A model generated the notes under the pieces. The model saw only the letters and a list, made by a program, of their open reading frames with translations. It did no database searches and had not been told where the DNA came from. Positions 1 to 64,000 of a stretch of DNA of 64,000 bases are shown here, in pieces. Every line of letters starts with the position of its first letter. Positions within the stretch are counted from its first letter, which is position 1. This stretch comes from Streptomyces sp. SCSIO 30461 (GTDB taxonomy: Bacteria > Actinomycetota > Actinomycetes > Streptomycetales > Streptomycetaceae): the NCBI RefSeq assembly GCF_037023745.1, contig NZ_CP146101.1:5534001-5598000 (forward strand), given 5' to 3'. The position numbers and the translations under genes are program-made.

Positions 1-1060
1 AGTACGTGAACCAGGCGTTGGGCTCGGCGATGGCCACGAGCTCCCCGGAGCGGGGGTGGTCGAGACCGCTACGCTTCTTGCCGTCATCCGCCAGGATCCG
101 CTCGATGCCGGGCATGCCTTCCAGTGCCGCCCGGGTGACCGCCAGGTCATCGGGGCGCCGCACGTAGACATGGGCGATCTGGTGGTCGGCGACCGCGAAG
201 GCCCGGGAGGCCATGGGATCGAGGTACTCCATGCCGTCCTGGGTGTGTACCTCGAGCAGTCCGGCACGTCGCAGGGCGCGGTTGATGTCGACGGGGTGGT
301 CCACGGGTGCGATGCCGTACTCGGAGAGCGCGACGACGGTGCGCCCCTCGGCCTCGGCGTCTTCGAGCAGGGGCGCCAAGGCCTCGTCCAGGTCCGCGGC
401 GGCCTTCAGCGAGCGCGGGTCGTCGGGTCCGAAGCGCTGCAGGTCGTAGTCGAGGTGCGGGAGATAGCAGAGCGTGAGGTCGGGGTGCCGGGTGCGGTTG
501 ATGTGGCGGGTGGCGTCGATGATCCACCGGCTGGAGGTGAGGCCGGCGCCGGGTCCCCAGTACTGGAAGAGGGGGAAGGTGCCGAATCTCCCGGTGAGTT
601 CGTCGTGCAGCTCCGGGGGGCGGGTGTAGCAGTCCGGCTCCTTGCGGCCGTCCGCGTAGTAGACGGGCCGAGGGGTGACGGTGATGTCGGTGTCCGCGCC
701 CATGGCGTACCACCAGCAGATGTTGGCGACGGTGTAGCCCGGGTGCGCCCGCCGGGCCGCGTCCCAGATCTTGTCGCCGCCGACCAGACCGTTGTGCTGC
801 CGCCACAGGAGGACGTCACCGAGCTCGCGGAAGTACCAGCCGTTGCCCACGACGCCGTGGTCGGAGGGCGGGGCTCCGGTCAGGAAGGTGGACTGGACGG
901 AGCAGGTGACGGCCGGTAGGACCGTGTCCAGCGGTGTGTGCGAACCGGACCGCGCGAGCGCGTCGAGGTGGGGCATACGGCCGAGGAGGCGAGGAGTCAG
1001 ACCGACGACGTCGAGAAGGAGGAGCGGAGTCGGCGGGGCGCTGGTCCGTTGCGTGGTCAC
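1..1060 (-). CDS. Type I phosphodiesterase / nucleotide pyrophosphatase, partial at the left edge
   Basis: Alkaline-phosphatase-superfamily hydrolase, expected to cleave phosphodiester or pyrophosphate bonds with two bound metal ions. The GTG start (1058-1060) overlaps the EboE stop as GTGA, so the two are translationally coupled. The N-terminus reads LLLLDVVGL, where the family has its first metal aspartate. Then come PHLDALARSG, a nucleophile region around PAVTCSVQSTFLTG and a conserved DHGVVGNGWYF. Later LPHLDYDLQRFG supplies further metal ligands. About 353 codons are present and the C-terminus lies outside the window. It is the last visible gene of the ebo-like operon and plausibly the EboF-type phosphatase. 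The substrate is unknown. Confidence 0.85.
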   Translation of the reverse strand, partial: MTTQRTSAPPTPLLLLDVVGLTPRLLGRMPHLDALARSGSHTPLDTVLPAVTCSVQSTFLTGAPPSDHGVVGNGWYFRELGDVLLWRQHNGLVGGDKIWDAARRAHPGYTVANICWWYAMGADTDITVTPRPVYYADGRKEPDCYTRPPELHDELTGRFGTFPLFQYWGPGAGLTSSRWIIDATRHINRTRHPDLTLCYLPHLDYDLQRFGPDDPRSLKAAADLDEALAPLLEDAEAEGRTVVALSEYGIAPVDHPVDINRALRRAGLLEVHTQDGMEYLDPMASRAFAVADHQIAHVYVRRPDDLAVTRAALEGMPGIERILADDGKKRSGLDHPRSGELVAIAEPNAWFTY

Positions 1061-2223
1061 GGGATCTCCTTCAGGCCGAGGTCGGTCAGCAGGTCGTGGG
1101 CGAGGGTGAGTTCGGCGGCGATGCCGTCGACGAGCCGGGCCGCCGTGCCGGGGCGCAGCTCCGGCGGGAGCGCCTGCCAGGTGTAGGTCTCGACCTCCAG
1201 GTGGCGAGTGATCGGACGCGGACCGCCGACGAGCCGGGTCAGAGACGTCTTCAGCACGGAGAGAGTCGAGGTCAAGGGCAGCGCCGGGGGCTCGTGCAGG
1301 GGAACGTGGAAATGGGCACGCCAGCTGGAGTCGGTGGGCAGCGCCTCGCCGTCGACGGCTTGGCCGATGTCGTCGGTGCCCCGCACCCCGGTGCCGGTGA
1401 CGGTGCGGGTCTGGTGCAGGAAGCGGGGCTCGTCGAAGGCGGCGAGCCGGGCGCGGACCTCAGGCAGGTGCGGGTGTTCGACGTGCAACGCCGCGGACAG
1501 CTGGGACTTGACGACGGAGACGCCCGCTCGGGCGAGTTCGCCGAAGGCGTGGTGCGGCTCTTCGAACGAGGTGGCGAGGTGGCAGATGTCGACACAGATG
1601 CCGATGCGGTGATGGCCGATCGCCCTGAGCGGGGCGATGGCGTCCCCGGTGGTCTCGATCACACAGCCCGGTTCCGGTTCAAGGCCGATGCGCACGGAAC
1701 GGCCGGTCCGGTCGGCGAGGGTGTCGAGCCTTCCGCCGAGCGCACGCAGGGCGGCGCACCCTGCCTTCACGCTGTCCGGGTCGGCGGTGCGCCAGGCGAG
1801 CGGCAGGGTGGAGACGCTGCCCTCCTCGACGTCGTCGGGAAGCAGCCGCGTGAGAATGAGCGCCAGAGCGGCGGTGTACTCAAGGCGCTCGGGATCCGCC
1901 CAGTCGGGCTTGTAGACGCGGTACTTGACCTGTTCGTCGCCGAACCCCCGGTAGGGGAAGCCGTTGAGGCTGACGACTTCGAGGCCTCGGCGGTCGAGTT
2001 CGGTGCGCAGACCGCGCAGGGCGGATGGGGTGTCCGCGAGGACACGAGCGGCGTCTTCGGCCAGCCACAGGCCGATGCCCAGACGGTCGCGGCCCAGACG
2101 GCGCCGTACGGGTTCGCAGTAGTCGCGGAGCTGGGCCAGGACGCCGTCGAGGGTCTCGGCCGGATGCACATTGGTGCAGTACGCCAGGTGGATGGTGGAA
2201 CCGTCGGGATGGCGGAATCGCAT
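1057..2223 (-). CDS. eboE: EboE-type TIM-barrel protein (metabolite traffic protein)
   Basis: A 388-residue xylose-isomerase-like TIM barrel. The N-terminus HLAYCTNVHPAETLDG is the characteristic EboE opening, and glutamate/histidine metal-ligand regions follow (GLEPEPGCVIET, then CVDICHLAT). In cyanobacteria the ebo genes are needed to move the scytonemin monomer out of the cytoplasm. What the Streptomyces version handles is not known. It starts 4 bases downstream of the TatD gene stop and overlaps the next gene by GTGA, so it belongs to one operon. Family assignment is firm. Reaction and substrate are not. Confidence 0.85.
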   Translation of the reverse strand: MRFRHPDGSTIHLAYCTNVHPAETLDGVLAQLRDYCEPVRRRLGRDRLGIGLWLAEDAARVLADTPSALRGLRTELDRRGLEVVSLNGFPYRGFGDEQVKYRVYKPDWADPERLEYTAALALILTRLLPDDVEEGSVSTLPLAWRTADPDSVKAGCAALRALGGRLDTLADRTGRSVRIGLEPEPGCVIETTGDAIAPLRAIGHHRIGICVDICHLATSFEEPHHAFGELARAGVSVVKSQLSAALHVEHPHLPEVRARLAAFDEPRFLHQTRTVTGTGVRGTDDIGQAVDGEALPTDSSWRAHFHVPLHEPPALPLTSTLSVLKTSLTRLVGGPRPITRHLEVETYTWQALPPELRPGTAARLVDGIAAELTLAHDLLTDLGLKEIP

Positions 2224-2226
2224 ACG

Positions 2227-3075
2227 TCACTCCACGCCGCGCAGGACGGAGTTGCCCTCGTGTGTGGCCCCGGTCGCGGGAGGCTTCAGGTCGAGGCGCC
2301 CGCTGAGCCCGTAGAAGGCGACGGGGTTGCGCCAGAGCACCTGGTCGACATCGTCCTCGCTGAATCCCTCGGCGAGCATCAGGTCCGCCACCTTGCGGGT
2401 CTTGAGGGGGTCGCTCCGGCCCCAGTCGGCGGCGGAGTTCACCAGCACGCGCTCAAGCCCGTACCTGCGCAGAAGCACGACCATCCGCTTCTCGTCCATC
2501 TTCGTGTCCGGGTAGACGGAGAAGCCGAGCCAGCATCCGCTGGCTTCGGCCTCATCGACGGTGGTCTCGTTGAGGTGGTCGACCACGACCCGCTCCGGCG
2601 GAAGCACGGACTCCCGGATGACGTCGATGGTGCGGCGAAGACCGGCGAGCTTGTCGCGATGCGGTGTGTGCACCAGCGCGGGCAGCCCGTGGTCTGCGGC
2701 GAGCTGCAGCTGGGTGGCGAGGGCGGTGTCCTCGGCGGGTGTCATGGAGTCGTAGCCGATCTCGCCGACCGCCACGACCCGATCCTTGACGAGATACCGG
2801 GGCAGTTCGTCCAGGACGGGCACACAGCGGGGGTCGTTGGCCTCCTTGGGGTTGAGGGCGAGCGTGCAGTGATGGGCGATGCCGTGCTGGGCGGCACGGA
2901 ACGGCTCCCAGCCGAGCAGGGAGTCGAAGTAGTCGACGAACGAGCCAACGGAAGTACGCGCCTGCCCCTGCCAGAAGGAGGGCTCGACGACGGCGCGGAC
3001 GCCTGCGGAGTACATCGCCTCGTAGTCGTCCGTGGTTCTCGATGTCATATGGATATGGGGGTCGAAGATGCGCAT
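2227..3075 (-). CDS. TatD-family metal-dependent hydrolase (EboB-like)
   Basis: A 282-residue TatD/amidohydrolase-type protein. I start it at the ATG at 3073-3075, which overlaps the EboA stop by one base (TGATG), although the frame stays open upstream. The N-terminus has the metal motif IFDPHIHMTSRT (HxH). VAVGEIGYDS carries the metal glutamate, followed by PALVHTPHRD and VVVDHLNETT with further histidines. TatD proteins are usually DNases or phosphoesterases, but members of ebo clusters (EboB) act in a metabolite pathway. The cytoplasm is the expected location because no signal peptide is present. Confidence 0.85.
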   Translation of the reverse strand: MRIFDPHIHMTSRTTDDYEAMYSAGVRAVVEPSFWQGQARTSVGSFVDYFDSLLGWEPFRAAQHGIAHHCTLALNPKEANDPRCVPVLDELPRYLVKDRVVAVGEIGYDSMTPAEDTALATQLQLAADHGLPALVHTPHRDKLAGLRRTIDVIRESVLPPERVVVDHLNETTVDEAEASGCWLGFSVYPDTKMDEKRMVVLLRRYGLERVLVNSAADWGRSDPLKTRKVADLMLAEGFSEDDVDQVLWRNPVAFYGLSGRLDLKPPATGATHEGNSVLRGVE

Positions 3076-3761
3076 CAGGATTCCTTGGCAGGGAGCCCGG
3101 CCGTGTCGGCCGCGGTTCGGGTGAGGGCGAGGACCCGGTACAGGCCTTCGGGCACGCCACGGCCTGCGGCATCGCGCTCGGCGGCGTAGTCGTCCAGCAT
3201 GCGGGCGAGTTCGGCGTCGCCGTCGGCCCGCCTCGGCAGATCGGCGATCGCGTCGACCGGCACACCGGTGAACAGGCACTTCAGCAGGGCGTGCCGCCAC
3301 AGGTGCGGAGCCAGGTGGCGGGCGGCATAGGGACCGACGGCCGCGGCCAGCAGCCGTGGGTCGTTGGCACGCAGCGCGTCCTCGACGAGTGGGACGGCCT
3401 CGGGGCCGGACACGAGATGAGGCAGGGCGTGCAGGACGGCGCGGCGCTCATCGGCTGTGCCGTGGCGGTAGACCCTGGTGAGTACGGCGGTGTCGGCGCG
3501 GGCGGCGATGAGGATGAGGACGCGTACGGAGTCGCCGTGGGTGGTCCCGCAGCGGCGTGCCGCCTCCGCGAGCCGTACTTCCCAGCCGGGGACGCGCCCC
3601 GGCTCGACCTGTTCGGCGGCCGCTTCGTCAAGGGCCTGGTCCAGCCAAGCACGGGCCGCATCGGGCAGGCTCGCGCGGAGCCCGTCCCGCGCTTCATGTC
3701 CCCGGGCGATGGTGGGCACGTCGGGAGCCCCGGAGCCGGGGGCGGTGTGCGGAGGTGTCAT
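3075..3761 (-). CDS. eboA: EboA-domain protein
   Basis: A 228-residue, mainly helical, alanine- and arginine-rich protein placed between the TatD hydrolase and a TIM barrel, exactly where EboA occurs in ebo clusters. Supporting segments are WEVRLAEAARRCG, a central stretch starting VLILIAARADT, and LLKCLFTGVPVDAI. No catalytic motif or membrane helix is evident. The ATG at 3759-3761 overlaps the upstream stop as ATGA. Its biochemical function is unknown. Identification rests on context together with the recognisable EboA segments. Confidence 0.75.
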   Translation of the reverse strand: MTPPHTAPGSGAPDVPTIARGHEARDGLRASLPDAARAWLDQALDEAAAEQVEPGRVPGWEVRLAEAARRCGTTHGDSVRVLILIAARADTAVLTRVYRHGTADERRAVLHALPHLVSGPEAVPLVEDALRANDPRLLAAAVGPYAARHLAPHLWRHALLKCLFTGVPVDAIADLPRRADGDAELARMLDDYAAERDAAGRGVPEGLYRVLALTRTAADTAGLPAKES

Positions 3762-4720
3762 ACGGGGCTGCCTTCCAGGCCGTCCGGCAGCGCTCCACGG
3801 GCTCCCCGTGTCGGAGCGGAGGCACCCGCCGCGGCTCTTCGGAGAAACGGCAGGGAGCGTTCCGCGAAGTGGGGCCCGGCATGGGCGTGACGCGGCAGCT
3901 CGACGACGGTCAGTCCCCGGTAGCCGGTGGCGGCCAGGGCCGCGAGCACGGCTGGGAAGTCGATGTCGCCCTCCCCGAAGGGAAGGTGCTCATGGACTCC
4001 GCGCCGCATGTCCTCGATCTGTACGTGCCGCAGCCAGGGGGCGGCTGCGCGGACGCAGTCGGCGGGCGGGAGCGGTTCGAGGCACTGGCAGTGGCCGATG
4101 TCCAGGGTGAGGCCGAGGTGGGCGGGGTCACCGAGCAGACCGCGGAGACGGTGGAAGTCGCCGAGGGTGGCGAGGAGGTGGCCGGGTTCGGGCTCGACGG
4201 CGAGCGGGACGCCCGCGTCGGCGGCGTACGCGAGGACGGGCGCGAGGGCGTCGGCGAAGCGGTGCCATGCCGTGCTCTCATCCGTCCCGACCGGTCTGGA
4301 TCCGCTGAAGCAGTGCACCGCGTGCGCGCCGAGTTCGGCCGCGACCCTGATCGCCCGGGTCAGCAGCCCCGCGCGGCGCGCGCGTTCCTCCGGGTCCGGG
4401 GACAGGAGGGACGGGCCGTGTTTGCGGCGTGGGTCGAGCACATAGCGCGCACCGGTCTCCACGGTGACTTCGAGGCCGAGCGCATCGAGTCGGCGGGCGA
4501 CCTCGCGGGTGCGGGCCGCGAGATCCGCGGCCAGCGGATCGAGATGCATGTGGTCGAGGGTCAACCCGACCCCGTCGTAGCCGAGCTCGGCGAGCAGGTC
4601 CAGGGCGTCGTCCAGGCGCAGGTCGGTCAGGCCGTTGGTGCCGTAGCCGAAGCGCAGCGTGCCGGAGGCCGCCCGCGCGGTCCCCTCGGCTGCCCGCGAA
4701 AGGGCTGCGCCGGGGTTCAT
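3758..4720 (-). CDS. Sugar phosphate isomerase/epimerase-type TIM barrel
   Basis: A 320-residue xylose-isomerase-like (AP endonuclease 2 fold) barrel. The start at 4718-4720 is chosen because it overlaps the prenyltransferase stop as ATGA and opens the barrel sequence at LRFGYGTNGLTDLRLDDALD. Putative metal ligands lie in AVEPEPGHLL, LTLDIGHCQCL and HVQIEDM, followed by HLPFGEGDIDF near the C-terminus. It is distinct from the EboE barrel in the same operon, so the pathway has two enzymes of this fold. Epimerisation or isomerisation of a cyclitol or sugar phosphate is an inference from family and from the inositol-phosphate-synthase-like gene upstream. Confidence 0.8.
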   Translation of the reverse strand: MNPGAALSRAAEGTARAASGTLRFGYGTNGLTDLRLDDALDLLAELGYDGVGLTLDHMHLDPLAADLAARTREVARRLDALGLEVTVETGARYVLDPRRKHGPSLLSPDPEERARRAGLLTRAIRVAAELGAHAVHCFSGSRPVGTDESTAWHRFADALAPVLAYAADAGVPLAVEPEPGHLLATLGDFHRLRGLLGDPAHLGLTLDIGHCQCLEPLPPADCVRAAAPWLRHVQIEDMRRGVHEHLPFGEGDIDFPAVLAALAATGYRGLTVVELPRHAHAGPHFAERSLPFLRRAAAGASAPTRGARGALPDGLEGSPV

Positions 4721-5781
4721 GTCACGCTCACCTTCTTCATGTACTTCGCCGCGACGGGAGCGAGAGCGGCGGTCAGCACGCCGGTGACCACGGCGCCAGA
4801 GCGGGCCGCGAGCGCTGCCTGGAGCGGGATGGTGGCGTGGATGCCCCTTCCCACGGCGCGCTGGATGAGTGAGGAGGAGGGGTCGAGGGCAGCGTGCGCG
4901 TAGGGCCGGGAGGCGGCGGCGGCGTACGCGGTGGCGAAGACCGCTCTCACCGCGCCGTGCAGGGAGCCGGCGAGCGTTCCGGCCGTCGCGGTCGTGCCCG
5001 TGAGGCCTCCGGAACCCGCGTTCTCTTCGGCGTGGAAGCCGCGCGGGGCCGCCGGACGGCGGGACAGCAGGCCGGTCACCGCGGCGACCGTGCCCAGAGC
5101 CGCCCACGCGGGCAGGGCGGATCCGCCTGTCGTCTCCTGGCGGGACATGAAGGCCACCGCCAGGGTATGGCTGCCCAGCAGAGCCGCCGGTGCGATCGCC
5201 GGACGGAGCGGTCCCCCGGTGGCCGCGGCGCCCAGGAGCACGTCCAGGCCCCGGGCGGCGGCCGTGGCCGCCGGGCCCAGCGCACCGTCCTTCAGAACCA
5301 GGTCATACGCCCAGACGGTGACCGCGAGGGCGGTCGCGAGAGCGAATGCGGGACGTCCCGCCGGCCAGGCCATGGCGAGGCCCGCCGCCGTGAGAGCGGA
5401 GGCCGCCACGAGCGCGTCGTCCGGGCGGATACGTCCGGAGGGAATCGGGCGGTGCGGTCGCTCGACAGCGTCCTCGGCGCGGTCGGCCCAGCCGTTGAGG
5501 GCCATGGCCGCTTCGTACAGGCACAAGGAGCATCCGACGGCCAGTATCGTGCGCGGGTTGGGGCGCCCGGCCACCACGGCCGCGCCGGCCAGTGCGTCCC
5601 CTGGCACCGTGCACACGGCCGGCAGGCGAAGCAGTTCGGCCCAGTCGCCGAGTACGGTCGTGCGCTTGGCGCGCCCCGGCCCCCGCCGTCCCTTCTCACC
5701 CCCGGGCACCTCGCAGATCCGGCTCAGCAGCCCGGTGTGTCCAGTCACCCGTGACGGCTCAGCCGAACCTGTCCGCCTCAT
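4717..5781 (-). CDS. UbiA-type membrane prenyltransferase (EboC / SCO3242-like)
   Basis: A 354-residue polytopic membrane protein of the UbiA superfamily. The first aspartate-rich motif is visible as NGWADRAEDAVERPHRPIPSG, the typical NxxxDxxxD with the arginine-proline tail that binds prenyl diphosphate. Alternating hydrophobic segments follow (FALATALAVTVWAYDLVLKD and others). The second Asp motif is weak, so the acceptor and prenyl chain length cannot be read. Start and stop both overlap neighbours as ATGA. In ebo clusters this is EboC, thought to attach a lipid to a polar metabolite or carrier. Confidence 0.85.
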   Translation of the reverse strand: MRRTGSAEPSRVTGHTGLLSRICEVPGGEKGRRGPGRAKRTTVLGDWAELLRLPAVCTVPGDALAGAAVVAGRPNPRTILAVGCSLCLYEAAMALNGWADRAEDAVERPHRPIPSGRIRPDDALVAASALTAAGLAMAWPAGRPAFALATALAVTVWAYDLVLKDGALGPAATAAARGLDVLLGAAATGGPLRPAIAPAALLGSHTLAVAFMSRQETTGGSALPAWAALGTVAAVTGLLSRRPAAPRGFHAEENAGSGGLTGTTATAGTLAGSLHGAVRAVFATAYAAAASRPYAHAALDPSSSLIQRAVGRGIHATIPLQAALAARSGAVVTGVLTAALAPVAAKYMKKVSVT

Positions 5782-6920
5782 GACCCCTCATCCTGCCGAG
5801 CAGCACAAGACCGCAGTCGTCCGGCGAGTCCGGCGAGTTCCGCGTACTGCTCAGGCAGCCCCGAAGGACCGTCTCCGACCGGATCCTTGAAGTAGAAGCC
5901 CAGCTCGCGCAGCGGTCCCGACATGCCCGCCTCGTGGGCACGGGCGACAATCCGGACCAGGTCCAGCACCAGCGGCGCGGCCAGCGCCGAATCGCATCCC
6001 TGCCAGATGGTCTGCAACACCATGCGCGTGCCGAGGAAGCCGTCGAAGGCGACATGGTCCCAGGCGGTCTTCCACTCGCCGAGGGCCGGCACGTTGTCGA
6101 TGTGCACCTCACCCTCGGGAGCCGTACCGAGGGTGTCGGCGAGGACCCTTTCCTTGCCCGCCTCCTTGGCGGAAGCCGCGGCGGGGTCCGCCAGGGAGGC
6201 GCCGTCGCCGCCACCCAGCAGATTGCTTCCCGACCAGGCCCGTACCGCGAGCGCCCGCTGCGCGAACATCGGGCCGAGCGCGGAGCGCAGCAGTGTCTGG
6301 CCGGTCTTGCCGTCGCGCCCCGCGTACGGCAGCCCGCTCGTCGCCGCCGTTCGCGCCAGGGCCGGATGGTGCAAGCCCGTCGACGAGGTGAAGTTCACGT
6401 ACGGGCAGCCCGCCCGCATGGCAGCCGCCGCGTACAGCGAACTCGCGGGAAGTCCGTCGCCGATGGCCGGCGGCTCGGCCGACGCCACGTTCACCACCAC
6501 AGCTCGCGCCAGTCCTCGGCGGCGCAGGAAGTCCTCGATGTCGGCGGCGAAGGCGCTGACCAGCTGCTCCTCGTTCCGCGTACCGCCTCGCCCGGGACCG
6601 CCCGGCCTGATTTCCGCGTCCGCTGCGGCCAGTTCGGTGGCCACCGCGTTCACGACATCGTGGGTCAGTACACCGTCGGCCGTCAGCATCTCGGCCCGCT
6701 TGGGCAAGGGACCGTCCGCGATGTCGTGGCCTCCGAAGACGAGGGAGGACAACGCGGGCAGACCGGCGCCGGCGAAGACGGGCGTCTCGGTCACCAGTCC
6801 TGTCGGGGGATGCAGACCGGTGGCGACAGCCGCGCACCCCGCGACCGAGGTGGTGGCGACGGAACCGCGTGCTCCGATCAGCCAGACCCCGACCTGACGG
6901 CGAGACATGGACGCATGCAC
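5778..6920 (-). CDS. Inositol-3-phosphate synthase-like protein
   Basis: A 380-residue NAD-dependent protein of the myo-inositol-phosphate synthase family, which cyclises glucose 6-phosphate. The N-terminal dinucleotide motif is VGVWLIGARGSVATT, and the family segment VNFTSSTG lies in the middle. FDGFLGTRMVLQTIWQGCDSA, near residues 300-320, is a typical C-terminal block. A second possible ATG lies four codons in (MSRRQVG). It is the first gene of the operon and overlaps the prenyltransferase start by ATGA. It may supply the cyclitol phosphate for the pathway, in the place of the sugar-phosphate cyclase (EboD) of other ebo clusters. Confidence 0.8.
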   Translation of the reverse strand: MHASMSRRQVGVWLIGARGSVATTSVAGCAAVATGLHPPTGLVTETPVFAGAGLPALSSLVFGGHDIADGPLPKRAEMLTADGVLTHDVVNAVATELAAADAEIRPGGPGRGGTRNEEQLVSAFAADIEDFLRRRGLARAVVVNVASAEPPAIGDGLPASSLYAAAAMRAGCPYVNFTSSTGLHHPALARTAATSGLPYAGRDGKTGQTLLRSALGPMFAQRALAVRAWSGSNLLGGGDGASLADPAAASAKEAGKERVLADTLGTAPEGEVHIDNVPALGEWKTAWDHVAFDGFLGTRMVLQTIWQGCDSALAAPLVLDLVRIVARAHEAGMSGPLRELGFYFKDPVGDGPSGLPEQYAELAGLAGRLRSCAARQDEGS

Positions 6921-7553
6921 AACTAGTCTCCTTGCGTGAAATGCCGACGGGCCGGATTGCCCCTGACCCCACGGCTGCTGTCCTGAGCCGTGTACGACCC
7001 GACAAACCGTTCGTGGACGCCAAAGGCCCGCTTCTTATCATTTCGAGTGATTCACAGGCGTACGCTAACGCCTGGAGACTCATGACGCAGAGGCAGCAGT
7101 ACGCCACCGGCGCAAGGGAATGACCGGCTATTCACTCCGCACCGCGGACCGAATTCGGGATCGAAGCCGACCGGGTCCCACGGGGGCGTCCGCCGAAAGG
7201 CCCGTTCGGGGCCGCGGAGTCCGGCCGGCAAGGCGGATCATTCGGCGGGTCCCGCCTCTCGGGCGACGACCGGCCCGTGACATCCACCGAACGGTGGTCA
7301 CCCGAAAGTCCCAGCCCTTTCGAATCCGTACTCCATGCGGGTACGTTCTCGAACGAAACAACACCGTGAACACTTAAATCGGTTGAGAATATTTATATTG
7401 AAATCAGTCGCGTGGGTTCGCTCGCCACCGCCGCCTCAGCAGCGGATATGGCGGTCATCTGACGAATACCTCCACCCGAATGCCACGGATGGTTCGGCGT
7501 TCCCATCAACCCGGTCCACCTGAGACAACGAGCAGTGAAGGAGCATCGCGTAC
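6921..7553. other. Divergent intergenic region without a convincing gene
   Basis: About 630 bases separate the ebo-like operon (leftwards) from the AOC-barrel gene (rightwards). Open frames exist on both strands, but they lack ribosome sites and recognisable protein. The stretch near 7366-7410 is strikingly AT-rich for this genome (around GAATATTTATATTGAAATC) and is the likely promoter zone of the gene at 7554. A short inverted repeat at 7055-7074 could serve the operon on the other side. Confidence 0.5.
7055..7074. promoter_or_regulatory. Possible operator, 7-bp inverted repeat upstream of the ebo-like operon
   Basis: CAGGCGT and ACGCCTG are perfectly complementary across six bases, about 135 bases upstream of the first operon gene. 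The setting is comparatively GC-poor. Regulatory use is inference. Confidence 0.3.
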
Positions 7554-8033
7554 ATGTTCACGAAGCGAGCAGCCGGATGCGTAGCTGGCATGGCAGTTAC
7601 GGTACTTGGACTGGCGACAGCCTCGTCGCCGCCGGCTGTGTCGATGCCTCGGCCCTCCGGCGAGCGCCTCATCAAGCTCACGCTGACCGAGACCGACGGG
7701 ACGCTACCCGACCCCGTCGCCGGATCGACCTGGGTCGAGTTCGGGACCACGACCCTGACCAGAAACGGCGAGCCCTTCGGAACGTGGGGCTACCAAGGTG
7801 TGGTTCTGGCCGTGGACGGGGATGTCCGGCAGCAGCAGGTGGTGGGGACCTTCAACACCCCGGACGGGCAGATCACCACCCAGCTCCTTGACCAGAACGT
7901 GGAGTCACGGGACCCGTCGGACCGGCAGACGAGCGCGATCACCGGCGGAACGGGCCGTTTCAGCAATGTGCGGGGCTACATCGAAGCACGTGAAGACGGC
8001 ACGCAAGTGGTCGTCCATCTGCTTGAGCGCTGA
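7554..8033 (+). CDS. Secreted allene-oxide-cyclase-barrel / dirigent-like protein
   Basis: A 159-residue exported protein. Residues 1 to about 30 form a signal peptide (MFTKRAAGCVAGMAVTVLGL, then an Ala/Ser-rich cleavage region). The mature part is a beta-rich barrel of the AOC/dirigent superfamily. The family hallmarks are FGTWGYQGVVLAVDG, FNTPDGQITTQ and the C-terminal ITGGTGRFSNVRGYIEARE. Streptomyces secrete many such proteins of unknown role. A GAAGGAG ribosome site lies upstream of the ATG. It stands alone, divergent from the ebo-like operon and convergent with the PH-domain genes, and a hairpin follows its stop. Confidence 0.85.
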   Translation: MFTKRAAGCVAGMAVTVLGLATASSPPAVSMPRPSGERLIKLTLTETDGTLPDPVAGSTWVEFGTTTLTRNGEPFGTWGYQGVVLAVDGDVRQQQVVGTFNTPDGQITTQLLDQNVESRDPSDRQTSAITGGTGRFSNVRGYIEAREDGTQVVVHLLER

Positions 8034-8087
8034 CCGCGGTTCACCAGCGGTCGTGGGCTCGGCGAACCGGCACGCCGCATGGCCTCG

Positions 8088-8114
8088 GCGCCGCCCGTCC
8101 ACAGCGGGCGGCGC
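8088..8114. terminator. Bidirectional hairpin terminator
   Basis: GCGCCGCCCG and CGGGCGGCGC pair perfectly over a seven-base loop. It lies between the convergent AOC-barrel gene and the PH-domain membrane protein gene. Confidence 0.6.
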
Positions 8115-8121
8115 GCCCCGG

Positions 8122-9741
8122 TCATTCTCCGGACGGCTCTCGTTCCCGGCCCTGCTCAGGGGTGGCGAGGAACGGCTCCAGCAGCCCCGGGACCGCGTGG
8201 TCGGCGAAGTGCAGCAGTTCGTGTTCGCCGGCGTCGTACACCGCGTAGGCCCCGGCTCCGGCCGCCGTGGTGGCAATCAGGGTGAGCAGCCCGGCACGGC
8301 GCTGGAACCAGGACTGCTTGAGGGTCCAGCCGATGATCCCTGATCTCTGGAGGGCGACCGTGCTACGCCGCACGGTGCCCGAGCGGGCCAGCAGATAGGG
8401 CCCGCCGATCGTGTGCCCGAGGCTCCGGTAGGCGTCCAGGGCGAGCAGTACGGCGGGAGGCGGGAGGAGCAGCGCGCAGAGCGCAGCCGCGTAGAGCAGG
8501 GTGTCGTCGCGCAGCGCGCCGCCCAGGACGGCGATGACGACCGCCGGCAGCAACGCACCGGTCAGCGCCCAGCGCAGTCTGCGACTGCGGGCGGCCGGGG
8601 GGTGCGGGGTCAGGGGGGCGCTCGTCGGGGCGCGGTGCTCCCGCAGCACATCGGCGACCGCGCCGTCCGCCACGGTTCTCGGCACGGGCGGCAGCAGGGT
8701 CTTGATGTCGGTGTGAGTGTCGTCCTCGTCGTTCGTGAGACCGGTCGCTACGGCGTCCACGCGCGCCGCGCCGAACAGGCGTACGCCCAGCGGCTCGACC
8801 AGTTCGACGCCGCGCAGCCGCCGCTCCTCTATGGACAGCGAGCGGGCGGTCAGCAGCCCCCGGCGCAGCCGCAGGGTGCCGCCCGGCTCTCGTTCGAGCC
8901 GGTAGCCGAACCACATCTCGGTCCAGAGGCCGAGTGCGCCCACCACACCTGCCACCAGGACCCCGGCCGCGATCACGCCGACCGCCCACAGCAGCGGGGT
9001 GGCCGCGAAGCGCTCGACGGTCCAGTCGATCACCTCGCCCTGGACCCCGAACCACTCGCTGATCTGCATCACCGCGCCCACGGCAGCCCCGCCCAGCAGC
9101 GGGGCAACGAAGGACAGGGGCGCGTACCGCATCCAGCGCGGGTCGAAGGCGGCCAACACCCCGTCCGTGCGCGCCTCGGCTCCGGACGCCGCCGTATGGG
9201 CCAGCAGCTCGCGCCGCAGCCGCTCGCCCTCGGCTGTGGTGACCGGGTCGAGTTCCAGTGTGGACTGGCCGTCGCCCGTGTGCTCACCGGTGCCGATACG
9301 GACCTTGACGAGGCCGAGCACGCGCTGGAGCGGATTGGCCGTCAGATCGACACTGCGGATGCGCTCCCGGGCGAGCGAGCGACGCCTGGTCAGCAGCAGT
9401 CCGGTGTGGAGCTCGGCGCGCTCAGGTCCGACGCGGTACCGGGTACGCCGCCAGCGCACATGGTCGGCGGCGGTGCCCGCCCCGACCAGCAGGACGACCC
9501 CGCCGAACACCCAGCCGAGCGCCTGCCACCAAGGCAGGGCGCCGGTCAGCCCGGCGAACACCGGTAGGGCGGCACCGCCCGCAACGCCGGTCATGACGAC
9601 CGCCGTGAGCACGACCGTACGCCGGTCGAGGCTGCGCCATGCCTCGTCCGCGACCGAGCCGGCGTCCACGACCGGCTCGGCGTCCACCGCGGCGTCCTCG
9701 TCCACCGCGGCGTCCTCGTTCGTCTCCGGACCTTCGGTCAT
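8122..9741 (-). CDS. YdbT-like membrane protein with repeated bacterial PH (bPH_2) domains
   Basis: A 539-residue membrane protein. The start at 9739-9741 overlaps the stop of the smaller PH-domain gene as ATGA. After an acidic, low-complexity N-terminus there are paired hydrophobic helices followed by PH-like strands, repeated through the protein. The repeat signature RARERIRSVDLTANPLQR-like recurs as ERRLRGVELVEPLGVRLFG. A third, degenerate unit is near the C-terminus (LQRSGIIGWTLKQSWFQRR). YdbS/YdbT pairs are widespread in Gram-positives. In Bacillus they relate to resistance to membrane-active compounds, but the activity is unknown. Confidence 0.8.
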   Translation of the reverse strand: MTEGPETNEDAAVDEDAAVDAEPVVDAGSVADEAWRSLDRRTVVLTAVVMTGVAGGAALPVFAGLTGALPWWQALGWVFGGVVLLVGAGTAADHVRWRRTRYRVGPERAELHTGLLLTRRRSLARERIRSVDLTANPLQRVLGLVKVRIGTGEHTGDGQSTLELDPVTTAEGERLRRELLAHTAASGAEARTDGVLAAFDPRWMRYAPLSFVAPLLGGAAVGAVMQISEWFGVQGEVIDWTVERFAATPLLWAVGVIAAGVLVAGVVGALGLWTEMWFGYRLEREPGGTLRLRRGLLTARSLSIEERRLRGVELVEPLGVRLFGAARVDAVATGLTNDEDDTHTDIKTLLPPVPRTVADGAVADVLREHRAPTSAPLTPHPPAARSRRLRWALTGALLPAVVIAVLGGALRDDTLLYAAALCALLLPPPAVLLALDAYRSLGHTIGGPYLLARSGTVRRSTVALQRSGIIGWTLKQSWFQRRAGLLTLIATTAAGAGAYAVYDAGEHELLHFADHAVPGLLEPFLATPEQGREREPSGE

Positions 9742-10238
9742 GTGGCATCGCCCGGAGTGGCCTGGGTGACCCGGGTCAGCTGGGCGGACAGCTCCGCAGC
9801 GAGCTCGTGGTCGAGCCCCTCGATCCTGAGCGCGCCCTTGGATGACGCGGTGGTGACCGTGACGGTGGACAGTCCGAAGGCCCGCTCCAGGGGGCCGCGT
9901 ACGGTGTCCACGGTCTGGATCCGGGACATCGGCGCGATCCGCCACTCCTGCCAGAAGGCGCCGGTCCGGATGTACACGGCCTCGCCCGTGACCTCCCACC
10001 GGTGCAGCCGGTACCACCAGCCCGGGAAGAGGACCGCGCCCGCCACGCCGATCACCGCCACCGCCACCGCGGCGACGAGCAGCCAGGTCCTGGCCGGTGC
10101 GATGGACGCGGCCAGCACCCCCAGCACAGCCACCGGGACGAACGCGGCCACCAGCCACTGGGTGCGCCACCAGCCGATGGCCCGTTCGCTCAGCGTGTTG
10201 TTCGGCGGTCTCAGCCGCACGGTCCCCTCCCCCGTCAT
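9738..10238 (-). CDS. YdbS-like PH-domain membrane protein
   Basis: A 166-residue protein with two membrane helices (WLVAAFVPVAVLGVLAASIA and WLLVAAVAVAVIGVAGAVLF). One bPH_2 domain follows: WEVTGEAVYIRTGAF, SRIQTVDTVRGPLERAFGL and a C-terminal VTTASSKGALRIEGLD. It overlaps the YdbT-like gene by ATGA, so the two probably form one complex at the membrane. Confidence 0.8.
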   Translation of the reverse strand: MTGEGTVRLRPPNNTLSERAIGWWRTQWLVAAFVPVAVLGVLAASIAPARTWLLVAAVAVAVIGVAGAVLFPGWWYRLHRWEVTGEAVYIRTGAFWQEWRIAPMSRIQTVDTVRGPLERAFGLSTVTVTTASSKGALRIEGLDHELAAELSAQLTRVTQATPGDAT

Positions 10239-10251
10239 CGGCTCCTGCCCC

Positions 10252-11931
<1,680 letters not shown>

Positions 11932-12056
11932 CAGCCCACTTCTTTCTTGCCTGCATGGGTGCCCCGCTGCCCCACCAACCTAATTGATCCGGACAGCGGA
12001 CGAGGCGAGCGAGGCGACGGCGAGCGTGAACAGATCCCGCTCCCACAGAAATACGG

Positions 12057-12112
12057 CAGCGGGCCCGGCTTTTGCAGGAAACCGTGGTTTCCTGCAAAAG
12101 CCGGGCCCGCTG
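12057..12112. terminator. Very long perfect hairpin (27-bp arms, 2-base loop)
   Basis: The arms run from 12057 to 12083 and from 12086 to 12112 and are fully complementary. The left arm begins CAGCGGGCCCGGC and the central bases are GT. It lies 23 bases downstream of the rbpA-like stop and upstream of pgi. No U tract is present, as is usual in Streptomyces terminators. Confidence 0.85.
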
Positions 12113-12134
12113 TCAGTCTCGGAGCGCCGGCCGC

Positions 12135-12470
12135 TCAGATCTCGCCCCGGAGCTTGGCGAGAGCCTCCGCGAGGATCGCCTCGCCGTCCGCGTCGCTGCG
12201 TCGCTCGCGTACGTACGCCAGGTGCGTCTTGTAAGGCTCGGTACGCGGCGGGTCCGGCGGGTTGTCCCGGTCCTGGCCGGCCGGGAACCCGCAGCGCGGA
12301 CAGTCCCAGTGCTCCGGTACCTGCGCGTCGCTGGCGAAGCTCGGCTGCGTCTCGTGCCCGTTCGAGCACCAGAAGGAGATGCGGAGACGCGGCGCGGATT
12401 CTCCCCGCTCGGCCTCCCCCATCGGCCCCGCTCCGACCCGGCTTCCCCGGATCGCGTTGCCACTTGCCAC
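12135..12470 (-). CDS. rbpA: RNA polymerase-binding protein, RbpA family
   Basis: A 111-residue actinobacterial RNA polymerase-binding protein that stabilises sigma-dependent initiation complexes. Two cysteine pairs form the zinc-like core (FWCSNGHE, then WDCPRCGFPAGQD). The C-terminal sigma-interacting part is THLAYVRERRSDADGEAILAEALAKLRG. The N-terminal segment differs from the main RbpA of S. coelicolor, so this may be the paralogue often called RbpB. It lies between secG and pgi and is followed by the long hairpin. Confidence 0.85.
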   Translation of the reverse strand: MASGNAIRGSRVGAGPMGEAERGESAPRLRISFWCSNGHETQPSFASDAQVPEHWDCPRCGFPAGQDRDNPPDPPRTEPYKTHLAYVRERRSDADGEAILAEALAKLRGEI

Positions 12471-12580
12471 GGTTGTAACTCCCTGCGTGATGGTGCTCGA
12501 GGATGCCCCAGTCTACGTAAGGCCCAACGCGCGTCCAGTGATTGGAGTTACACCCCCACCTCAGGAGCGCCCGATGTGCT

Positions 12581-12811
12581 TCAGCTGTCCAGCTTCATCA
12601 ACAGACCAAGCACGACAATGCACGCGAACCACATCAGACCGACCACGACGGTGATGCGGTCGAGGTTGCGCTCGGCGACCGAGGAGCCGCCGACGGACGA
12701 CTGCATACCGCCACCGAACATGTCGGAGAGGCCGCCGCCCTTCCCCTTGTGCATCAGCACCAGCAGCATCAGCAGCAGGCTGAAGACGATCAGGGCGATC
12801 GAGAACCCCAT
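12581..12811 (-). CDS. secG: SecG preprotein translocase subunit
   Basis: A 76-residue subunit of the SecYEG channel. The first membrane helix is MGFSIALIVFSLLLMLLVLM, then the conserved cytoplasmic loop HKGKGGGLSDMFGGG, then a second helix ending LLMKLDS. The frame is open upstream. I chose the ATG at 12809-12811, and a GTG two codons earlier (12815-12817) is an alternative with a slightly better placed GAGGAA site. The typical Streptomyces position is between tpiA and an RbpA-family gene. Confidence 0.9.
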   Translation of the reverse strand: MGFSIALIVFSLLLMLLVLMHKGKGGGLSDMFGGGMQSSVGGSSVAERNLDRITVVVGLMWFACIVVLGLLMKLDS

Positions 12812-12899
12812 AATCACGGCTGGACCAACTTCCTCGGACAGGACACGACTGGACAGGAACACAAAGCAACTGATCAAACCCGGTTGCTGATCAAGTAAC

Positions 12900-12929
12900 C
12901 GGGGGCCGGACCCCAGGGCCCGGCCCCCG
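12900..12929. terminator. Hairpin terminator after tpiA
   Basis: CGGGGGCCGG pairs with CCGGCCCCCG across ten bases, 33 bases past the tpiA stop and upstream of secG. Confidence 0.65.
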
Positions 12930-12962
12930 CAAGGGTACGACGGGATCGCCGCTACGGCCTAC

Positions 12963-13739
<777 letters not shown>

Positions 13740-13746
13740 CGGTGGA

Positions 13747-14958
13747 TCAGTCCTCCAGTGCGGCGAGGCCGGGAAGCGTCTTGCCTTCGAGGTATTCGAG
13801 GCTCGCGCCGCCGCCGGTCGAGATGTGGCCGAAAGCGTTCTCGTCGAAGCCGAGGGTACGGACGGCAGCGGCCGAGTCACCGCCGCCGACGACGGTGAAG
13901 GCCTTGCTGTCGACGAGCGCCTGCGCGATGGCGCGGCAGCCGCCCGCGTAGTCGGGGTGCTCGAAGACGCCCACCGGGCCGTTCCAGAAGACGGTCTCGG
14001 CGTCGGCGATCTTCGACGCGTACAGCTCGCGGGTCTTGGGGCCGATGTCCAGGCCCTCCCTGTCGGAGGGAATGCTGTCGGCGTCCACGACATCGTAGTC
14101 GGCCGGCGCCTTGGTCTTCAGGTCGGGGAACTCCGATGCGGCGAGCACGTCGACCGGCAGCACCAGTTCGACACCGCTCTTCTCGGCGCGCTCCATGTAC
14201 TCGGTGACCACCGGGATCTGGTCCTCCTGGAGGAGGGAGATACCGACCTCGTACCCCTTCGCCTTCAGGAAGGTGTACGCCATTCCGCCGCCGATCAGCA
14301 GACGGTCCGCCTTGCCGAGGAGCTGGTCGATGACGGCGAGCTTGTCGGAGACCTTGGCACCGCCGAGCACCACGACATAGGGGCGCCGGACATCGTCGGT
14401 GAGCTTCTTCAGCACGCCCACCTCGGTGGCGATCAGATAGCCGGCGGCGTGCGGCAGCCGGGCCGGGAGGTCGAAGACCGAGGCGTGCTTGCGGTGCACG
14501 GCCCCGAAACCGTCACCGACATAGACGTCGGCCAGTGCGGCGAGCTGCTCGGCGAACGCGGCGCGCTCCGCGTCGTCCTTCGACGTCTCGCCGGCGTTGA
14601 AGCGCAGGTTCTCGATCACGGCGACCCGGCCGTCGGCAAGGCCGTCCACCGTCGCACGGGCCGAAGCGCCGACCGTGTCGGTCGCGAAGGCGACATCGGT
14701 CCCGAGCAACTGCCCGAGGCGCGCGGCGGCCGGGGCCAGCGAGAAGGCCGGGTCGGGCGCGCCCTTGGGGCGGCCGAGGTGGGAGGCGACGACGACCCGG
14801 GCGCCCGCGTCCGCGAGGGCCTTCACGGTGGGCAGCACGGCCCGGATACGACCGTCGTCGGTGATGGTGGTGCCGTCGAGCGGCACATTGAGATCGGCGC
14901 GGACGAAGACCCGCTTGCCGGTGACTCCTTCGGCGAGGAGTTCGTCGATCGTCTTCAT
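13747..14958 (-). CDS. pgk: Phosphoglycerate kinase
   Basis: A 403-residue kinase transferring phosphate from 1,3-bisphosphoglycerate to ADP. It has the N-terminal substrate site [20 protein letters not shown], the hinge, and the C-terminal nucleotide site [12 protein letters not shown] and [15 protein letters not shown]. Length is standard. It is transcribed after gap, with a hairpin between the two genes, and before tpiA with a 7-base gap. Confidence 0.97.
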
Positions 14959-14994
14959 GCTGTGATGACTCCTAAAGAGGGCGGGAACACGCTA

Positions 14995-15034
14995 CAGGGC
15001 CCGGTCAGCGCTTCTTCGCGCTGCCCGGGCCCTG
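14995..15034. terminator. Intercistronic hairpin between gap and pgk
   Basis: A 17-bp stem with one mismatch: CAGGGCCCGGTCAGCGC against GCGCTGCCCGGGCCCTG, with a TTCTTC loop. It could terminate part of the gap transcripts or protect the gap mRNA end, giving more gap than pgk product. That role is inference. Confidence 0.6.
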
Positions 15035-15065
15035 CTGCTCACATCGGTGTGCTACCGGCCGCGGA

Positions 15066-19207
<4,142 letters not shown>

Positions 19208-19303
19208 TGGCCCCTCTTGCTTTCGTCTGTGGCGAAAGAAAACAGATGCCAGGCTCATGACTGTTCATGATCATGTCAAGAAGGCGAGGGGTCCAGCGAC
19301 ACG

Positions 19304-19338
19304 CCGCTGCCGGCGCCCCTTCGGGGTGCCGGCAGCGG
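19304..19338. terminator. Hairpin terminator after whiA
   Basis: CCGCTGCCGGCGCCC pairs with GGGTGCCGGCAGCGG (one wobble) around a TTCG loop. It lies 53 bases past the whiA stop. Confidence 0.75.
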
Positions 19339-19390
19339 GAAATTCACTCGTTGAGCGTATGAGCGGAGGTCGGCGGGTGCGGCCCGGGGC

Positions 19391-20380
19391 TCAGCCGACG
19401 AGGCCGTCGGCCATCTCCTCCGTCAGATTCGACTCCGTACCCGGGATACCCAGATCCTGGGCGCGCTTGTCGGCCATCGCCAGCAGTCGGCGGATGCGCC
19501 CCGCCACGGCGTCCTTGGTCAGTGGCGGATCCGCGAGCGCCCCCAGCTCTTCCAGAGACGCCTGCTTGTGCTCCATCCGCAGTCTGCCCGCCGCGGCGAG
19601 GTGCTCGGGCACCTCCTCGCCGAGGATCTCCAGAGCACGCTGCACCCGGGCGCCCGCGGCCACCGCCGCACGGGCCGAGCGGCGAAGGTTGGCGTCATCG
19701 AAATTGGCGAGCCGGTTGGCGGTGGCCCGGACCTCGCGCCGCATCCGCCGCTCCTCCCACGCCAGCACCGACTCATGGGCGCCGAGCCGGGTCAGCAGCG
19801 CGCCGATCGCGTCACCGTCGCGAACCACCACCCGGTCGACCCCGCGCACCTCGCGCGCCTTCGCCGCGATGGACAGCCGGCGAGCGGCGCCCACCAGCGC
19901 CAGCGCGGCCTCCGGGCCCGGGCAGGTCACCTCCAGGGACGACGAGCGGCCGGGCTCGGTGAGCGAACCGTGCGCCAGGAAGGCCCCTCGCCAAGCCGCC
20001 TCCGCGTCACAGGTCGCGCCGGACACCACCTGCGGGGGCAGCCCACGGATGGGGCGGCCCCGGCCGTCCACCAGACCGGTCTGGCGGGCCAGTTGATCAC
20101 CGCCCGCCACCACCCGTACGACATAGCGCGATCCGCGCCGGAGCCCTCCGGGAGCCATCACCACCAGGTCGGACGAATGCCCGAAGATCTCCAGGATGTC
20201 CTTGCGGAGCCTGCGCGCCGCGATACCCGTGTCCAGCTCCGCCTCGATCACGATGCGCCCGCTCACCAGGTGCAGCCCGCCGGCGAACCGCAGGATCGCC
20301 GAGACCTCCGCCTTCCTACAGCAGGTCCGGGTGACGGGAAGCCGGGAGATCTCGTCCTTCACCGCTGCCGTCATCGCCAT
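19391..20380 (-). CDS. whiA: Sporulation regulator WhiA
   Basis: A 329-residue DNA-binding protein that acts with WhiB to start sporulation septation in Streptomyces. The N-terminal homing-endonuclease-like domain opens [20 protein letters not shown] and includes [16 protein letters not shown]. The C-terminal helix-turn-helix region is [24 protein letters not shown]. It overlaps yvcK by ten bases with the first ATG (20378-20380). The second ATG (20372-20374) would overlap the yvcK stop as ATGA, like the other junctions of this operon, and may be the true start. Confidence 0.97.
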
Positions 20381-21438
20381 GGGCCGATCCTTCCATGCAT
20401 CCGAAAAATACGGTCGTACGCGGCGGCCAGCAGCTCCGGGTCATGCCGCGCCGTGCCGGCCCCTGAGCCTTCCTCGGCTTGGGCGGCACTCACGCGCAAT
20501 GCCACCGGAGCCAGCTCGACCGCGGCACCGAGCCGCTTCGCCGCATCGGCGAGGGACTCGCGGTCGGGCACGGCCGCCTCGTCGGCCAGCACCACGTCCA
20601 GGGCGAGTTTAGGGGCGTGTCGTGCCAAAACCTCCACATGACGCTGCGGGGAAAAGCCTTCCGTTTCTCCCGGCTGCGGCGCGAGATTCAGGGACAGAAC
20701 ACGGCGCGCCTTGGTCTCCACCAGCGCATCGAGCAGCTCGGGCACCAGCAGATGCGGGATCACCGAGGAGAACCACGAACCCGGCCCCAGCACCACCCAG
20801 TCGGCGTCGAGTACGGCCTCGACGGCCTCCGGGACGGCCGGCGGATCGTGCGGAACGAGATGCACGGACTGCACCTCGCCCGGGGTGAGCGCCACCGTCG
20901 CCTGCCCACGGACCGTGGTGATCTCCTCCGACCGCCGTGGATCATGTCCCCTGACCAGCGCCTGGAGTTCCAGTGGGACCGCGGACATGGGCAGCACCCG
21001 GCCGTGGGCCCCGAGCAGCCGACCGACCAGGTCGAGTGCCTGGACATGATCGCCGAGCTGCTCCCAGAGCGCGACGATCAGCAGGTTGCCGACCGCGTGC
21101 TCGTGCAGTTCGCCCTGCGACTGGAAACGGTGCTGGATGACCCGCGCCCAGGTCTGCCCCCAGTCGTCGTCGCCGCAGAGCGCCGCCAGCGCCTTGCGGA
21201 GATCGCCGGGAGGCAGCACGCCCAGTTCCTCGCGGAGCCGACCGCTGGAGCCGCCGTCGTCGGCGACCGTGACGACGGCGGTGAGGTCGCCGGTGATCCG
21301 GCGCAGGGCTGCGAGCGAGGCCGACAGACCCATCCCGCCGCCGAGCGCGACGACCTTGGGCTGGGTGCCGCGCCTGCGGCCGGAGCCGGGGGCGTCGGTG
21401 CCCCGCAGCCGACGCAGCCGGAGTGTGCGTCCGGTCAC
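20371..21438 (-). CDS. yvcK: YvcK/CofD-like gluconeogenesis factor
   Basis: A 355-residue Rossmann-like protein that binds UDP-N-acetylglucosamine in relatives and links carbon supply to cell-wall growth. Signatures are [46 protein letters not shown] and [18 protein letters not shown]. The GTG start (21436-21438) overlaps rapZ by GTGA and the 3' end overlaps whiA. The conserved rapZ-yvcK-whiA order is seen across Gram-positives. Confidence 0.95.
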
Positions 21439-22409
21439 TCGCGCCCCATGTCACGGTGGACGACCACGGTCTCGATGCCCTCGGAGCCGAGACGTGCGGC
21501 GAGCCTCTCCGACATGGCGACGGAACGGTGCTTGCCGCCGGTGCAGCCGACGGCGATGGTCACATAGCGCTTGCCTTCGCGGCGGTAACCCGCCGCGATC
21601 AGCTGGAGCAGCTCGGTGTACTGGTTCAGGAACTCCTTGGCACCCGGCTGGTCGAAGACATAACCGGACACCTCCTCGTTGAGTCCCGTGAACGGGCGCA
21701 GCTCCGGAACCCAGTGCGGGTTGGGCAGGAAGCGGCAGTCCACCACGAGGTCGGCGTCAACCGGCAGCCCGTACTTGTAGCCGAACGACATCACTGTGGC
21801 CCGCAGCTCCGGCTCCTCGTCCCCCGCGAACTGGGCGTCCATCTTGGCGCGCAGCTCGTGGACGTTGAGGCCGGAGGTGTCGATCACCAGATCGGCGTCT
21901 CCGCGCAGCTCCCGCAGCAGGTCCCGCTCGGCGGCGATACCGTCCACGATCCGGCCGTCGCCTTGGAGCGGGTGCGGACGGCGCACGGACTCGAAGCGGC
22001 GTACCAGAACCTCGTCGGACGACTCAAGGAAGACGATCCGACGAGTGACCTGCTTGGAGTCGAGGTCCGCGAGCGACTCGCGGAGGTTGTCGAAGAAGCG
22101 CCGGCCGCGGACGTCCACGACGACGGCGATACGCGCCACATTGCCCTGGGACCGCGCGCCGAGCTCCACCATGGTGGGGATCAGCGCGGGCGGGAGGTTG
22201 TCGACGACGAACCAGCCGAGGTCCTCCAGGCACTTGGCCGCGGTGCTGCGGCCCGCGCCCGACATACCTGAGATGATCACCAGCTCGGGGATGGCTGCCT
22301 CAGCGGCCGGCCCGGCTTCGGGGGTCGTTCCCGTACTCACGTCTCCTGCTCCGTGTTCTTCAAGGCGGTCTGCACGGTTCGTGCGCCCGGTTCTGTCCTG
22401 ACCGCTCAT
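21435..22409 (-). CDS. rapZ: RapZ/YvcJ-family nucleotide-binding protein
   Basis: A 324-residue P-loop protein. In E. coli the homologue is an RNase E adapter controlling glmS through small RNAs. In Streptomyces the role is not established. The Walker A variant is [11 protein letters not shown] (Arg in place of the usual Lys). Later blocks are [34 protein letters not shown] and the C-terminal [13 protein letters not shown]. About 35 variable residues precede the domain. It is coupled to uvrC (ATGA) and to yvcK (GTGA). Confidence 0.95.
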
Positions 22410-24547
22410 TCCGTGCCGGCCCCGTTCTGGGTCGTGCGCTGTGTCGGTGTTCCGACGTCCGGTGCACCGTCCGTCGGTGTACCGCGGTCCGCTGTACCAG
22501 CGCCGGATATCTCCGGACCGGAGATCCCGCGATCCGGGATCACATGGTCCGCTTCCTCCTCAATGATCTCTCCTGTGGCCGTGTTCACGGCGGGCGCGGC
22601 CGGAGGCGCCTCGGAGAGCGCGAGGACGACGGACGCCGCCGTCTTGCGGCCCATTCCCGGCACCTCGCAGATCTGCTCGATTGTCGCCTGCCGCAGGCGT
22701 TTCACCGAGCCGAAATGCTTGATCAGCGCCTGCTTCCGGGTTTCGCCGAGACCGGGTACGGCGTCCAGGGGGCTGGTGCGCAGCCGCTTCCCGCGCTTGG
22801 CGCGCTGGTAGCGGATCGCGAAGTCATGCGCGGTGTCGCGGACGCGCTGGATGAGATAGAGCCCCTCACTGGAGCGTGGCAGCACCACCGGATCGTCCTC
22901 GTCCGGTAGCCAGACCTCCTCCATGCGCTTGGCGATGCCGCAGACCGCGACATCGTCGATGCCCAGCTCGTCCAGCGCCCGCTGGGCGGCGGCGACCTGC
23001 GGCCGACCGCCGTCGACCAGCACGAGCTGGGGCGGGTACGCGAACTTCTTGGGTCTGCCGTCGTCCTCGACGGCAGCCGGGGCCTGGATCTCACCGGTGA
23101 CCGGACCGTCACCGCCGCCGGCCGCCAGGTCCCACTCCCCCGTCTTCTCCTTCTCGGCCAGATAGCGCTTGAACCTCCGGCTGATCACCTCGTGCATCGA
23201 GCGGACGTCGTCCTGTCCCTCGAACCCCTTGATCTGGAACCGCCGGTACTCGCTCTTGCGGGGCAGTCCGTCCTCGAAGACGACCATGGACGCGACCACG
23301 TCCTCGCCTTGGAGGTGCGAGATGTCGAAGCACTCGATGCGCAGCGGCGCGGAGTCCAGGTCCAGCGCGGCGGCGATCTCCTCCAGGGCCCGGGAGCGGG
23401 TGGTGAGATCGCTGGCGCGCTTGGTCTTGTGCAGTACAAGGGCCTGCTGGGCATTGCGCGCGACCGTGGCCATCAGGTCCTTCTTGTCGCCGCGCTGGGG
23501 GATGCGCAGCGACACGTTCGCCCCACGCCTGCCACTGAGCCACTGGGTGACCGCGTCGAGATCGTCCGGCAGGGCGGGTACGAGCACCTCCTTGGGGACG
23601 GCGTCGCCGCTCTCCTCCCCGTAGAGCTGTTGCAGAGCGTGCTCGACCAGACCCGCGGTGTCCACGGCTTCCACCTTGTCGGTGACCCAGCCGCGCTGAC
23701 CGCGCACCCTGCCGCCCCTGACATGGAAGATCTGGACGGCCGCCTCCAGCTCGTCCTCGGCGACCGCGATCAGATCGGCGTCGGTCGCGTCGGCGAGCAC
23801 GACCGCGTTCTTCTCCATCGCCCGCTTGAGGGCCTCTATGTCATCGCGGAGTCTGGCCGCCTTCTCGTATTCCAGGTCCTCGGCCGCCTCCACCATGTCC
23901 TTCTCCAGGCGGCGGATATAGGTGCCGGTGCGACCGGTCATGAAGTCGCAGAAACCCTCGGCCAGTTCGCGGTGCTCGTCCGGGGTGACCCGCCGCACGC
24001 AGGGCGCCGAGCACTTCCCGATGTAACCGAGGAGGCAGGGGCGGCCGGTGCGCGCCGCGTTCTTGAAGACCCCGGCGGAGCAGGTGCGTACCGGGAAGAC
24101 CCGGAGCATCAGGTCCACGGTCTCGCGGATCGCCCAGGCATGGCCGTACGGGCCGAAGTAGCGCACCCCCTTGCGCTTGGCCCCACGCATGACCTGGACC
24201 CGGGGGAACTCCTCGTTCATCGTCACCGCGAGATACGGATAGCTCTTGTCGTCGCGGTACTTGACGTTGAACCTGGGATCGAACTCCTTGATCCAGGAGT
24301 ACTCCAGCTGCAGCGCCTCCACCTCCGTGGACACGACGGTCCACTCCACGGAAGCCGCCGTGGTCACCATGGTGCGGGTGCGCGGATGCAGACCCGCGAG
24401 GTCCTGGAAGTAGTTGGCGAGACGCTGTCGCAGGCTCTTCGCCTTGCCGACGTAGATCACGCGGCGGTGTTCGTCACGGAACTTGTAGACCCCTGGCAAG
24501 TCGGGGATCTGTCCCGGCTCGGGACGGTAGCTGGAGGGGTCTGCCAT
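22406..24547 (-). CDS. uvrC: UvrABC excinuclease subunit C
   Basis: A 713-residue nucleotide-excision-repair nuclease making both incisions around UvrAB-bound lesions. It has an N-terminal GIY-YIG domain ([20 protein letters not shown]), a cysteine cluster region [13 protein letters not shown], and a UVR domain near [20 protein letters not shown]. An RNase-H-like second nuclease follows ([34 protein letters not shown]), then helix-hairpin-helix motifs ([18 protein letters not shown]). The last 60 residues are a variable Gly/Thr/Asp tail. I prefer the ATG at 24545-24547 over one ten codons upstream. Confidence 0.96.
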
Positions 24548-24672
24548 GCCGCCCACCCTACTGGCGGGCGCCGACAACCGGGCCTCACCTCAGCAGCCCG
24601 GGACACCTTCACGCCATGGTCCGCCCCCGCCGACGGGGCACGGGTCCGAGACGGGGCGTGGGTCCGACTCGG

Positions 24673-25101
24673 TCAGGCCTGCGGACCCGCGACGAGTTTT
24701 CCGTCCCGCACACTGACGGGCACTTCCGGCAGGGGCACGGTCGCCGGGCCCTTGAGGGCCTCGCCGGACGTGACGTCGAAGCGGCTGCCATGACAGGGGC
24801 AGTTGCCCTCGGTGCCCTCCAGCTTGTCCAGGACGCAGCCCGCGTGGGTGCACTGCGCGCTGAACGCCTTGTACTGGCCCTTCGCCGGGCAGTGGACGAC
24901 CAGCCGCTGCTCGCGGTACAGCTTCGCGCCGCCGACCGGGACCGCGTCGGCGGCGCCGAGGTCGACGGGGGCGGTCGGGGTGGGCACCTCGGCGTGGCCG
25001 AGCTTGGATTCGGTGGAGCAGGCGGCGGCTCCCAGTCCTGCGGCTCCGGCGAGCGCGGCGCCCTTCAGCACGGTGCGGCGGGCGGGAGACTGGCCGGACA
25101 T
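24673..25101 (-). CDS. Tat-exported Rieske [2Fe-2S] lipoprotein
   Basis: A 142-residue iron-sulfur protein. The start at 25099-25101 gives a twin-arginine signal (SPARRTVLKGAALAGAAGLG) ending in a lipobox-like GAAAC, so the mature protein is probably lipid-anchored outside the membrane. The Rieske cluster ligands are CTHAGC and CPCHGS, about 20 residues apart. LPEVPVSVRDGKLV closes the fold. The redox partner is unknown. It is divergent from the PfkB kinase. Confidence 0.93.
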   Translation of the reverse strand: MSGQSPARRTVLKGAALAGAAGLGAAACSTESKLGHAEVPTPTAPVDLGAADAVPVGGAKLYREQRLVVHCPAKGQYKAFSAQCTHAGCVLDKLEGTEGNCPCHGSRFDVTSGEALKGPATVPLPEVPVSVRDGKLVAGPQA

Positions 25102-25285
25102 GGGCACTCCACGGGTCGGGTCGGGGCGAAGGCGGGCGGGACTCGGCCGCGGGTGTGCGGTGCCGGTGCGCCACTCGGGTGACAGAAGTGACGATACCGG
25201 CGCAGTTCGCGGCCACCGCGAGCGGGTGGGCGCCTCGCATTGGTGCGCTGTCGCCCGACCGGAACCATGGGCTACGTTTCCCGGC

Positions 25286-26206
25286 GTGATCGTCGTCGCA
25301 GGTGAGTCCCTGATCGATCTGGTCCCGCAGCGGGCGGCTGCCGACGGCAGGCCGCTGCCTCCGCTGCTGCCCCGTCTCGGTGGCGGCCCGTACAACACGG
25401 CGGTGGCCCTGGGGCGGCTCGGCACACCGGTCGCCTTCTGCTCTCGGGTGTCCACTGACGGTTTCGGCGAGGCCCTGCTCGGCGGGCTGCGTGCGGCGGG
25501 TGTCCGAACCTCGCTGGTGCAGCGCGGGCCTGAGCCCACGACACTCGCGGTGGCCTCGGTCGGACAGGACGGATCGGCTCATTACGACTTCTATGTGAAC
25601 GGCAGCGCGGACCGGCTCTTCGAACTGCCGGAGGAACTCCCCGACGAGGTCAGGGCGTTGGCTTTCGGCACCTGCTCGCTGGCACTGGAACCAGGGGCGA
25701 GCGCCTACGCGGAGCTGCTGCGGCGCGAGGCCGGCAGGGGGCGCTTCACCCTGATCGATCCGAATGTGCGTCCAGGACTGATCCCGGACGGGGACGCCTA
25801 CCAGTCCCGGTTCGACGGCTGGCTCACCTCGGTGTCGCTACTGAAGCTCTCCGAGGACGACGCCGCCTGGCTGGGCGGCGATCCCACGCGGTGGCTCGCA
25901 GGGCGCGGCCCGGCAGCAGTGGTACTGACCCGTGGCAGCCGGGGGTTGTCGGCTTTCACCCGGAATGGCGAGGTTGTCTCCGTGCCGGCTGAGCCGGTCA
26001 CGGTGGTGGACAGCATCGGCGCCGGTGACACCGTGAACGCCGCGCTGCTGCACGCCCTGGAGTACCGAAACGCACTCTCGCGGGACGCTCTGGACGCCCT
26101 CGGCCCGTCCGACTGGGCCGAGATACTCGAATTCGCGGCCCGGGCGGCAGCACTGACCTGCTCGCGCACCGGAGCCGAGCCGCCGTACGCCCATGAGCTG
26201 GGCTGA
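25286..26206 (+). CDS. PfkB-family carbohydrate kinase
   Basis: A 306-residue ribokinase-like sugar kinase, fructokinase or similar. I start it at GTG 25286, which opens the family N-terminus VIVVAGESLIDLVP. LGGGPYNTAVALGRLG and FCSRVSTDGFGEALL are the usual substrate-site motifs. The C-terminal signature DSIGAGDTVNAALLHAL carries the catalytic aspartate. No transporter is adjacent, so the sugar cannot be named. Confidence 0.9.
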   Translation: MIVVAGESLIDLVPQRAAADGRPLPPLLPRLGGGPYNTAVALGRLGTPVAFCSRVSTDGFGEALLGGLRAAGVRTSLVQRGPEPTTLAVASVGQDGSAHYDFYVNGSADRLFELPEELPDEVRALAFGTCSLALEPGASAYAELLRREAGRGRFTLIDPNVRPGLIPDGDAYQSRFDGWLTSVSLLKLSEDDAAWLGGDPTRWLAGRGPAAVVLTRGSRGLSAFTRNGEVVSVPAEPVTVVDSIGAGDTVNAALLHALEYRNALSRDALDALGPSDWAEILEFAARAAALTCSRTGAEPPYAHELG

Positions 26207-26235
26207 CAGCCGTACTCGGAATCGCGAGCGCCCTG

Positions 26236-26275
26236 CCCGGTGTCCCGCCACCCCGAGCGGTGGCCGGACACCGGG
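26236..26275. terminator. Bidirectional hairpin terminator
   Basis: CCCGGTGTCCCGCCACC pairs with GGTGGCCGGACACCGGG (one mismatch) around CCGAGC, between the convergent kinase and uvrA genes. Confidence 0.7.
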
Positions 26276-26319
26276 TCGCCGTATGGGCCGGGGCCCGCCT
26301 CCGCGCGGCCCGGCCTCCC

Positions 26320-29300
26320 TCAGGTCTTGCCAGCCCTGGTGGCGCCCGTGACGGTCTTCTTCGCCGCGGTCTTCTTCGCCGCGGCCTTCTTCGCCGTGGT
26401 CTTCCCTCCTGTGGACGTCTGGACCGTGGCGCCCTTCCTGATGGCGGTGGAGTTCGCCGCCACCACCTTCTTCGCCGTCGCCGTCTTCCGGCCGGCCGCG
26501 GACTTGCGCGACTGTGGCGGCACCGCGTCGCTGACCCGGTCCGCATCCAGGATGTCGCGCAGGAACTTGCCGGTGTGGCTCGCGGGGACGCCCGCGACCT
26601 GCTCCGGGGTGCCTTCGGCGATCACGAGACCGCCGCCACCGCCGCCCTCGGGACCCATGTCGACCACCCAGTCCGCGGTCTTGATCACATCCAGGTTGTG
26701 CTCGATGACGATCACCGTGTTGCCCTTGTCCACCAGCCCGGACAGAACCTTGATCAGCTTGGAGATGTCCTCGAAGTGCAGGCCGGTGGTCGGCTCGTCG
26801 AGAACGTAGACCGTGCGGCCCGTGGACCGCTTCTGGAGCTCGCTGGCCAGCTTCACCCGCTGCGCTTCGCCACCCGACAGCGTCGGCGCCGACTGCCCGA
26901 GCCGGACGTATCCGAGGCCCACCTCGTTCAGCGTCCTCAGATGGCGTGCGATGGTCGGCACGGCCTCGAAGAAGTCCAGCGCCTCCTCGATCGGCATGTC
27001 CAGCACCTCGGCGATGGACTTGCCCTTGTAGTGGACCTCCAGGGTCTCCCGGTTGTAGCGCGCGCCGTGGCAGACCTCGCACGGGACGTAGACGTCCGGC
27101 AGGAAGTTCATCTCGATCTTGATCGTGCCGTCACCCGAGCAGTTCTCGCAGCGACCGCCCTTGACGTTGAAGGAGAAGCGGCCCGGCAGATAGCCCCGCA
27201 CCTTCGCCTCCATGGTCTCCGCGAACAGCTTGCGGACGTTGTCGAAGACCCCGGTGTACGTGGCCGGGTTGGACCGGGGGGTACGCCCGATGGGTGACTG
27301 GTCGACATGCACGACCTTGTCTACCAGGTCGTCGCCGTCCACCCGGGTGTGCCGCCCGGGCACCGACTTGGCGCCGTTGAGCTCGCGGGCCAGGTGCGTG
27401 TACAGGATGTCGTTGACCAGGGTGGACTTGCCGGATCCGGAGACACCGGTGACGGCGGTGAGCACCCCGAGCGGGAAGGACACGTCGATGTCCCGCAGGT
27501 TGTTCTCACGGGCGCCATGCACGGTGAGGTGCCTGGCCGGATCCACCGGCCGCCGGATGTCCGGGGTCGCAATGGACTTCTTGCCGGACAGATACTGCCC
27601 GGTCATCGACTCCTTGTTGGCCAGCAGTTGCTTCAGCGGTCCGGAGTGGACCACCTTGCCGCCGTGCTCGCCGGCGCCCGGACCGATGTCGACCACCCAG
27701 TCGGCCACCTTGATCGTGTCCTCGTCGTGCTCGACCACGATCAGGGTGTTGCCCATGTCCCGGAGGCGGACCAGGGTCTCGATGAGCCGGTGGTTGTCAC
27801 GCTGGTGCAGCCCGATGGAAGGCTCGTCCAGCACGTACAGCACGCCGACGAGCCCGGAGCCGATCTGGGTGGCGAGCCGGATCCGCTGCGCCTCGCCGCC
27901 GGAGAGGGTGCCCGCCGCGCGGTTCAGAGAGAGGTAGTCGAGTCCGACGTCGACCAGGAAGCGCAGCCGTTCGTTGACCTCCTTGAGCACCCGCTCCGCG
28001 ATCCTCTTGTCACGGGCGTTCAGGGTGAGCCTGCCGAGGAAGTCGGCGCACTCGCTGATCGACATCGCGGAGACCTCGGCGATGGACTTCTCCATCACCG
28101 TGACGGCGAGCACGATCGGCTTGAGGCGGGTGCCCTCGCAGGTGGGGCAGGGCACCTCGCGCATATAGCCCTCGAAGCGCTCACGGCTTGAGTCGCTCTC
28201 GGCCTCGCTGTGGCGCCTCTTGACGAAGGAGACGGCGCCCTCGAACGCGGGGGTGGTGTAGGAGCGCTCGCGCCCATAACGGTTGCGGTAGCGCACCTCG
28301 ACCTGGGTCTTGTGTCCGTACAGCAGGGCCTTCCTGGCGCGCTGCGGCAGCCCTGCCCAGGGGATGTCGGTGCGAAAGCCGAGCCCTTCGGCCAGCCCGC
28401 CGATCAGGCGCCCGAAGTACTCCTTGGTGTGGCCGTGCGACCAGGGATGGATGGCGCCCTCGTCCAGTGAGCGCTCCTCGTCCGGGATGATCAGCTCGGG
28501 GTCGACCTCCATGCGCGTGCCGATGCCGGTGCAGTCCGGGCAGGCGCCGAAGGGAGAGTTGAAGGAGAACGAACGCGGTTCGAGCTCTTCGAAGGAGAGG
28601 TCGTCGTACGGGCAGTACAGATGCTCCGAGTACATCCGCTCCCGCTCGGGATCGTCCTCTGGGAGATCCACGAAGTCGAGCACGACCATGCCGCCGGAGA
28701 GGCCGAGCGCGGTCTCGACGGAGTCGGTGAGCCGCCGCTTGGCGCTGTCCTTGACCGTGAGGCGGTCGACCACCACCTCGATGGTGTGCTTTTCCTGCTT
28801 CTTGAGCGTGGGCGGCTCCGAGAGCTGGATCGTCTGCCCGTCCACCCGCGCCCGGGCGTACCCCTTGGTCTGGAGATCGGCGAAGAGGTCCACGAACTCG
28901 CCCTTGCGCTCGCGCACCAGCGGCGACAGCACCTGGAAGCGGCTGCCCTCCGGCAGCTCCAGCACCTTGTCCACGATGGCCTGCGGCGACTGGCGTGAGA
29001 TGGGACGGCGGCACTCGGGGCAGTGCGGCTTGCCGATCCGGGCGAACAGCAGCCGGAGGTAGTCGTAGACCTCTGTGATGGTGCCCACGGTGGAGCGCGG
29101 GTTGCGCGAGGTGGACTTCTGGTCGATCGAGACGGCCGGTGAGAGGCCCTCGATGAAGTCGACGTCCGGCTTGTCCATCTGCCCGAGGAACTGCCGTGCG
29201 TACGAGGACAGCGACTCGACGTAGCGGCGCTGTCCCTCGGCGAAGATCGTGTCGAACGCGAGCGACGACTTGCCCGACCCCGAGAGCCCGGTGAAGACGA

Positions 29301-29382
29301 TGAGTGAGTCACGCGGGAGGTCGAGCGAGACGTTCTTGAGGTTGTGCTCGCGAGCGCCACGGACGATGAGACGGTCGGCCAC
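26320..29382 (-). CDS. uvrA: UvrABC excinuclease subunit A
   Basis: A 1020-residue damage-recognition ATPase with two ABC modules. Walker A sites are [16 protein letters not shown] near residue 30 and [16 protein letters not shown] around residue 650. Each module has an LSGGEAQR signature. Zinc-binding cysteine pairs are CPECRRP, CPDCTG and CENCSGDG. The final 70 residues are a low-complexity Lys/Ala/Thr tail ([12 protein letters not shown]) beyond the usual family end, as in other Streptomyces UvrA proteins and possibly a DNA-contacting extension. It is divergent from the gene at 29603. Confidence 0.97.
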
Positions 29383-29602
29383 GCCGGGTCCGCACCTTTC
29401 TTGAGGGGGTCGTGGGGAAGAGCGGGGGACGGCCCTCGCCCCGGACTGCTCCAGGCTAGGGGGGCCACGAGATCGATGGCCGCCTGACGGATGAATGCCT
29501 GACTACCAAGGATGCCTCGACCGAGCCTATAGCACGCGCATTCGATTTTCGGGATGCGTTGCGAGCTTCACCCGAACGTGTGGCGGGGCTATCGTCGGAC
29601 CC

Positions 29603-30304
29603 ATGATCGATCCCCTGCGTGACCTGGCCTCTGTACACGAAGCGACCGAGCGGCTGCTCATCGCAGCCGCCGAACTCGACAACGCGGCCGTCTCGGAGCC
29701 GTCACGGCTTCCGGGCTGGAGCCGCGGCCATGTGCTGGCCCATGTCGCCCGCAACGCCGACGCCCTCGTCAATGCCCTCGAAGGCCGCCCCATGTACCCG
29801 AGCGGCGAGGCCCGGAAGGCCGACATCGAGCGGGACGCGCCCCGGCCGCTCGGGGCCCAGCTCGACGACGTACGCGAGAGCGGCGCCCGGTTCCGGACCG
29901 TGGCCGCGGGCCAGGACGCGGTGGAGGGTGGCTGGGATCGCACGGTCGAGCTGCGCAACGGCGTCACGGACACGGCCTCACGGGTGCCCTTCCGGCGCCT
30001 CGTCGAGGTGGAGCTGCACCATGTCGACCTCGGCATCGGATACGAGCTGGAGGACCTCCCGGGCAGCTTCACCGAGCGCGAGATCGACTTCCTCACCCGG
30101 CGGTTCGCCGGGCACGCGGACGTACCGGCGACCACGGTCGTCGCGGACGACGGCCGTACGTGGGACACGGGCGGCGGGGCCGACGGCGCGGCGGTGACCG
30201 TCACGGGGTCCCCGGCCGATCTCCTCGGCTGGCTGGCCGGCCGGCGCGACGGCGCGACCCTCAAGGCCTCGGGGGGAACCCTTCCCGCGCTGCCGCCGCT
30301 GTGA
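29603..30304 (+). CDS. Maleylpyruvate isomerase / mycothiol-dependent enzyme family protein
   Basis: A 233-residue protein of the DinB-like four-helix superfamily. The likely metal-binding histidines are in WSRGHVLAHVARNADALVNAL near residues 40-55 and in RLVEVELHHVDLGIGYEL. A C-terminal SCP2-like part follows (TVTGSPADLLGWLAGR). Related proteins are mycothiol-dependent isomerases or transferases, since mycothiol is the actinobacterial thiol. The substrate is unknown. The ATG at 29603 is the first in frame that starts the domain. Confidence 0.85.
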   Translation: MIDPLRDLASVHEATERLLIAAAELDNAAVSEPSRLPGWSRGHVLAHVARNADALVNALEGRPMYPSGEARKADIERDAPRPLGAQLDDVRESGARFRTVAAGQDAVEGGWDRTVELRNGVTDTASRVPFRRLVEVELHHVDLGIGYELEDLPGSFTEREIDFLTRRFAGHADVPATTVVADDGRTWDTGGGADGAAVTVTGSPADLLGWLAGRRDGATLKASGGTLPALPPL

Positions 30305-30418
30305 TCGCATCCGTGCGCGGTTCGAGGCGGGCTTCGGTCACGCTCCGGGGGCTCCGGGTGCACTTCGGTCCCGGCGATCATGCTGCCGACCCGGTGATCA
30401 CCTGAGTACGCTGCCTCC

Positions 30419-31072
30419 ATGACTTACAGCGGAGCGGTGAAGGTCGGCGGCCCGGCGGATGTCCATGAGCTCAGCGAGCTGATGATCTCCAAGGTCGCGG
30501 TCGGCCCGATGGACAACAACGCGTATCTGCTGCGCTGCCGGGCGACCGGCGAGCAGCTGCTGATCGACGCCGCCAACGAACCCCGGACCCTGCTCTCGCT
30601 GATCGGTGACGACGGCATCGCGTCCGTCGTCACCACCCATCAGCACGGTGACCACTGGCAGGCGCTCAGGGAGGTGGTCGACGCGACCGGGGCCCGGACC
30701 TACACGGGCCGCGACGACGCGGGCGGCATTCCGGTGGCGACGGATGTGCTCGTCGACGACGGCGATGTCATCAGGGTGGGCCGGGTCGAGCTGACCGCCC
30801 GCCACCTCGTCGGCCACACCCCCGGGTCGATCGCCCTGGTCTACGACGACCCGCACGGCCATCCGCACGTGTTCACCGGCGACTGCCTGTTCCCGGGCGG
30901 TCCTGGCCGGACAACACGGCCGGAAGAGTTCAACTCGCTGATGAACGACCTGGAGACCAAGATCTTCGGACGGCTTCCCGACGAGACCTGGGTCTACCCG
31001 GGGCATGGCGGCGACACCACTCTGGGCGCCGAGCGTCCGCATCTGCCGGAGTGGCGCGCACGAGGCTGGTAA
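30419..31072 (+). CDS. Metallo-beta-lactamase-fold hydrolase (glyoxalase II-like)
   Basis: A 217-residue MBL-fold protein. The metal motif is VTTHQHGDHWQAL (HxHxDH), followed by LVGHTPGSIALVY with the third histidine, FTGDCLFPGG with the bridging aspartate, and VYPGHGGDTTLG with the last histidine. It resembles hydroxyacylglutathione hydrolases but a mycothiol-type substrate is more likely here. It follows the mycothiol-dependent-enzyme-like gene by 114 bases, and a strong hairpin follows it. Confidence 0.92.
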   Translation: MTYSGAVKVGGPADVHELSELMISKVAVGPMDNNAYLLRCRATGEQLLIDAANEPRTLLSLIGDDGIASVVTTHQHGDHWQALREVVDATGARTYTGRDDAGGIPVATDVLVDDGDVIRVGRVELTARHLVGHTPGSIALVYDDPHGHPHVFTGDCLFPGGPGRTTRPEEFNSLMNDLETKIFGRLPDETWVYPGHGGDTTLGAERPHLPEWRARGW

Positions 31073-31082
31073 CCGTCCACGA

Positions 31083-31119
31083 CGACCGCCCCTGTTTCGA
31101 AACCGAAGAGGGGCGGTCG
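31083..31119. terminator. Hairpin terminator, end of the conserved block
   Basis: CGACCGCCCCT pairs perfectly with AGGGGCGGTCG, and the loop itself contains the palindrome GTTTCGAAAC. It starts 11 bases after the hydrolase stop. Confidence 0.8.
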
Positions 31120-31256
31120 CGCGTTCAGGCCCGTTCAACGCTCGGGAGGGTCATGCCCCACGGACGGTGGCCTCCAGAGCACCGTCACCGACGCCGGCAG
31201 CAGTGACCGCCAGGGTCGGGGGACTGTTGCATGGGCTGCGGTCTGCTGGGCGGGGT

Positions 31257-33353
31257 TCACCTGGCAGGCAGCGGAACCTCCCACCTCTCCGCAATCCATC
31301 CCTTTGGCTCCCAGCCGTACTGCCTCAGCCTTCTCCCCTCTTCCACCCGTCCGGCCGCGCACAGCAGATCGGCCGCCAGCGTCATGGCGCCGGTATTGCC
31401 AGCTTCAGCGTGGAGCCGCAGCCGCTCCAAGGCCTCGGCTATCCGTGTGGGCTTCTGCAACAACCAGGCATAGTCGTCCCTCAACATCAGTGGGGCCCAC
31501 TCCGTGGTAACCCTCGCGCCGTCGACGACGTTGCGCTGGACCCAGGCATCCGCAGCCTCGATTTGTTCCATCTTCTCCGGCAGGGTGTCCATCCCCAAGG
31601 GGGCGGAATCACTTGCCTCGGTAGCACGCTGGTGGCACGTGAATGCTTCGTCCGTCCTGCCGTGCCTCGTCAGCAACAAGACTGCCCATCCGAGGGCGAG
31701 AAGGTCGCCAGACTCGGCGCCGCGCTGGTACCAGGCAATCGCCTCCTCCATCCGGTCAGCCACCCGCAAGAGGTCGGCCGCCGGTCTCAGCGCACGGGTG
31801 TCGCCGGTCTCGGCGGCGCTCCGGTAGAGAAGCATGGCGATGCGGAGAAGACCACGGGCGTGGGCTGCGCGGGCCAGTGATGCGCGGGCTGCGGGAATAC
31901 TGTGATCAATCAGAGCGTCCCACGTGTGAGCCGGAAAGGGGACAACGGAAGCATCGCGGGCGTCGGGAGCCGGAAGAACGGTGCCGATGGAACGTCGGCC
32001 GTGTTGTTCGAGGTAGTCGGCGAGGCGGTAGTGGGGCTGTGCAGGAGCGGCTTGGCCGCGCCGGGGGCGGATGCGGGTCAGCGGGCCGCGGGTGCCGCGC
32101 ACCGGGCGGGCGACATGAGCGAGGGCTTGTTCGAGCCAGTCGTCGTCCAGTAAGTCCCACTGGGTGTCGGTGAGGTAGCCCTCGGCAGCGGCTTCCAGCA
32201 GAGCCAGGGGCAGGGCAGTGCCGTGACCGAGGCGGCGGACGTCCATGGCGGCCTCGATCAGCGCTTTCGCCGCCGGGGGCGCAGTGCGGTACCGCTCGAC
32301 CAGGGCGGGGACGCCAGCCAGATACTGGGTGACCTGCCCTTGCTCTGAGTGTCGAAGGGCTTCGGCCAGGCGGGGGTCGCTGGTGGCGGTGACCTCTGCG
32401 GTCTTCAGCTCATCGACGGTGAAGACCTCGGGGACTGTGATGCTCTTGTTCGTGACCAGTTGGCGGGCCTGCGAGTACGGGTCCGACCCCGTCGCGGGAA
32501 CGGGGACGTAGGCGAGTGCGTCCCACTGCTCGGGCCAGATGGTGCCCAGGACCAGCACAGGGCCGCGCTCGGGGGTGTTCAGCAGCTCACGGAGGCCGGA
32601 GGCGACCTGCGCGCTGTGCTCCTGGTCGAGGAGGTAGTCCTGGGCTTCGTTGAGCCACACCACGGTCTGCGGCGCCACCAGGTCCAATTGCCCGATCACC
32701 GCTGAGGGGCGGTCCGGCTCGATCGGGTGCCACAGCCGCCATCCGTCCGACAGTTGCTTCACCGCTTCCCAGCAGGCCCGGGTCTTGCCCGTGGAGGACC
32801 CGCCGACCAGGACCGCGATGCCGCTCTGCCCGCTCTCGGCGGCGGACACCACCGAACGCAGCCGCGCGTCGAACTCCCGCGGGACGTAGGCCGGCAGCGC
32901 GCCGAGCTTGCCGATGGCAGCGCCGACGTCAAGGGCCGGGTGCACCTCCAGACGGTCCAGGACAAGCAGGTCGTCGAACTCGCTGATCGGCCGACCCGCA
33001 GGGGTGTACATCCCGGCCTCGGTCCACAGCTTGCGCACCCGCGCGGCCAGATCGCCCTCGTCCCACGCGGCGCGGCGGGCGAGCACCATGGCGATGGAGA
33101 CCGCGTCAGCCTGGCTGGGCGGCAGGTTCGGGGAGCTGATGATGCGGCTGATGGTGTCCCGGCTCGGCGCCCCTGAGAGGTTGTCGTCGGCCTCGATGTC
33201 CGCAGTCATGTCGCCCAGGCTCGGGGTATTCGCCGCCAGGTACGCCTCGTACAGCAGATCTTTCAACTCCCGCAACGGACGCGGCCATTTCACCCGTGCC
33301 CGCTCCAGCCTTCGCGGCCGCCTGGTGGGCCCGCCCCCCTTGTCGCGACTCAT
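31257..33353 (-). CDS. STAND-like P-loop ATPase with C-terminal TPR/SEL1-like repeats (module A)
   Basis: A 698-residue protein of unknown function, chosen to start at 33351-33353. Residues 20-120 form a helix-rich domain containing WPRPLRELKDLLYEAYLA and SRDTISRIISSPNLPPSQAD, which resembles a helix-turn-helix used by Streptomyces NTPases. Walker A is GGSSTGKTR near 184-191 and a Walker-B-like VVWLNEAQ lies near 230. Residues from about 540 are helical repeats of the AAETGDTRAL / GAESGDLLAL type. The protein at 34429 shares the first two domains but not the repeats. The architecture suggests a ligand- or invader-sensing switch. That is inference. Confidence 0.8.
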   Translation of the reverse strand: MSRDKGGGPTRRPRRLERARVKWPRPLRELKDLLYEAYLAANTPSLGDMTADIEADDNLSGAPSRDTISRIISSPNLPPSQADAVSIAMVLARRAAWDEGDLAARVRKLWTEAGMYTPAGRPISEFDDLLVLDRLEVHPALDVGAAIGKLGALPAYVPREFDARLRSVVSAAESGQSGIAVLVGGSSTGKTRACWEAVKQLSDGWRLWHPIEPDRPSAVIGQLDLVAPQTVVWLNEAQDYLLDQEHSAQVASGLRELLNTPERGPVLVLGTIWPEQWDALAYVPVPATGSDPYSQARQLVTNKSITVPEVFTVDELKTAEVTATSDPRLAEALRHSEQGQVTQYLAGVPALVERYRTAPPAAKALIEAAMDVRRLGHGTALPLALLEAAAEGYLTDTQWDLLDDDWLEQALAHVARPVRGTRGPLTRIRPRRGQAAPAQPHYRLADYLEQHGRRSIGTVLPAPDARDASVVPFPAHTWDALIDHSIPAARASLARAAHARGLLRIAMLLYRSAAETGDTRALRPAADLLRVADRMEEAIAWYQRGAESGDLLALGWAVLLLTRHGRTDEAFTCHQRATEASDSAPLGMDTLPEKMEQIEAADAWVQRNVVDGARVTTEWAPLMLRDDYAWLLQKPTRIAEALERLRLHAEAGNTGAMTLAADLLCAAGRVEEGRRLRQYGWEPKGWIAERWEVPLPAR

Positions 33354-33422
33354 CGCACCATCATCCCCCGCTCCGGTCCCGGGTACAGCCTGAACAGCAC
33401 CGATACCGCCGCAGGCGGGGCG

Positions 33423-33440
33423 CTCGTCGCAACTGGGAGT
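33423..33440. promoter_or_regulatory. 18-bp motif shared by both module promoters, copy A
   Basis: CTCGTCGCAACTGGGAGT lies between the divergent ATPase and small-protein genes, 70 bases from the ATPase start. An identical copy in the opposite orientation is at 34341-34358 at the same distance. It is probably an operator or core promoter. Confidence 0.6.
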
Positions 33441-33517
33441 CGATCTTTGTGCGGGGCCGAGTGTGGAGAGCGAGCTGGCCAGCTGCCTACCCGCTGATCG
33501 CGACCCATGGAGGTCCC

Positions 33518-33640
33518 ATGTCCCGTAAGCACCTGACGCGCCCCGAGCGCCTGGCCCTTGTCTACGCCGTCCTGGGCGGAGTCGCCTCCGGTGCCGCCGG
33601 AACTTTCGTCGCCTGGCTGCTGGGCCACCTCTCCTTCTAA
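33518..33640 (+). CDS. Small membrane protein, 40 residues, partner of ATPase module A
   Basis: Reads MSRKHLTRPERLALVYAVLG and then a glycine/alanine-rich hydrophobic helix ending WLLGHLSF. A GGAGG site precedes the ATG by five bases. It is transcribed away from the ATPase gene at 33353. A relative of its first part, in the same divergent arrangement, starts at 34259 on the other strand. The function is unknown. A basic N-terminus with a single membrane helix would fit a membrane-acting effector or a small regulatory peptide. Confidence 0.65.
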   Translation: MSRKHLTRPERLALVYAVLGGVASGAAGTFVAWLLGHLSF

Positions 33641-33649
33641 TTCCCATCC

Positions 33650-34010
33650 GGGGGCCTCCTGTCCAGGCGGCCCCCGGACTCGTCTGCTTGGCTGTCGCAT
33701 CGGCAGCGGAGTGGAGCCCGAGTTCCCCGCCCGTGCAGGAGCTGCCTGCCCGCGCGATCTCCAGCGGGCCGTTTCCGGTCGGCGGCTGGGGCGGCGGTGG
33801 CGAAGCCACGGCGCAGCGAGTGTCCGGACCAGTCGCAGGAGACGCCGGCGACGACGGCCAGGCGCTCGACGTCCTCGGCGGCGGCCTCGGTGGTCATCGA
33901 CCCGGCCGGGTCCCGACGATGCGGCCGTGCCGGGTCATGGGGGGGCGATGCGGTACCAGCGGTTCGGCGAGTATGGCGCGGGTCTGCAGAGAGAGGGCCG
34001 CGACCTCGGA
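33650..34010 (-). pseudogene. Decayed tyrosine-recombinase integrase (C-terminal part)
   Basis: Three reading frames together give the C-terminal half of a phage/ICE-type integrase. PPMTRHGRIVG is in one frame. After a shift, AGSMTTEAAAEDVERLAVVA and SGHSLRRGFATAA (the HxLR box) are in a second. After another shift, PLEIARAG is in the third. The catalytic tyrosine region is not intact. The relic sits exactly between the two ATPase modules, suggesting that an element once carried them. Confidence 0.7.
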
Positions 34011-34052
34011 AACCGAAGGCGCACCAGCGGGCCGCGCTGGCAGGATCACCGC

Positions 34053-34256
34053 ATGCTCATCACACCGCGCCCCGGCGCAGACCGGAAGAACATCCGGCAG
34101 GCGCTCAGCGGCGTCCACACCACGGCGATGAACCTGCAACGGCCGTACGGCAGCGCCTTCGAAGGGCTGCTGACGTATCTGGAGTGGGCCACGGAGTCCG
34201 CGCAGAGCTGCTCCGGCCAGGGTGAGGCGCTCACGGCGGGTCAGGCGTGTGCGTGA
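34053..34256 (+). pseudogene. Probable 5' fragment of a gene cut at the module B boundary
   Basis: A 67-codon frame beginning MLITPRPGADRKNIRQALSG and containing NLQRPYGSAFEGLLTYLEWA. I recall such N-termini from longer Streptomyces hypothetical proteins. Here the coding character stops at about 34205, where sequence belonging to the duplicated ATPase module begins. The remaining codons are antisense to the degenerate small-protein gene, so I read it as a truncated gene. Confidence 0.45.
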
Positions 34257-34259
34257 CAT
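34200..34259 (-). pseudogene. Truncated copy of the small membrane protein gene (module B)
   Basis: Starting at 34259 the minus strand reads MSRTRLTRRERLTLAGAALR after a GGAGG site, matching MSRKHLTRPERLALVYAVLG at 33518. After about 20 codons the similarity ends and no membrane helix follows. The frame runs on into unrelated DNA. Confidence 0.6.
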
Positions 34260-34340
34260 TGGGGGTCCTCCACGGGATGGTGGTGGGCGAGTGGGAAGAT
34301 GGCCGGCCTGCTGTCCACGCTGGGGCCCCTGGAGTGAACA

Positions 34341-34358
34341 ACTCCCAGTTGCGACGAG
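34341..34358. promoter_or_regulatory. 18-bp motif shared by both module promoters, copy B
   Basis: ACTCCCAGTTGCGACGAG is the exact reverse complement of the motif at 33423-33440. It lies 71 bases upstream of the ATPase gene at 34429 and 82 bases from the truncated small gene. Confidence 0.6.
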
Positions 34359-34428
34359 TCGTCAGCCGTTACGGGAATTGCTCCTGCTCATGCCATCCGG
34401 GGAGGCGGGGTTCGGGGAGGATGGTGCG

Positions 34429-36396
34429 ATGAATGGCGACACGGGGGGCGGCCTGGGGTATGGGTCGGCTGGGGAGAGCGCGAGGCGGGCGCCGCGGGGG
34501 TTGAGGCGGCCTCAGGTGGGGTGGCCGCGTGCGCTGCGGGATCTGAAGGACCTGTTGTACGAGGTGTACCTGGCGGCAGGCGCGCCCAGCCTGGATGAGA
34601 TCGCCGAGGACGTTGCAGCCGATGACGGCCTGGCGGGGTCACCCAGCCGGGACACCGTCGGCCGCGTCGTCAGCGCCCCATCTCTGCCGCCCAGCCAGGC
34701 TGACGTGGTGGCCGTGGCCACTGTCCTGGCCCGCCGGGCCGCCTGGGGTGAACCGGACCTGGCCGGGCGGGTGCGTGAACTGTGGGTGCAGGCACGGATG
34801 GCGCAGGGTGCGGGGCGGCTGATCAGCGGTTTCCGCGGTTCCGATCAGCTGGTCCTGGACGACCTGGAAATCCACCCGTCCTTGGACACCGATGGTGCCC
34901 GTGACCGGTTCGGCGTCCTGCCCGCCTACCTTGTGCGAGAGCACGACGCATGCCTGAAGGCGGTGGTCGATGCCGCCGTGGCGGGACGAAGCGGGATCGC
35001 GGTCCTCGTCGAGGGATCGTCCACGGGCAAGACCCGTGCCCTGTGGGAAGCGGTCCGGGAGCTGCCTGCCCCCTGGCGGCTATGGCATCCCCTCAGTCCC
35101 ACACGTCCCAATGCCGCCCTGGCCAGCCTGACGGACATCGCCCCGCACACGGTGGTGTGGCTGAACGAGGCGCAACACTACCTGGGCCCGGAACAGCTCG
35201 GTGAGCAGGTCGCGGCGGGCCTGCGGGAGTTGCTGCACGACCCGTCGCGGGCCCCGGTGCTGGTCCTGGCCACCCTGTGGCCCGAACACTGGGCCACGCT
35301 GACCACCCGCAGCGACCCGGACCGGCATGCCCAGGCACGGGATCTCCTGGTCGGGCACGAGATTGACGTGCCGGACTCGTTCAGCCGCGCCAACATAGCC
35401 GCACTCGACACCACGGCCGAGGCCGACCCCCGGCTCACGGAGGCCGTCCAGCGCGCGGACCATGCGCAGATCACCCAGTATCTGGCCGGAGTGCCCGTTC
35501 TCATGGCCCGCTACAGCAAGGCACGGAGCACCGAACGGGCCCTCATCCACGCCGCGATGGACGCCCGCCGCATGGGCGCCGGCCCTCACATCCCGTTGGA
35601 CTGGCTCGCCGACGCCGCCCGCGGCTACCTCACCGACGCCGAGGACAACGCCCTCGAAGGCGACTGGCTGGCCAAAGCCCTCGCCTACGCCACCCAGCCC
35701 TGCAACGGCATTCCTGGCATCCTCACCCCCGTCAACATGGGCCGACCCCGCAACCAGCGCCGACCCGCCGCGAGCGCTACACCCACCGGCGGGCCAGCCC
35801 ACAGCCCGCGAGGGCCGCACTACCTGCTGGCCGACTACCTCGACCAGCACGGCCGGCACCACCGCGCCCGCGAGATCCCGCCCATCGACTTCTGGACCGC
35901 AGCCGCCCACCACGCCCACCCCAACGACCTGAAGGCCCTCGGCTACTCAGCCTGGGAGCGTCGCTCGTACCTGGCCGGGGAGACAACCCTGTACGCCGAC
36001 ACACACAGAATTGCGGCCATGACCGCCTTCTTCTGCACTGCCTGTCAGCAGCGAATCAGCCCCGACCTCCGGAAAGTGGCGATGCCGCCTCCGGTGACAG
36101 AGGAAGCCCCGGGGCACAGGTTCCTGCCACCGTTGATGCCGCGCGGGTCGTATGCGATCAGCCCTCACACCGGCGTGTTCGTCCTCAATCCCGACGACGT
36201 CTCGGGGATGGCCAGACACCCAAGCCCTGGGCGTCTCAACGGATGCTGCGGACTGGACGGCTTGGACGGCCCCAACCTCGTCTGCGATGCCTGCGGAGCC
36301 GAGGTCGCAACTCAGCAGTCGGATTGCTGGTCTCAACAGCTGATCGCGCTGATCGATGGTGTCCCGCCGAGTGGTGTAACAGCGATCTCCGCATAG
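34429..36396 (+). CDS. STAND-like P-loop ATPase with cysteine-rich C-terminus (module B)
   Basis: A 655-residue paralogue of the protein at 31257-33353. The ATG follows GGGAGG. The N-terminal domain (WPRALRDLKDLLYEVYLA, SRDTVGRVVSAPSLPPSQAD), Walker A EGSSTGKTR near residue 196 and VVWLNEAQ are all shared with module A. So is the later block QITQYLAGVPVLMARY. From about residue 500 the two diverge. Module B lacks the TPR-like repeats and ends in a cysteine-rich segment (CTACQQ, then CC, then CDACG) that could bind zinc. An exchange of the sensor or effector end is typical of immune-type NTPases. The function is unproven. Confidence 0.8.
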   Translation: MNGDTGGGLGYGSAGESARRAPRGLRRPQVGWPRALRDLKDLLYEVYLAAGAPSLDEIAEDVAADDGLAGSPSRDTVGRVVSAPSLPPSQADVVAVATVLARRAAWGEPDLAGRVRELWVQARMAQGAGRLISGFRGSDQLVLDDLEIHPSLDTDGARDRFGVLPAYLVREHDACLKAVVDAAVAGRSGIAVLVEGSSTGKTRALWEAVRELPAPWRLWHPLSPTRPNAALASLTDIAPHTVVWLNEAQHYLGPEQLGEQVAAGLRELLHDPSRAPVLVLATLWPEHWATLTTRSDPDRHAQARDLLVGHEIDVPDSFSRANIAALDTTAEADPRLTEAVQRADHAQITQYLAGVPVLMARYSKARSTERALIHAAMDARRMGAGPHIPLDWLADAARGYLTDAEDNALEGDWLAKALAYATQPCNGIPGILTPVNMGRPRNQRRPAASATPTGGPAHSPRGPHYLLADYLDQHGRHHRAREIPPIDFWTAAAHHAHPNDLKALGYSAWERRSYLAGETTLYADTHRIAAMTAFFCTACQQRISPDLRKVAMPPPVTEEAPGHRFLPPLMPRGSYAISPHTGVFVLNPDDVSGMARHPSPGRLNGCCGLDGLDGPNLVCDACGAEVATQQSDCWSQQLIALIDGVPPSGVTAISA

Positions 36397-36759
36397 CCCC
36401 TGGTCAAGGCGCGGATCTGGGCGGCCGCCGCACCGCTTTCTGACGGCATGTCAGCAGAATGGGCCGCGAGCCGTCCGCCGCGTTCTTGGTCGCGATGTAG
36501 CCCGAGGCCAGTCAGATGAGGTGCGCGGCTACCGGCATCGAAACTGACTGTCCATCAGGCACGGGGTGATCGCGGACGGGCCGATTGTGACCGCGGCCTG
36601 TGCTCTTCACCTTGATCCCGTTACACCACATGAGGGGACACGACCCGCTGATCCCCGACGCGGTGACCACAGGCATCTCGCCCTCCGCTTGAACCTGTGG
36701 AGTTTCGGCAGTACCTGGCACAGGTCCGCCGGAACATGTGCGCTTTTCCGAACGATTCG
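36397..36759. other. No supported gene; probable recombination scar
   Basis: Open frames here have no ribosome site or recognisable family. The right part runs into the broken 3' end of the istB relic. Confidence 0.4.
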
Positions 36760-36995
36760 TTCGAGGCGATGGCCACGCTGTTCTTCTCCTCCCTCTCGGC
36801 CAGAACCTGGAACAGCATCTCGGCGCCCCGCCGGTCAAGCTCGAGATAGCCCAGCTCGTCGATGCAGAGAAGATCGACACGCCCGTAGCGGGCGATCGTC
36901 TTAGACAGCTGCTTCTCGTCTGCGGCCTCGACGAGCTCGTTGACAAGCTTGGCGGCCAGGGCATAGCGGACGCGGCAGTCGGCCATGGCCGCGGC
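36760..36995 (-). pseudogene. IS21-family helper ATPase (istB) relic without its P-loop
   Basis: An open frame (start near 37217) contains an internal block that is clearly IstB: LAAKLVNELVEAADEKQLSK, YGRVDLLCIDELGYLELDRR with Walker B, and REEKNSVAIASNESF. The Walker A motif that should precede it by about 25 residues is absent. After ASNESF the normal IstB C-terminus is replaced by unrelated sequence. No istA is present. This is a dead IS21-type fragment. Confidence 0.75.
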
Positions 36996-37542
36996 CCAGG
37001 CCATGCGGGCGGTGTGCCGCATCACCGAGGGGAGCCGCCTGCACATCGCCGCGAAACTGGCCTCTGCCAGCGGGTTATGGGCGTGCTTGCCCTCGAAGGT
37101 GATGGCGGCAGGGGGTGGAGGGGGTGGCATCTCCGCGTGTGCAGTCGAGGTGTCAGTCACAGTCACCTGCGTCCCTCCTGGGGATTGGTGCCGCACCTGG
37201 GTGGCTCGGCAGTGCACGGCATAACGAGGCGGCCGACGAATCGAACGTGCTCGATTCCGGTCGTGCTGGAGCCCTTGAATCGCAAGGGGTCGAAGGTGCG
37301 GTCGCAGCCCTGGGGCGGCCGTCAGGCGCCGGGGGTTGACCGAATCGCCGGTGTCCGTAACGCATGTGCCGTATGGGGGTTCCGGTGCTTCGGATCACCG
37401 CATGGACGGCGTGAGTCTCATGACGTCTACGGTCTTGACCGTGTCGAGCTGGGCAGTCTGCTGAGCGGGGGGGTGCGGGCCCCGATGCAGGACGCCGAGG
37501 CCGCCGGTCAGGGCCGGGCCTGCGGCTTGCGGGGTCATGAAC
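36996..37542. other. Non-coding or degraded DNA between the istB relic and a phosphotransferase
   Basis: The upstream part of the istB-containing frame (proline-rich, then FEGKHAHNPLAEASF) covers the left portion but is not clearly functional. Nothing recognisable lies between 37220 and 37542. Confidence 0.4.
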
Positions 37543-38643
37543 TCAGCGAAGAATGTCACGCAGGGCCTCCTCCAAGGCAGGTAGCTGGTCCAGCAGCATC
37601 AGATCGGCCTCGTACCGTGCCCTGCCGTAGGACTCAAGTGCGGCGTCGACGATGTGCGGACGCTTCACTGGTGCCGAGAACGGAAACGTCGAGCAGAGCA
37701 CGGCTGCACAGCCCACACGGAGCGAGGACACGAGGTCGTTCGCGGACGCCTTGGGGTTGGCATCCCGGTAGGCCAGAGCGAGATCGGTGTATCCGGTGAG
37801 CCAGCCCTCCGCACCGTTGGTCAGCACGCTGCTGGGGTCACAGCCCAGACGAGCGATTTCCCAGGCGAGGTACCCGGGTGTGGGCGGCCGGAAGTCCACG
37901 AACGCGGCGAAATCGTCGTCCTTCAACAAGACGTTGGGACCGGACAGATCGCCGTGCAGGATCTGGACCGTCAGCGGTGGAAGCGAAGCAAGGATGCACT
38001 CGACGCCACCGAAGAGAGCCTGCCGTTCACGCGTCGCCTGCAGCGACCATGCCTCGAACTCCCCAAGCCTGGGCTTGCTCTGGAACGCGGCAATCAGACC
38101 CTCATAGCTGTCTCGTGCGGTAGCCACGTCACACACCGCGGCGCCAGGTTTCAGGGTGGGTGCGGCCGCGGGGTGAGCGGCGAGCCGACGGTGGAGGCGG
38201 CCCAACGCAGTGCCCACGGCTGCCCACCGTGCACCCCTCAGGCCGCCTTCGCCGGTCGCGGTGTGGGGCACGAACGACCACAGAGACATCGGCAGAAGGC
38301 CGTCGGCCGCGATGAGTTCGTGCTCGCGCGTGCGGGTTGCCCGCGCCGTCGCGACACCTCCGTCGGCGCAGTACTCGGACAGCTCGACCGACGCCCGCTC
38401 CAGATCCAAGTGCTCCCGAGTTCGGTAGACCTTGGCGAAGTGTCGTCGGCCCGCCTGGTCCACGACGGCGTAGTTGTCCGTCGCGGTGCCCTCCGGAATA
38501 CGCGTGATGCCTGCCGGGTGCATCCCGTACGCGAGCACCAGCGTGTCGGCGACCGCCTTGAACTGCTCCCCCTCTGTGGTGCGGCCGAGCGGGGAAGGCA
38601 CAGCGACAGGGTTGGTGGCGGGCTGGTGAGATGCGGTGGACAT
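37543..38643 (-). CDS. Aminoglycoside-phosphotransferase-family kinase
   Basis: A 366-residue APH/choline-kinase-like protein. YAVVDQAGRRHFAKVYRTRE gives the ATP-binding lysine region near residue 65. The catalytic loop is ILHGDLSGPNVLL (HGDxxxxN) and the metal aspartate follows in AAFVDFRPP. The ATG follows GAGGAGACC. The substrate could be a small metabolite, an antibiotic or a homoserine-like alcohol. No adjacent gene decides this, and nothing in the sequence proves a resistance role. Confidence 0.85.
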   Translation of the reverse strand: MSTASHQPATNPVAVPSPLGRTTEGEQFKAVADTLVLAYGMHPAGITRIPEGTATDNYAVVDQAGRRHFAKVYRTREHLDLERASVELSEYCADGGVATARATRTREHELIAADGLLPMSLWSFVPHTATGEGGLRGARWAAVGTALGRLHRRLAAHPAAAPTLKPGAAVCDVATARDSYEGLIAAFQSKPRLGEFEAWSLQATRERQALFGGVECILASLPPLTVQILHGDLSGPNVLLKDDDFAAFVDFRPPTPGYLAWEIARLGCDPSSVLTNGAEGWLTGYTDLALAYRDANPKASANDLVSSLRVGCAAVLCSTFPFSAPVKRPHIVDAALESYGRARYEADLMLLDQLPALEEALRDILR

Positions 38644-39167
38644 GGTCTCCTCATCGAAGCGCAGCGAGGGGCTCGGATGCTGAGCGGGCGGAAGGTGGTC
38701 GGGTCGATCAGGACGCGGGCCTGAACCGCGGCCGCCAGCTGTGGCGGGCCGCGCCGCACGCGGCGCGGGGCCGCAAGGTCGCCGGCGGACAGCGCTCCGT
38801 CAATGCGGTCATCTGCTTGCGCCACCCTCGTTCGGGTGTTGGCAGTACCCGAGCCCGACCCCGGCACCACCAGCTGCCGGGGGGACCGTCCGACCGAGCG
38901 GCTCCACGGCGCCGTGCCCCGTGTATCGGCTGATCGAGGCGTTGAGCGCGGTGACCGCCACCGGCTCTTCGTGGCGAGGGCGACCGGTTCGGCATTGCGT
39001 GGGCGGGGCGTAGAGCCGGCTGGCGGGCGGCGCGGCACCAGGTGGGGGTGCTCGTCGCATAGAGTGCGGGCGCGCGGGTGTCCACGCCGTTCACCAGAAG
39101 GTGATCTTGGACGCCTTCGTTCTAGTCTCCGCAGGTACCCCTCGGGCCGCACCACCAGGAGGAACAC
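38644..39167. other. Divergent intergenic region, 524 bases, no supported gene
   Basis: It separates the phosphotransferase (leftwards) from the nucleoside-deoxyribosyltransferase-like gene (rightwards). The open frames are short, arginine-rich and without ribosome sites. It should contain both promoters, but I see no clear -35/-10 pair. Confidence 0.4.
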
Positions 39168-39557
39168 GTGTCGTCCCCGCAAGTGATCACCCCCGAGGAG
39201 ATGCTCGCCGATGCGAAGAGGCAGCTGGGCTTCCCGCGTATCGTCGCGATCTGCGGCTCCACTCGCTTCATGGCCGAGATGGTCGAGGCCGATGTGCGGG
39301 AGACGAAGGCCGGGAGGATTGTGGTCAAGCCGGGTTGCGATCTGAAGTCTGCGCACGAACTCTGGTCCGATCCTGTCGAGGCTGAGGTGCTGAAGATCCG
39401 ACTCGATGAGCTGCACCGGTCGAAGATCCGGCTCGCCGATGAGGTGCTCGTGGTCGGTGACTACATCGGAGACAGCACCCGGGCCGAGATCGCCTACGCC
39501 CGGGAGCTGGGCAGGCCGGTGCGATTCACGCACCCCGAAGTCGACCCGGACGCCTGA
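39168..39557 (+). CDS. Small nucleoside 2-deoxyribosyltransferase-like protein
   Basis: A 129-residue Rossmann-like protein. The GTG follows AGGAGG. IVAICGSTRFMAEM is the typical glycine-serine-rich N-terminal loop of this superfamily, and LADEVLVVGDYIGDSTRAEIAYARELGRPV has the ...GDYIGDST.AEI..A pattern in the place of the catalytic glutamate segment. Relatives include deoxyribosyltransferases and nucleoside-phosphate N-glycosidases. It is next to, but opposite in direction to, a cluster that holds a second protein of this fold. Confidence 0.75.
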   Translation: MSSPQVITPEEMLADAKRQLGFPRIVAICGSTRFMAEMVEADVRETKAGRIVVKPGCDLKSAHELWSDPVEAEVLKIRLDELHRSKIRLADEVLVVGDYIGDSTRAEIAYARELGRPVRFTHPEVDPDA

Positions 39558-39634
39558 GGGCCCGCTACCGCGTCATCCGCGGGCACCCTTCTGTGATTGG
39601 TCACCCAGCGGGTGGCATGGTGGTGAAGGCGAGC

Positions 39635-40636
39635 TCATGTAGCGGCGGAATGCATCGCGGCCGTGATGGCGGCAGCGAGAGGCTGCCGGTGGTCCATCAC
39701 GTAGAAGTGGTCGCCCTCGAACATCTCGAGTCCGCGGAAGCGCGTGGTGAACGCGCGCCAAGAGAGCAGGCGTTCCTCGCCGATCAGCTTGTCGCGGCGG
39801 CCCCCGAACACCGAGAGGGGAACGGGCAGCGGCTCGGACTCGTGGGGAGGCGCCCAGGTGTCCAGGAGTCTGAAGTCGCTGCGGAACACAGGGGCGAACG
39901 TGGGCCAGATGGCGTCGTTGTCGAGGAGCTGCGGGGTGCTGCCGTCGACGTCCCGCAGCCAGCCGCGCAGTTCGTCGTCGGACATCAGGTGAGGGCGGTC
40001 GTCGGTGCCAGCCTCGACTCGCGGGACACCATAGGCGGACACACCCAGCCAGGTGGGGAGCGGGCTCCCCTCATGGTGGAGTCGGCGGGTGAGCTGGTAG
40101 GCGATGAGGGCGCCCAGGCTGTGGCCGAAGAACCCGAAGGGCCGGTCGAGTAGGGGAGCGATGGCGGTGTGGAAGTAGTCGACCAGCCGGTCGCAGTCGT
40201 CGATCAGCGGCAGCGCCTGCAGCTGGCCTCGGCCGGGGGCCTCCAGGAGGCAGAGTTCCCAGTCCTGGGGGAAGTGCTCCGCCCAGCCTCGGTAGAGCAG
40301 ACTTGAGCCGCCGGCGTGGTGGAACAGGAACAGGCGCGCCGCCGGGTCGCTCAGCGGCCTCGGGCGGATGACCGGCCCGACCGGAATTGCTCCGACGCGC
40401 TTGGAGATGGCGAAGGCGTGCAACTCGGCGAGGGTCCTGGCACCGCTGACGGCCACGGTGTTCTCCGGGAGACCGTACGCGGTTTCCACGCGGGTGGAGA
40501 TCTCGAGCATCAGCAGCGAGTCGATGTCGAGCTCTTCGGCGAAGAGTGCCTCGTCGGTCATCTCCTCGGGCTCGATCTCCAGTACGCCGGCTATCAGGGC
40601 GCGGAGATCCTCCATGGTCACGGTCGCACTGGTCAT
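39635..40636 (-). CDS. Acyl carrier protein - thioesterase didomain
   Basis: A 333-residue protein. Residues 1-85 are an acyl/peptidyl carrier domain with the phosphopantetheine serine in EELDIDSLLMLEIS. Residues about 100-330 are a type II alpha/beta-hydrolase thioesterase: FLFHHAGGSSLLYRGWAEHF, the nucleophile elbow GFFGHSLGALIAYQL, and a C-terminal acid/His pair in FGGRRDKL and FEGDHFYVMDH. Such enzymes offload or edit thioester-bound chains. The ATG at 40634-40636 overlaps the upstream ketosynthase-like stop as ATGA. It is the last gene of the cluster. Confidence 0.92.
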   Translation of the reverse strand: MTSATVTMEDLRALIAGVLEIEPEEMTDEALFAEELDIDSLLMLEISTRVETAYGLPENTVAVSGARTLAELHAFAISKRVGAIPVGPVIRPRPLSDPAARLFLFHHAGGSSLLYRGWAEHFPQDWELCLLEAPGRGQLQALPLIDDCDRLVDYFHTAIAPLLDRPFGFFGHSLGALIAYQLTRRLHHEGSPLPTWLGVSAYGVPRVEAGTDDRPHLMSDDELRGWLRDVDGSTPQLLDNDAIWPTFAPVFRSDFRLLDTWAPPHESEPLPVPLSVFGGRRDKLIGEERLLSWRAFTTRFRGLEMFEGDHFYVMDHRQPLAAAITAAMHSAAT

Positions 40637-41658
40637 GGGTGTTCCCCCGGCTCCTGCGTGGATGGACGAGTGGTCGGTGAAGGGGTCAGCAGCAGGGCGG
40701 CGGCCGCGTCGTGGCGGGGGCCTCCGGCCGTGGCGAGCACGTTCCCAGTGGCGCTGCTCTCGAAGTGGGCAGCTGCGGCGGCGCACTGGAGGACGCCCAG
40801 TGCCCCGGACAGCGGGCCCAGCTGGGCTTCCAGGTCGATCCGGCGCGTGGCTGCGAGCAGCCGGCCCGCCCCGGCAGCCGCCTCGTCCCCGAGCCACAGT
40901 CCGACGGTTTCCTGCTCCGCCACACCGGCGCAGGTCAGCGCGGCGGGAAGGTCCCGGACCCGTGCGTACCCGGCGATCGTGGCGCGAGGCCGTGCGCCAC
41001 GACAAGCGGCTGCGTCCGCCGGTTCGAGGACGACGGCGACCGCCGCGTCGGTGGACTGCTCGCCGAGCAGCTTCTCCGTCACGGCGTTGGCCGGTTCGAC
41101 GCCGACGACGACGGCCCCGTCGGCGCGCCCGGCCACGATGAGGTTCCGGGCCCAGGCGAGGGCGTCCAGACCGCTCGTGACGCCGTTGCAGACGGTCACG
41201 TTGGGGCCGCGCAGCCGGTAGCGGATGGCCACCCAGCCAGCGATGACGTTGCTGGAGGTCTGGGGCAGACCCAGCGGGCTGAGGCCCCTGACGCCTTCCC
41301 TGGCGATCGTGTCGGTGGCAGCGCAGACGCTGTCCGCGTTGCCCATGTTGGTGCTGACCACGACGGCGGTCGCATCGGCCGCGCCCGTGAACGTGGCGTC
41401 GGCGTCGGCGTCGGCGTCGGTGAGACCGCCGTCGTGGAGGGCGAACTCGGCGGCCCGCAGGGCGAGCCGGGACGCACGGTCCTTGTGGCGCAGCTCGCGT
41501 CCGCTGAGCCCGGTTGCCGGGTCGAAGCCGCCCTCGCCGGGCAGGGGTCCGAGGAGGTCGCCGTACGTCGCGACACCCGGGAGCGCGAGTCCGATGCCCG
41601 TGACGACGACTCCCCGGGCGCTCGGGTTTCTCGTGTGCGCGGTGCTCGTCGCGTTCAC
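40633..41658 (-). CDS. Ketosynthase-like protein lacking the catalytic cysteine (CLF-like)
   Basis: A 341-residue thiolase-fold protein, short compared with about 410 for a full ketosynthase. In the active-site strand it reads GPNVTVCNGVTSGLDAL. Aligned with the usual ACSSG or ACTSG, the nucleophile position holds valine and a cysteine lies three residues earlier. This recalls chain-length factors, which pair with an active ketosynthase. It is GTGA-coupled to the true ketosynthase upstream and ATGA-coupled to the ACP-thioesterase, which supports a KS/CLF-type heterodimer. Confidence 0.85.
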   Translation of the reverse strand: MNATSTAHTRNPSARGVVVTGIGLALPGVATYGDLLGPLPGEGGFDPATGLSGRELRHKDRASRLALRAAEFALHDGGLTDADADADATFTGAADATAVVVSTNMGNADSVCAATDTIAREGVRGLSPLGLPQTSSNVIAGWVAIRYRLRGPNVTVCNGVTSGLDALAWARNLIVAGRADGAVVVGVEPANAVTEKLLGEQSTDAAVAVVLEPADAAACRGARPRATIAGYARVRDLPAALTCAGVAEQETVGLWLGDEAAAGAGRLLAATRRIDLEAQLGPLSGALGVLQCAAAAAHFESSATGNVLATAGGPRHDAAAALLLTPSPTTRPSTQEPGEHP

Positions 41659-42788
41659 CGGGCTGCCTCCACGATCGCGACGGCGTTGATCCCTCCGAAG
41701 CCGAACGCGTCGATCTGCGCGATGGCCAGGTCGCCGGAGGAGGGGGAGCCCTGCACCAGGCCCAGCCCCGTGGCCTCGGGGATCGGATCGGCGAGTCCCA
41801 GGACCGGGGGTACCGTCCCGATCTTCATAGCGAGCACCGCCATCACGAGGCTGAGCAGTCCCGAACCACCCAGGGTGTGGCCGGTCATCGCCTTGATCGC
41901 GGTCATCCGCGGACCGGGTCCGGCACCGGCGAAGATGCGGCGCAGGACGCTCGACTCCGTCGCGTCGTTGAGGGGGGTGCCGCTGCCGTGCAGCATCACC
42001 AGGTCGATGTCGCTCGCCCGCACCCCCGCTCTGCGGTAGGCGTCCAGCACCGTCCGGGTAACGCCGTCGGGGTCGGGCGCGGTGGCGTGGTGGGCGTCGC
42101 AGTTCATGGACACACCGCGCACCCGGGCGTGCACGGGCCCGCTCCCGGTGCCGGCGCGCTGGACGACGACGGCCGCCGCGCCCTCCCCCATCAGCATGCC
42201 CCTGTGCGTGGCATCGAAGGGGCGCAGCGCGTCGGGGATGCCGTTCTGCACCCGGTCGAGCGTGCCGAAGCCGCTCTCCGTGGCGGCGTCAGTGCCCGCG
42301 ACGACGACCGTGTCAGCCATGCCAGCCTCGACCATGTCGGTCGTCAGGCCGAGCGCGTACAGCGAGGCGGAGCAGGCGTTGGCGAAGGTGTACGTGGTGG
42401 ACGCCCCGAAGGCCGCCTGCAGGGCGGTGCCGAAGTGCAGGTCCTCAAGGGCGACATCCGCGTCGTCGCGCCACCACAGTTCGAGGCTGCGCTGTTCGCG
42501 CATGGTCGTCCCGACCAGCACGGGTACATGGGAGAGATCCTCACCCAGGCCCGCGTCGGCGACTGCCTGGCGGACAACAGCGGTGAGCCAGCGAGTGGCT
42601 CGCCGCGGTATGTCGCCGCCCTGGGGCCGGTCGTCGATCTCGTAGGCGTAGGCCGCCCGGTACTTGTCCGGGTCGAACGCCTTCAGGGGCTTGCGGCTCT
42701 CCTGGCCTGCGCACAGCGCGGCGAAGATCTCCTGGGGGCTGGCGCCGATGTTCGCGATGGCGGCCATGCCCGTGATGTCCCAGGTCAC
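41655..42788 (-). CDS. Beta-ketoacyl synthase (active KS)
   Basis: A 377-residue ketosynthase that condenses acyl units on a carrier protein. The catalytic cysteine is in FANACSASLYALGL. The two histidines are in VMLHGSGTPLNDATE and KAMTGHTLGGSG, and the C-terminal DAFGFGGINAVAIVE is standard. The start is GTG (42786-42788), overlapping the stop of the ACP-adenylation gene by GTGA. With the adjacent KS-like protein it forms a type II pair. The short operon has no ketoreductase or dehydratase, so only one or a few condensations seem likely. Confidence 0.92.
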   Translation of the reverse strand: MTWDITGMAAIANIGASPQEIFAALCAGQESRKPLKAFDPDKYRAAYAYEIDDRPQGGDIPRRATRWLTAVVRQAVADAGLGEDLSHVPVLVGTTMREQRSLELWWRDDADVALEDLHFGTALQAAFGASTTYTFANACSASLYALGLTTDMVEAGMADTVVVAGTDAATESGFGTLDRVQNGIPDALRPFDATHRGMLMGEGAAAVVVQRAGTGSGPVHARVRGVSMNCDAHHATAPDPDGVTRTVLDAYRRAGVRASDIDLVMLHGSGTPLNDATESSVLRRIFAGAGPGPRMTAIKAMTGHTLGGSGLLSLVMAVLAMKIGTVPPVLGLADPIPEATGLGLVQGSPSSGDLAIAQIDAFGFGGINAVAIVEAAR

Positions 42789-44569
42789 GGTCGGGTAGCC
42801 GCCTTCCTCAGCTCGCTGGCGGCCAGCTTGCCGGTCGACGTGGTCGGGAGCTCGTCGAGGAACTCCAGACGGGCGGGGCGCTTGTAGGCGGCGAGGCCCC
42901 CACGGATCGCGGCGGTCACCGCGCGCCGTACCACGGCCTCGTCGGATCCCGGCCGGGCCACCAGGTACGCCACGGCCTGCTCCAGGCCGTCGGCATCGCG
43001 GCCGCCGACCACCACGCAGTCCTGGACCCCTTCCACGCAGCGGATGACGCTCTCGATCTCACGCGGATAGACCTTGTAGCCGCCCAGGTTGAGCAGGTCA
43101 TCGGCGCGGCACAGATGGGTGAACGTGCCGTCCGGCGCACGGCGCACCACGTCGCCGGTGTAGGCGCCGCCGTCGGCGAAGGTGACCGCTGCGGCATCTG
43201 GCCGGCCGATGTAGCCGAGGGCAACGGTCGGGCCTGCGATGTGCAGTCGGCCCTCCTTTCCGTCGGCGACGGGCGCGCCGTCAGCGGCGCGGACGGTCGC
43301 GGTGACCCCGGGCACCGGGACCCCGAAGGTCCCTGGCCGATCCTCCCTCGGCGGTGTGCCGACGACGATGTAGAGCACCTCGGTCGCGCCGAGACCGTTG
43401 AGTAACTGGGCCTGGAAGGCGGTGCGGATCCGCTCGCTGAGCGGACCCGGCAGATTCTCGCCCGCCGCCACGCACAGCCGCACGAAGTCGACGTCGTCGG
43501 AGGCGAGCGCCGTCCCGGGAGCGTTCAACAGCGCCGCGTACAGCCGGGGGACGGAGAAGAGGACGGTTGGCCGGTGGTGCTGCAGCGCGGCGGCGAGGGA
43601 GTGGACGTCGACGGTGCCGCTGATGAGCGCGATGCGGGCGCCGGCCGCCAGGGGGCATAGGACGGAGTTGCCGAAGCCGTAGCCGAAGCTCATCCGGGCG
43701 GTGGACAGCACGGTGTCCTCGGGCGTCAGCGCCAGTACCGTGCCGATGCCCTCGGCCATGGCCGCGATCGCACCCGCCGAGTGCCGCACCCCCTTGGGCA
43801 TGCCGGTGCTTCCGGAGGTGTACTGCAAGAGCGCCTCACGGCCCGTGCTCCACGCGGCCGAGGTCCCGGCCTCCTGCGGGCGGTGCGCGGGACCGGCCTC
43901 GGCCGTCGCCAGAGCGGCGAGGACGTCAGCGCCGGTGAACCGGGTGGTCGTGGCGAACAACTCCTCCAGGGCGCGTTGCCGCGCGGGGGCCGCGTCCAGG
44001 TGCACCATCGCGGCGGCGCAGTCGGCGGCGATGTAGCGGACTTCGTCGTCCGTGAGCATCGGGCTGATCACCACGGGGACGCAGCCGTGCCACCACAGGC
44101 CGAGGACGGCGACCACGGTCGCCACGGAGTCATCGGCGACCAGGAGCCCGCGGGCGCCCTCGGGCACGCCTGCTGCCTGCAGGGCGCCCGCGTATCCGCG
44201 GGCTGCCTCCAGGAGGACCGCGTAGGTGATCTCCCCGGCCTGGGGGTCGAGGTAGCTGACCCGGTCACCCCGGCCGGCGGCGACATGGCCCGCCACCAGG
44301 AGGGCGATCAGGTCGACACGGTGGAGGCTCCTTGCCCGCTCGTCGAGCACGACCACCGCGGCGTCCAGGCTGGTGAAGGCTGCCGCTTCCTGCGCGGACA
44401 GGGCTCCGAACTCGCGCTCGACCGCGGCCACGACCTCGCCCTTCTCCAAGGAGGTCATGCCGAGTTCCTCATAGAACTGGGCACCAGGCTCGATGGCTTC
44501 CTTCTCCACCTCAAGGACAGACGCCACGATCTCTCGCAGCCTGTCGCGCGCAATGTCGATGTGTTCCAC
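42785..44569 (-). CDS. Carrier protein - AMP-dependent ligase (ACP-A) didomain
   Basis: A 594-residue protein. Residues 1-80 are a carrier domain with the phosphopantetheine site in YEELGMTSLEKGEV. The rest is an ANL-family adenylating enzyme: LLQYTSGSTGMPKGVRH (P-loop), FSVPRLYAALLN, LLNGLGATEVLYI, YTGDVVRR, RADDLLNLGGYKVYPREIE (hinge), and TSTGKLAASEL with the C-terminal lysine. It resembles benzoate-CoA-ligase-like enzymes, so an aryl or acyl acid starter is likely. The start is GTG with an AAGGA site. Domain order ACP then A is the reverse of common NRPS layout. Confidence 0.92.
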   Translation of the reverse strand: MEHIDIARDRLREIVASVLEVEKEAIEPGAQFYEELGMTSLEKGEVVAAVEREFGALSAQEAAAFTSLDAAVVVLDERARSLHRVDLIALLVAGHVAAGRGDRVSYLDPQAGEITYAVLLEAARGYAGALQAAGVPEGARGLLVADDSVATVVAVLGLWWHGCVPVVISPMLTDDEVRYIAADCAAAMVHLDAAPARQRALEELFATTTRFTGADVLAALATAEAGPAHRPQEAGTSAAWSTGREALLQYTSGSTGMPKGVRHSAGAIAAMAEGIGTVLALTPEDTVLSTARMSFGYGFGNSVLCPLAAGARIALISGTVDVHSLAAALQHHRPTVLFSVPRLYAALLNAPGTALASDDVDFVRLCVAAGENLPGPLSERIRTAFQAQLLNGLGATEVLYIVVGTPPREDRPGTFGVPVPGVTATVRAADGAPVADGKEGRLHIAGPTVALGYIGRPDAAAVTFADGGAYTGDVVRRAPDGTFTHLCRADDLLNLGGYKVYPREIESVIRCVEGVQDCVVVGGRDADGLEQAVAYLVARPGSDEAVVRRAVTAAIRGGLAAYKRPARLEFLDELPTTSTGKLAASELRKAATRP

Positions 44570-44729
44570 CGGCGGGAGTCCTTTCCGAATCTTCGTAGCC
44601 GAGCGGGATCGGGGGTGGACAGAGAGGACGAGCAGGCAACCCGCTTCCGGGGACTGCGCCGTTCACCGAGACGCGATCCGGGCGAAGATGCGGGAACGGA
44701 GCGGTGCGGCAGTCCTCGAGGGGTTGGGC

Positions 44730-45509
44730 TCAGGCGCCCAGGCCCACCTCGCAGGGGAAAGAGACAGACACACCCAGGGGCTCCTCCGTGAAGATGACCC
44801 TCTTGCCGAGCGCCGACATGAAGCCGAGCTCGAAGACGGTGCCGCTTCCCACGCGACCGCCCGGGTTGCACACGACGACAGCGTCGGCTCGCCGGAACGC
44901 GTCCATGTGCACGAACTTGTGCCGCCACGTGTCGCGCTCGTTCTTCAGCAAGTCCTGGTAGTCGAAGAGGATGAAATCCGTGCCCTCGGTTTCCGGCTTG
45001 ATCCTGGTGCTGCGGGGGCTGAGCACCTCGGTGCCGGATTCGCGCAGCTGGGTGATGGTGCCCTCGATATGCCCCAGGGACTGCTGGAAGCTGCCGCAGA
45101 CGACTGCAGTCCGAAACTCCTGCCGGATCAGACCTTCCACCATGTCGTTCGAACCGCATGCGGACAGGCCCGTGTCCAGGTAGAACCGCTCCAGCTCGGG
45201 CCCCACGATGTTGAAGTAGAGGCCCGTGTCGACGTAGAAGCTGTTGACCAGCGCGGCCGCTTCCGGCTGCGCGAGTTGCTGGAAGACTCCGGTGGCGTGC
45301 ACCCGCGTGCCCTTGTTGTCCACGGCCTCGGTGAACTCCTTGAGCCCGGCGCAGAACCCGCCGACACTGTCCGCCAGCGCCTCACCGTCGAGGCCGGCTC
45401 CAAACGGAAGCCGCTCCCTCGTAAGCAGCTGCAGCTCGCCGCTCTGGAGACGATAGACACTGACGCGCTCCGAGCCGAAGTGGACCAGGACCCTGCCCTC
45501 TGTCACCAC
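44730..45509 (-). CDS. Protein with C-terminal nucleoside 2-deoxyribosyltransferase-like domain
   Basis: A 259-residue protein. Residues 1-110 are unfamiliar, with a start like VLVHFGSERVSVYRLQSGE and HATGVFQQL that faintly recalls Ppx/GppA-type folds. Residues 130-250 are a Rossmann-like deoxyribosyltransferase-superfamily domain: TAVVCGSFQQSLGHIEGTI, FVHMDAFRRADAVVVCNPGG and SGTVFELGFMSALGKRVIF, where SGTVFELG holds the expected glutamate. The GTG start follows AAGGAG. It lies 160 bases upstream of the ACP-A gene on the same strand. A role with a nucleoside or N-glycoside in the cluster product is plausible. Confidence 0.7.
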   Translation of the reverse strand: MVTEGRVLVHFGSERVSVYRLQSGELQLLTRERLPFGAGLDGEALADSVGGFCAGLKEFTEAVDNKGTRVHATGVFQQLAQPEAAALVNSFYVDTGLYFNIVGPELERFYLDTGLSACGSNDMVEGLIRQEFRTAVVCGSFQQSLGHIEGTITQLRESGTEVLSPRSTRIKPETEGTDFILFDYQDLLKNERDTWRHKFVHMDAFRRADAVVVCNPGGRVGSGTVFELGFMSALGKRVIFTEEPLGVSVSFPCEVGLGA

Positions 45510-45600
45510 TGTGCTGTTCTCCTTCTTCTCGATCCGACGCGTTGAGAGCCCTCAGCCAGCGGGGAGTCAGCCGAGGTAGGCGCTGCGGAGAGCGGCACAG

Positions 45601-46320
45601 TCAGTCGCCTTCTCCGCGCAGAGCACTGAGGTACTTCTCGGCGAATTCCTCTTTCCTCGCCGCGTTGTATTGCGTGATGAAACGCGGGTGCTCCAAGGGC
45701 ATGATCTTCCTGAAAAAGCGCTGGACCTCGTTCACCTTCGAGAGGAATTTGAAGTTCTCGCCACTGCCGATGCAGTAGCACACCGAGGTGTCGGTTCCAA
45801 ATTCCACCTGACGTTCCAGGGAATCCACGAGGAACGCATGCAAAAGCTCCAGTAGCTTCCTATTCTCGTAGAAGTTGCAGTTGACCTCTCTCCCCTGGGC
45901 GTTCCTTCTCACCAGACCGAGAGGGCACACAAAGCTCATGACGAAGTCTGCGTAGAACCTCGTCCGGCCCCCGTAGCTCGCGATGACGTCGTGCAGGAAC
46001 CCGGCGGAGGGCCGACTCACCGCATAGCCGTCGGCGACGTCGACTCCTGTGTCGCTTTCGAGGAGCTCGGCGTCTTCGAACGGGACCCCGGTCACGGCCG
46101 TGCCCCGTCGGGCGGGCGAACTCCCCAGCACCAGACGGCGCGGCCTGTCGTCGTCGTAGTACTTGCGGTAGAACGCAGTCGTCACCTCGTGGACGCGCTC
46201 CTTCTGGGGGCCGCTGAACGGGTTGATGACCGCGAATCCGCGTGGCAGTTCAAGCGTGGTCTCCGCGAGTTCCTCGTTGAACTGCAGGATCCGATCGGCA
46301 ACGGTCTTTCGCCCGTTCAT
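45601..46320 (-). CDS. Uracil-DNA-glycosylase-like protein (SMUG2 / DUF4918 type)
   Basis: A 239-residue protein with the fold signatures of the SMUG2 branch of uracil-DNA glycosylases: INPFSGPQKERVHEVTTAFY, VLGSSPARRGTAVTGVPFED, YADFVMSFVCPLGL, VCYCIGSGENFKFLSKVN and LEHPRFITQY. In active SMUG-type enzymes the first motif is GxNPG with a catalytic asparagine, and here it is GSSPA, so serine replaces it. AGGAAGGAC precedes the ATG. A base-excision-like enzyme inside a biosynthetic operon suggests a repurposed N-glycosidase or base-binding protein. Confidence 0.75.
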   Translation of the reverse strand: MNGRKTVADRILQFNEELAETTLELPRGFAVINPFSGPQKERVHEVTTAFYRKYYDDDRPRRLVLGSSPARRGTAVTGVPFEDAELLESDTGVDVADGYAVSRPSAGFLHDVIASYGGRTRFYADFVMSFVCPLGLVRRNAQGREVNCNFYENRKLLELLHAFLVDSLERQVEFGTDTSVCYCIGSGENFKFLSKVNEVQRFFRKIMPLEHPRFITQYNAARKEEFAEKYLSALRGEGD

Positions 46321-46440
46321 GGCAGAAGTCCTTCCTTCATGCTGGTCGCTCCAGACCGACCCGTCGCCCCGACCGTCTGCGATCCTCCGCGGAACCGGTG
46401 GGACGCCGCAGCCACGGCTGCCCGGAGGGCGGTGGCAACG

Positions 46441-47688
46441 TCAGGCAGCGACCGCCGACAGATAAATCTCGGTACTTGTTGGGAACATCCGGACATCTTT
46501 GAAACCGGCGCCGTCGAGCTCCGCGCCAATCCGATTGGCGGCGTCCATCCCACGGTAGAGGTCGACGAATTCAGTACCGGGGATGATCAGTCCCGGCACG
46601 ACGCAGCCGCGCCGAGTGTACAGAAATCCGTTGGCCACTGAGACGATAATCACCGCACCAGGCTTCAGTACTCTGTGCGCTTGCACGGCCGCCGCAGACG
46701 TGTCGAAGAACGACGAGTTGTACGTCCTTAATGACACATAAAGATCGAAACTTTTCTCCGGTAGGACGGACAGGTCCTCGGCGCTGGAGACGACAGTTCT
46801 CGACTGCGGAATGCGTCCGCTTATGTTTGCAAGGCCGCTTTGCGCGATGTCGGCGAAGGTGATCTGCGGGCAGTCTGAAAAGAGAACTGCTGCTTCGTGG
46901 CCGGCGCCGACGCCGACGTTGAGGATGTTGACGGCAGACAGAAGCCGCGTGGACGACCTTCTGTAGACCGACATGAAGTCGTCGGCCCACCCCGCGTTGG
47001 TGGTCCGAGCGTCGTACGCGTAGTCATAGGTGCCGTACTTCGCGTCGAACGCTGCGGCCAGTGCGTCGCCTACGGCGCTGTCAGCCTCTTTGTACTCTGT
47101 CCCGTACCTCTGGCGGATGAGAGAGGCCAGCGCAACCCTCCCCCTGTGCGCGTTGACATCACTCCTGGACAGCGCGAATCCCTTCGATCTCAGCTCAGTG
47201 GACACGGCTTCACTGATGCGATGTGTGGAGTAGTGGGGGTTGCACTCGATGCTTTGCCCGCTCGCCGCGTAGAGGTCTCGGTTCTGCTCCAGGATCTCGC
47301 GCTGCAAATCGTCGGGGAAGCGGAGTACATGTCCTCGCTCGGTGGCTGGATCGCCATCGAGGTAGCTGGTCAGCGCGGGGTCCGGCAGGCCGATGTACAC
47401 CTTGTCGATCCGCACGTCGTTCAAGAGCGCGGCCAGTTCGAACGACCCGGCCGCCGACAGGGTGTTGATCGTCAGATAGGCGCTGTGCGCGCTCGACGTC
47501 CTGAGTTCTTGAACCCTGCGCCGTAGAACGCGATACCAAGATGCACCGCGTACTTCACCCTCGAAGGCGGAGCTAATCAACTCGTCGTGCTCAGAAACGA
47601 GCGCAACGCCGACCCGTCGACCTGGCTGCGGAGCCTTTTGTGCAACGCCAATGACGTATTTCATCCAATAGGTACTGTTCAGGCTCAT
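46441..47688 (-). CDS. Deaminase-like domain fused to a SAM-dependent methyltransferase
   Basis: A 415-residue protein. Residues 1-150 resemble the RibD/cytidine-deaminase fold (RRVGVALVSEHDELISSAFE, AYLTINTLSAAGSFELAALL, IDKVYIGLPDPALTSY). The zinc ligands of real deaminases (HAE and PCxxC) are not where expected. Residues about 250-410 are a class I methyltransferase: ILNVGVGAGHEAAVLF, ITFADIAQ, AEDLSVLPEKSFDLYVSLRT and HRVLKPGAVIIVSVAN. The start is uncertain. ATG 47686-47688 has AAGG upstream, and another ATG is four codons earlier. As the first gene of the cluster it probably follows the promoter. Confidence 0.75.
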   Translation of the reverse strand: MSLNSTYWMKYVIGVAQKAPQPGRRVGVALVSEHDELISSAFEGEVRGASWYRVLRRRVQELRTSSAHSAYLTINTLSAAGSFELAALLNDVRIDKVYIGLPDPALTSYLDGDPATERGHVLRFPDDLQREILEQNRDLYAASGQSIECNPHYSTHRISEAVSTELRSKGFALSRSDVNAHRGRVALASLIRQRYGTEYKEADSAVGDALAAAFDAKYGTYDYAYDARTTNAGWADDFMSVYRRSSTRLLSAVNILNVGVGAGHEAAVLFSDCPQITFADIAQSGLANISGRIPQSRTVVSSAEDLSVLPEKSFDLYVSLRTYNSSFFDTSAAAVQAHRVLKPGAVIIVSVANGFLYTRRGCVVPGLIIPGTEFVDLYRGMDAANRIGAELDGAGFKDVRMFPTSTEIYLSAVAA

Positions 47689-48117
47689 GTGGGCCTTCAT
47701 CCTGTGCGAGCCGTGGAGTTGGGCGGACAGCGGGACAGCGCTGACCGGTGTGTGACCCTTCAACATCTCGGCGCCTGGGCGTGGGCGGCGTCCGTGGTCA
47801 TGTGCCGCATCCCTGCGTGTCGGTGGTGATGACGGCGGCGTACGCGTATGAGGAGGGGGACACCTCATCTCCCGACCACTGCCCCGTGGGCACTACACCG
47901 GGAGCGGGGTGCCCAGGGGCGAGCAGCACGCGGATGGGTTGAGCGACCGCGGAAGGTGATACCGGCTTCGGCGTAATCCCAGCCAGTGCACGCATCGCCT
48001 GAGGCGTTGCGTCCCGCGCTGGCGTGGGTCACGGAGATCGTGCTGGCGGGCGGCAGTCACTCCCGTAGCGCGGTCATGGCTGCGAACCTGAGTGCCTGCT
48101 GACGAGGTCGGTGCGTA
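47689..48117. other. Intergenic region upstream of the biosynthetic cluster
   Basis: About 430 bases between two minus-strand genes. It contains a short hairpin (47990-48012: ACGCATCGCC with GGCGTTGCGT, one mismatch) about 105 bases after the methyltransferase stop at 48118. It must hold the cluster promoter. No open frame is convincing. Confidence 0.45.
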
Positions 48118-49260
48118 CTACAGCGTCGCCGACCACCCGCCGCGAGACAGGGTGGTTTCGCCGTTCGGGGTGATGCTGACCCGGGCGCCGTACACGGGCA
48201 GTTCCCCGAGCCAGTTGAGGCGGTCGAGGATGTCCTCCAGGGGGTCCCACAGGCGGCGGGGGCCGCCCTGGTACACGGTGGCAGCTTCGCGGGGGGCGGT
48301 GGCGTGGGCGCGGGCCCACGAGCCGTCGGGATGGGTCATCCAGACGGTGTGGCTCCGGTCCGGGTGCCACCGGTGGCGGTGCTCGATGCCGGGGGTGTGG
48401 AGCTCGAGCATGGAGCGGATGCTCCATGCTTCCGGCACGAACACGAGCAGGTGGCGGCTGGTGGTCACCTCTCCGCCGCCGTGCTTCGCCTCCACCCAGA
48501 CGGAGTCCGGGACGGTCTCCTCGTAGTCGTTGCCCTGGCGGGCGGACATGAAGAAGGCTGGCTCGAACGAGGTCTTGCCGCGGGCGCCGCCGTCCGGGGT
48601 CTTGTCGGCGTAGAGGATCAGACCGGTGCCGGTGATCGTGGTGACCAGCCGGCCGCCGGGGCGCAAGGCTTTCAGCCAGGCGGCCGGGATGGTCGGCACG
48701 GACACGGTGGACACGATCCGGTCGTACTCACCGGGCAGCGGCCCCTGGGTGAGGTCGCAGACGGCGGTCTCGGGGCGCAGCCCGATGGAAGCGAGCCGGT
48801 CGGTGGCGGAGGCGACGAGGTACGGGTCGACGTCGACACTCGTCACCAGATCGGAGCCGAGGCGTTGGCAGGCCAGGGCGGTGCCATAGCCCGTGCCGGT
48901 CGTCACCAACGTACGGCACCCGTCGACCAGTTCCGCGTGCCGGTACATCCCGATGACCAGGCCCGGCTCCGTCGAGGACGACGTCGATACCCCTGATGTG
49001 ACGACGGTGCCGGGCTCGGCGTCGTCGGCGTGCAGGGCCCCGATCCGCGTCACCAGCGTGGTGTCGCTGTACGCGGCGGCGAGCCATGCTTCGGGGGCGG
49101 CCGCACCGTCGCGCACCACCCGGCCGCCAGCATTCTGGTCCCGCTCGTACCAGCGTGGCACGAGTAGGTGCCGGGGGGTGTCGGCGACGACGGCCCCCCA
49201 GCGGGATCCGGGCCGGTCGACCTCGTCGGCCAACCGCCTCGCGTGCATCTGCCAGTCCAC
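48118..49260 (-). CDS. Protein-isoaspartate-type O-methyltransferase homologue
   Basis: A 380-residue SAM-dependent methyltransferase. The GTG at 49258-49260 follows a GGGAG site. The N-terminal part has LADEVDRPGSRWGAVVADTP and HLLVPRWYERD. The SAM site is LVTTGTGYGTALACQRLG, followed by VTSVDVDPYLVASATDRL and the post-motif YDRIVSTVSV. A C-terminal extension of about 150 residues ends GETTLSRGGWSATL. Relatives occur with ATP-grasp and lanthipeptide maturation genes in actinobacteria, so a peptide substrate is possible. It is directly downstream of a radical SAM gene (31 bases). Confidence 0.85.
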   Translation of the reverse strand: MDWQMHARRLADEVDRPGSRWGAVVADTPRHLLVPRWYERDQNAGGRVVRDGAAAPEAWLAAAYSDTTLVTRIGALHADDAEPGTVVTSGVSTSSSTEPGLVIGMYRHAELVDGCRTLVTTGTGYGTALACQRLGSDLVTSVDVDPYLVASATDRLASIGLRPETAVCDLTQGPLPGEYDRIVSTVSVPTIPAAWLKALRPGGRLVTTITGTGLILYADKTPDGGARGKTSFEPAFFMSARQGNDYEETVPDSVWVEAKHGGGEVTTSRHLLVFVPEAWSIRSMLELHTPGIEHRHRWHPDRSHTVWMTHPDGSWARAHATAPREAATVYQGGPRRLWDPLEDILDRLNWLGELPVYGARVSITPNGETTLSRGGWSATL

Positions 49261-49291
49261 GTCCGCTCCCTTTCTTCGTCCCCGAACGCCG

Positions 49292-50152
49292 TCAGCCCAT
49301 CGGGCCACAGGAGCCGCCCCCGGACGAACTGTCGTCCGAAGGGCCGCAGTCCGGCCCGCACGGGTCCGCCGAAGCCCGAGCCGGGACGCTCGCGCACGCC
49401 TGCGCCCACTCGGGGCTGGCCAGGACCGACGCGAGCGGCACCTCCCGGACACTGCCCATCGCCAGGAAACGGCCGATCTCGCAGGGAGCCACCCGACCGT
49501 CAGGCAGAACGGCAGCCTTGCCAACGGCGCACCGCCCGCACAGCGACGACGTGGACGGCAGAAGGCCGCCGGAGGCGCGCCCGACCGCGCGGACCTTGTC
49601 GACGGTGGCGGCGACCCCGAGGGCCTCCATCTCGGCGCGGGCCTGCTGTGCCCGCTGGCCGTTGCCGTGGTCGACGATGGCGACCCGCAGCCTAACGCCC
49701 CGGCGTACCGCCTCGACGATGGATGCGCGCGTCGCCGCGTGGGACCCGTCCCGGCCGGTGATCGCGTCGTGCTCGGCGGCGGTATCGCTGTGATAGGTGG
49801 TCGCCACGCGCACCCGCGGGTCCTCGAAGAGGCGCCAGTGCTCGGCGCGGACCTTGTAGAAGTTGGAGTGGACCCGGACGTTCAGGCCGACGCGCAGGGC
49901 GTGTTCGACGAGCAAGGCGAACTGCGGGTGCAGGGTGGGCTCGCCGCCGATGAACGTCACGGTGCTCGTCCCGAGAGCGGCGGCCTCATCGATGAGCCGG
50001 TGCCAGTCGTCGGCCGTCATGCTGCCGTGGTCCCGGGTCGGTCCGGCCTCGGCATAGCACTGGGACGGGCAGGTCAACTGGCAGCGGGAGGTGATTTCCA
50101 GCGAGAGGTGATCGAGCAACGTGGCAGAGGGGCGTTCGTCCAGCACGGTCAT
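49292..50152 (-). CDS. Radical SAM protein with C-terminal cysteine-rich (SPASM-like) tail
   Basis: A 286-residue radical SAM enzyme. The start at 50150-50152 follows GGGAGAAC. The cluster motif reads SRCQLTCPSQCYAEAGPT, i.e. C-x3-C-x3-C rather than the canonical C-x3-C-x2-C. TFIGGEPTLHP is the standard SAM-contacting GGEP motif. Further cysteines are LCGRCAVGKAAV and DGRVAPCEIGRF, then a terminal CGPDCGPSDDSSSGGGSCGP that could hold auxiliary clusters. Peptide modification is a reasonable inference from the neighbouring methyltransferase. No certain precursor gene is seen. Confidence 0.85.
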   Translation of the reverse strand: MTVLDERPSATLLDHLSLEITSRCQLTCPSQCYAEAGPTRDHGSMTADDWHRLIDEAAALGTSTVTFIGGEPTLHPQFALLVEHALRVGLNVRVHSNFYKVRAEHWRLFEDPRVRVATTYHSDTAAEHDAITGRDGSHAATRASIVEAVRRGVRLRVAIVDHGNGQRAQQARAEMEALGVAATVDKVRAVGRASGGLLPSTSSLCGRCAVGKAAVLPDGRVAPCEIGRFLAMGSVREVPLASVLASPEWAQACASVPARASADPCGPDCGPSDDSSSGGGSCGPMG

Positions 50153-50235
50153 CGGGTTCTCCCTGTATGTGTGGCCCAGCATGCCGGGCCAGGGGCGGGT
50201 GTGTGGGTGGAACGGGGCTGTTGCCGTGCCCGCCG

Positions 50236-50273
50236 ACGTCGCGGGGGAATGAACCGCCTGCGGGCACGGGACC
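50236..50273. repeat. Imperfect 38-bp direct repeat, copy 1
   Basis: It matches 50962-50999 at 32 of 38 positions (shared core GTCGCGGGGGAA and GCGGGCACGGG). Copy 2 covers the last codons of the gene at 50976, so copy 1 looks like the leftover 3' end of a second copy of that gene. Confidence 0.55.
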
Positions 50274-50456
50274 CACGGCTCCCTACGCCGCCGGGGGACG
50301 GCCTTCATCCCGGAACCGGCCCGTACGCGTGTCCGGCGGGCGCGGGGGTCATCAGCCGGATGCAGAGGAAGCCACGAGGTGGGCCATCTCCGCGCAGGCT
50401 CCAGCCGCGGGGGAGGAGACGACCAGTCGTAGGACTGCCGAACCGCACTGTGGTGG

Positions 50457-50798
50457 CTAGGACGAGCCGGACCGCTGCTCAGCTTCGAGGTCGTCCATGA
50501 TTCGCCGAAGGCTGCGCGCGGTGTCCTCCACCGTTTCCCGTTTCTGAGGAAGGCCGGCCTGAACCAGGGCCCGCAGACTGTCCAGTTGCCGGTACAACTC
50601 GCGGTGAGTTACGTGACGCCTCCAGAACTCTCCCATCTGGAACAAGACCTGGTGGGCACGGTCGCGAAGCGTGGGGGGCGGTGGGTTGAGAAGTCTCTGT
50701 ACATTGCGCTCGTAGTTGCTCCCCGCGCTACTGCGCCTTCTCCGAGCCCCCGGAAGTCCCGCGGCATGGCGTAGCCATTCGAGCCTATTTGTCACCAT
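50457..50798 (-). CDS. Small basic helical protein of unknown function
   Basis: A 113-residue protein starting MVTNRLEWLRHAAGLPGARR. It contains RDRAHQVLFQMGEFWRRHVT, HRELYRQLDSLRALVQAGLP and a C-terminal amphipathic stretch ending DDLEAEQRSGSS. It is mostly alpha-helical with possible coiled coil and has no motif I recognise. The start is uncertain, since an ATG 24 codons upstream is also in frame. It lies in the same-strand run from the HATPase genes to the radical SAM gene. Confidence 0.55.
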   Translation of the reverse strand: MVTNRLEWLRHAAGLPGARRRRSSAGSNYERNVQRLLNPPPPTLRDRAHQVLFQMGEFWRRHVTHRELYRQLDSLRALVQAGLPQKRETVEDTARSLRRIMDDLEAEQRSGSS

Positions 50799-50961
50799 GA
50801 GATTCCCGGCTCCTCCACGTAGACGGTCATGTGTTGTCTCCTCGGCAGTTGACTGAAGGTGCAAAGGCACAAGCGCCAGCGCACGACTCCGGTCCGGGGC
50901 CCCACGCCGCCGCGCGCTCAGGTCAACCGCGGCAGCTTGGGGTCTTAGGCCGTGGCCGCCA

Positions 50962-50999
50962 GCGTCGCGGGGGAACTATCCGCCGGCGGGCACGGGGCC
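50962..50999. repeat. Imperfect 38-bp direct repeat, copy 2
   Basis: Partner of 50236-50273. It spans the stop codon region of the gene at 50976-51533 (GPVPAGG end). Confidence 0.55.
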
Positions 51000-51533
51000 T
51001 GGAGGCGCGGTGATGCCGAGCATCGCCGCGAGGTCACGGTGCGGTGTGGGCTGCGGACGGTAGTACGCCAGGACATCTCGCAGCGGCTGTGTGGGGACCA
51101 GCCGATCACTCGCGGGTGGCCGCAGCCAGTAAGGACCTGGCGGGGCCTTGCGGTCGAGGGATGGCAAAGTGATCGTGTGCGGTGAGCCGAGGCACACGCC
51201 GAACTCGTAAGGCTCCCACCGGCCGCAGGTACCGGGCGGGACCAGCCAGTAGAGCCATCCGCTGTCAGGGTCCTCGATGACCGGACCGCACCCGCCTTGG
51301 ATCTCGTCCATTGCAGCGAGGGCCGCGCGTGCCTGGTATCCGCCGCCTGTGATCACGACGTCGAACAGGGTGCCGCCGAGTCGTACGCGCGTATCCCGGC
51401 GTGCGCTGACGTCGAGCAGATTGCGGATGAGGGCCGCGAGATCCTGCATGTCTGCTGCTGGTTCGCACAGGGAATCGGCCAGCTCCACCAGCCGAGTCAT
51501 TGTCTCGTGAACGTCGAACGCAGGTGCGGTCAC
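50976..51533 (-). CDS. Conserved hypothetical protein of the whiJ-type locus
   Basis: A 185-residue protein of unknown function. The GTG at 51531-51533 overlaps the stop of the HATPase gene by GTGA and follows AAGGTGGGG. The N-terminus is helical (VHETMTRLVELADSLCEPAA, then MQDLAALIRNLLDVSARRDT). The C-terminal half is beta-rich, with GWLYWLVPPGTCGRWEPYEF and GPYWLRPPASDRLVPTQPLR. The last codons are duplicated upstream of the radical SAM gene. Confidence 0.65.
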   Translation of the reverse strand: MTAPAFDVHETMTRLVELADSLCEPAADMQDLAALIRNLLDVSARRDTRVRLGGTLFDVVITGGGYQARAALAAMDEIQGGCGPVIEDPDSGWLYWLVPPGTCGRWEPYEFGVCLGSPHTITLPSLDRKAPPGPYWLRPPASDRLVPTQPLRDVLAYYRPQPTPHRDLAAMLGITAPPGPVPAGG

Positions 51534-51967
51534 GGTTGCCCCACCTTCGCGAGCAACGCCGCCCGGACGGTCTTGCCGACAGCGCCCGTGCGGAGAAACC
51601 ACGCGACTTCGGCGCCGAAGCGCCGAGTTTCCCAGAGCCCCCGTCCCTGCTCGCCCCGGAGCGCTGCTTCAAAGTCCCTGAACAACGGGCTCGGGTCCTC
51701 AACGTCCAGGAGGAGACGCTCGGACTCGGCCACCCGGAGCCGAACCGCGAGACTCTGATCGGCAGAGCCCGGCGTCACTCCGTGGCGGACGGCGTTGTCG
51801 ACCAACCGGTCGAGGACTGCCGTGGCCACGTCGATGCACCCCCGCCAGTCGAGGATGGTGAGGTGGGCCCGGGGCCTGATCCGAGCGATGTGCACTGCTC
51901 TGGCCGTGGCCGGGAGCGCGATCTGGGATCCGCGTAAGACCGGAGCGGCCACCGCGACGGGTTGCAT
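51530..51967 (-). CDS. Small HATPase (anti-sigma-factor-like), first copy
   Basis: A 145-residue GHKL ATPase-fold protein. It has an N-box-like VLDRLVDNAVRHG and a G1-like LLLDVEDPSP. GRGLWETRRFGAEVAWF stands in the place of the G2 loop. The start at 51965-51967 follows AAAGGA. Such proteins are abundant in Streptomyces beside XRE/DUF397 genes, and relatives bind sigma or anti-anti-sigma factors. It follows another HATPase gene by 14 bases. Confidence 0.75.
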   Translation of the reverse strand: MQPVAVAAPVLRGSQIALPATARAVHIARIRPRAHLTILDWRGCIDVATAVLDRLVDNAVRHGVTPGSADQSLAVRLRVAESERLLLDVEDPSPLFRDFEAALRGEQGRGLWETRRFGAEVAWFLRTGAVGKTVRAALLAKVGQP

Positions 51968-51981
51968 GACGTCAGAGTCCT

Positions 51982-52422
51982 TTACGAGAGGGAGAGGGAA
52001 CACCAGGTCGTCGTGCCGTCCGGGCTGGTGCCCCAGGCGTCGGCGATGGCGTCAACAAGGAACAGACCGCGGCCATGCTCATCGTCAGGAGTCACGTCCC
52101 GGAGCTCAGCGGGGTCCGGAGTGCCGTCGGCTACCTCGATCACGCACTGACCACCACAGAAGAGGACCCGGACATCGATGTCCTGCCCTTGGCCGTGCCG
52201 GAGGGCATTGGTCGCCAGTTCGGTCAGCAGCAGTTGCACGGTCTCGATCACGTCGGGCTGTGCCCACTGGATGAGTCGGCCGCGAATGAGCTGTCGGAGC
52301 CTTCCAGGCCAGGCAGCGTCTCGTTCGGAGAGGCCATCGGTGTCCTCGGAGGGGTCTCGCTGGATGGACATTTCGAAGGCCGGCCTGACGTCGTCCCGGT
52401 GAGTTGGTGACGCAGACGTCAT
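51982..52422 (-). CDS. Small HATPase (RsbW-like), second copy
   Basis: A 146-residue GHKL ATPase-fold regulator. VQLLLTELATNALRHGQGQD is the N box. CVIEVADGTPDPAELRD is the G1 box, and DEHGRGLFLVDAIADAWG is the G2 region, all intact. The ATG at 52420-52422 follows TTGGAGG. It is divergent from the XRE regulator, with 176 bases between them that should contain the shared control region. Confidence 0.85.
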   Translation of the reverse strand: MTSASPTHRDDVRPAFEMSIQRDPSEDTDGLSERDAAWPGRLRQLIRGRLIQWAQPDVIETVQLLLTELATNALRHGQGQDIDVRVLFCGGQCVIEVADGTPDPAELRDVTPDDEHGRGLFLVDAIADAWGTSPDGTTTWCSLSLS

Positions 52423-52598
52423 GTCAGACCTCCAAGCGGTCCCGTGCGTTGCGGCGCAGCAGAAGGAAAGTCGCACTGTTGTGCCACATTTCTCTGCTTG
52501 CCTCTCGCAGCGTGTGTTGGCTCAACTACCGTGGCGGTAGGCGGCATTGAGAAGCAACTGGATCGCCGCTGAAAATTCAGCGGAGGCGTAAATGGACT

Positions 52599-53588
52599 AT
52601 GCCAGAACCTGCACAAGGGGCTGCGGTGAGCGCTCAGCGGGTGTCAGACTCTGCGCAGGGTCGTACTCAACCAGCGCAAAGACATGGGGGTGGTGCACAG
52701 GTGGGGGCGAAGCGAGGGGCAACCGGGCGGCGCTTGGAGCTCGGCATCCAACTCAGACAGTTGCGCGAGAACTGCCCGCCCGTCGAGGACGGCAGGGCCC
52801 GGGGGATGACCCGCAAGGCTGCCGTACGCGGACTCAGGGCGTTGTCCGAGGCGTCTCTCGCGCGGGTCGAAAACGGCGAGCTCAACTTCCGGCGCAACGT
52901 CGGAGACCTGCGCACGCTGTTGAAGCGATACGCCGTGGATGATGATGAACTGATCGAGCAACTGGTTGAGCTGAATCGCGAGGCGCCGAACGATGAGTGG
53001 CTCACTCAGTACCGGGCATTCATGCCAGCGGGCATGCCGCACTACGTCGGCCTGGAGGCGGAGGCCAACGAGATCTTGGCCTACCATCCGACCGTCGTAT
53101 ATGGCCTCCTACAAACAGAGCACTACGCGCGTGCGCTGTTCGAGGTTCAGCGGCCCGTGGAGGACACCACCAGCGAGTTCATCAACCGCAACGTGGACCT
53201 TCGGATGGACCGTAAACGCAGAGTCCTTGAACGCGATGACGTCCGCCTGCGCGTGATCCTCGGCGAGGCGGCCCTGTGTATCCCCGTCGGCGACGAGGCA
53301 ACTATGCGTGACCAGTGCCGCGAGATCGTCAAGCTCGCACGCGAGGACCACATTCAGGTCCAGGTCCTGCCCTTCAAACGCGGCTACCGAGCCAGCAACG
53401 ACTTCGCCATCCTGGACCTCGGCGAACTTCCCTCGCGGGTTCAGACCGACAATGCGTGGGGGGCCGTGTCCACCTCGGACAAGCCCCGCGAAGTCGACCG
53501 GTTCACACGCCGGTTCAACGCGATGGTTGGGGCCGCCCTCGGCCTCGAAGAAACCATCGAATTCCTGGAAGCACTCACCGGAAAGTAG
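52599..53588 (+). CDS. XRE-family regulator with DUF5753 (WhiJ-like)
   Basis: A 329-residue regulator. After a variable N-terminus, LGIQLRQLRENC begins the helix-turn-helix, which continues through SEASLARVENGELNFRRNVG. Residues 130-320 form DUF5753: AFMPAGMPHYVGLEAEANEI, VYGLLQTEHYARAL, RVILGEAALCIPVG, VQVLPFKRGYRASNDFAILD. Family members partner with DUF397 proteins and small HATPases in developmental or antibiotic control. GGAGG lies 12 bases before the ATG. GTG 52626 and GTG 52701 are possible internal starts. Confidence 0.88.
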   Translation: MPEPAQGAAVSAQRVSDSAQGRTQPAQRHGGGAQVGAKRGATGRRLELGIQLRQLRENCPPVEDGRARGMTRKAAVRGLRALSEASLARVENGELNFRRNVGDLRTLLKRYAVDDDELIEQLVELNREAPNDEWLTQYRAFMPAGMPHYVGLEAEANEILAYHPTVVYGLLQTEHYARALFEVQRPVEDTTSEFINRNVDLRMDRKRRVLERDDVRLRVILGEAALCIPVGDEATMRDQCREIVKLAREDHIQVQVLPFKRGYRASNDFAILDLGELPSRVQTDNAWGAVSTSDKPREVDRFTRRFNAMVGAALGLEETIEFLEALTGK

Positions 53589-53595
53589 CGGAGCC

Positions 53596-53826
53596 ATCAA
53601 CACTCACCGACAGCACCAGCCCTCGACTGCGACCGCCCCGGAAAGCGCCTGGTACAAGTCCTCGTACAGTAGCGACGGCACCGGCAACTGTGTGGAGGCA
53701 GCTGACCTCCCGGCCACGGTTGCCATCCGTGACTCCAAGGACAAGCAGGGGCCCGCCCTCGTCTTCCCGCGCCGCTCATGGCATTCCTTCGTGGCTGGTA
53801 TTCGCGAGGAAGCCTTCACGGCCTGA
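53596..53826 (+). CDS. DUF397 protein with no standard start codon in view
   Basis: The body is an unmistakable DUF397 domain: WYKSSYSSDGTGNCVEAADL, then VAIRDSKDKQGPALVFPRRS and WHSFVAGIREEAF. No ATG or GTG precedes it in frame after the XRE stop. Candidates are ATC at 53596 right after GCGGAGCC, or TTG at 53527 inside the XRE gene. Either the gene uses a rare start or point mutation has damaged it. DUF397 proteins are the usual partners of the XRE-DUF5753 regulator just upstream. Confidence 0.75.
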   Translation: MNTHRQHQPSTATAPESAWYKSSYSSDGTGNCVEAADLPATVAIRDSKDKQGPALVFPRRSWHSFVAGIREEAFTA

Positions 53827-53840
53827 CCAGCAGCACAGCG

Positions 53841-53873
53841 GATGGCCCCCTCAGCGCCATTGAGGGGGCCATC
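53841..53873. terminator. Bidirectional hairpin terminator
   Basis: GATGGCCCCCTCA pairs perfectly with TGAGGGGGCCATC across seven bases, between the convergent DUF397 and methyltransferase genes. Confidence 0.85.
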
Positions 53874-53888
53874 CAACTCTTGGCGGCG

Positions 53889-55040
53889 TCAGGCGGCCTG
53901 ATCGGACTGATGGTGCGAGCTCTGCAACGGCTCCCATCGTTGACGGCCGCCCTCTCCGTCCTCGACCCAGAGGTACTGCGCATCGGGCGTGCGGGTCATC
54001 CCGAAGTCGTACAGCGACGGACTGCCTGCATGAACCCAGCGCTCCCAACCTACGGCGATCTCATCTACCAGGCGCCGTGGCCCGCCCTGGGACGCCACAG
54101 CCGCGCCGCCTTCGGGGCCAGTCACGGAGATGGTGGCCCAGGATGAGTAGCCGTCGTGCACCCACGCCATCGGACTGCGGTCCGTCCGGCTGGTGATTCG
54201 GATGTCCGGCAACAGCACGCGGAGCGCGAACAGGAGGCTGCTGTCCGCCAGACCTTCTACCGCTCGCGGGAAGGGGCTTTCGGTCTCGACTTGCCCGTTC
54301 CGCGGGATCTGGTCCCACTCCCTGCCCTGGTCGACGCCCCGGCTGGGCATGAACATACCCAGGCCCTGCACCCAACCTGAAGCGGACTGCCCGTCGTCGG
54401 CGACGGTGAGCGCGACATGCCCGAGACGTCCCCAGGGGGTGACGATCCGCCCGCCAGGCCGGGTCTGCTCCACCCATGTCCACGGCACCGTTTCCACCGC
54501 ATAGGTCGCGATGATCCGGTCATACGGCGCACCCGCCAGCCAACCGGCGGCCCCGTCACCGGCGTGTACATCGACACCGAGTCCCGCAGCGTCCAGCCGT
54601 TTGCGTGCTTCGGCGGCCAGGGTCGCGTCGACCTCCACGCTGGTGACGTGCCCGGGTCCGGCCTGCAGCGCGAGGAGCGCGGCGTTCCAGCCGAGGCCAG
54701 CCCCCAGTTCGAGGACCCGGTCCCCGGGGGCGAGCCTGAGCGAGTCGAGCATGTCGGCCACCACCGAGCCGCAGGACAGGCTGGAGGAGGGCAGGCTATC
54801 GGTGATTTGGGTGATGGTTGAGTCGTACGGGCTGCCGTAGATCGCCGCCGCCCACTGGTCAGGTTCTGTGGTCCGTTCTACGGCCGCCCATTGGTCACCG
54901 TTCCAGACCCACACCAGGTCAGGTGCGTACTCGTGCCGGGGTGCTCTCTCCAGCATGGCTGGACGGATCCACATGGAGGAATCAGGCCAGCAGCCGGACG
55001 CCTCCATGTGGTCAGCCCAGCGGCGGGCTTCGGTGTCCAT
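53889..55040 (-). CDS. Second protein-isoaspartate-type methyltransferase homologue
   Basis: A 383-residue SAM-dependent methyltransferase. The N-terminus MDTEARRWADHMEASGCWPD precedes the PCMT-like core: LSCGSVVADMLDSLRL, RVLELGAGLGWNAALLALQ, VTSVEVDATLAAEARKRL, YDRIIATYAVETVPWTWVEQ, RPGGRIVTPWG. A long C-terminal extension ends in RWEPLQSSHHQSDQAA. It is only loosely similar to the methyltransferase at 48118, although both share a GGPRRL...L segment near the C-terminus. Its start is coupled (TGATG) to a 38-codon reading frame. Confidence 0.88.
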   Translation of the reverse strand: MDTEARRWADHMEASGCWPDSSMWIRPAMLERAPRHEYAPDLVWVWNGDQWAAVERTTEPDQWAAAIYGSPYDSTITQITDSLPSSSLSCGSVVADMLDSLRLAPGDRVLELGAGLGWNAALLALQAGPGHVTSVEVDATLAAEARKRLDAAGLGVDVHAGDGAAGWLAGAPYDRIIATYAVETVPWTWVEQTRPGGRIVTPWGRLGHVALTVADDGQSASGWVQGLGMFMPSRGVDQGREWDQIPRNGQVETESPFPRAVEGLADSSLLFALRVLLPDIRITSRTDRSPMAWVHDGYSSWATISVTGPEGGAAVASQGGPRRLVDEIAVGWERWVHAGSPSLYDFGMTRTPDAQYLWVEDGEGGRQRWEPLQSSHHQSDQAA

Positions 55041-55156
55041 CAGCCCTTCTTGTGCTTTCCGTCTGACGGAGGCGGAGACGGTACCTGACCGTCAGAATTG
55101 CCAGGCGGCGGCTTGCCTTGCGAGGGGTCCGGAGACGGCCTGGCGTGCTGGCCCAC
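55040..55156 (-). CDS. 38-residue proline-rich peptide coupled to the methyltransferase
   Basis: GTG at 55154-55156 lies five bases after a perfect AGGAGG. The product starts VGQHARPSPDPSQGKPPPGN and ends in SPPPSDGKHKKG. Its TGA overlaps the methyltransferase ATG by one base (TGATG). It has no hydrophobic segment. It could be a substrate or precursor peptide of the methyltransferase, or only a translated leader. The frame stays open upstream as far as the integrase stop. Confidence 0.5.
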   Translation of the reverse strand: MGQHARPSPDPSQGKPPPGNSDGQVPSPPPSDGKHKKG

Positions 55157-55249
55157 AGTGACCTCCTGGTCTGCATGAGTGACGACAGCGATCGTCCCGC
55201 ATACCAGGGCAACTCGCCAGTACTTCCCCCTCGGTGACCGAAAGTGGCT

Positions 55250-56527
55250 TCACGGAGCGGCTGCTTCGAACTGGCCATAGAGCGGTACCGCGTCGAGCGG
55301 GTCGTTCTTGCTGGTGTCGATGGTGCCGTCGGGCCGGTTGTAGACGTCGTCGGCGAGGGTGGATTCGGCGCTCCAGTCGCCGGCGGTATTGCGCTCCGAC
55401 AGCGGGACTAGGGCCTCGGCCATGTCGGTGTTCGGTCCCGCCCGCAGGCTGTGGGAGGTGACCTTGAGGCCGTTGATGAGGGCCACGCCCGCGGCCTCCG
55501 CGCGGGCCTTGACCATCTCGTTGACGGCCCGGCCGGTGAGGAAGAGGCCCCGCACGGTCGCGTTCTTCCGACGCTTGAGGTTGCCGGTGGTGGTCAGGGC
55601 GCGGAGGAGCGGCTTGGTCGGCAGGTACGCGGGCTCACCGTCCGCCGGGTTCTGGTCGTGCTCGGTGGGCTCGCGCATTTCGCGCAGATCAGCGAGCCAG
55701 GCGCGTACGCGGGCGACGATCCGCAGGTCGTCGCGGTCGCGGATGAAGCGCCACCGGCCCTTGCCCTTGCGGCGCGTCTTGCTCTTCGCGGTCCACACCC
55801 ACACCCCGTCGGTGTCTACCCGGATCTGCTTGACCAGCAGGTCCGTGACCTCGATGGAGCGGTAGAGCATCCCGTAGTGCAGGACGAGCATGGCCGCGTC
55901 GCGGCGCCCGATCCGGGTGCTCTCGTCGATCTCGGCGAGCACCCTGACCAGGTACTTCATGGTCAGACCGGCCGACTGCTCCTTCTCTCCTCCGGCCGGG
56001 ATGAATTCCTCCAGCCGATAGTCCTCGATCATCTCGCGGACCAGGGAGGCGTCCGGCCGCACCCCCTTCGGGTACCAGGAGACGATCCGGGAGCAGTAGG
56101 CGAGCAGACTGTCCGGGCTGTACCTGCTGCCGTCCGGCTTCCCCGTCTCCATGAGGTAGCCGAAGTACGCGGCGACGTTGGCCGTCGTGGTGGTGGGCCG
56201 GGCGACGCGCCCCTCCTTGATGCACCACTGCTCGAAACGGGTGCGCGTGGAGTCGCGGTTGACCCGGGTGGTGCGGGCGCCGCGCTCGGTGATCCGCTTC
56301 TTCACACTGGGCGGGACGGTGATGTCCTTCGCGGTGAAGGGCGGGTCCTCCTCGGCGCGCGGCGGCAGCTCCCCCTCGGCGAGGATGGTGTGCCGGGTGA
56401 CGCGGAAGGCGGGCGCCGACTCGACATCGGCGGCGGCGGGCAGCCGAGTTGAGGCGTCGTCGTCGACGAGTTCGGCGTCGACGACTTCTCCGGTAGCGGC
56501 CACGTCGAGCGCCGCCTTGGTCGTCAC
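55250..56527 (-). CDS. Tyrosine recombinase / site-specific integrase
   Basis: A 425-residue recombinase. The N-terminal SAM-like core-binding domain includes RVNRDSTRTRFEQWCIKEGR and SPDSLLAYCSRIVSWYPKG. The catalytic domain has the first arginine in YGMLYRSIEVTDLL, the HxLR box in SHSLRAGPNTDMAEAL, and a C-terminal AGDWSAESTLADDVYNRPD with the nucleophilic tyrosine. I start at GTG 56525-56527, which overlaps the stop of the upstream small gene by GTGA. It probably mobilises the element on its right or left. No tRNA is adjacent. Confidence 0.85.
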   Translation of the reverse strand: MTTKAALDVAATGEVVDAELVDDDASTRLPAAADVESAPAFRVTRHTILAEGELPPRAEEDPPFTAKDITVPPSVKKRITERGARTTRVNRDSTRTRFEQWCIKEGRVARPTTTTANVAAYFGYLMETGKPDGSRYSPDSLLAYCSRIVSWYPKGVRPDASLVREMIEDYRLEEFIPAGGEKEQSAGLTMKYLVRVLAEIDESTRIGRRDAAMLVLHYGMLYRSIEVTDLLVKQIRVDTDGVWVWTAKSKTRRKGKGRWRFIRDRDDLRIVARVRAWLADLREMREPTEHDQNPADGEPAYLPTKPLLRALTTTGNLKRRKNATVRGLFLTGRAVNEMVKARAEAAGVALINGLKVTSHSLRAGPNTDMAEALVPLSERNTAGDWSAESTLADDVYNRPDGTIDTSKNDPLDAVPLYGQFEAAAP

Positions 56528-56901
56528 CACCCCGCGACGGCGGGTTCCGGCTGCGGCTGGTCCGTCCAGGCGGAGGCGCGGGTGGCCAGCTCGTCGGGGG
56601 CGAAGTCGTACCGGTAGTCGGGATGCTGGTCCCATCCGGTGGCGATGTGGCGCAGGGCCTGACCGAGACCGTCGATGACACCGATCTGCCAGTCATGGCG
56701 GCGCCACGGGGCGGTGACCGGGTGAAGTTCGTCGTAGGCGGCGAGCAGGGTGAGGACTCCGTCGGTTACGGGCCCGTCCTGGCCGGCTTCGTGCATCCGG
56801 GCGGTGACGAACGCCACCAGAGCCTCATCGACCGCGAACTGCTCGGGGTCGTGGGCGTCCGGGACGCCAGGCTCTACATGGTTGGCCTCATGAAGATTCA
56901 A
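56524..56901 (-). CDS. Hypothetical protein upstream of and coupled to the integrase
   Basis: A 125-residue acidic protein, with DPEQFAVDEALVAFVTARMH, DGVLTLLAAYDELHPV and WQIGVIDGLGQALRHIATGW. The preferred start is TTG 56899-56901, which overlaps the stop of the preceding small frame by TTGA and follows AAGGGTG. An upstream ATG at 57024 would give a longer, less protein-like N-terminus. No known domain. It may be a recombination accessory factor judging only by position. Confidence 0.55.
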   Translation of the reverse strand: MNLHEANHVEPGVPDAHDPEQFAVDEALVAFVTARMHEAGQDGPVTDGVLTLLAAYDELHPVTAPWRRHDWQIGVIDGLGQALRHIATGWDQHPDYRYDFAPDELATRASAWTDQPQPEPAVAGW

Positions 56902-57041
56902 AGGTTCACCCTTGCTGACGCGGGGATTTCCTGACCATCCCTCACTACCTCGTATTCTGCCAAGAATAGGAGGTAAGGACAGCCTTGCTCGGCGACATGA
57001 GCCCCGGTGACCGCTTTCATCCAATCGAGGCGTTTACTCAC
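56898..57041 (-). CDS. Possible 47-residue protein at the head of the integrase operon
   Basis: Reads VSKRLDWMKAVTGAHVAEQG and ends EVVRDGQEIPASARVNL. Its TGA overlaps the TTG of the next gene (TTGA). The start could be GTG 57039-57041 or ATG 57018-57020, neither with a strong ribosome site. The evidence is mainly the coupled junction. Confidence 0.35.
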   Translation of the reverse strand: MSKRLDWMKAVTGAHVAEQGCPYLLFLAEYEVVRDGQEIPASARVNL

Positions 57042-57120
57042 GGAACCCAGTCGTTCGGCTTTCCGTCTCGGTGAACCTAGTCGGGCGGGCAATCGCACTG
57101 GGGGTTCTAGGTGGCCGTAC

Positions 57121-57155
57121 CGGCTGTCAGGACTGTTGAACAGTCCTGACAGCCG
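57121..57155. repeat. 35-bp perfect palindrome upstream of the integrase operon
   Basis: Arms CGGCTGTCAGGACTGTT and AACAGTCCTGACAGCCG are exactly complementary around a single central G (57138). It could be an operator, a recombinase recognition site or an attachment-site core. Confidence 0.8.
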
Positions 57156-57253
57156 TAGGCTCGTGCGGGTCAAGCGCCGTCTGCTGCGGCTCCGTCAAGT
57201 GCGGGGCCGAGTTGCACCCTGCCTCCTCATCGGGGACAGCTGGAGTTTTCCTC

Positions 57254-57481
57254 TCAGTAGCCCGGCGGGGCGTTCCCGGGCATCGACGGGGTACCGGCCG
57301 GGCTCTGATGCGTCGTCGGTACCTGCACGTCGTCAGCGGTGAGCTCCGGCCCGAGAATCACGTACAGCAGCCCTATGACCGCGACGCCGACCAGGATGGC
57401 GGCGCCCTTCTTCTCGTCCTGGTAGGCGACCCAGGTTGCAAATCCCCCCAGGGCCAGCACAACAATGACCACAAGGGTCAT
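57254..57481 (-). CDS. Small membrane protein, 75 residues
   Basis: The ATG at 57479-57481 follows GGGAGGTCCCG. Two membrane helices (MTLVVIVVLALGGFATWVAY and ILVGVAVIGLLYVILG) are separated by a short charged turn QDEKKGA. A polar C-terminal tail is rich in Pro and Thr. The frame is continuous with a truncated transposase upstream, but the ribosome site and hydrophobic start show it is an independent gene. Function unknown. Confidence 0.65.
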   Translation of the reverse strand: MTLVVIVVLALGGFATWVAYQDEKKGAAILVGVAVIGLLYVILGPELTADDVQVPTTHQSPAGTPSMPGNAPPGY

Positions 57482-57612
57482 CGGGACCTCCCAAGTCCAG
57501 ACCCCGGGCCCGCTCGCCGCGAACGGCCAGAACTCGGCGAGTGGGCCCTCCCCCACCACGGAATGTGGCTTGCTCTGCACTGTAAGCACACGCCAACAGG
57601 CCCACAGGGGAC

Positions 57613-57630
57613 GGCCCCCCTGGTCAGGGG
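57613..57630. terminator. Short perfect hairpin
   Basis: CCCCCCTG and CAGGGGGG pair around GT. It lies about 340 bases downstream of the broken transposase and upstream of the small membrane protein gene. Confidence 0.45.
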
Positions 57631-57969
57631 GGCGAGTAGAGCACAGCGGCATCACCCGCCACAGGGGTGGCAACATCCTTTGCTCCGCGCCCTCTTTGCC
57701 CGTGCGTCTCATTGAGATGACGTCCAGCCAGCGAGTCCGCGTGCCTTCCATGGTGCTTTCGTCTTCCTCGAAGACGTGCCAGTGATACGGAGCGGCGGAT
57801 GCCCCGGAGAGGTCAACGATGCGGGGTCGATCACCATCCCGAGGGCGGGTGACCGGCCCAGGGCCGAGGGCCGTGTGCGGCGGCCCGGAGGGCCAGCCCT
57901 GTCCAAGGCAGCGGCCGCAGCTTGTCCCGTGACAGTCGGTCTTTGAACCGCCCCGTGTCAGGTAGAGAC

Positions 57970-58483
57970 GCTCGAACTGCGGGCTGTCGCGCCGCTGGCC
58001 CGCCGTTACCAGCAGCGACAGCGGCTTCTGGCCCTGCTCGCACGCCAGATGGATCTTCGTGGTGAAGCCACCGCGGGACCTGCCCAGCCCATGATCGTCT
58101 GGCTCGTGGCCGACCCCGCCGGGCGGTTCCTTCTGCCCAGCACCGTTGCGGCGGGCACCGGCCGCATGCTGATGGGCCCGGCAGACCGTGGAGTCGACGT
58201 TGACTTCCCAGTCGATCAGCCCGAACGAGTCGGCCCTCGCCTGCAACAACGTCAGCAGCCGCGCCCATACGCCCTGGCGCTGCCACCTACGGAACAGTCC
58301 GTAAACGGTCTGCCAGGGCCCGTACTCACACGGCAGGTCACGCCACGGAACACCTGTCCGCACCCGCCACCGCACACCGTCCACCAACATCCGCCGGGAC
58401 GCCGACCTGCGACTCACACCAGCGGCAGGCAGCAACGACTCCAACACCGACCACTGCTCATTAGACAGATCCCCACGCCCCAC
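57970..58483 (-). pseudogene. Truncated IS5-family transposase
   Basis: The N-terminal 170 residues are a good IS5-type transposase: DLSNEQWSVLESLLPAAG, VDGVRWRVRTGVPWRDLP, YGPWQTVYGLFRRWQRQGVW, VNVDSTVCRAHQHAAGARR, GRSRGGFTTKIHLACEQGQK. At TAGQRRDSPQFE (about 57970) the homology stops, so the later DDE catalytic residues are gone. The frame continues by chance into unrelated DNA and the next gene. Terminal inverted repeats are not recognisable. Confidence 0.8.
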
Positions 58484-58729
58484 ACCATGATCATTACAGC
58501 GCGAGGCGTGAACCGGAACCCCGACCTAAAACACGGCCTAGCCCGAGGACGACTCAGCGACACAGGACAGCCCTCTATCACTCCGTCAGTGCCGACTACG
58601 GCATCCTCAATGGTCGGCGGGTGATCAACACCTTGACCACCCGCCCGTGATCGCACTCCTGCTGTAGCGCGGTCAACGTCTCGACCGGACTCCGGGGCGC
58701 CCTGGCCCGGGCGGTCGCATACCGGCTGC

Positions 58730-58916
58730 CTAGCGGAACTGCGGGGTGCCGGTGAACTGCTCGTCGCACGCGTCCACGAGCTGTTGCAGCATGGTGCCGA
58801 AGAAGTCGGTGTCGAGGTCCTGGACCTGCCAGTCCTTCGCCTTCGGTCACGCCCCCCTCGGCGGCCTTGGAGATGGATCCGTCGGTGCACGGCTTCCACA
58901 GTCTGCGAGTTGGTCA
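58730..58916 (-). pseudogene. Frameshifted gene remnant ending DEQFTGTPQFR
   Basis: Two frames join into one plausible C-terminus. RDQLADWKPCTDGSISKAAE leads to a shift near 58850, then KDWQVQDLDTDFFGTMLQQL and VDACDEQFTGTPQFR followed by TAG. The pieces read like a real hydrophilic protein rather than an antisense shadow. The family is not recognised. It fits decayed mobile-element DNA. Confidence 0.45.
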
Positions 58917-59037
58917 CGTCACTCAGGCAAGGCGAAACGGCGCGAGCACCAAGGAGACGTGCGCGCCCGCCGGTGGTGGGAACCCGAGACGGTGAACGCC
59001 TGCGACCGGGAATGCAGCCCGGCCGCCCACAACAGCG

Positions 59038-59547
59038 TCACGCGCCTGGACCTGGGCCATCCCCGGCCGGCTTGTTGTGGGCATCACGCATCCGGGTGTC
59101 GAGCGCGGCCTGGGTCTCAGGGGCGAGCTCGTAGTCGCCGGCGGCTTCCGGGTTGATGTCCAGCGCATGCGAGCGGAAGGCCTCCCGCTCGGCGGAGAGT
59201 TGCTGGATGGTCTGGGTGATCCGGTGGACCTTCTGGCGCAGCCTCTCCCACTCCTGCTCGGCGAGGGCGAGCTCGGCGAGCTGGTTCTGGATCTCAGCCT
59301 CGTTTTCCCGGGCGTAGTTGTCGCTAACCAGTGTGATCAGGGGAACCCCGAGGGCCTCGGCAGCGGTGACCGCCTCGTCGAGCCTGACCGCGCGGGTCTG
59401 CTGCTCGATGCGTGTGATGGCGGTGGAGTCGACGTTCGTGCCGAGCAGTGCCGCCATACGGCGCGCTAGCTCTGCCTGGCTGATGCCGAGGCGTTCGCGT
59501 TCCTGGCGAAGTCGGCGGGCGAAAAGGTCCCCGGGCAGTGGGTTCAT
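59038..59547 (-). CDS. XRE-family regulator with coiled-coil C-terminus
   Basis: A 169-residue protein. The ATG at 59545-59547 starts MNPLPGDLFARRLRQERERL, followed by a helix-turn-helix (GISQAELARRMAALLG, TAITRIEQQTRAVRLDEAVT). A heptad-rich helix spans about residues 75-130 (ENEAEIQNQLAELALAEQEW and beyond). It is transcribed away from the conjugation-like operon at 59974 and is a good candidate for the element's master repressor. Confidence 0.8.
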   Translation of the reverse strand: MNPLPGDLFARRLRQERERLGISQAELARRMAALLGTNVDSTAITRIEQQTRAVRLDEAVTAAEALGVPLITLVSDNYARENEAEIQNQLAELALAEQEWERLRQKVHRITQTIQQLSAEREAFRSHALDINPEAAGDYELAPETQAALDTRMRDAHNKPAGDGPGPGA

Positions 59548-59973
59548 GGCGGTTTGGCACTTCCTGGTCGAGATCGCGATCGACGGGGTGTGTGGGGGTG
59601 GCCCGCCTCGGAATCGAGCAGACCGGGCGCCGCAGCGGTGCTGGAGCGGCACATTACACACCCCGCACTGCGGATTCCACAGGCATCCGCCATGACCCTG
59701 CGGTCGCGCACCACGACGCCGATTCGCCTCGCTTTCAAGCATCTTTCGACTCTTTGTCAATAGACCTTTCACGCGCCTCTGTGGTTCATCATTTGAATGG
59801 GGTAGATTGGTCACTGTTGATGCGCACGTATACGAGCCGGTAGGGGGAGCCGACAGCCCACCTAATGATCACTCTGGCTCCTATCGCTGCCCGACCGGGT
59901 GATGGACTGCGCTTGTTATGTTGTGACTCACTGTCAAGCCACCGAATGATTCGAAAGGCGAGAGGAAAGAACT
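59548..59973. other. Divergent control region of the element
   Basis: About 425 bases between the XRE gene (left) and the conjugation-like operon (right). It is less GC-rich than its surroundings and contains the promoter-like hexamers at 59733-59760. No convincing gene. Confidence 0.5.
59733..59760 (-). promoter_or_regulatory. Candidate promoter of the XRE gene
   Basis: On the minus strand a consensus TTGACA (59755-59760) is followed after 16 bases by TTGAAA (59733-59738). The leader to the start codon would be about 180 bases. Confidence 0.35.
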
Positions 59974-60366
59974 GTGACGAAGATCTACGAGGCAGCCGTC
60001 CTCACACATGCCTCCCTACCAGGTGCAGCCTGGGACCTGACCAGCTTCCTGCAGAACGCCAAGTCCCAGATTCAGCTCTGGGGCGGTCTTCTGCTCATGC
60101 TGCTCGGTGCTGTCGGCCTGGTCTGGGGCGGCGTGCTCTTGCTCAAGAAGCTGATGGCCAACCCGCAGTCCGCGGGTCAGCAGCAGGGCTGGGGCACGAT
60201 CGCGCTCCTCGTTCTCGTCGGCGGAGCCCTGGGCACCGGCGGTTGGCAGCTGATCTCGACGGTCGGTTCCGGCGGCCAGCAGACCATCACGGATCTCGGC
60301 GGCGGCACGGTGATCGTCCGGACCGCCGATCAGTTCAGCGGGTTCCTGAGCCGCCTTTCCAAGTAA
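59974..60366 (+). CDS. Small two-helix membrane protein, VirB2/TcpD-like
   Basis: A 130-residue protein. The GTG follows AGAGGAAAG. After a polar start containing ASLPGAAWDLTSFLQNAKSQ there are two hydrophobic helices, WGGLLLMLLGAVGLVWGGVLLL and TIALLVLVGGALGTGGWQLI, separated by a basic loop. This topology and the position at the head of an operon fit small pilin-like or TcpD-like subunits of Gram-positive conjugation systems. Confidence 0.65.
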   Translation: MTKIYEAAVLTHASLPGAAWDLTSFLQNAKSQIQLWGGLLLMLLGAVGLVWGGVLLLKKLMANPQSAGQQQGWGTIALLVLVGGALGTGGWQLISTVGSGGQQTITDLGGGTVIVRTADQFSGFLSRLSK

Positions 60367-60504
60367 GAGGCCGTCACAGACCGTGCACACGACCGGGGAC
60401 AGAGGCGTCGAGCGAACCGGGTCGGTTGAGGTGCAAGGCCTCTTCCGGCCTGGTTCGCCATATCCGGGCCCGCAGCACGGTGCAGGCGCGAAAGAGAGCA
60501 GAGC

Positions 60505-61809
60505 ATGGGGATCAAGGACAAGGCACTGGCCTTCAGCAGGAAGTTCAAGCTCGACTCGCACCACGCGATTGAGCGTTTTGGGGTGCTCTTCGGCATCTTC
60601 GCGGTCACGGGCGCGATCGTGATCAGCGCATCGGGGGCCTCGGCGTACCAGGCGGAGCGTGACTCGCTGTCGCAGACGGCGCTGTACACCAGCGACTTCA
60701 AGACGTCGAAGACGAATCTCGACGGCACCGTCGACGGGGTCTACACCAACGAGAGCGGCAACAAGGCGCTCGTGATGATGCACTTCAGTCCGACCGCTCA
60801 GATCTCGTACAACGCCGCGGACTACAGGGCGTTCCTGCTCGGGTCGGACACCTCGCTGAACAGCGAGCCGGTCAGCACCAGCGGGATCAAGGGCTCCTTC
60901 TACGCCTTCGGCTCGACCGGCTACATCGGGGTCCTCCTGAACGCCGACCGGCCCTTCGACCGCCAGGTGTTGAACCTGACGGTCCGTGCGAACGTCGAAC
61001 TCACCACGCCCGGAGCGGAGCAGGCGCAGAGCAGCGGCAAGCTGGTTGGCGACGAGACCTTCTCCAAGTACGACCAGTGGCGGGTCTTCTTCAACCCCGG
61101 CGCATCCGGGGTCCAGAAGATCGCGGCGCTCGACGCTCTGACCTTCGATCCTGCGCAGGCCTACTACGAGGTCGCACTCAAGGAGAAGGAGGCCGAGGCC
61201 AGGGATGCCCTGGACCAGAAGCTCGTCGAGATGCGCACGAATCTGACACAGATTCAGTCGTACACCTCCGACCTGCAGACGACGAAGATCGACGGCCTGT
61301 TCCTGCGTCCGCCGACCGTCCCGGTCTCGATCGCCACCGACAAGATTACGGGGGTCTCCGCAGCCGCGGCCGAGGACGGCGTCTCGACGCTGGCGCTGCA
61401 GACCAGGCACGTCGTCTCCTGCGGCTTCGACCTCAACTGGCGTTCAGGCAACGTCTACGACGGCTACCTCGACGCCCTGGTGCCGGTCGGCCAGAGCTAC
61501 GCCCAGTTCTTCACCAAGAAGCGTGACGGGGGCTCGGATCCGACGAGCCAGCAGATCTCGGACATGCAGTGGATCCTGTCGGACGGCACCAGCCTCACCA
61601 AGGACTACCAGTCCTCTGACGTGACGATGCGCCCGCTCATGAACATCATGAACAACCTTTCACAGGCGTATCAGAACTACTCCCGGAACAAGTCACAGTA
61701 CGAGTCGGATCTGTCGCTTGACCTGCTCCGGCTGGACGTGAGCCTGCGGGATGTCCAGACCAACGGCACCATTCGCGACGACAAGGAATTCCTCACCACA
61801 CTCCAGTGA
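60505..61809 (+). CDS. Membrane-anchored hypothetical protein of the conjugation-like operon
   Basis: A 434-residue protein. The cytoplasmic N-terminus MGIKDKALAFSRKFKLDSHH precedes one membrane segment, RFGVLFGIFAVTGAIVISAS. A long extracellular part follows, with a beta-rich section (YAFGSTGYIGVLLNADRPFD) and a helical section (EKEAEARDALDQKLVEMRTN). QNYSRNKSQYESDLSLDLLR lies near the end. No family is recognised. A type II anchor and its neighbours suggest an envelope-spanning transfer component. Confidence 0.7.
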   Translation: MGIKDKALAFSRKFKLDSHHAIERFGVLFGIFAVTGAIVISASGASAYQAERDSLSQTALYTSDFKTSKTNLDGTVDGVYTNESGNKALVMMHFSPTAQISYNAADYRAFLLGSDTSLNSEPVSTSGIKGSFYAFGSTGYIGVLLNADRPFDRQVLNLTVRANVELTTPGAEQAQSSGKLVGDETFSKYDQWRVFFNPGASGVQKIAALDALTFDPAQAYYEVALKEKEAEARDALDQKLVEMRTNLTQIQSYTSDLQTTKIDGLFLRPPTVPVSIATDKITGVSAAAAEDGVSTLALQTRHVVSCGFDLNWRSGNVYDGYLDALVPVGQSYAQFFTKKRDGGSDPTSQQISDMQWILSDGTSLTKDYQSSDVTMRPLMNIMNNLSQAYQNYSRNKSQYESDLSLDLLRLDVSLRDVQTNGTIRDDKEFLTTLQ

Positions 61810-61867
61810 GTGCTGCGATGAAGTGACGCATCCCACTACCTTGCATTGATTCGGAAAGGAAAACGAC

Positions 61868-64000
61868 ATGGCCACCGACAAGCCGCATCGGAGTCCCAAG
61901 AAGGGGGCGACGAAGGAGCAGCCGAGCACGTCGGTGAGTCAGGAGATGCCCCGGCAAGGTCGCGGGACCAAGAAGCTCGGCCCAGAGCAGGGCATAAGGG
62001 AGCCTCCTGAGGACAAGGTCCGCGTGCCCAAGCAACTCCCCCGGCGGGGAGTTGATTCTCCCGGTCCTTCTGGCACGGCGAACACTGCACCGAAGGCGCC
62101 GGAGGCCGCGCCGAAGATGCCGGACGCGGCAGACACCGCAGGCGAGGCGGCGGGTGCCGCGAATGCCGGTGCGAAGATCCATCAGGGCTTGAACGGCGTC
62201 GCCGGGAATCTGGCCGGAGGCGCGACCCGGAAGGCGATCGAAGGAGACGGCAGCAGCGCGACCCGTCGTCACGCCGGGCGCTACGCGGGAGCTGCCGTCT
62301 CCGGTGCCGTGTCCGGCGCACAGGCTGGCGGGCTTCCGGGAGCCGCCATCGGCGCAGCGAAGAACGTCAGCGTCGAGGGGGCTCAGGACGCGGTCAAGGG
62401 CGTGTCCAAGGTGACCGGTGGCAGCCCGGACGCCAAGTCCGCCGACCAGCGCGAGCTGGGTGCAGGTGGCACGGGCTACGAGCGCGGTGCGTCGAAGGCC
62501 GACGAGGGTCTGGGCTCGAAGGCGGTCAAGGGCGTCGCCGTCGGCGGTGGCGCGTCTGCCGCTCCGCCGGCCATAGGCATGGTCATGGCCATGGCCTTCC
62601 TGAACTGGCTCAAGTCCATGTTCTTCGCAGCCATGGCGATGGCCGTCAACGCCGGGAAGCTGCTGTGGACGCTCATCGTCAACATCGTTAAAGCGGTTGG
62701 TCATGCGATCGCTGCGCCGTTCATGGCAATCGGCAGCTTTATGGCCAAGGGGGCGGGCGCGGTCCTGGGCGTCACCGTCACGGCGACGATGACACCTGTA
62801 GCGGCGGCGATGTCGGGTGCGGTCGCGACGACTGCCACCGTAGCCCTGCTGGGCGCGGTCTTGACCGGCGTCCTCAACTCGACGGCGCTGACCGAGGGCA
62901 GCATCAACGCGAACGGGACGGCGTGCGTCGTCAACGCGGGTAGCGTCGGCAACGGTTCTGGGGCCACCGTCCCTGCGGACGTAGAGAGGAACGCCAAGGA
63001 GATCTACTCGGTACTCAGCAGCTGGGGGATGCCGAAGGCGAACATCGCGGGCATCCTGGGCAACTGGTCGCAGGAGTCTGGGATCGACCCGACAAGTGTG
63101 CAGAACTTTCCCACGAGGACTTATGCCATGACCGTCGCAAAGGCCAGCGCCGCGCAGAACACGGACAACGGCATCGGGCTTGGACAGTGGACGTTCGGCC
63201 GCAACACGCTGCTGCGCCAGTACGCGAAGAGCAGGGGCGTCGACTGGTTCACGATCAAGGCGCAGTTGGCTTTCATGGTCGATGGTGACAACCCGGGCGA
63301 TGTCACGGTCTTCAAGGACATGCTCAAGAAGTCACAGGGCTCGCCGCGCGCGGCGGCGCTGTACTTCCACGAGAACTGGGAGCGTTCCGCTGACGGCGCA
63401 GCCGGGCTCACCGCACGGGGCGACAACGCCGAGATGTGGTTCGGCAAGATGAGTGGCTGGTCGGTCGACAGCTCGATCGTGGGCGGCGTCGAGAGCATCG
63501 TCGGCGGGATCATTGAGAACATCGCGAACGGAATCAACACGATCCTGGCGAACTGCACCTCCAAGGCTGGTAGTTCCGTCTCACTGAAGGACGGCGGGAT
63601 GACGCAGGACGAGGCCCAGGCCCTCGTTGACCTCTTCAACAAGGAGGGCGACAAGTTCCTCGACGACCGGTACGGTCCGCGCGGTGGCCCCGGCTCCTGC
63701 GGTGACAACCATGCGATGAACTGCGTGAGCTTCTCGACCTACTTCGTGAACAAGTACACGACGTTCCAGACCTACCCGGTCGGCGACGGCAAGGAGACGG
63801 CTTACACGATTGCGAGGGTTACCGACAAGCAGATGTCCTCGACTCCGACGGCCTACTCGGTGGGCTCCGCCCCGGGCAGCATCCCCGCCGGCCACACTCT
63901 CGTGGTACTCGGCATCCAGGGCGACAAGGTCATCCTCGGCGAGGCCGGCTACTGCGCCTACATGGGTCGGGTCCGCGTCGACAGCGCGGCGCGGATGGCG
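61868..64000 (+). CDS. Conjugation-type membrane protein with lysozyme-like and CHAP-like domains, partial
   Basis: An open frame of 711 codons reaches the right edge. The ATG at 61868 follows GGAAAGGAAAACGAC. Residues 1-110 are disordered and charged, and residues 110-225 are Gly/Ala-rich. Membrane helices lie near 235-340 (FLNWLKSMFFAAMAMAVNAG, GAVATTATVALLGAVLTGVL). Then comes a phage-tail-tip-lysozyme-like domain (MPKANIAGILGNWSQESGID, GIGLGQWTFGRNTLLRQYAK). Last is a CHAP/NlpC-like domain (SCGDNHAMNCVSFSTYFVN, SIPAGHTLVVLGIQGDKVIL). It probably opens peptidoglycan for the transfer channel. Confidence 0.8.
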   Translation, partial: MATDKPHRSPKKGATKEQPSTSVSQEMPRQGRGTKKLGPEQGIREPPEDKVRVPKQLPRRGVDSPGPSGTANTAPKAPEAAPKMPDAADTAGEAAGAANAGAKIHQGLNGVAGNLAGGATRKAIEGDGSSATRRHAGRYAGAAVSGAVSGAQAGGLPGAAIGAAKNVSVEGAQDAVKGVSKVTGGSPDAKSADQRELGAGGTGYERGASKADEGLGSKAVKGVAVGGGASAAPPAIGMVMAMAFLNWLKSMFFAAMAMAVNAGKLLWTLIVNIVKAVGHAIAAPFMAIGSFMAKGAGAVLGVTVTATMTPVAAAMSGAVATTATVALLGAVLTGVLNSTALTEGSINANGTACVVNAGSVGNGSGATVPADVERNAKEIYSVLSSWGMPKANIAGILGNWSQESGIDPTSVQNFPTRTYAMTVAKASAAQNTDNGIGLGQWTFGRNTLLRQYAKSRGVDWFTIKAQLAFMVDGDNPGDVTVFKDMLKKSQGSPRAAALYFHENWERSADGAAGLTARGDNAEMWFGKMSGWSVDSSIVGGVESIVGGIIENIANGINTILANCTSKAGSSVSLKDGGMTQDEAQALVDLFNKEGDKFLDDRYGPRGGPGSCGDNHAMNCVSFSTYFVNKYTTFQTYPVGDGKETAYTIARVTDKQMSSTPTAYSVGSAPGSIPAGHTLVVLGIQGDKVILGEAGYCAYMGRVRVDSAARMA

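What the first reader, a model, noticed from the sequence alone, without database searches (positions are those of the whole stretch)
39635..47688. Biosynthetic cluster joining a KS pair and carrier-ligase with nucleobase-enzyme folds
One strand encodes ACP-adenylation, KS, KS-like and ACP-thioesterase proteins with overlapping codons. Close upstream lie proteins with deoxyribosyltransferase-like, uracil-DNA-glycosylase-like and deaminase-like/methyltransferase folds. I know no described pathway with this combination. A product in which a short aryl or acyl chain is joined to, or assembled with, a nucleoside or base-like unit is a possible reading.
Basis: partly seen in the sequence, partly recalled or inferred. 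Interest (0 to 1): 0.82.

Follow-up and report, generated by a model that had tools for sequence, protein, structure and literature searches.

The report
Aminobenzoate polyketide cluster with nucleotide enzymes
A conserved, mobile Streptomyces gene cluster pairs a small polyketide assembly line, probably started from an aminobenzoate, with three enzymes of nucleotide and DNA-base chemistry; the product and the purpose of the pairing are unknown and can be tested.

Summary
The minus strand encodes DeamMT, UDG, NDT, ACP-A, KS, KS-like and ACP-TE, then a convergent small NDT-like gene and a kinase-like gene. The seven-gene block is colinear in 20 distinct loci (window included), 19 with all nine genes. 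UDG hits 10 of 392 genomes of the genus.

The modules are separable. KS-like relatives occur in 70 of 353 genomes; ten fetched loci have ACP-A, KS and KS-like without the trio. Saccharothrix luteola has the trio and no close KS-like.

Five of those ten relatives encode anthranilate synthase or PhzE, and the nearest shares the ligase pocket. The starter is probably an ortho-aminobenzoate. It is not the cispentacin type.

The trio is a methyltransferase with a metal-site-less deaminase domain, a SMUG2-like protein with Ser at the usual Asn, and a half-PPX/GppA domain fused to a DNPH1-like N-glycosidase.

A new combination; product unknown. Whether the trio builds or protects is undecided.

The parts
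46441..47688 (-). DeamMT: N-terminal RibD/cytidine-deaminase-like domain without zinc ligands or catalytic Glu, helical linker, C-terminal class I SAM methyltransferase
45601..46320 (-). UDG: SMUG2-type uracil-DNA-glycosylase-superfamily protein, motif GSSPAR in place of GINPGR
   Evidence: PF03167; 5h0j/5h0k 224 bits; 60-61% identity to Listeria proteins named SMUG2/UDG; GSSPAR in 117 of the 120 listed (of 1,913 found), Ser at that place in 119 of 120
44730..45509 (-). NDT: residues about 4-130 half of a PPX/GppA (ASKHA) fold, residues about 131-259 DNPH1/nucleoside-deoxyribosyltransferase fold with the GTxFELG Glu
42785..44569 (-). ACP-A: carrier protein fused to a benzoate-CoA-ligase-like adenylation domain
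   Evidence: Pfam; TIGR02262 314 bits (cut-off 375.25); 2v7b/4eat; pocket residues
41655..42788 (-). KS: ketosynthase with Cys-His-His triad
   Evidence: Pfam; nearest solved structure by sequence 6kxd chain A; triad 17 of 17
40633..41658 (-). KS-like partner (chain-length/cyclization-factor-like), active-site Cys replaced by Gly
   Evidence: Pfam; alignment; Asn-Gly at the site in 17 of 17
39635..40636 (-). ACP-TE: carrier protein fused to a thioesterase
   Evidence: Pfam; DSL and GHS motifs 17 of 17 (one row has DSM)
39168..39557 (+). NDT2: small nucleoside-deoxyribosyltransferase-like protein (STRAEIAYA motif), convergent with the operon
   Evidence: present in 19 of 19 nine-gene loci; motif; no NCBIfam hit; fold assignment is mine from the motif
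37543..38643 (-). APH-fold phosphotransferase, divergent from NDT2
   Evidence: PF01636 59.2 bits; HGD and VDF motifs

Best explanation
The locus is a horizontally spread, two-module biosynthetic cassette. Module 1: the A domain adenylates an ortho-aminobenzoate (anthranilate or a close relative) and loads it on the first ACP. KS with its catalytically dead partner performs one or a few condensations with malonyl on the second ACP. With no ketoreductase in the cassette, the fused thioesterase releases a beta-keto product of the 2-aminobenzoylacetate type, which can close to a quinolone or be captured. Module 2: the NDT, the methyltransferase with its dead deaminase domain, the UDG-fold protein, the small NDT2 and the kinase act on a nucleotide, so that the aminoaryl unit ends in a methylated nucleotide or nucleoside conjugate. 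Shown: gene content, colinearity, intact or lost catalytic motifs, and starter-supply genes in half of the relatives examined. Inferred: starter, number of condensations, release product, and the coupling to a nucleotide.
For: Seven-gene block in 20 distinct loci, window included, nine genes in 19. Trio and KS module co-vary in divergence (Mantel r 0.63, p 0.0005, 19 loci). KS-like and ACP-TE read as one 670-residue frame in L016 and as one annotated protein in plasmid L045. A domain: benzoate-CoA ligases are its nearest solved relatives. Of the BadA pocket residues Y228, G327, S328, T329, H333, I334 (passages of PMC7277991) the 17 aligned cassette proteins have Tyr in 16, Gly-Ala-Thr in 17, Tyr (12) or His (5), and Ile (13) or Thr (4). 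Of the ten best non-cassette relatives of KS-like that I fetched, all ten with ACP-A and KS, five carry a chorismate-to-anthranilate-type enzyme: L113 anthranilate synthase (TIGR01815, 966 bits, cut-off 739); L122 PhzE (600 bits to 3r74), with L119, L120 and L121 61-80% identical to the L122 copy. PhzD lies in L120-L122. L113 is the closest relative and shares the window's pocket motifs. The Saccharothrix trio sits beside TDO-like (Pfam 103.6 bits, over the cut-off 34.9), amidase and aminotransferase genes, which by known chemistry (recalled) could give a 2-aminobenzoyl unit from tryptophan. The NDT-family Glu is intact in 118 of the 120 listed.
Against: No gene for joining an acyl unit to a nucleotide is evident. 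The UDG is close to widespread glycosylase-family proteins, which suggests DNA as substrate. KS modules of this family occur without the trio, and the trio without KS. No chorismate enzyme was found in the held flanks of the 20 fetched loci L011-L030 or in the window (plasmid loci not tested), so anthranilate would have to come from primary metabolism. Five of ten relatives show no such enzyme in 20 kb, and L118 has unrelated neighbours. The Saccharothrix TDO-like protein is far below the NCBIfam cut-off (132 against 390.7 bits). Co-variation may reflect linkage alone: neighbouring genes correlate most and it fades with distance; NDT2 and kinase co-vary weakly with the trio (r 0.22, p 0.06) and with the KS module (r 0.39, p 0.008).
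Confidence: 0.4

Rival explanations
1. The trio and NDT2 are self-protection, not synthesis. The PKS module makes a compound that enters the nucleotide pool or DNA as a modified base; the DNPH1-like NDT and NDT2 hydrolyse the bad nucleotide, and the SMUG2-like protein excises the base from DNA.
For: DNPH1 is called a nucleotide-pool sanitiser and is solved with hydroxymethyl-dUMP (listing of PMC10603095; PDB titles); SMUG1 excises many bases (listing of PMC12699328). The UDG is 60-61% identical to Listeria glycosylase-family proteins and nearest to 5h0j. DNA glycosylases are known self-resistance genes in genotoxin clusters (listings of PMC9040887, PMC8626424, PMC8934636). The host already has three other UDG-superfamily places. 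NDT2 and the kinase persist in three broken cassettes.
Against: The motif that normally holds the catalytic Asn reads GSSPA, so glycosylase activity is uncertain. The methyltransferase and dead deaminase have no obvious protective role. The three broken cassettes lost the trio but kept part of the PKS genes. Searches showed no UDG-type self-resistance (search 86 listed 12 of 14 papers, abstracts only).
Confidence: 0.27
2. The trio is an independent nucleotide-maintenance or mobile-element module that travels next to the PKS genes without sharing a pathway with them.
For: 91-160 bp gaps between trio genes and before ACP-A, against 4-base overlaps within the PKS genes of the window. Trio without KS in Saccharothrix, with an integrase gene nearby. 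Apparent UDG-NDT pairs on the same metagenome contigs (matching contig lengths 19997 and 9208).
Against: 20 of 21 distinct trio loci examined have the KS module in the same order. The one exception has a different aromatic-precursor module in the same place.
Confidence: 0.18
3. The KS pair is a cispentacin or coronafacic-acid-type KS-CYF that makes a cyclopentenone from 2-oxoglutarate.
For: The AmcF model is the best NCBIfam hit of KS (189.5 bits). The paper describes minimal-type clusters with amcB, F, G, H homologues (sections 7, 9, 10 of PMC10698177 read).
Against: Below the AmcF cut-off (189.5 against 325), while other ketosynthases in the genus score up to 272 without reaching it. In the tree the six AmcF rows form a 100/100 clade without KS, though the deep order is unresolved. 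In four sampled AmcF loci ACP-A matches one ligase at 24% and KS-like matches nothing (that open-frame list was filtered by GC3 and may miss genes).
Confidence: 0.03

Closest known systems
Highly reducing type II PKS ketosynthase/chain-length-factor pair 6kxd (ishigamide, name recalled)
   Same: Nearest solved KS by sequence (174 bits); active KS plus a Cys-less partner
   Different: No ketoreductase in the cassette; starter ligase fused to an ACP; thioesterase fused to an ACP; surrounded by nucleotide enzymes
Aminobenzoate-type relatives in Streptomyces (L113, L119-L122 here)
   Same: Related ACP-A (51-66%), KS (60-74%) and KS-like (52-64%) in the same order; L113 has the same pocket motifs
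   Different: They carry anthranilate synthase or PhzE, some PhzD, and a ketoreductase-type SDR, and lack the trio
Cispentacin AmcF/AmcG/AmcH (PMC10698177)
   Same: KS plus inactive partner plus ACP plus adenylating enzyme outside ordinary aromatic PKSs
   Different: Family cut-off not reached; separate clade; ligase not similar in sampled loci
MilB / DNPH1 nucleotide N-glycosidases
   Same: Fold and catalytic Glu motif of the NDT C-terminal half (DNPH1); MilB is a biosynthetic N-glycosidase in mildiomycin (listing of PMC4081090; its kinship to NDT is recalled)
   Different: Extra N-terminal half-PPX/GppA domain; substrate unknown; no sequence match to the PDB at E 0.1
SMUG2 DNA glycosylase (5h0j/5h0k; organism and name recalled, entries titled uncharacterized)
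   Same: Nearly full-length match, 224 bits, and the HPRFIxQY motif
   Different: GSSPAR instead of GINPGR in motif 1; located in a biosynthetic cassette

Membership tests
Cispentacin KS AmcF (NF058662) | score above curated cut-off 325 bits | tested here: not met
   189.5 bits; 6 of 199 genomes of the genus have a member over the cut-off, the window genome not
Cispentacin minimal-type cluster | AmcG (CYF) homologue by NCBIfam cut-off | tested here: not met
   KS-like scores 21.3 against NF058659 cut-off 80; no match in four sampled AmcF loci
Cispentacin minimal-type cluster | AmcH-type 2-oxoglutarate ligase | tested here: inconclusive
   ACP-A matches one ligase in four AmcF loci at 24%; AmcH itself was not identified there
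Type II PKS KS/CLF pair | KS with Cys-His-His plus partner without the Cys | tested here: met
   17 of 17 for both
Highly reducing type II PKS | ketoreductase/dehydratase in the cluster | tested here: not met
   no SDR among ten window proteins scanned; the relatives' SDR matches only once, at 33%, among 20 cassette-side loci; an aldo/keto reductase lies upstream in 5 of 18 loci
Benzoate-CoA ligase family TIGR02262 | score above cut-off 375.25 | tested here: not met
   314 bits
Benzoate-CoA ligase family TIGR02262 | aryl-acid pocket and aryl activation | tested here: inconclusive
   pocket mostly kept; activity not testable here
UDG superfamily / SMUG2 | family profile match | tested here: met
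   PF03167 35.4 bits over cut-off 24.3; 5h0j 224 bits
UDG superfamily / SMUG2 | motif-1 Asn (GINPG-type; role recalled) | tested here: not met
   Ser at that place in 119 of 120 listed, GSSPAR in 117
NDT/DNPH1 N-glycosidase | fold and nucleophile Glu | tested here: met
PPX/GppA phosphatase | complete two-domain catalytic fold | tested here: not met
   about 123 residues align, the rest of the protein is the NDT fold
Cytidine/RibD deaminase | H/CxE and PCxxC zinc site | tested here: not met
   0 of 120 listed; PF00383 below cut-off

The most novel reading that the evidence does not exclude
The cassette makes a nucleotide antimetabolite whose 'base' is the aminoaryl ketide itself, for example a 4-quinolone formed from 2-aminobenzoylacetate. 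The NDT exchanges it for the natural base of a (deoxy)nucleotide, the methyltransferase caps it, and the small NDT2 and the SMUG2-like glycosylase clean the producer's own pool and DNA: a PKS-built nucleobase with built-in base-excision immunity. In Saccharothrix the same role would be filled by a kynurenine-derived unit.
Probability: 0.08. Interest if true: 0.92.

Novelty: new variant of a known kind. Interest (0 to 1): 0.62.

Why it matters
No cluster was found in the searched library that joins a type II PKS starter/KS module to a DNPH1-like N-glycosidase, a UDG-fold protein and a methyltransferase. It is conserved, compact (about 10 kb) and found on chromosomes and plasmids, so it can be moved into a laboratory host whole. 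Its relatives give a concrete starter prediction. It would show either how an aryl polyketide is joined to a nucleotide, or a new form of self-resistance in which a uracil-DNA-glycosylase-type enzyme and a pool sanitiser guard a producer.

Tried and rejected
Cispentacin/coronafacate reading: suggested by the top NCBIfam hit, rejected by cut-off, tree and ligase comparison. A 3-amino-4-hydroxybenzoate reading of L118, from its aldolase and dihydroxyacetone-kinase neighbours, was dropped when its amino-acid kinase proved argB-like. A tie to the upstream radical-SAM and PCMT-like genes (48118-50308) was dropped: only distant PCMT matches (30-34%) in a few loci. Viral contigs: no NDT relative. Rfam: no match in the window. 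Promoter and terminator scan: nothing above chance. NDT profile against PDB sequences: none at E 0.1. NDT in 249 and 394 further genomes drawn around Saccharothrix: only Saccharothrix itself at E<=1e-15. In 394 genomes of the window's class, 12 matched at E<=0.001, of which only the window genome full-length. First KS tree had five rows translated from the wrong strand and was replaced. VIA-align of the DeamMT model listed only methyltransferases, so its N-terminal fold was not tested by structure. Listeria gene neighbourhoods could not be reached.

Full report
WHAT IS THERE. The window lies in a single-contig genome of 8.05 Mb; the genus is Streptomyces, inferred because three of its relatives are named Streptomyces contigs of the same length. 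The minus strand reads DeamMT, UDG, NDT, ACP-A, KS, KS-like, ACP-TE; a small NDT-like gene (39168-39557, +) faces its end, and an APH-fold kinase-like gene (37543-38643, -) lies beyond it. In the window the PKS genes overlap by 4 bases each (the ACP-TE start, 40636, is my reading of the sequence); the trio genes are spaced by 91 and 120 bp and end 160 bp before ACP-A. A promoter/terminator scan found nothing above shuffles, and Rfam had no match.

HOW CONSERVED. UDG hits 10 of 392 genomes of the genus, 80-100% identical, the window's own included. The 9 non-window loci all carry the nine genes in order. A scan of named genomes with the NDT profile gave 11 loci. Six plasmid records hold the NDT. 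Three, fetched, carry all nine genes; one is a partial NDT match with no UDG or KS annotated nearby; one is the same plasmid as L018 by length; one (H2) was not fetched. This gives 20 distinct loci with the seven-gene block, window included, and 19 with all nine. Divergence of trio and PKS module co-varies (Mantel r 0.63, p 0.0005, 19 loci), most between neighbours, so linkage alone could explain it; NDT2 plus kinase co-vary weakly with the trio (r 0.22, p 0.06) and the PKS module (r 0.39, p 0.008).

ARE THE MODULES SEPARABLE? Yes. KS-like relatives at E<=1e-15 occur in 70 of 353 genomes of the genus. I fetched 20 of the listed places, mostly the best-scoring ones outside the cassettes, so not a random sample. 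Three (L110-L112) are broken cassettes: KS-like, NDT2 and the kinase gene match over nearly their whole length, ACP-TE at least in part; ACP-A is broken in L110 and L111, and in L112 ACP-A is gone and only the end of KS is left. No trio gene matches there, and these three genomes have no UDG hit and no real NDT (0, one 22.6-bit partial match, 0). L112 has a transposase fragment at the break. Ten (L113-L122) have ACP-A (51-66%), KS (60-74%) and KS-like (52-64%) without the trio; in L117 and L119 the ACP-A match covers only the ligase part; a carrier-protein match follows in nine, and in L118 only a thioesterase. Seven (L123-L129) have KS (53-57%) and KS-like (46-50%) without a comparable ACP-A. 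Conversely, Saccharothrix luteola (L029) has DeamMT 67%, UDG 72%, NDT 63% and an NDT2-like gene 51%, with no KS, KS-like, ACP-A, ACP-TE or kinase match in the 19.4 kb held; in its whole genome the best KS-like match is 43.9 bits, 38% over 144 residues. In place of the PKS genes are an amidase, a TDO-like protein and a class I/II aminotransferase.

MODULE 1, AN AMINOBENZOATE STARTER. The A domain is nearest to benzoate-CoA ligases among solved structures but under the TIGR02262 cut-off (314 against 375). Of the BadA pocket residues named in PMC7277991 (passages seen: Y228, G327, S328, T329, H333, I334) the 17 aligned cassette proteins have Tyr 16 of 17, Gly-Ala-Thr 17 of 17, Tyr 12 or His 5 of 17, Ile 13 or Thr 4 of 17. 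The relatives say more. L113, the closest, encodes an anthranilate synthase (TIGR01815, 966 bits, cut-off 739) beside the KS module, plus a ThyX-like protein and a nitrosuccinate lyase, both over their cut-offs. The L122 copy of a second enzyme scores 600 bits to PhzE 3r74, and L119, L120 and L121 have copies 61-80% identical to it. L120-L122 encode PhzD (329 bits to 1nf9 for the L122 copy), and L119, L121 and L122 share a protein that I read as class II DAHP synthase (not confirmed by a profile). So 5 of 10 relatives carry an anthranilate- or PhzE-type enzyme; the other five show none within the 20 kb held. L113 shares with the window the pocket stretches VAAGENLP and GLGATEVL-H/Y-IVVG. None of the 20 fetched loci L011-L030 (17 distinct) has such an enzyme in its flank, nor does the window, so the starter would come from primary metabolism.

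MODULE 1, CHAIN CHEMISTRY. KS keeps Cys, His and His in 17 of 17; the partner has Gly at the Cys site in 17 of 17; both carrier Ser and the thioesterase GHS motif are kept in 17 of 17. The nearest solved KS by sequence is 6kxd. KS and KS-like each form a 100/100 clade apart from the 100/100 AmcF clade; the deep branching is unresolved. Relatives have a ketoreductase-type SDR near the ACP; the cassette does not. The simplest inferred output is a released or cyclised beta-keto acid such as 2-aminobenzoylacetate, which by general knowledge can close to 2,4-dihydroxyquinoline.

WHAT IT DOES. I rank first a joint pathway to an aminoaryl-nucleotide product (0.40), second a protective trio (0.27), third linkage without shared function (0.18). 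Saccharothrix is the most telling locus: trio and an NDT2-like gene stay, while the aromatic module changes to one that could give a 2-aminobenzoyl unit from tryptophan. Against this, the TDO-like protein, over the Pfam cut-off, is far under the NCBIfam one, and it is a single case.

NOVELTY. Each part is of a known family; the combination and the NDT architecture were not found in print. Papers: PMC10698177 abstract, outline and sections 7, 9, 10 read; PMC7277991 passages; PMC9040887, PMC8626424, PMC8934636, PMC10603095, PMC12699328 and PMC4081090 seen in search listings only. SMUG2 biochemistry, PQS-type 2-aminobenzoylacetate chemistry, kynurenine chemistry and the name ishigamide are recalled.

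Noticed in passing
L023 14992-16521; L030 13817-15004; L015 15431-16675: Single genes read as IscB-like (L023) and TnpB-like (L030, L015) are inserted at different gene junctions of the KS operon in three relatives (names are my reading of the sequences).
   Followed up: no
L016 14460-16472; plasmid locus L045 15855-17867: KS-like and ACP-TE read as one 670-residue frame in L016 and are annotated as one protein in L045: a natural fusion of partner and release domains.
   Followed up: no
L011 13867-15336 and five more loci; plasmid loci L043, L045: A helix-turn-helix plus peptide-deformylase protein (Pfam on the L011 copy, the rest by similarity) lies divergently upstream of the trio in 6 of 18 loci compared, and a gene annotated peptide deformylase in two plasmids: a possible regulator or resistance gene.
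   Followed up: partly
L012 6646-7959 and four more loci: An aldo/keto reductase gene (Pfam on two copies) sits upstream of DeamMT in 5 of 18 loci compared, perhaps a variant tailoring step.
   Followed up: partly
L113 11078-19521: A relative KS cluster combines anthranilate synthase, a ThyX-like protein, a distant HsaA-like oxygenase and a nitrosuccinate lyase, suggesting an N-N or diazo product. The same genome (G315) also holds a broken copy of the cassette (L110).
   Followed up: partly
L043, L044, L045: The cassette lies on large Streptomyces plasmids (S. anulatus, S. chartreusis, S. halstedii) with NUDIX hydrolase genes downstream.
   Followed up: partly
window 48118-50308: A PCMT-like methyltransferase (nearest TIGR04188, ATP-grasp peptide maturase system, below cut-off) and a radical SAM/SPASM gene: perhaps a separate peptide-modifying pair.
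   Followed up: no
window 55250-56635; L029 15422-16675: Phage-integrase-family genes near the cassette in the window and near the trio in Saccharothrix, consistent with mobility.
   Followed up: no
   Followed up: no
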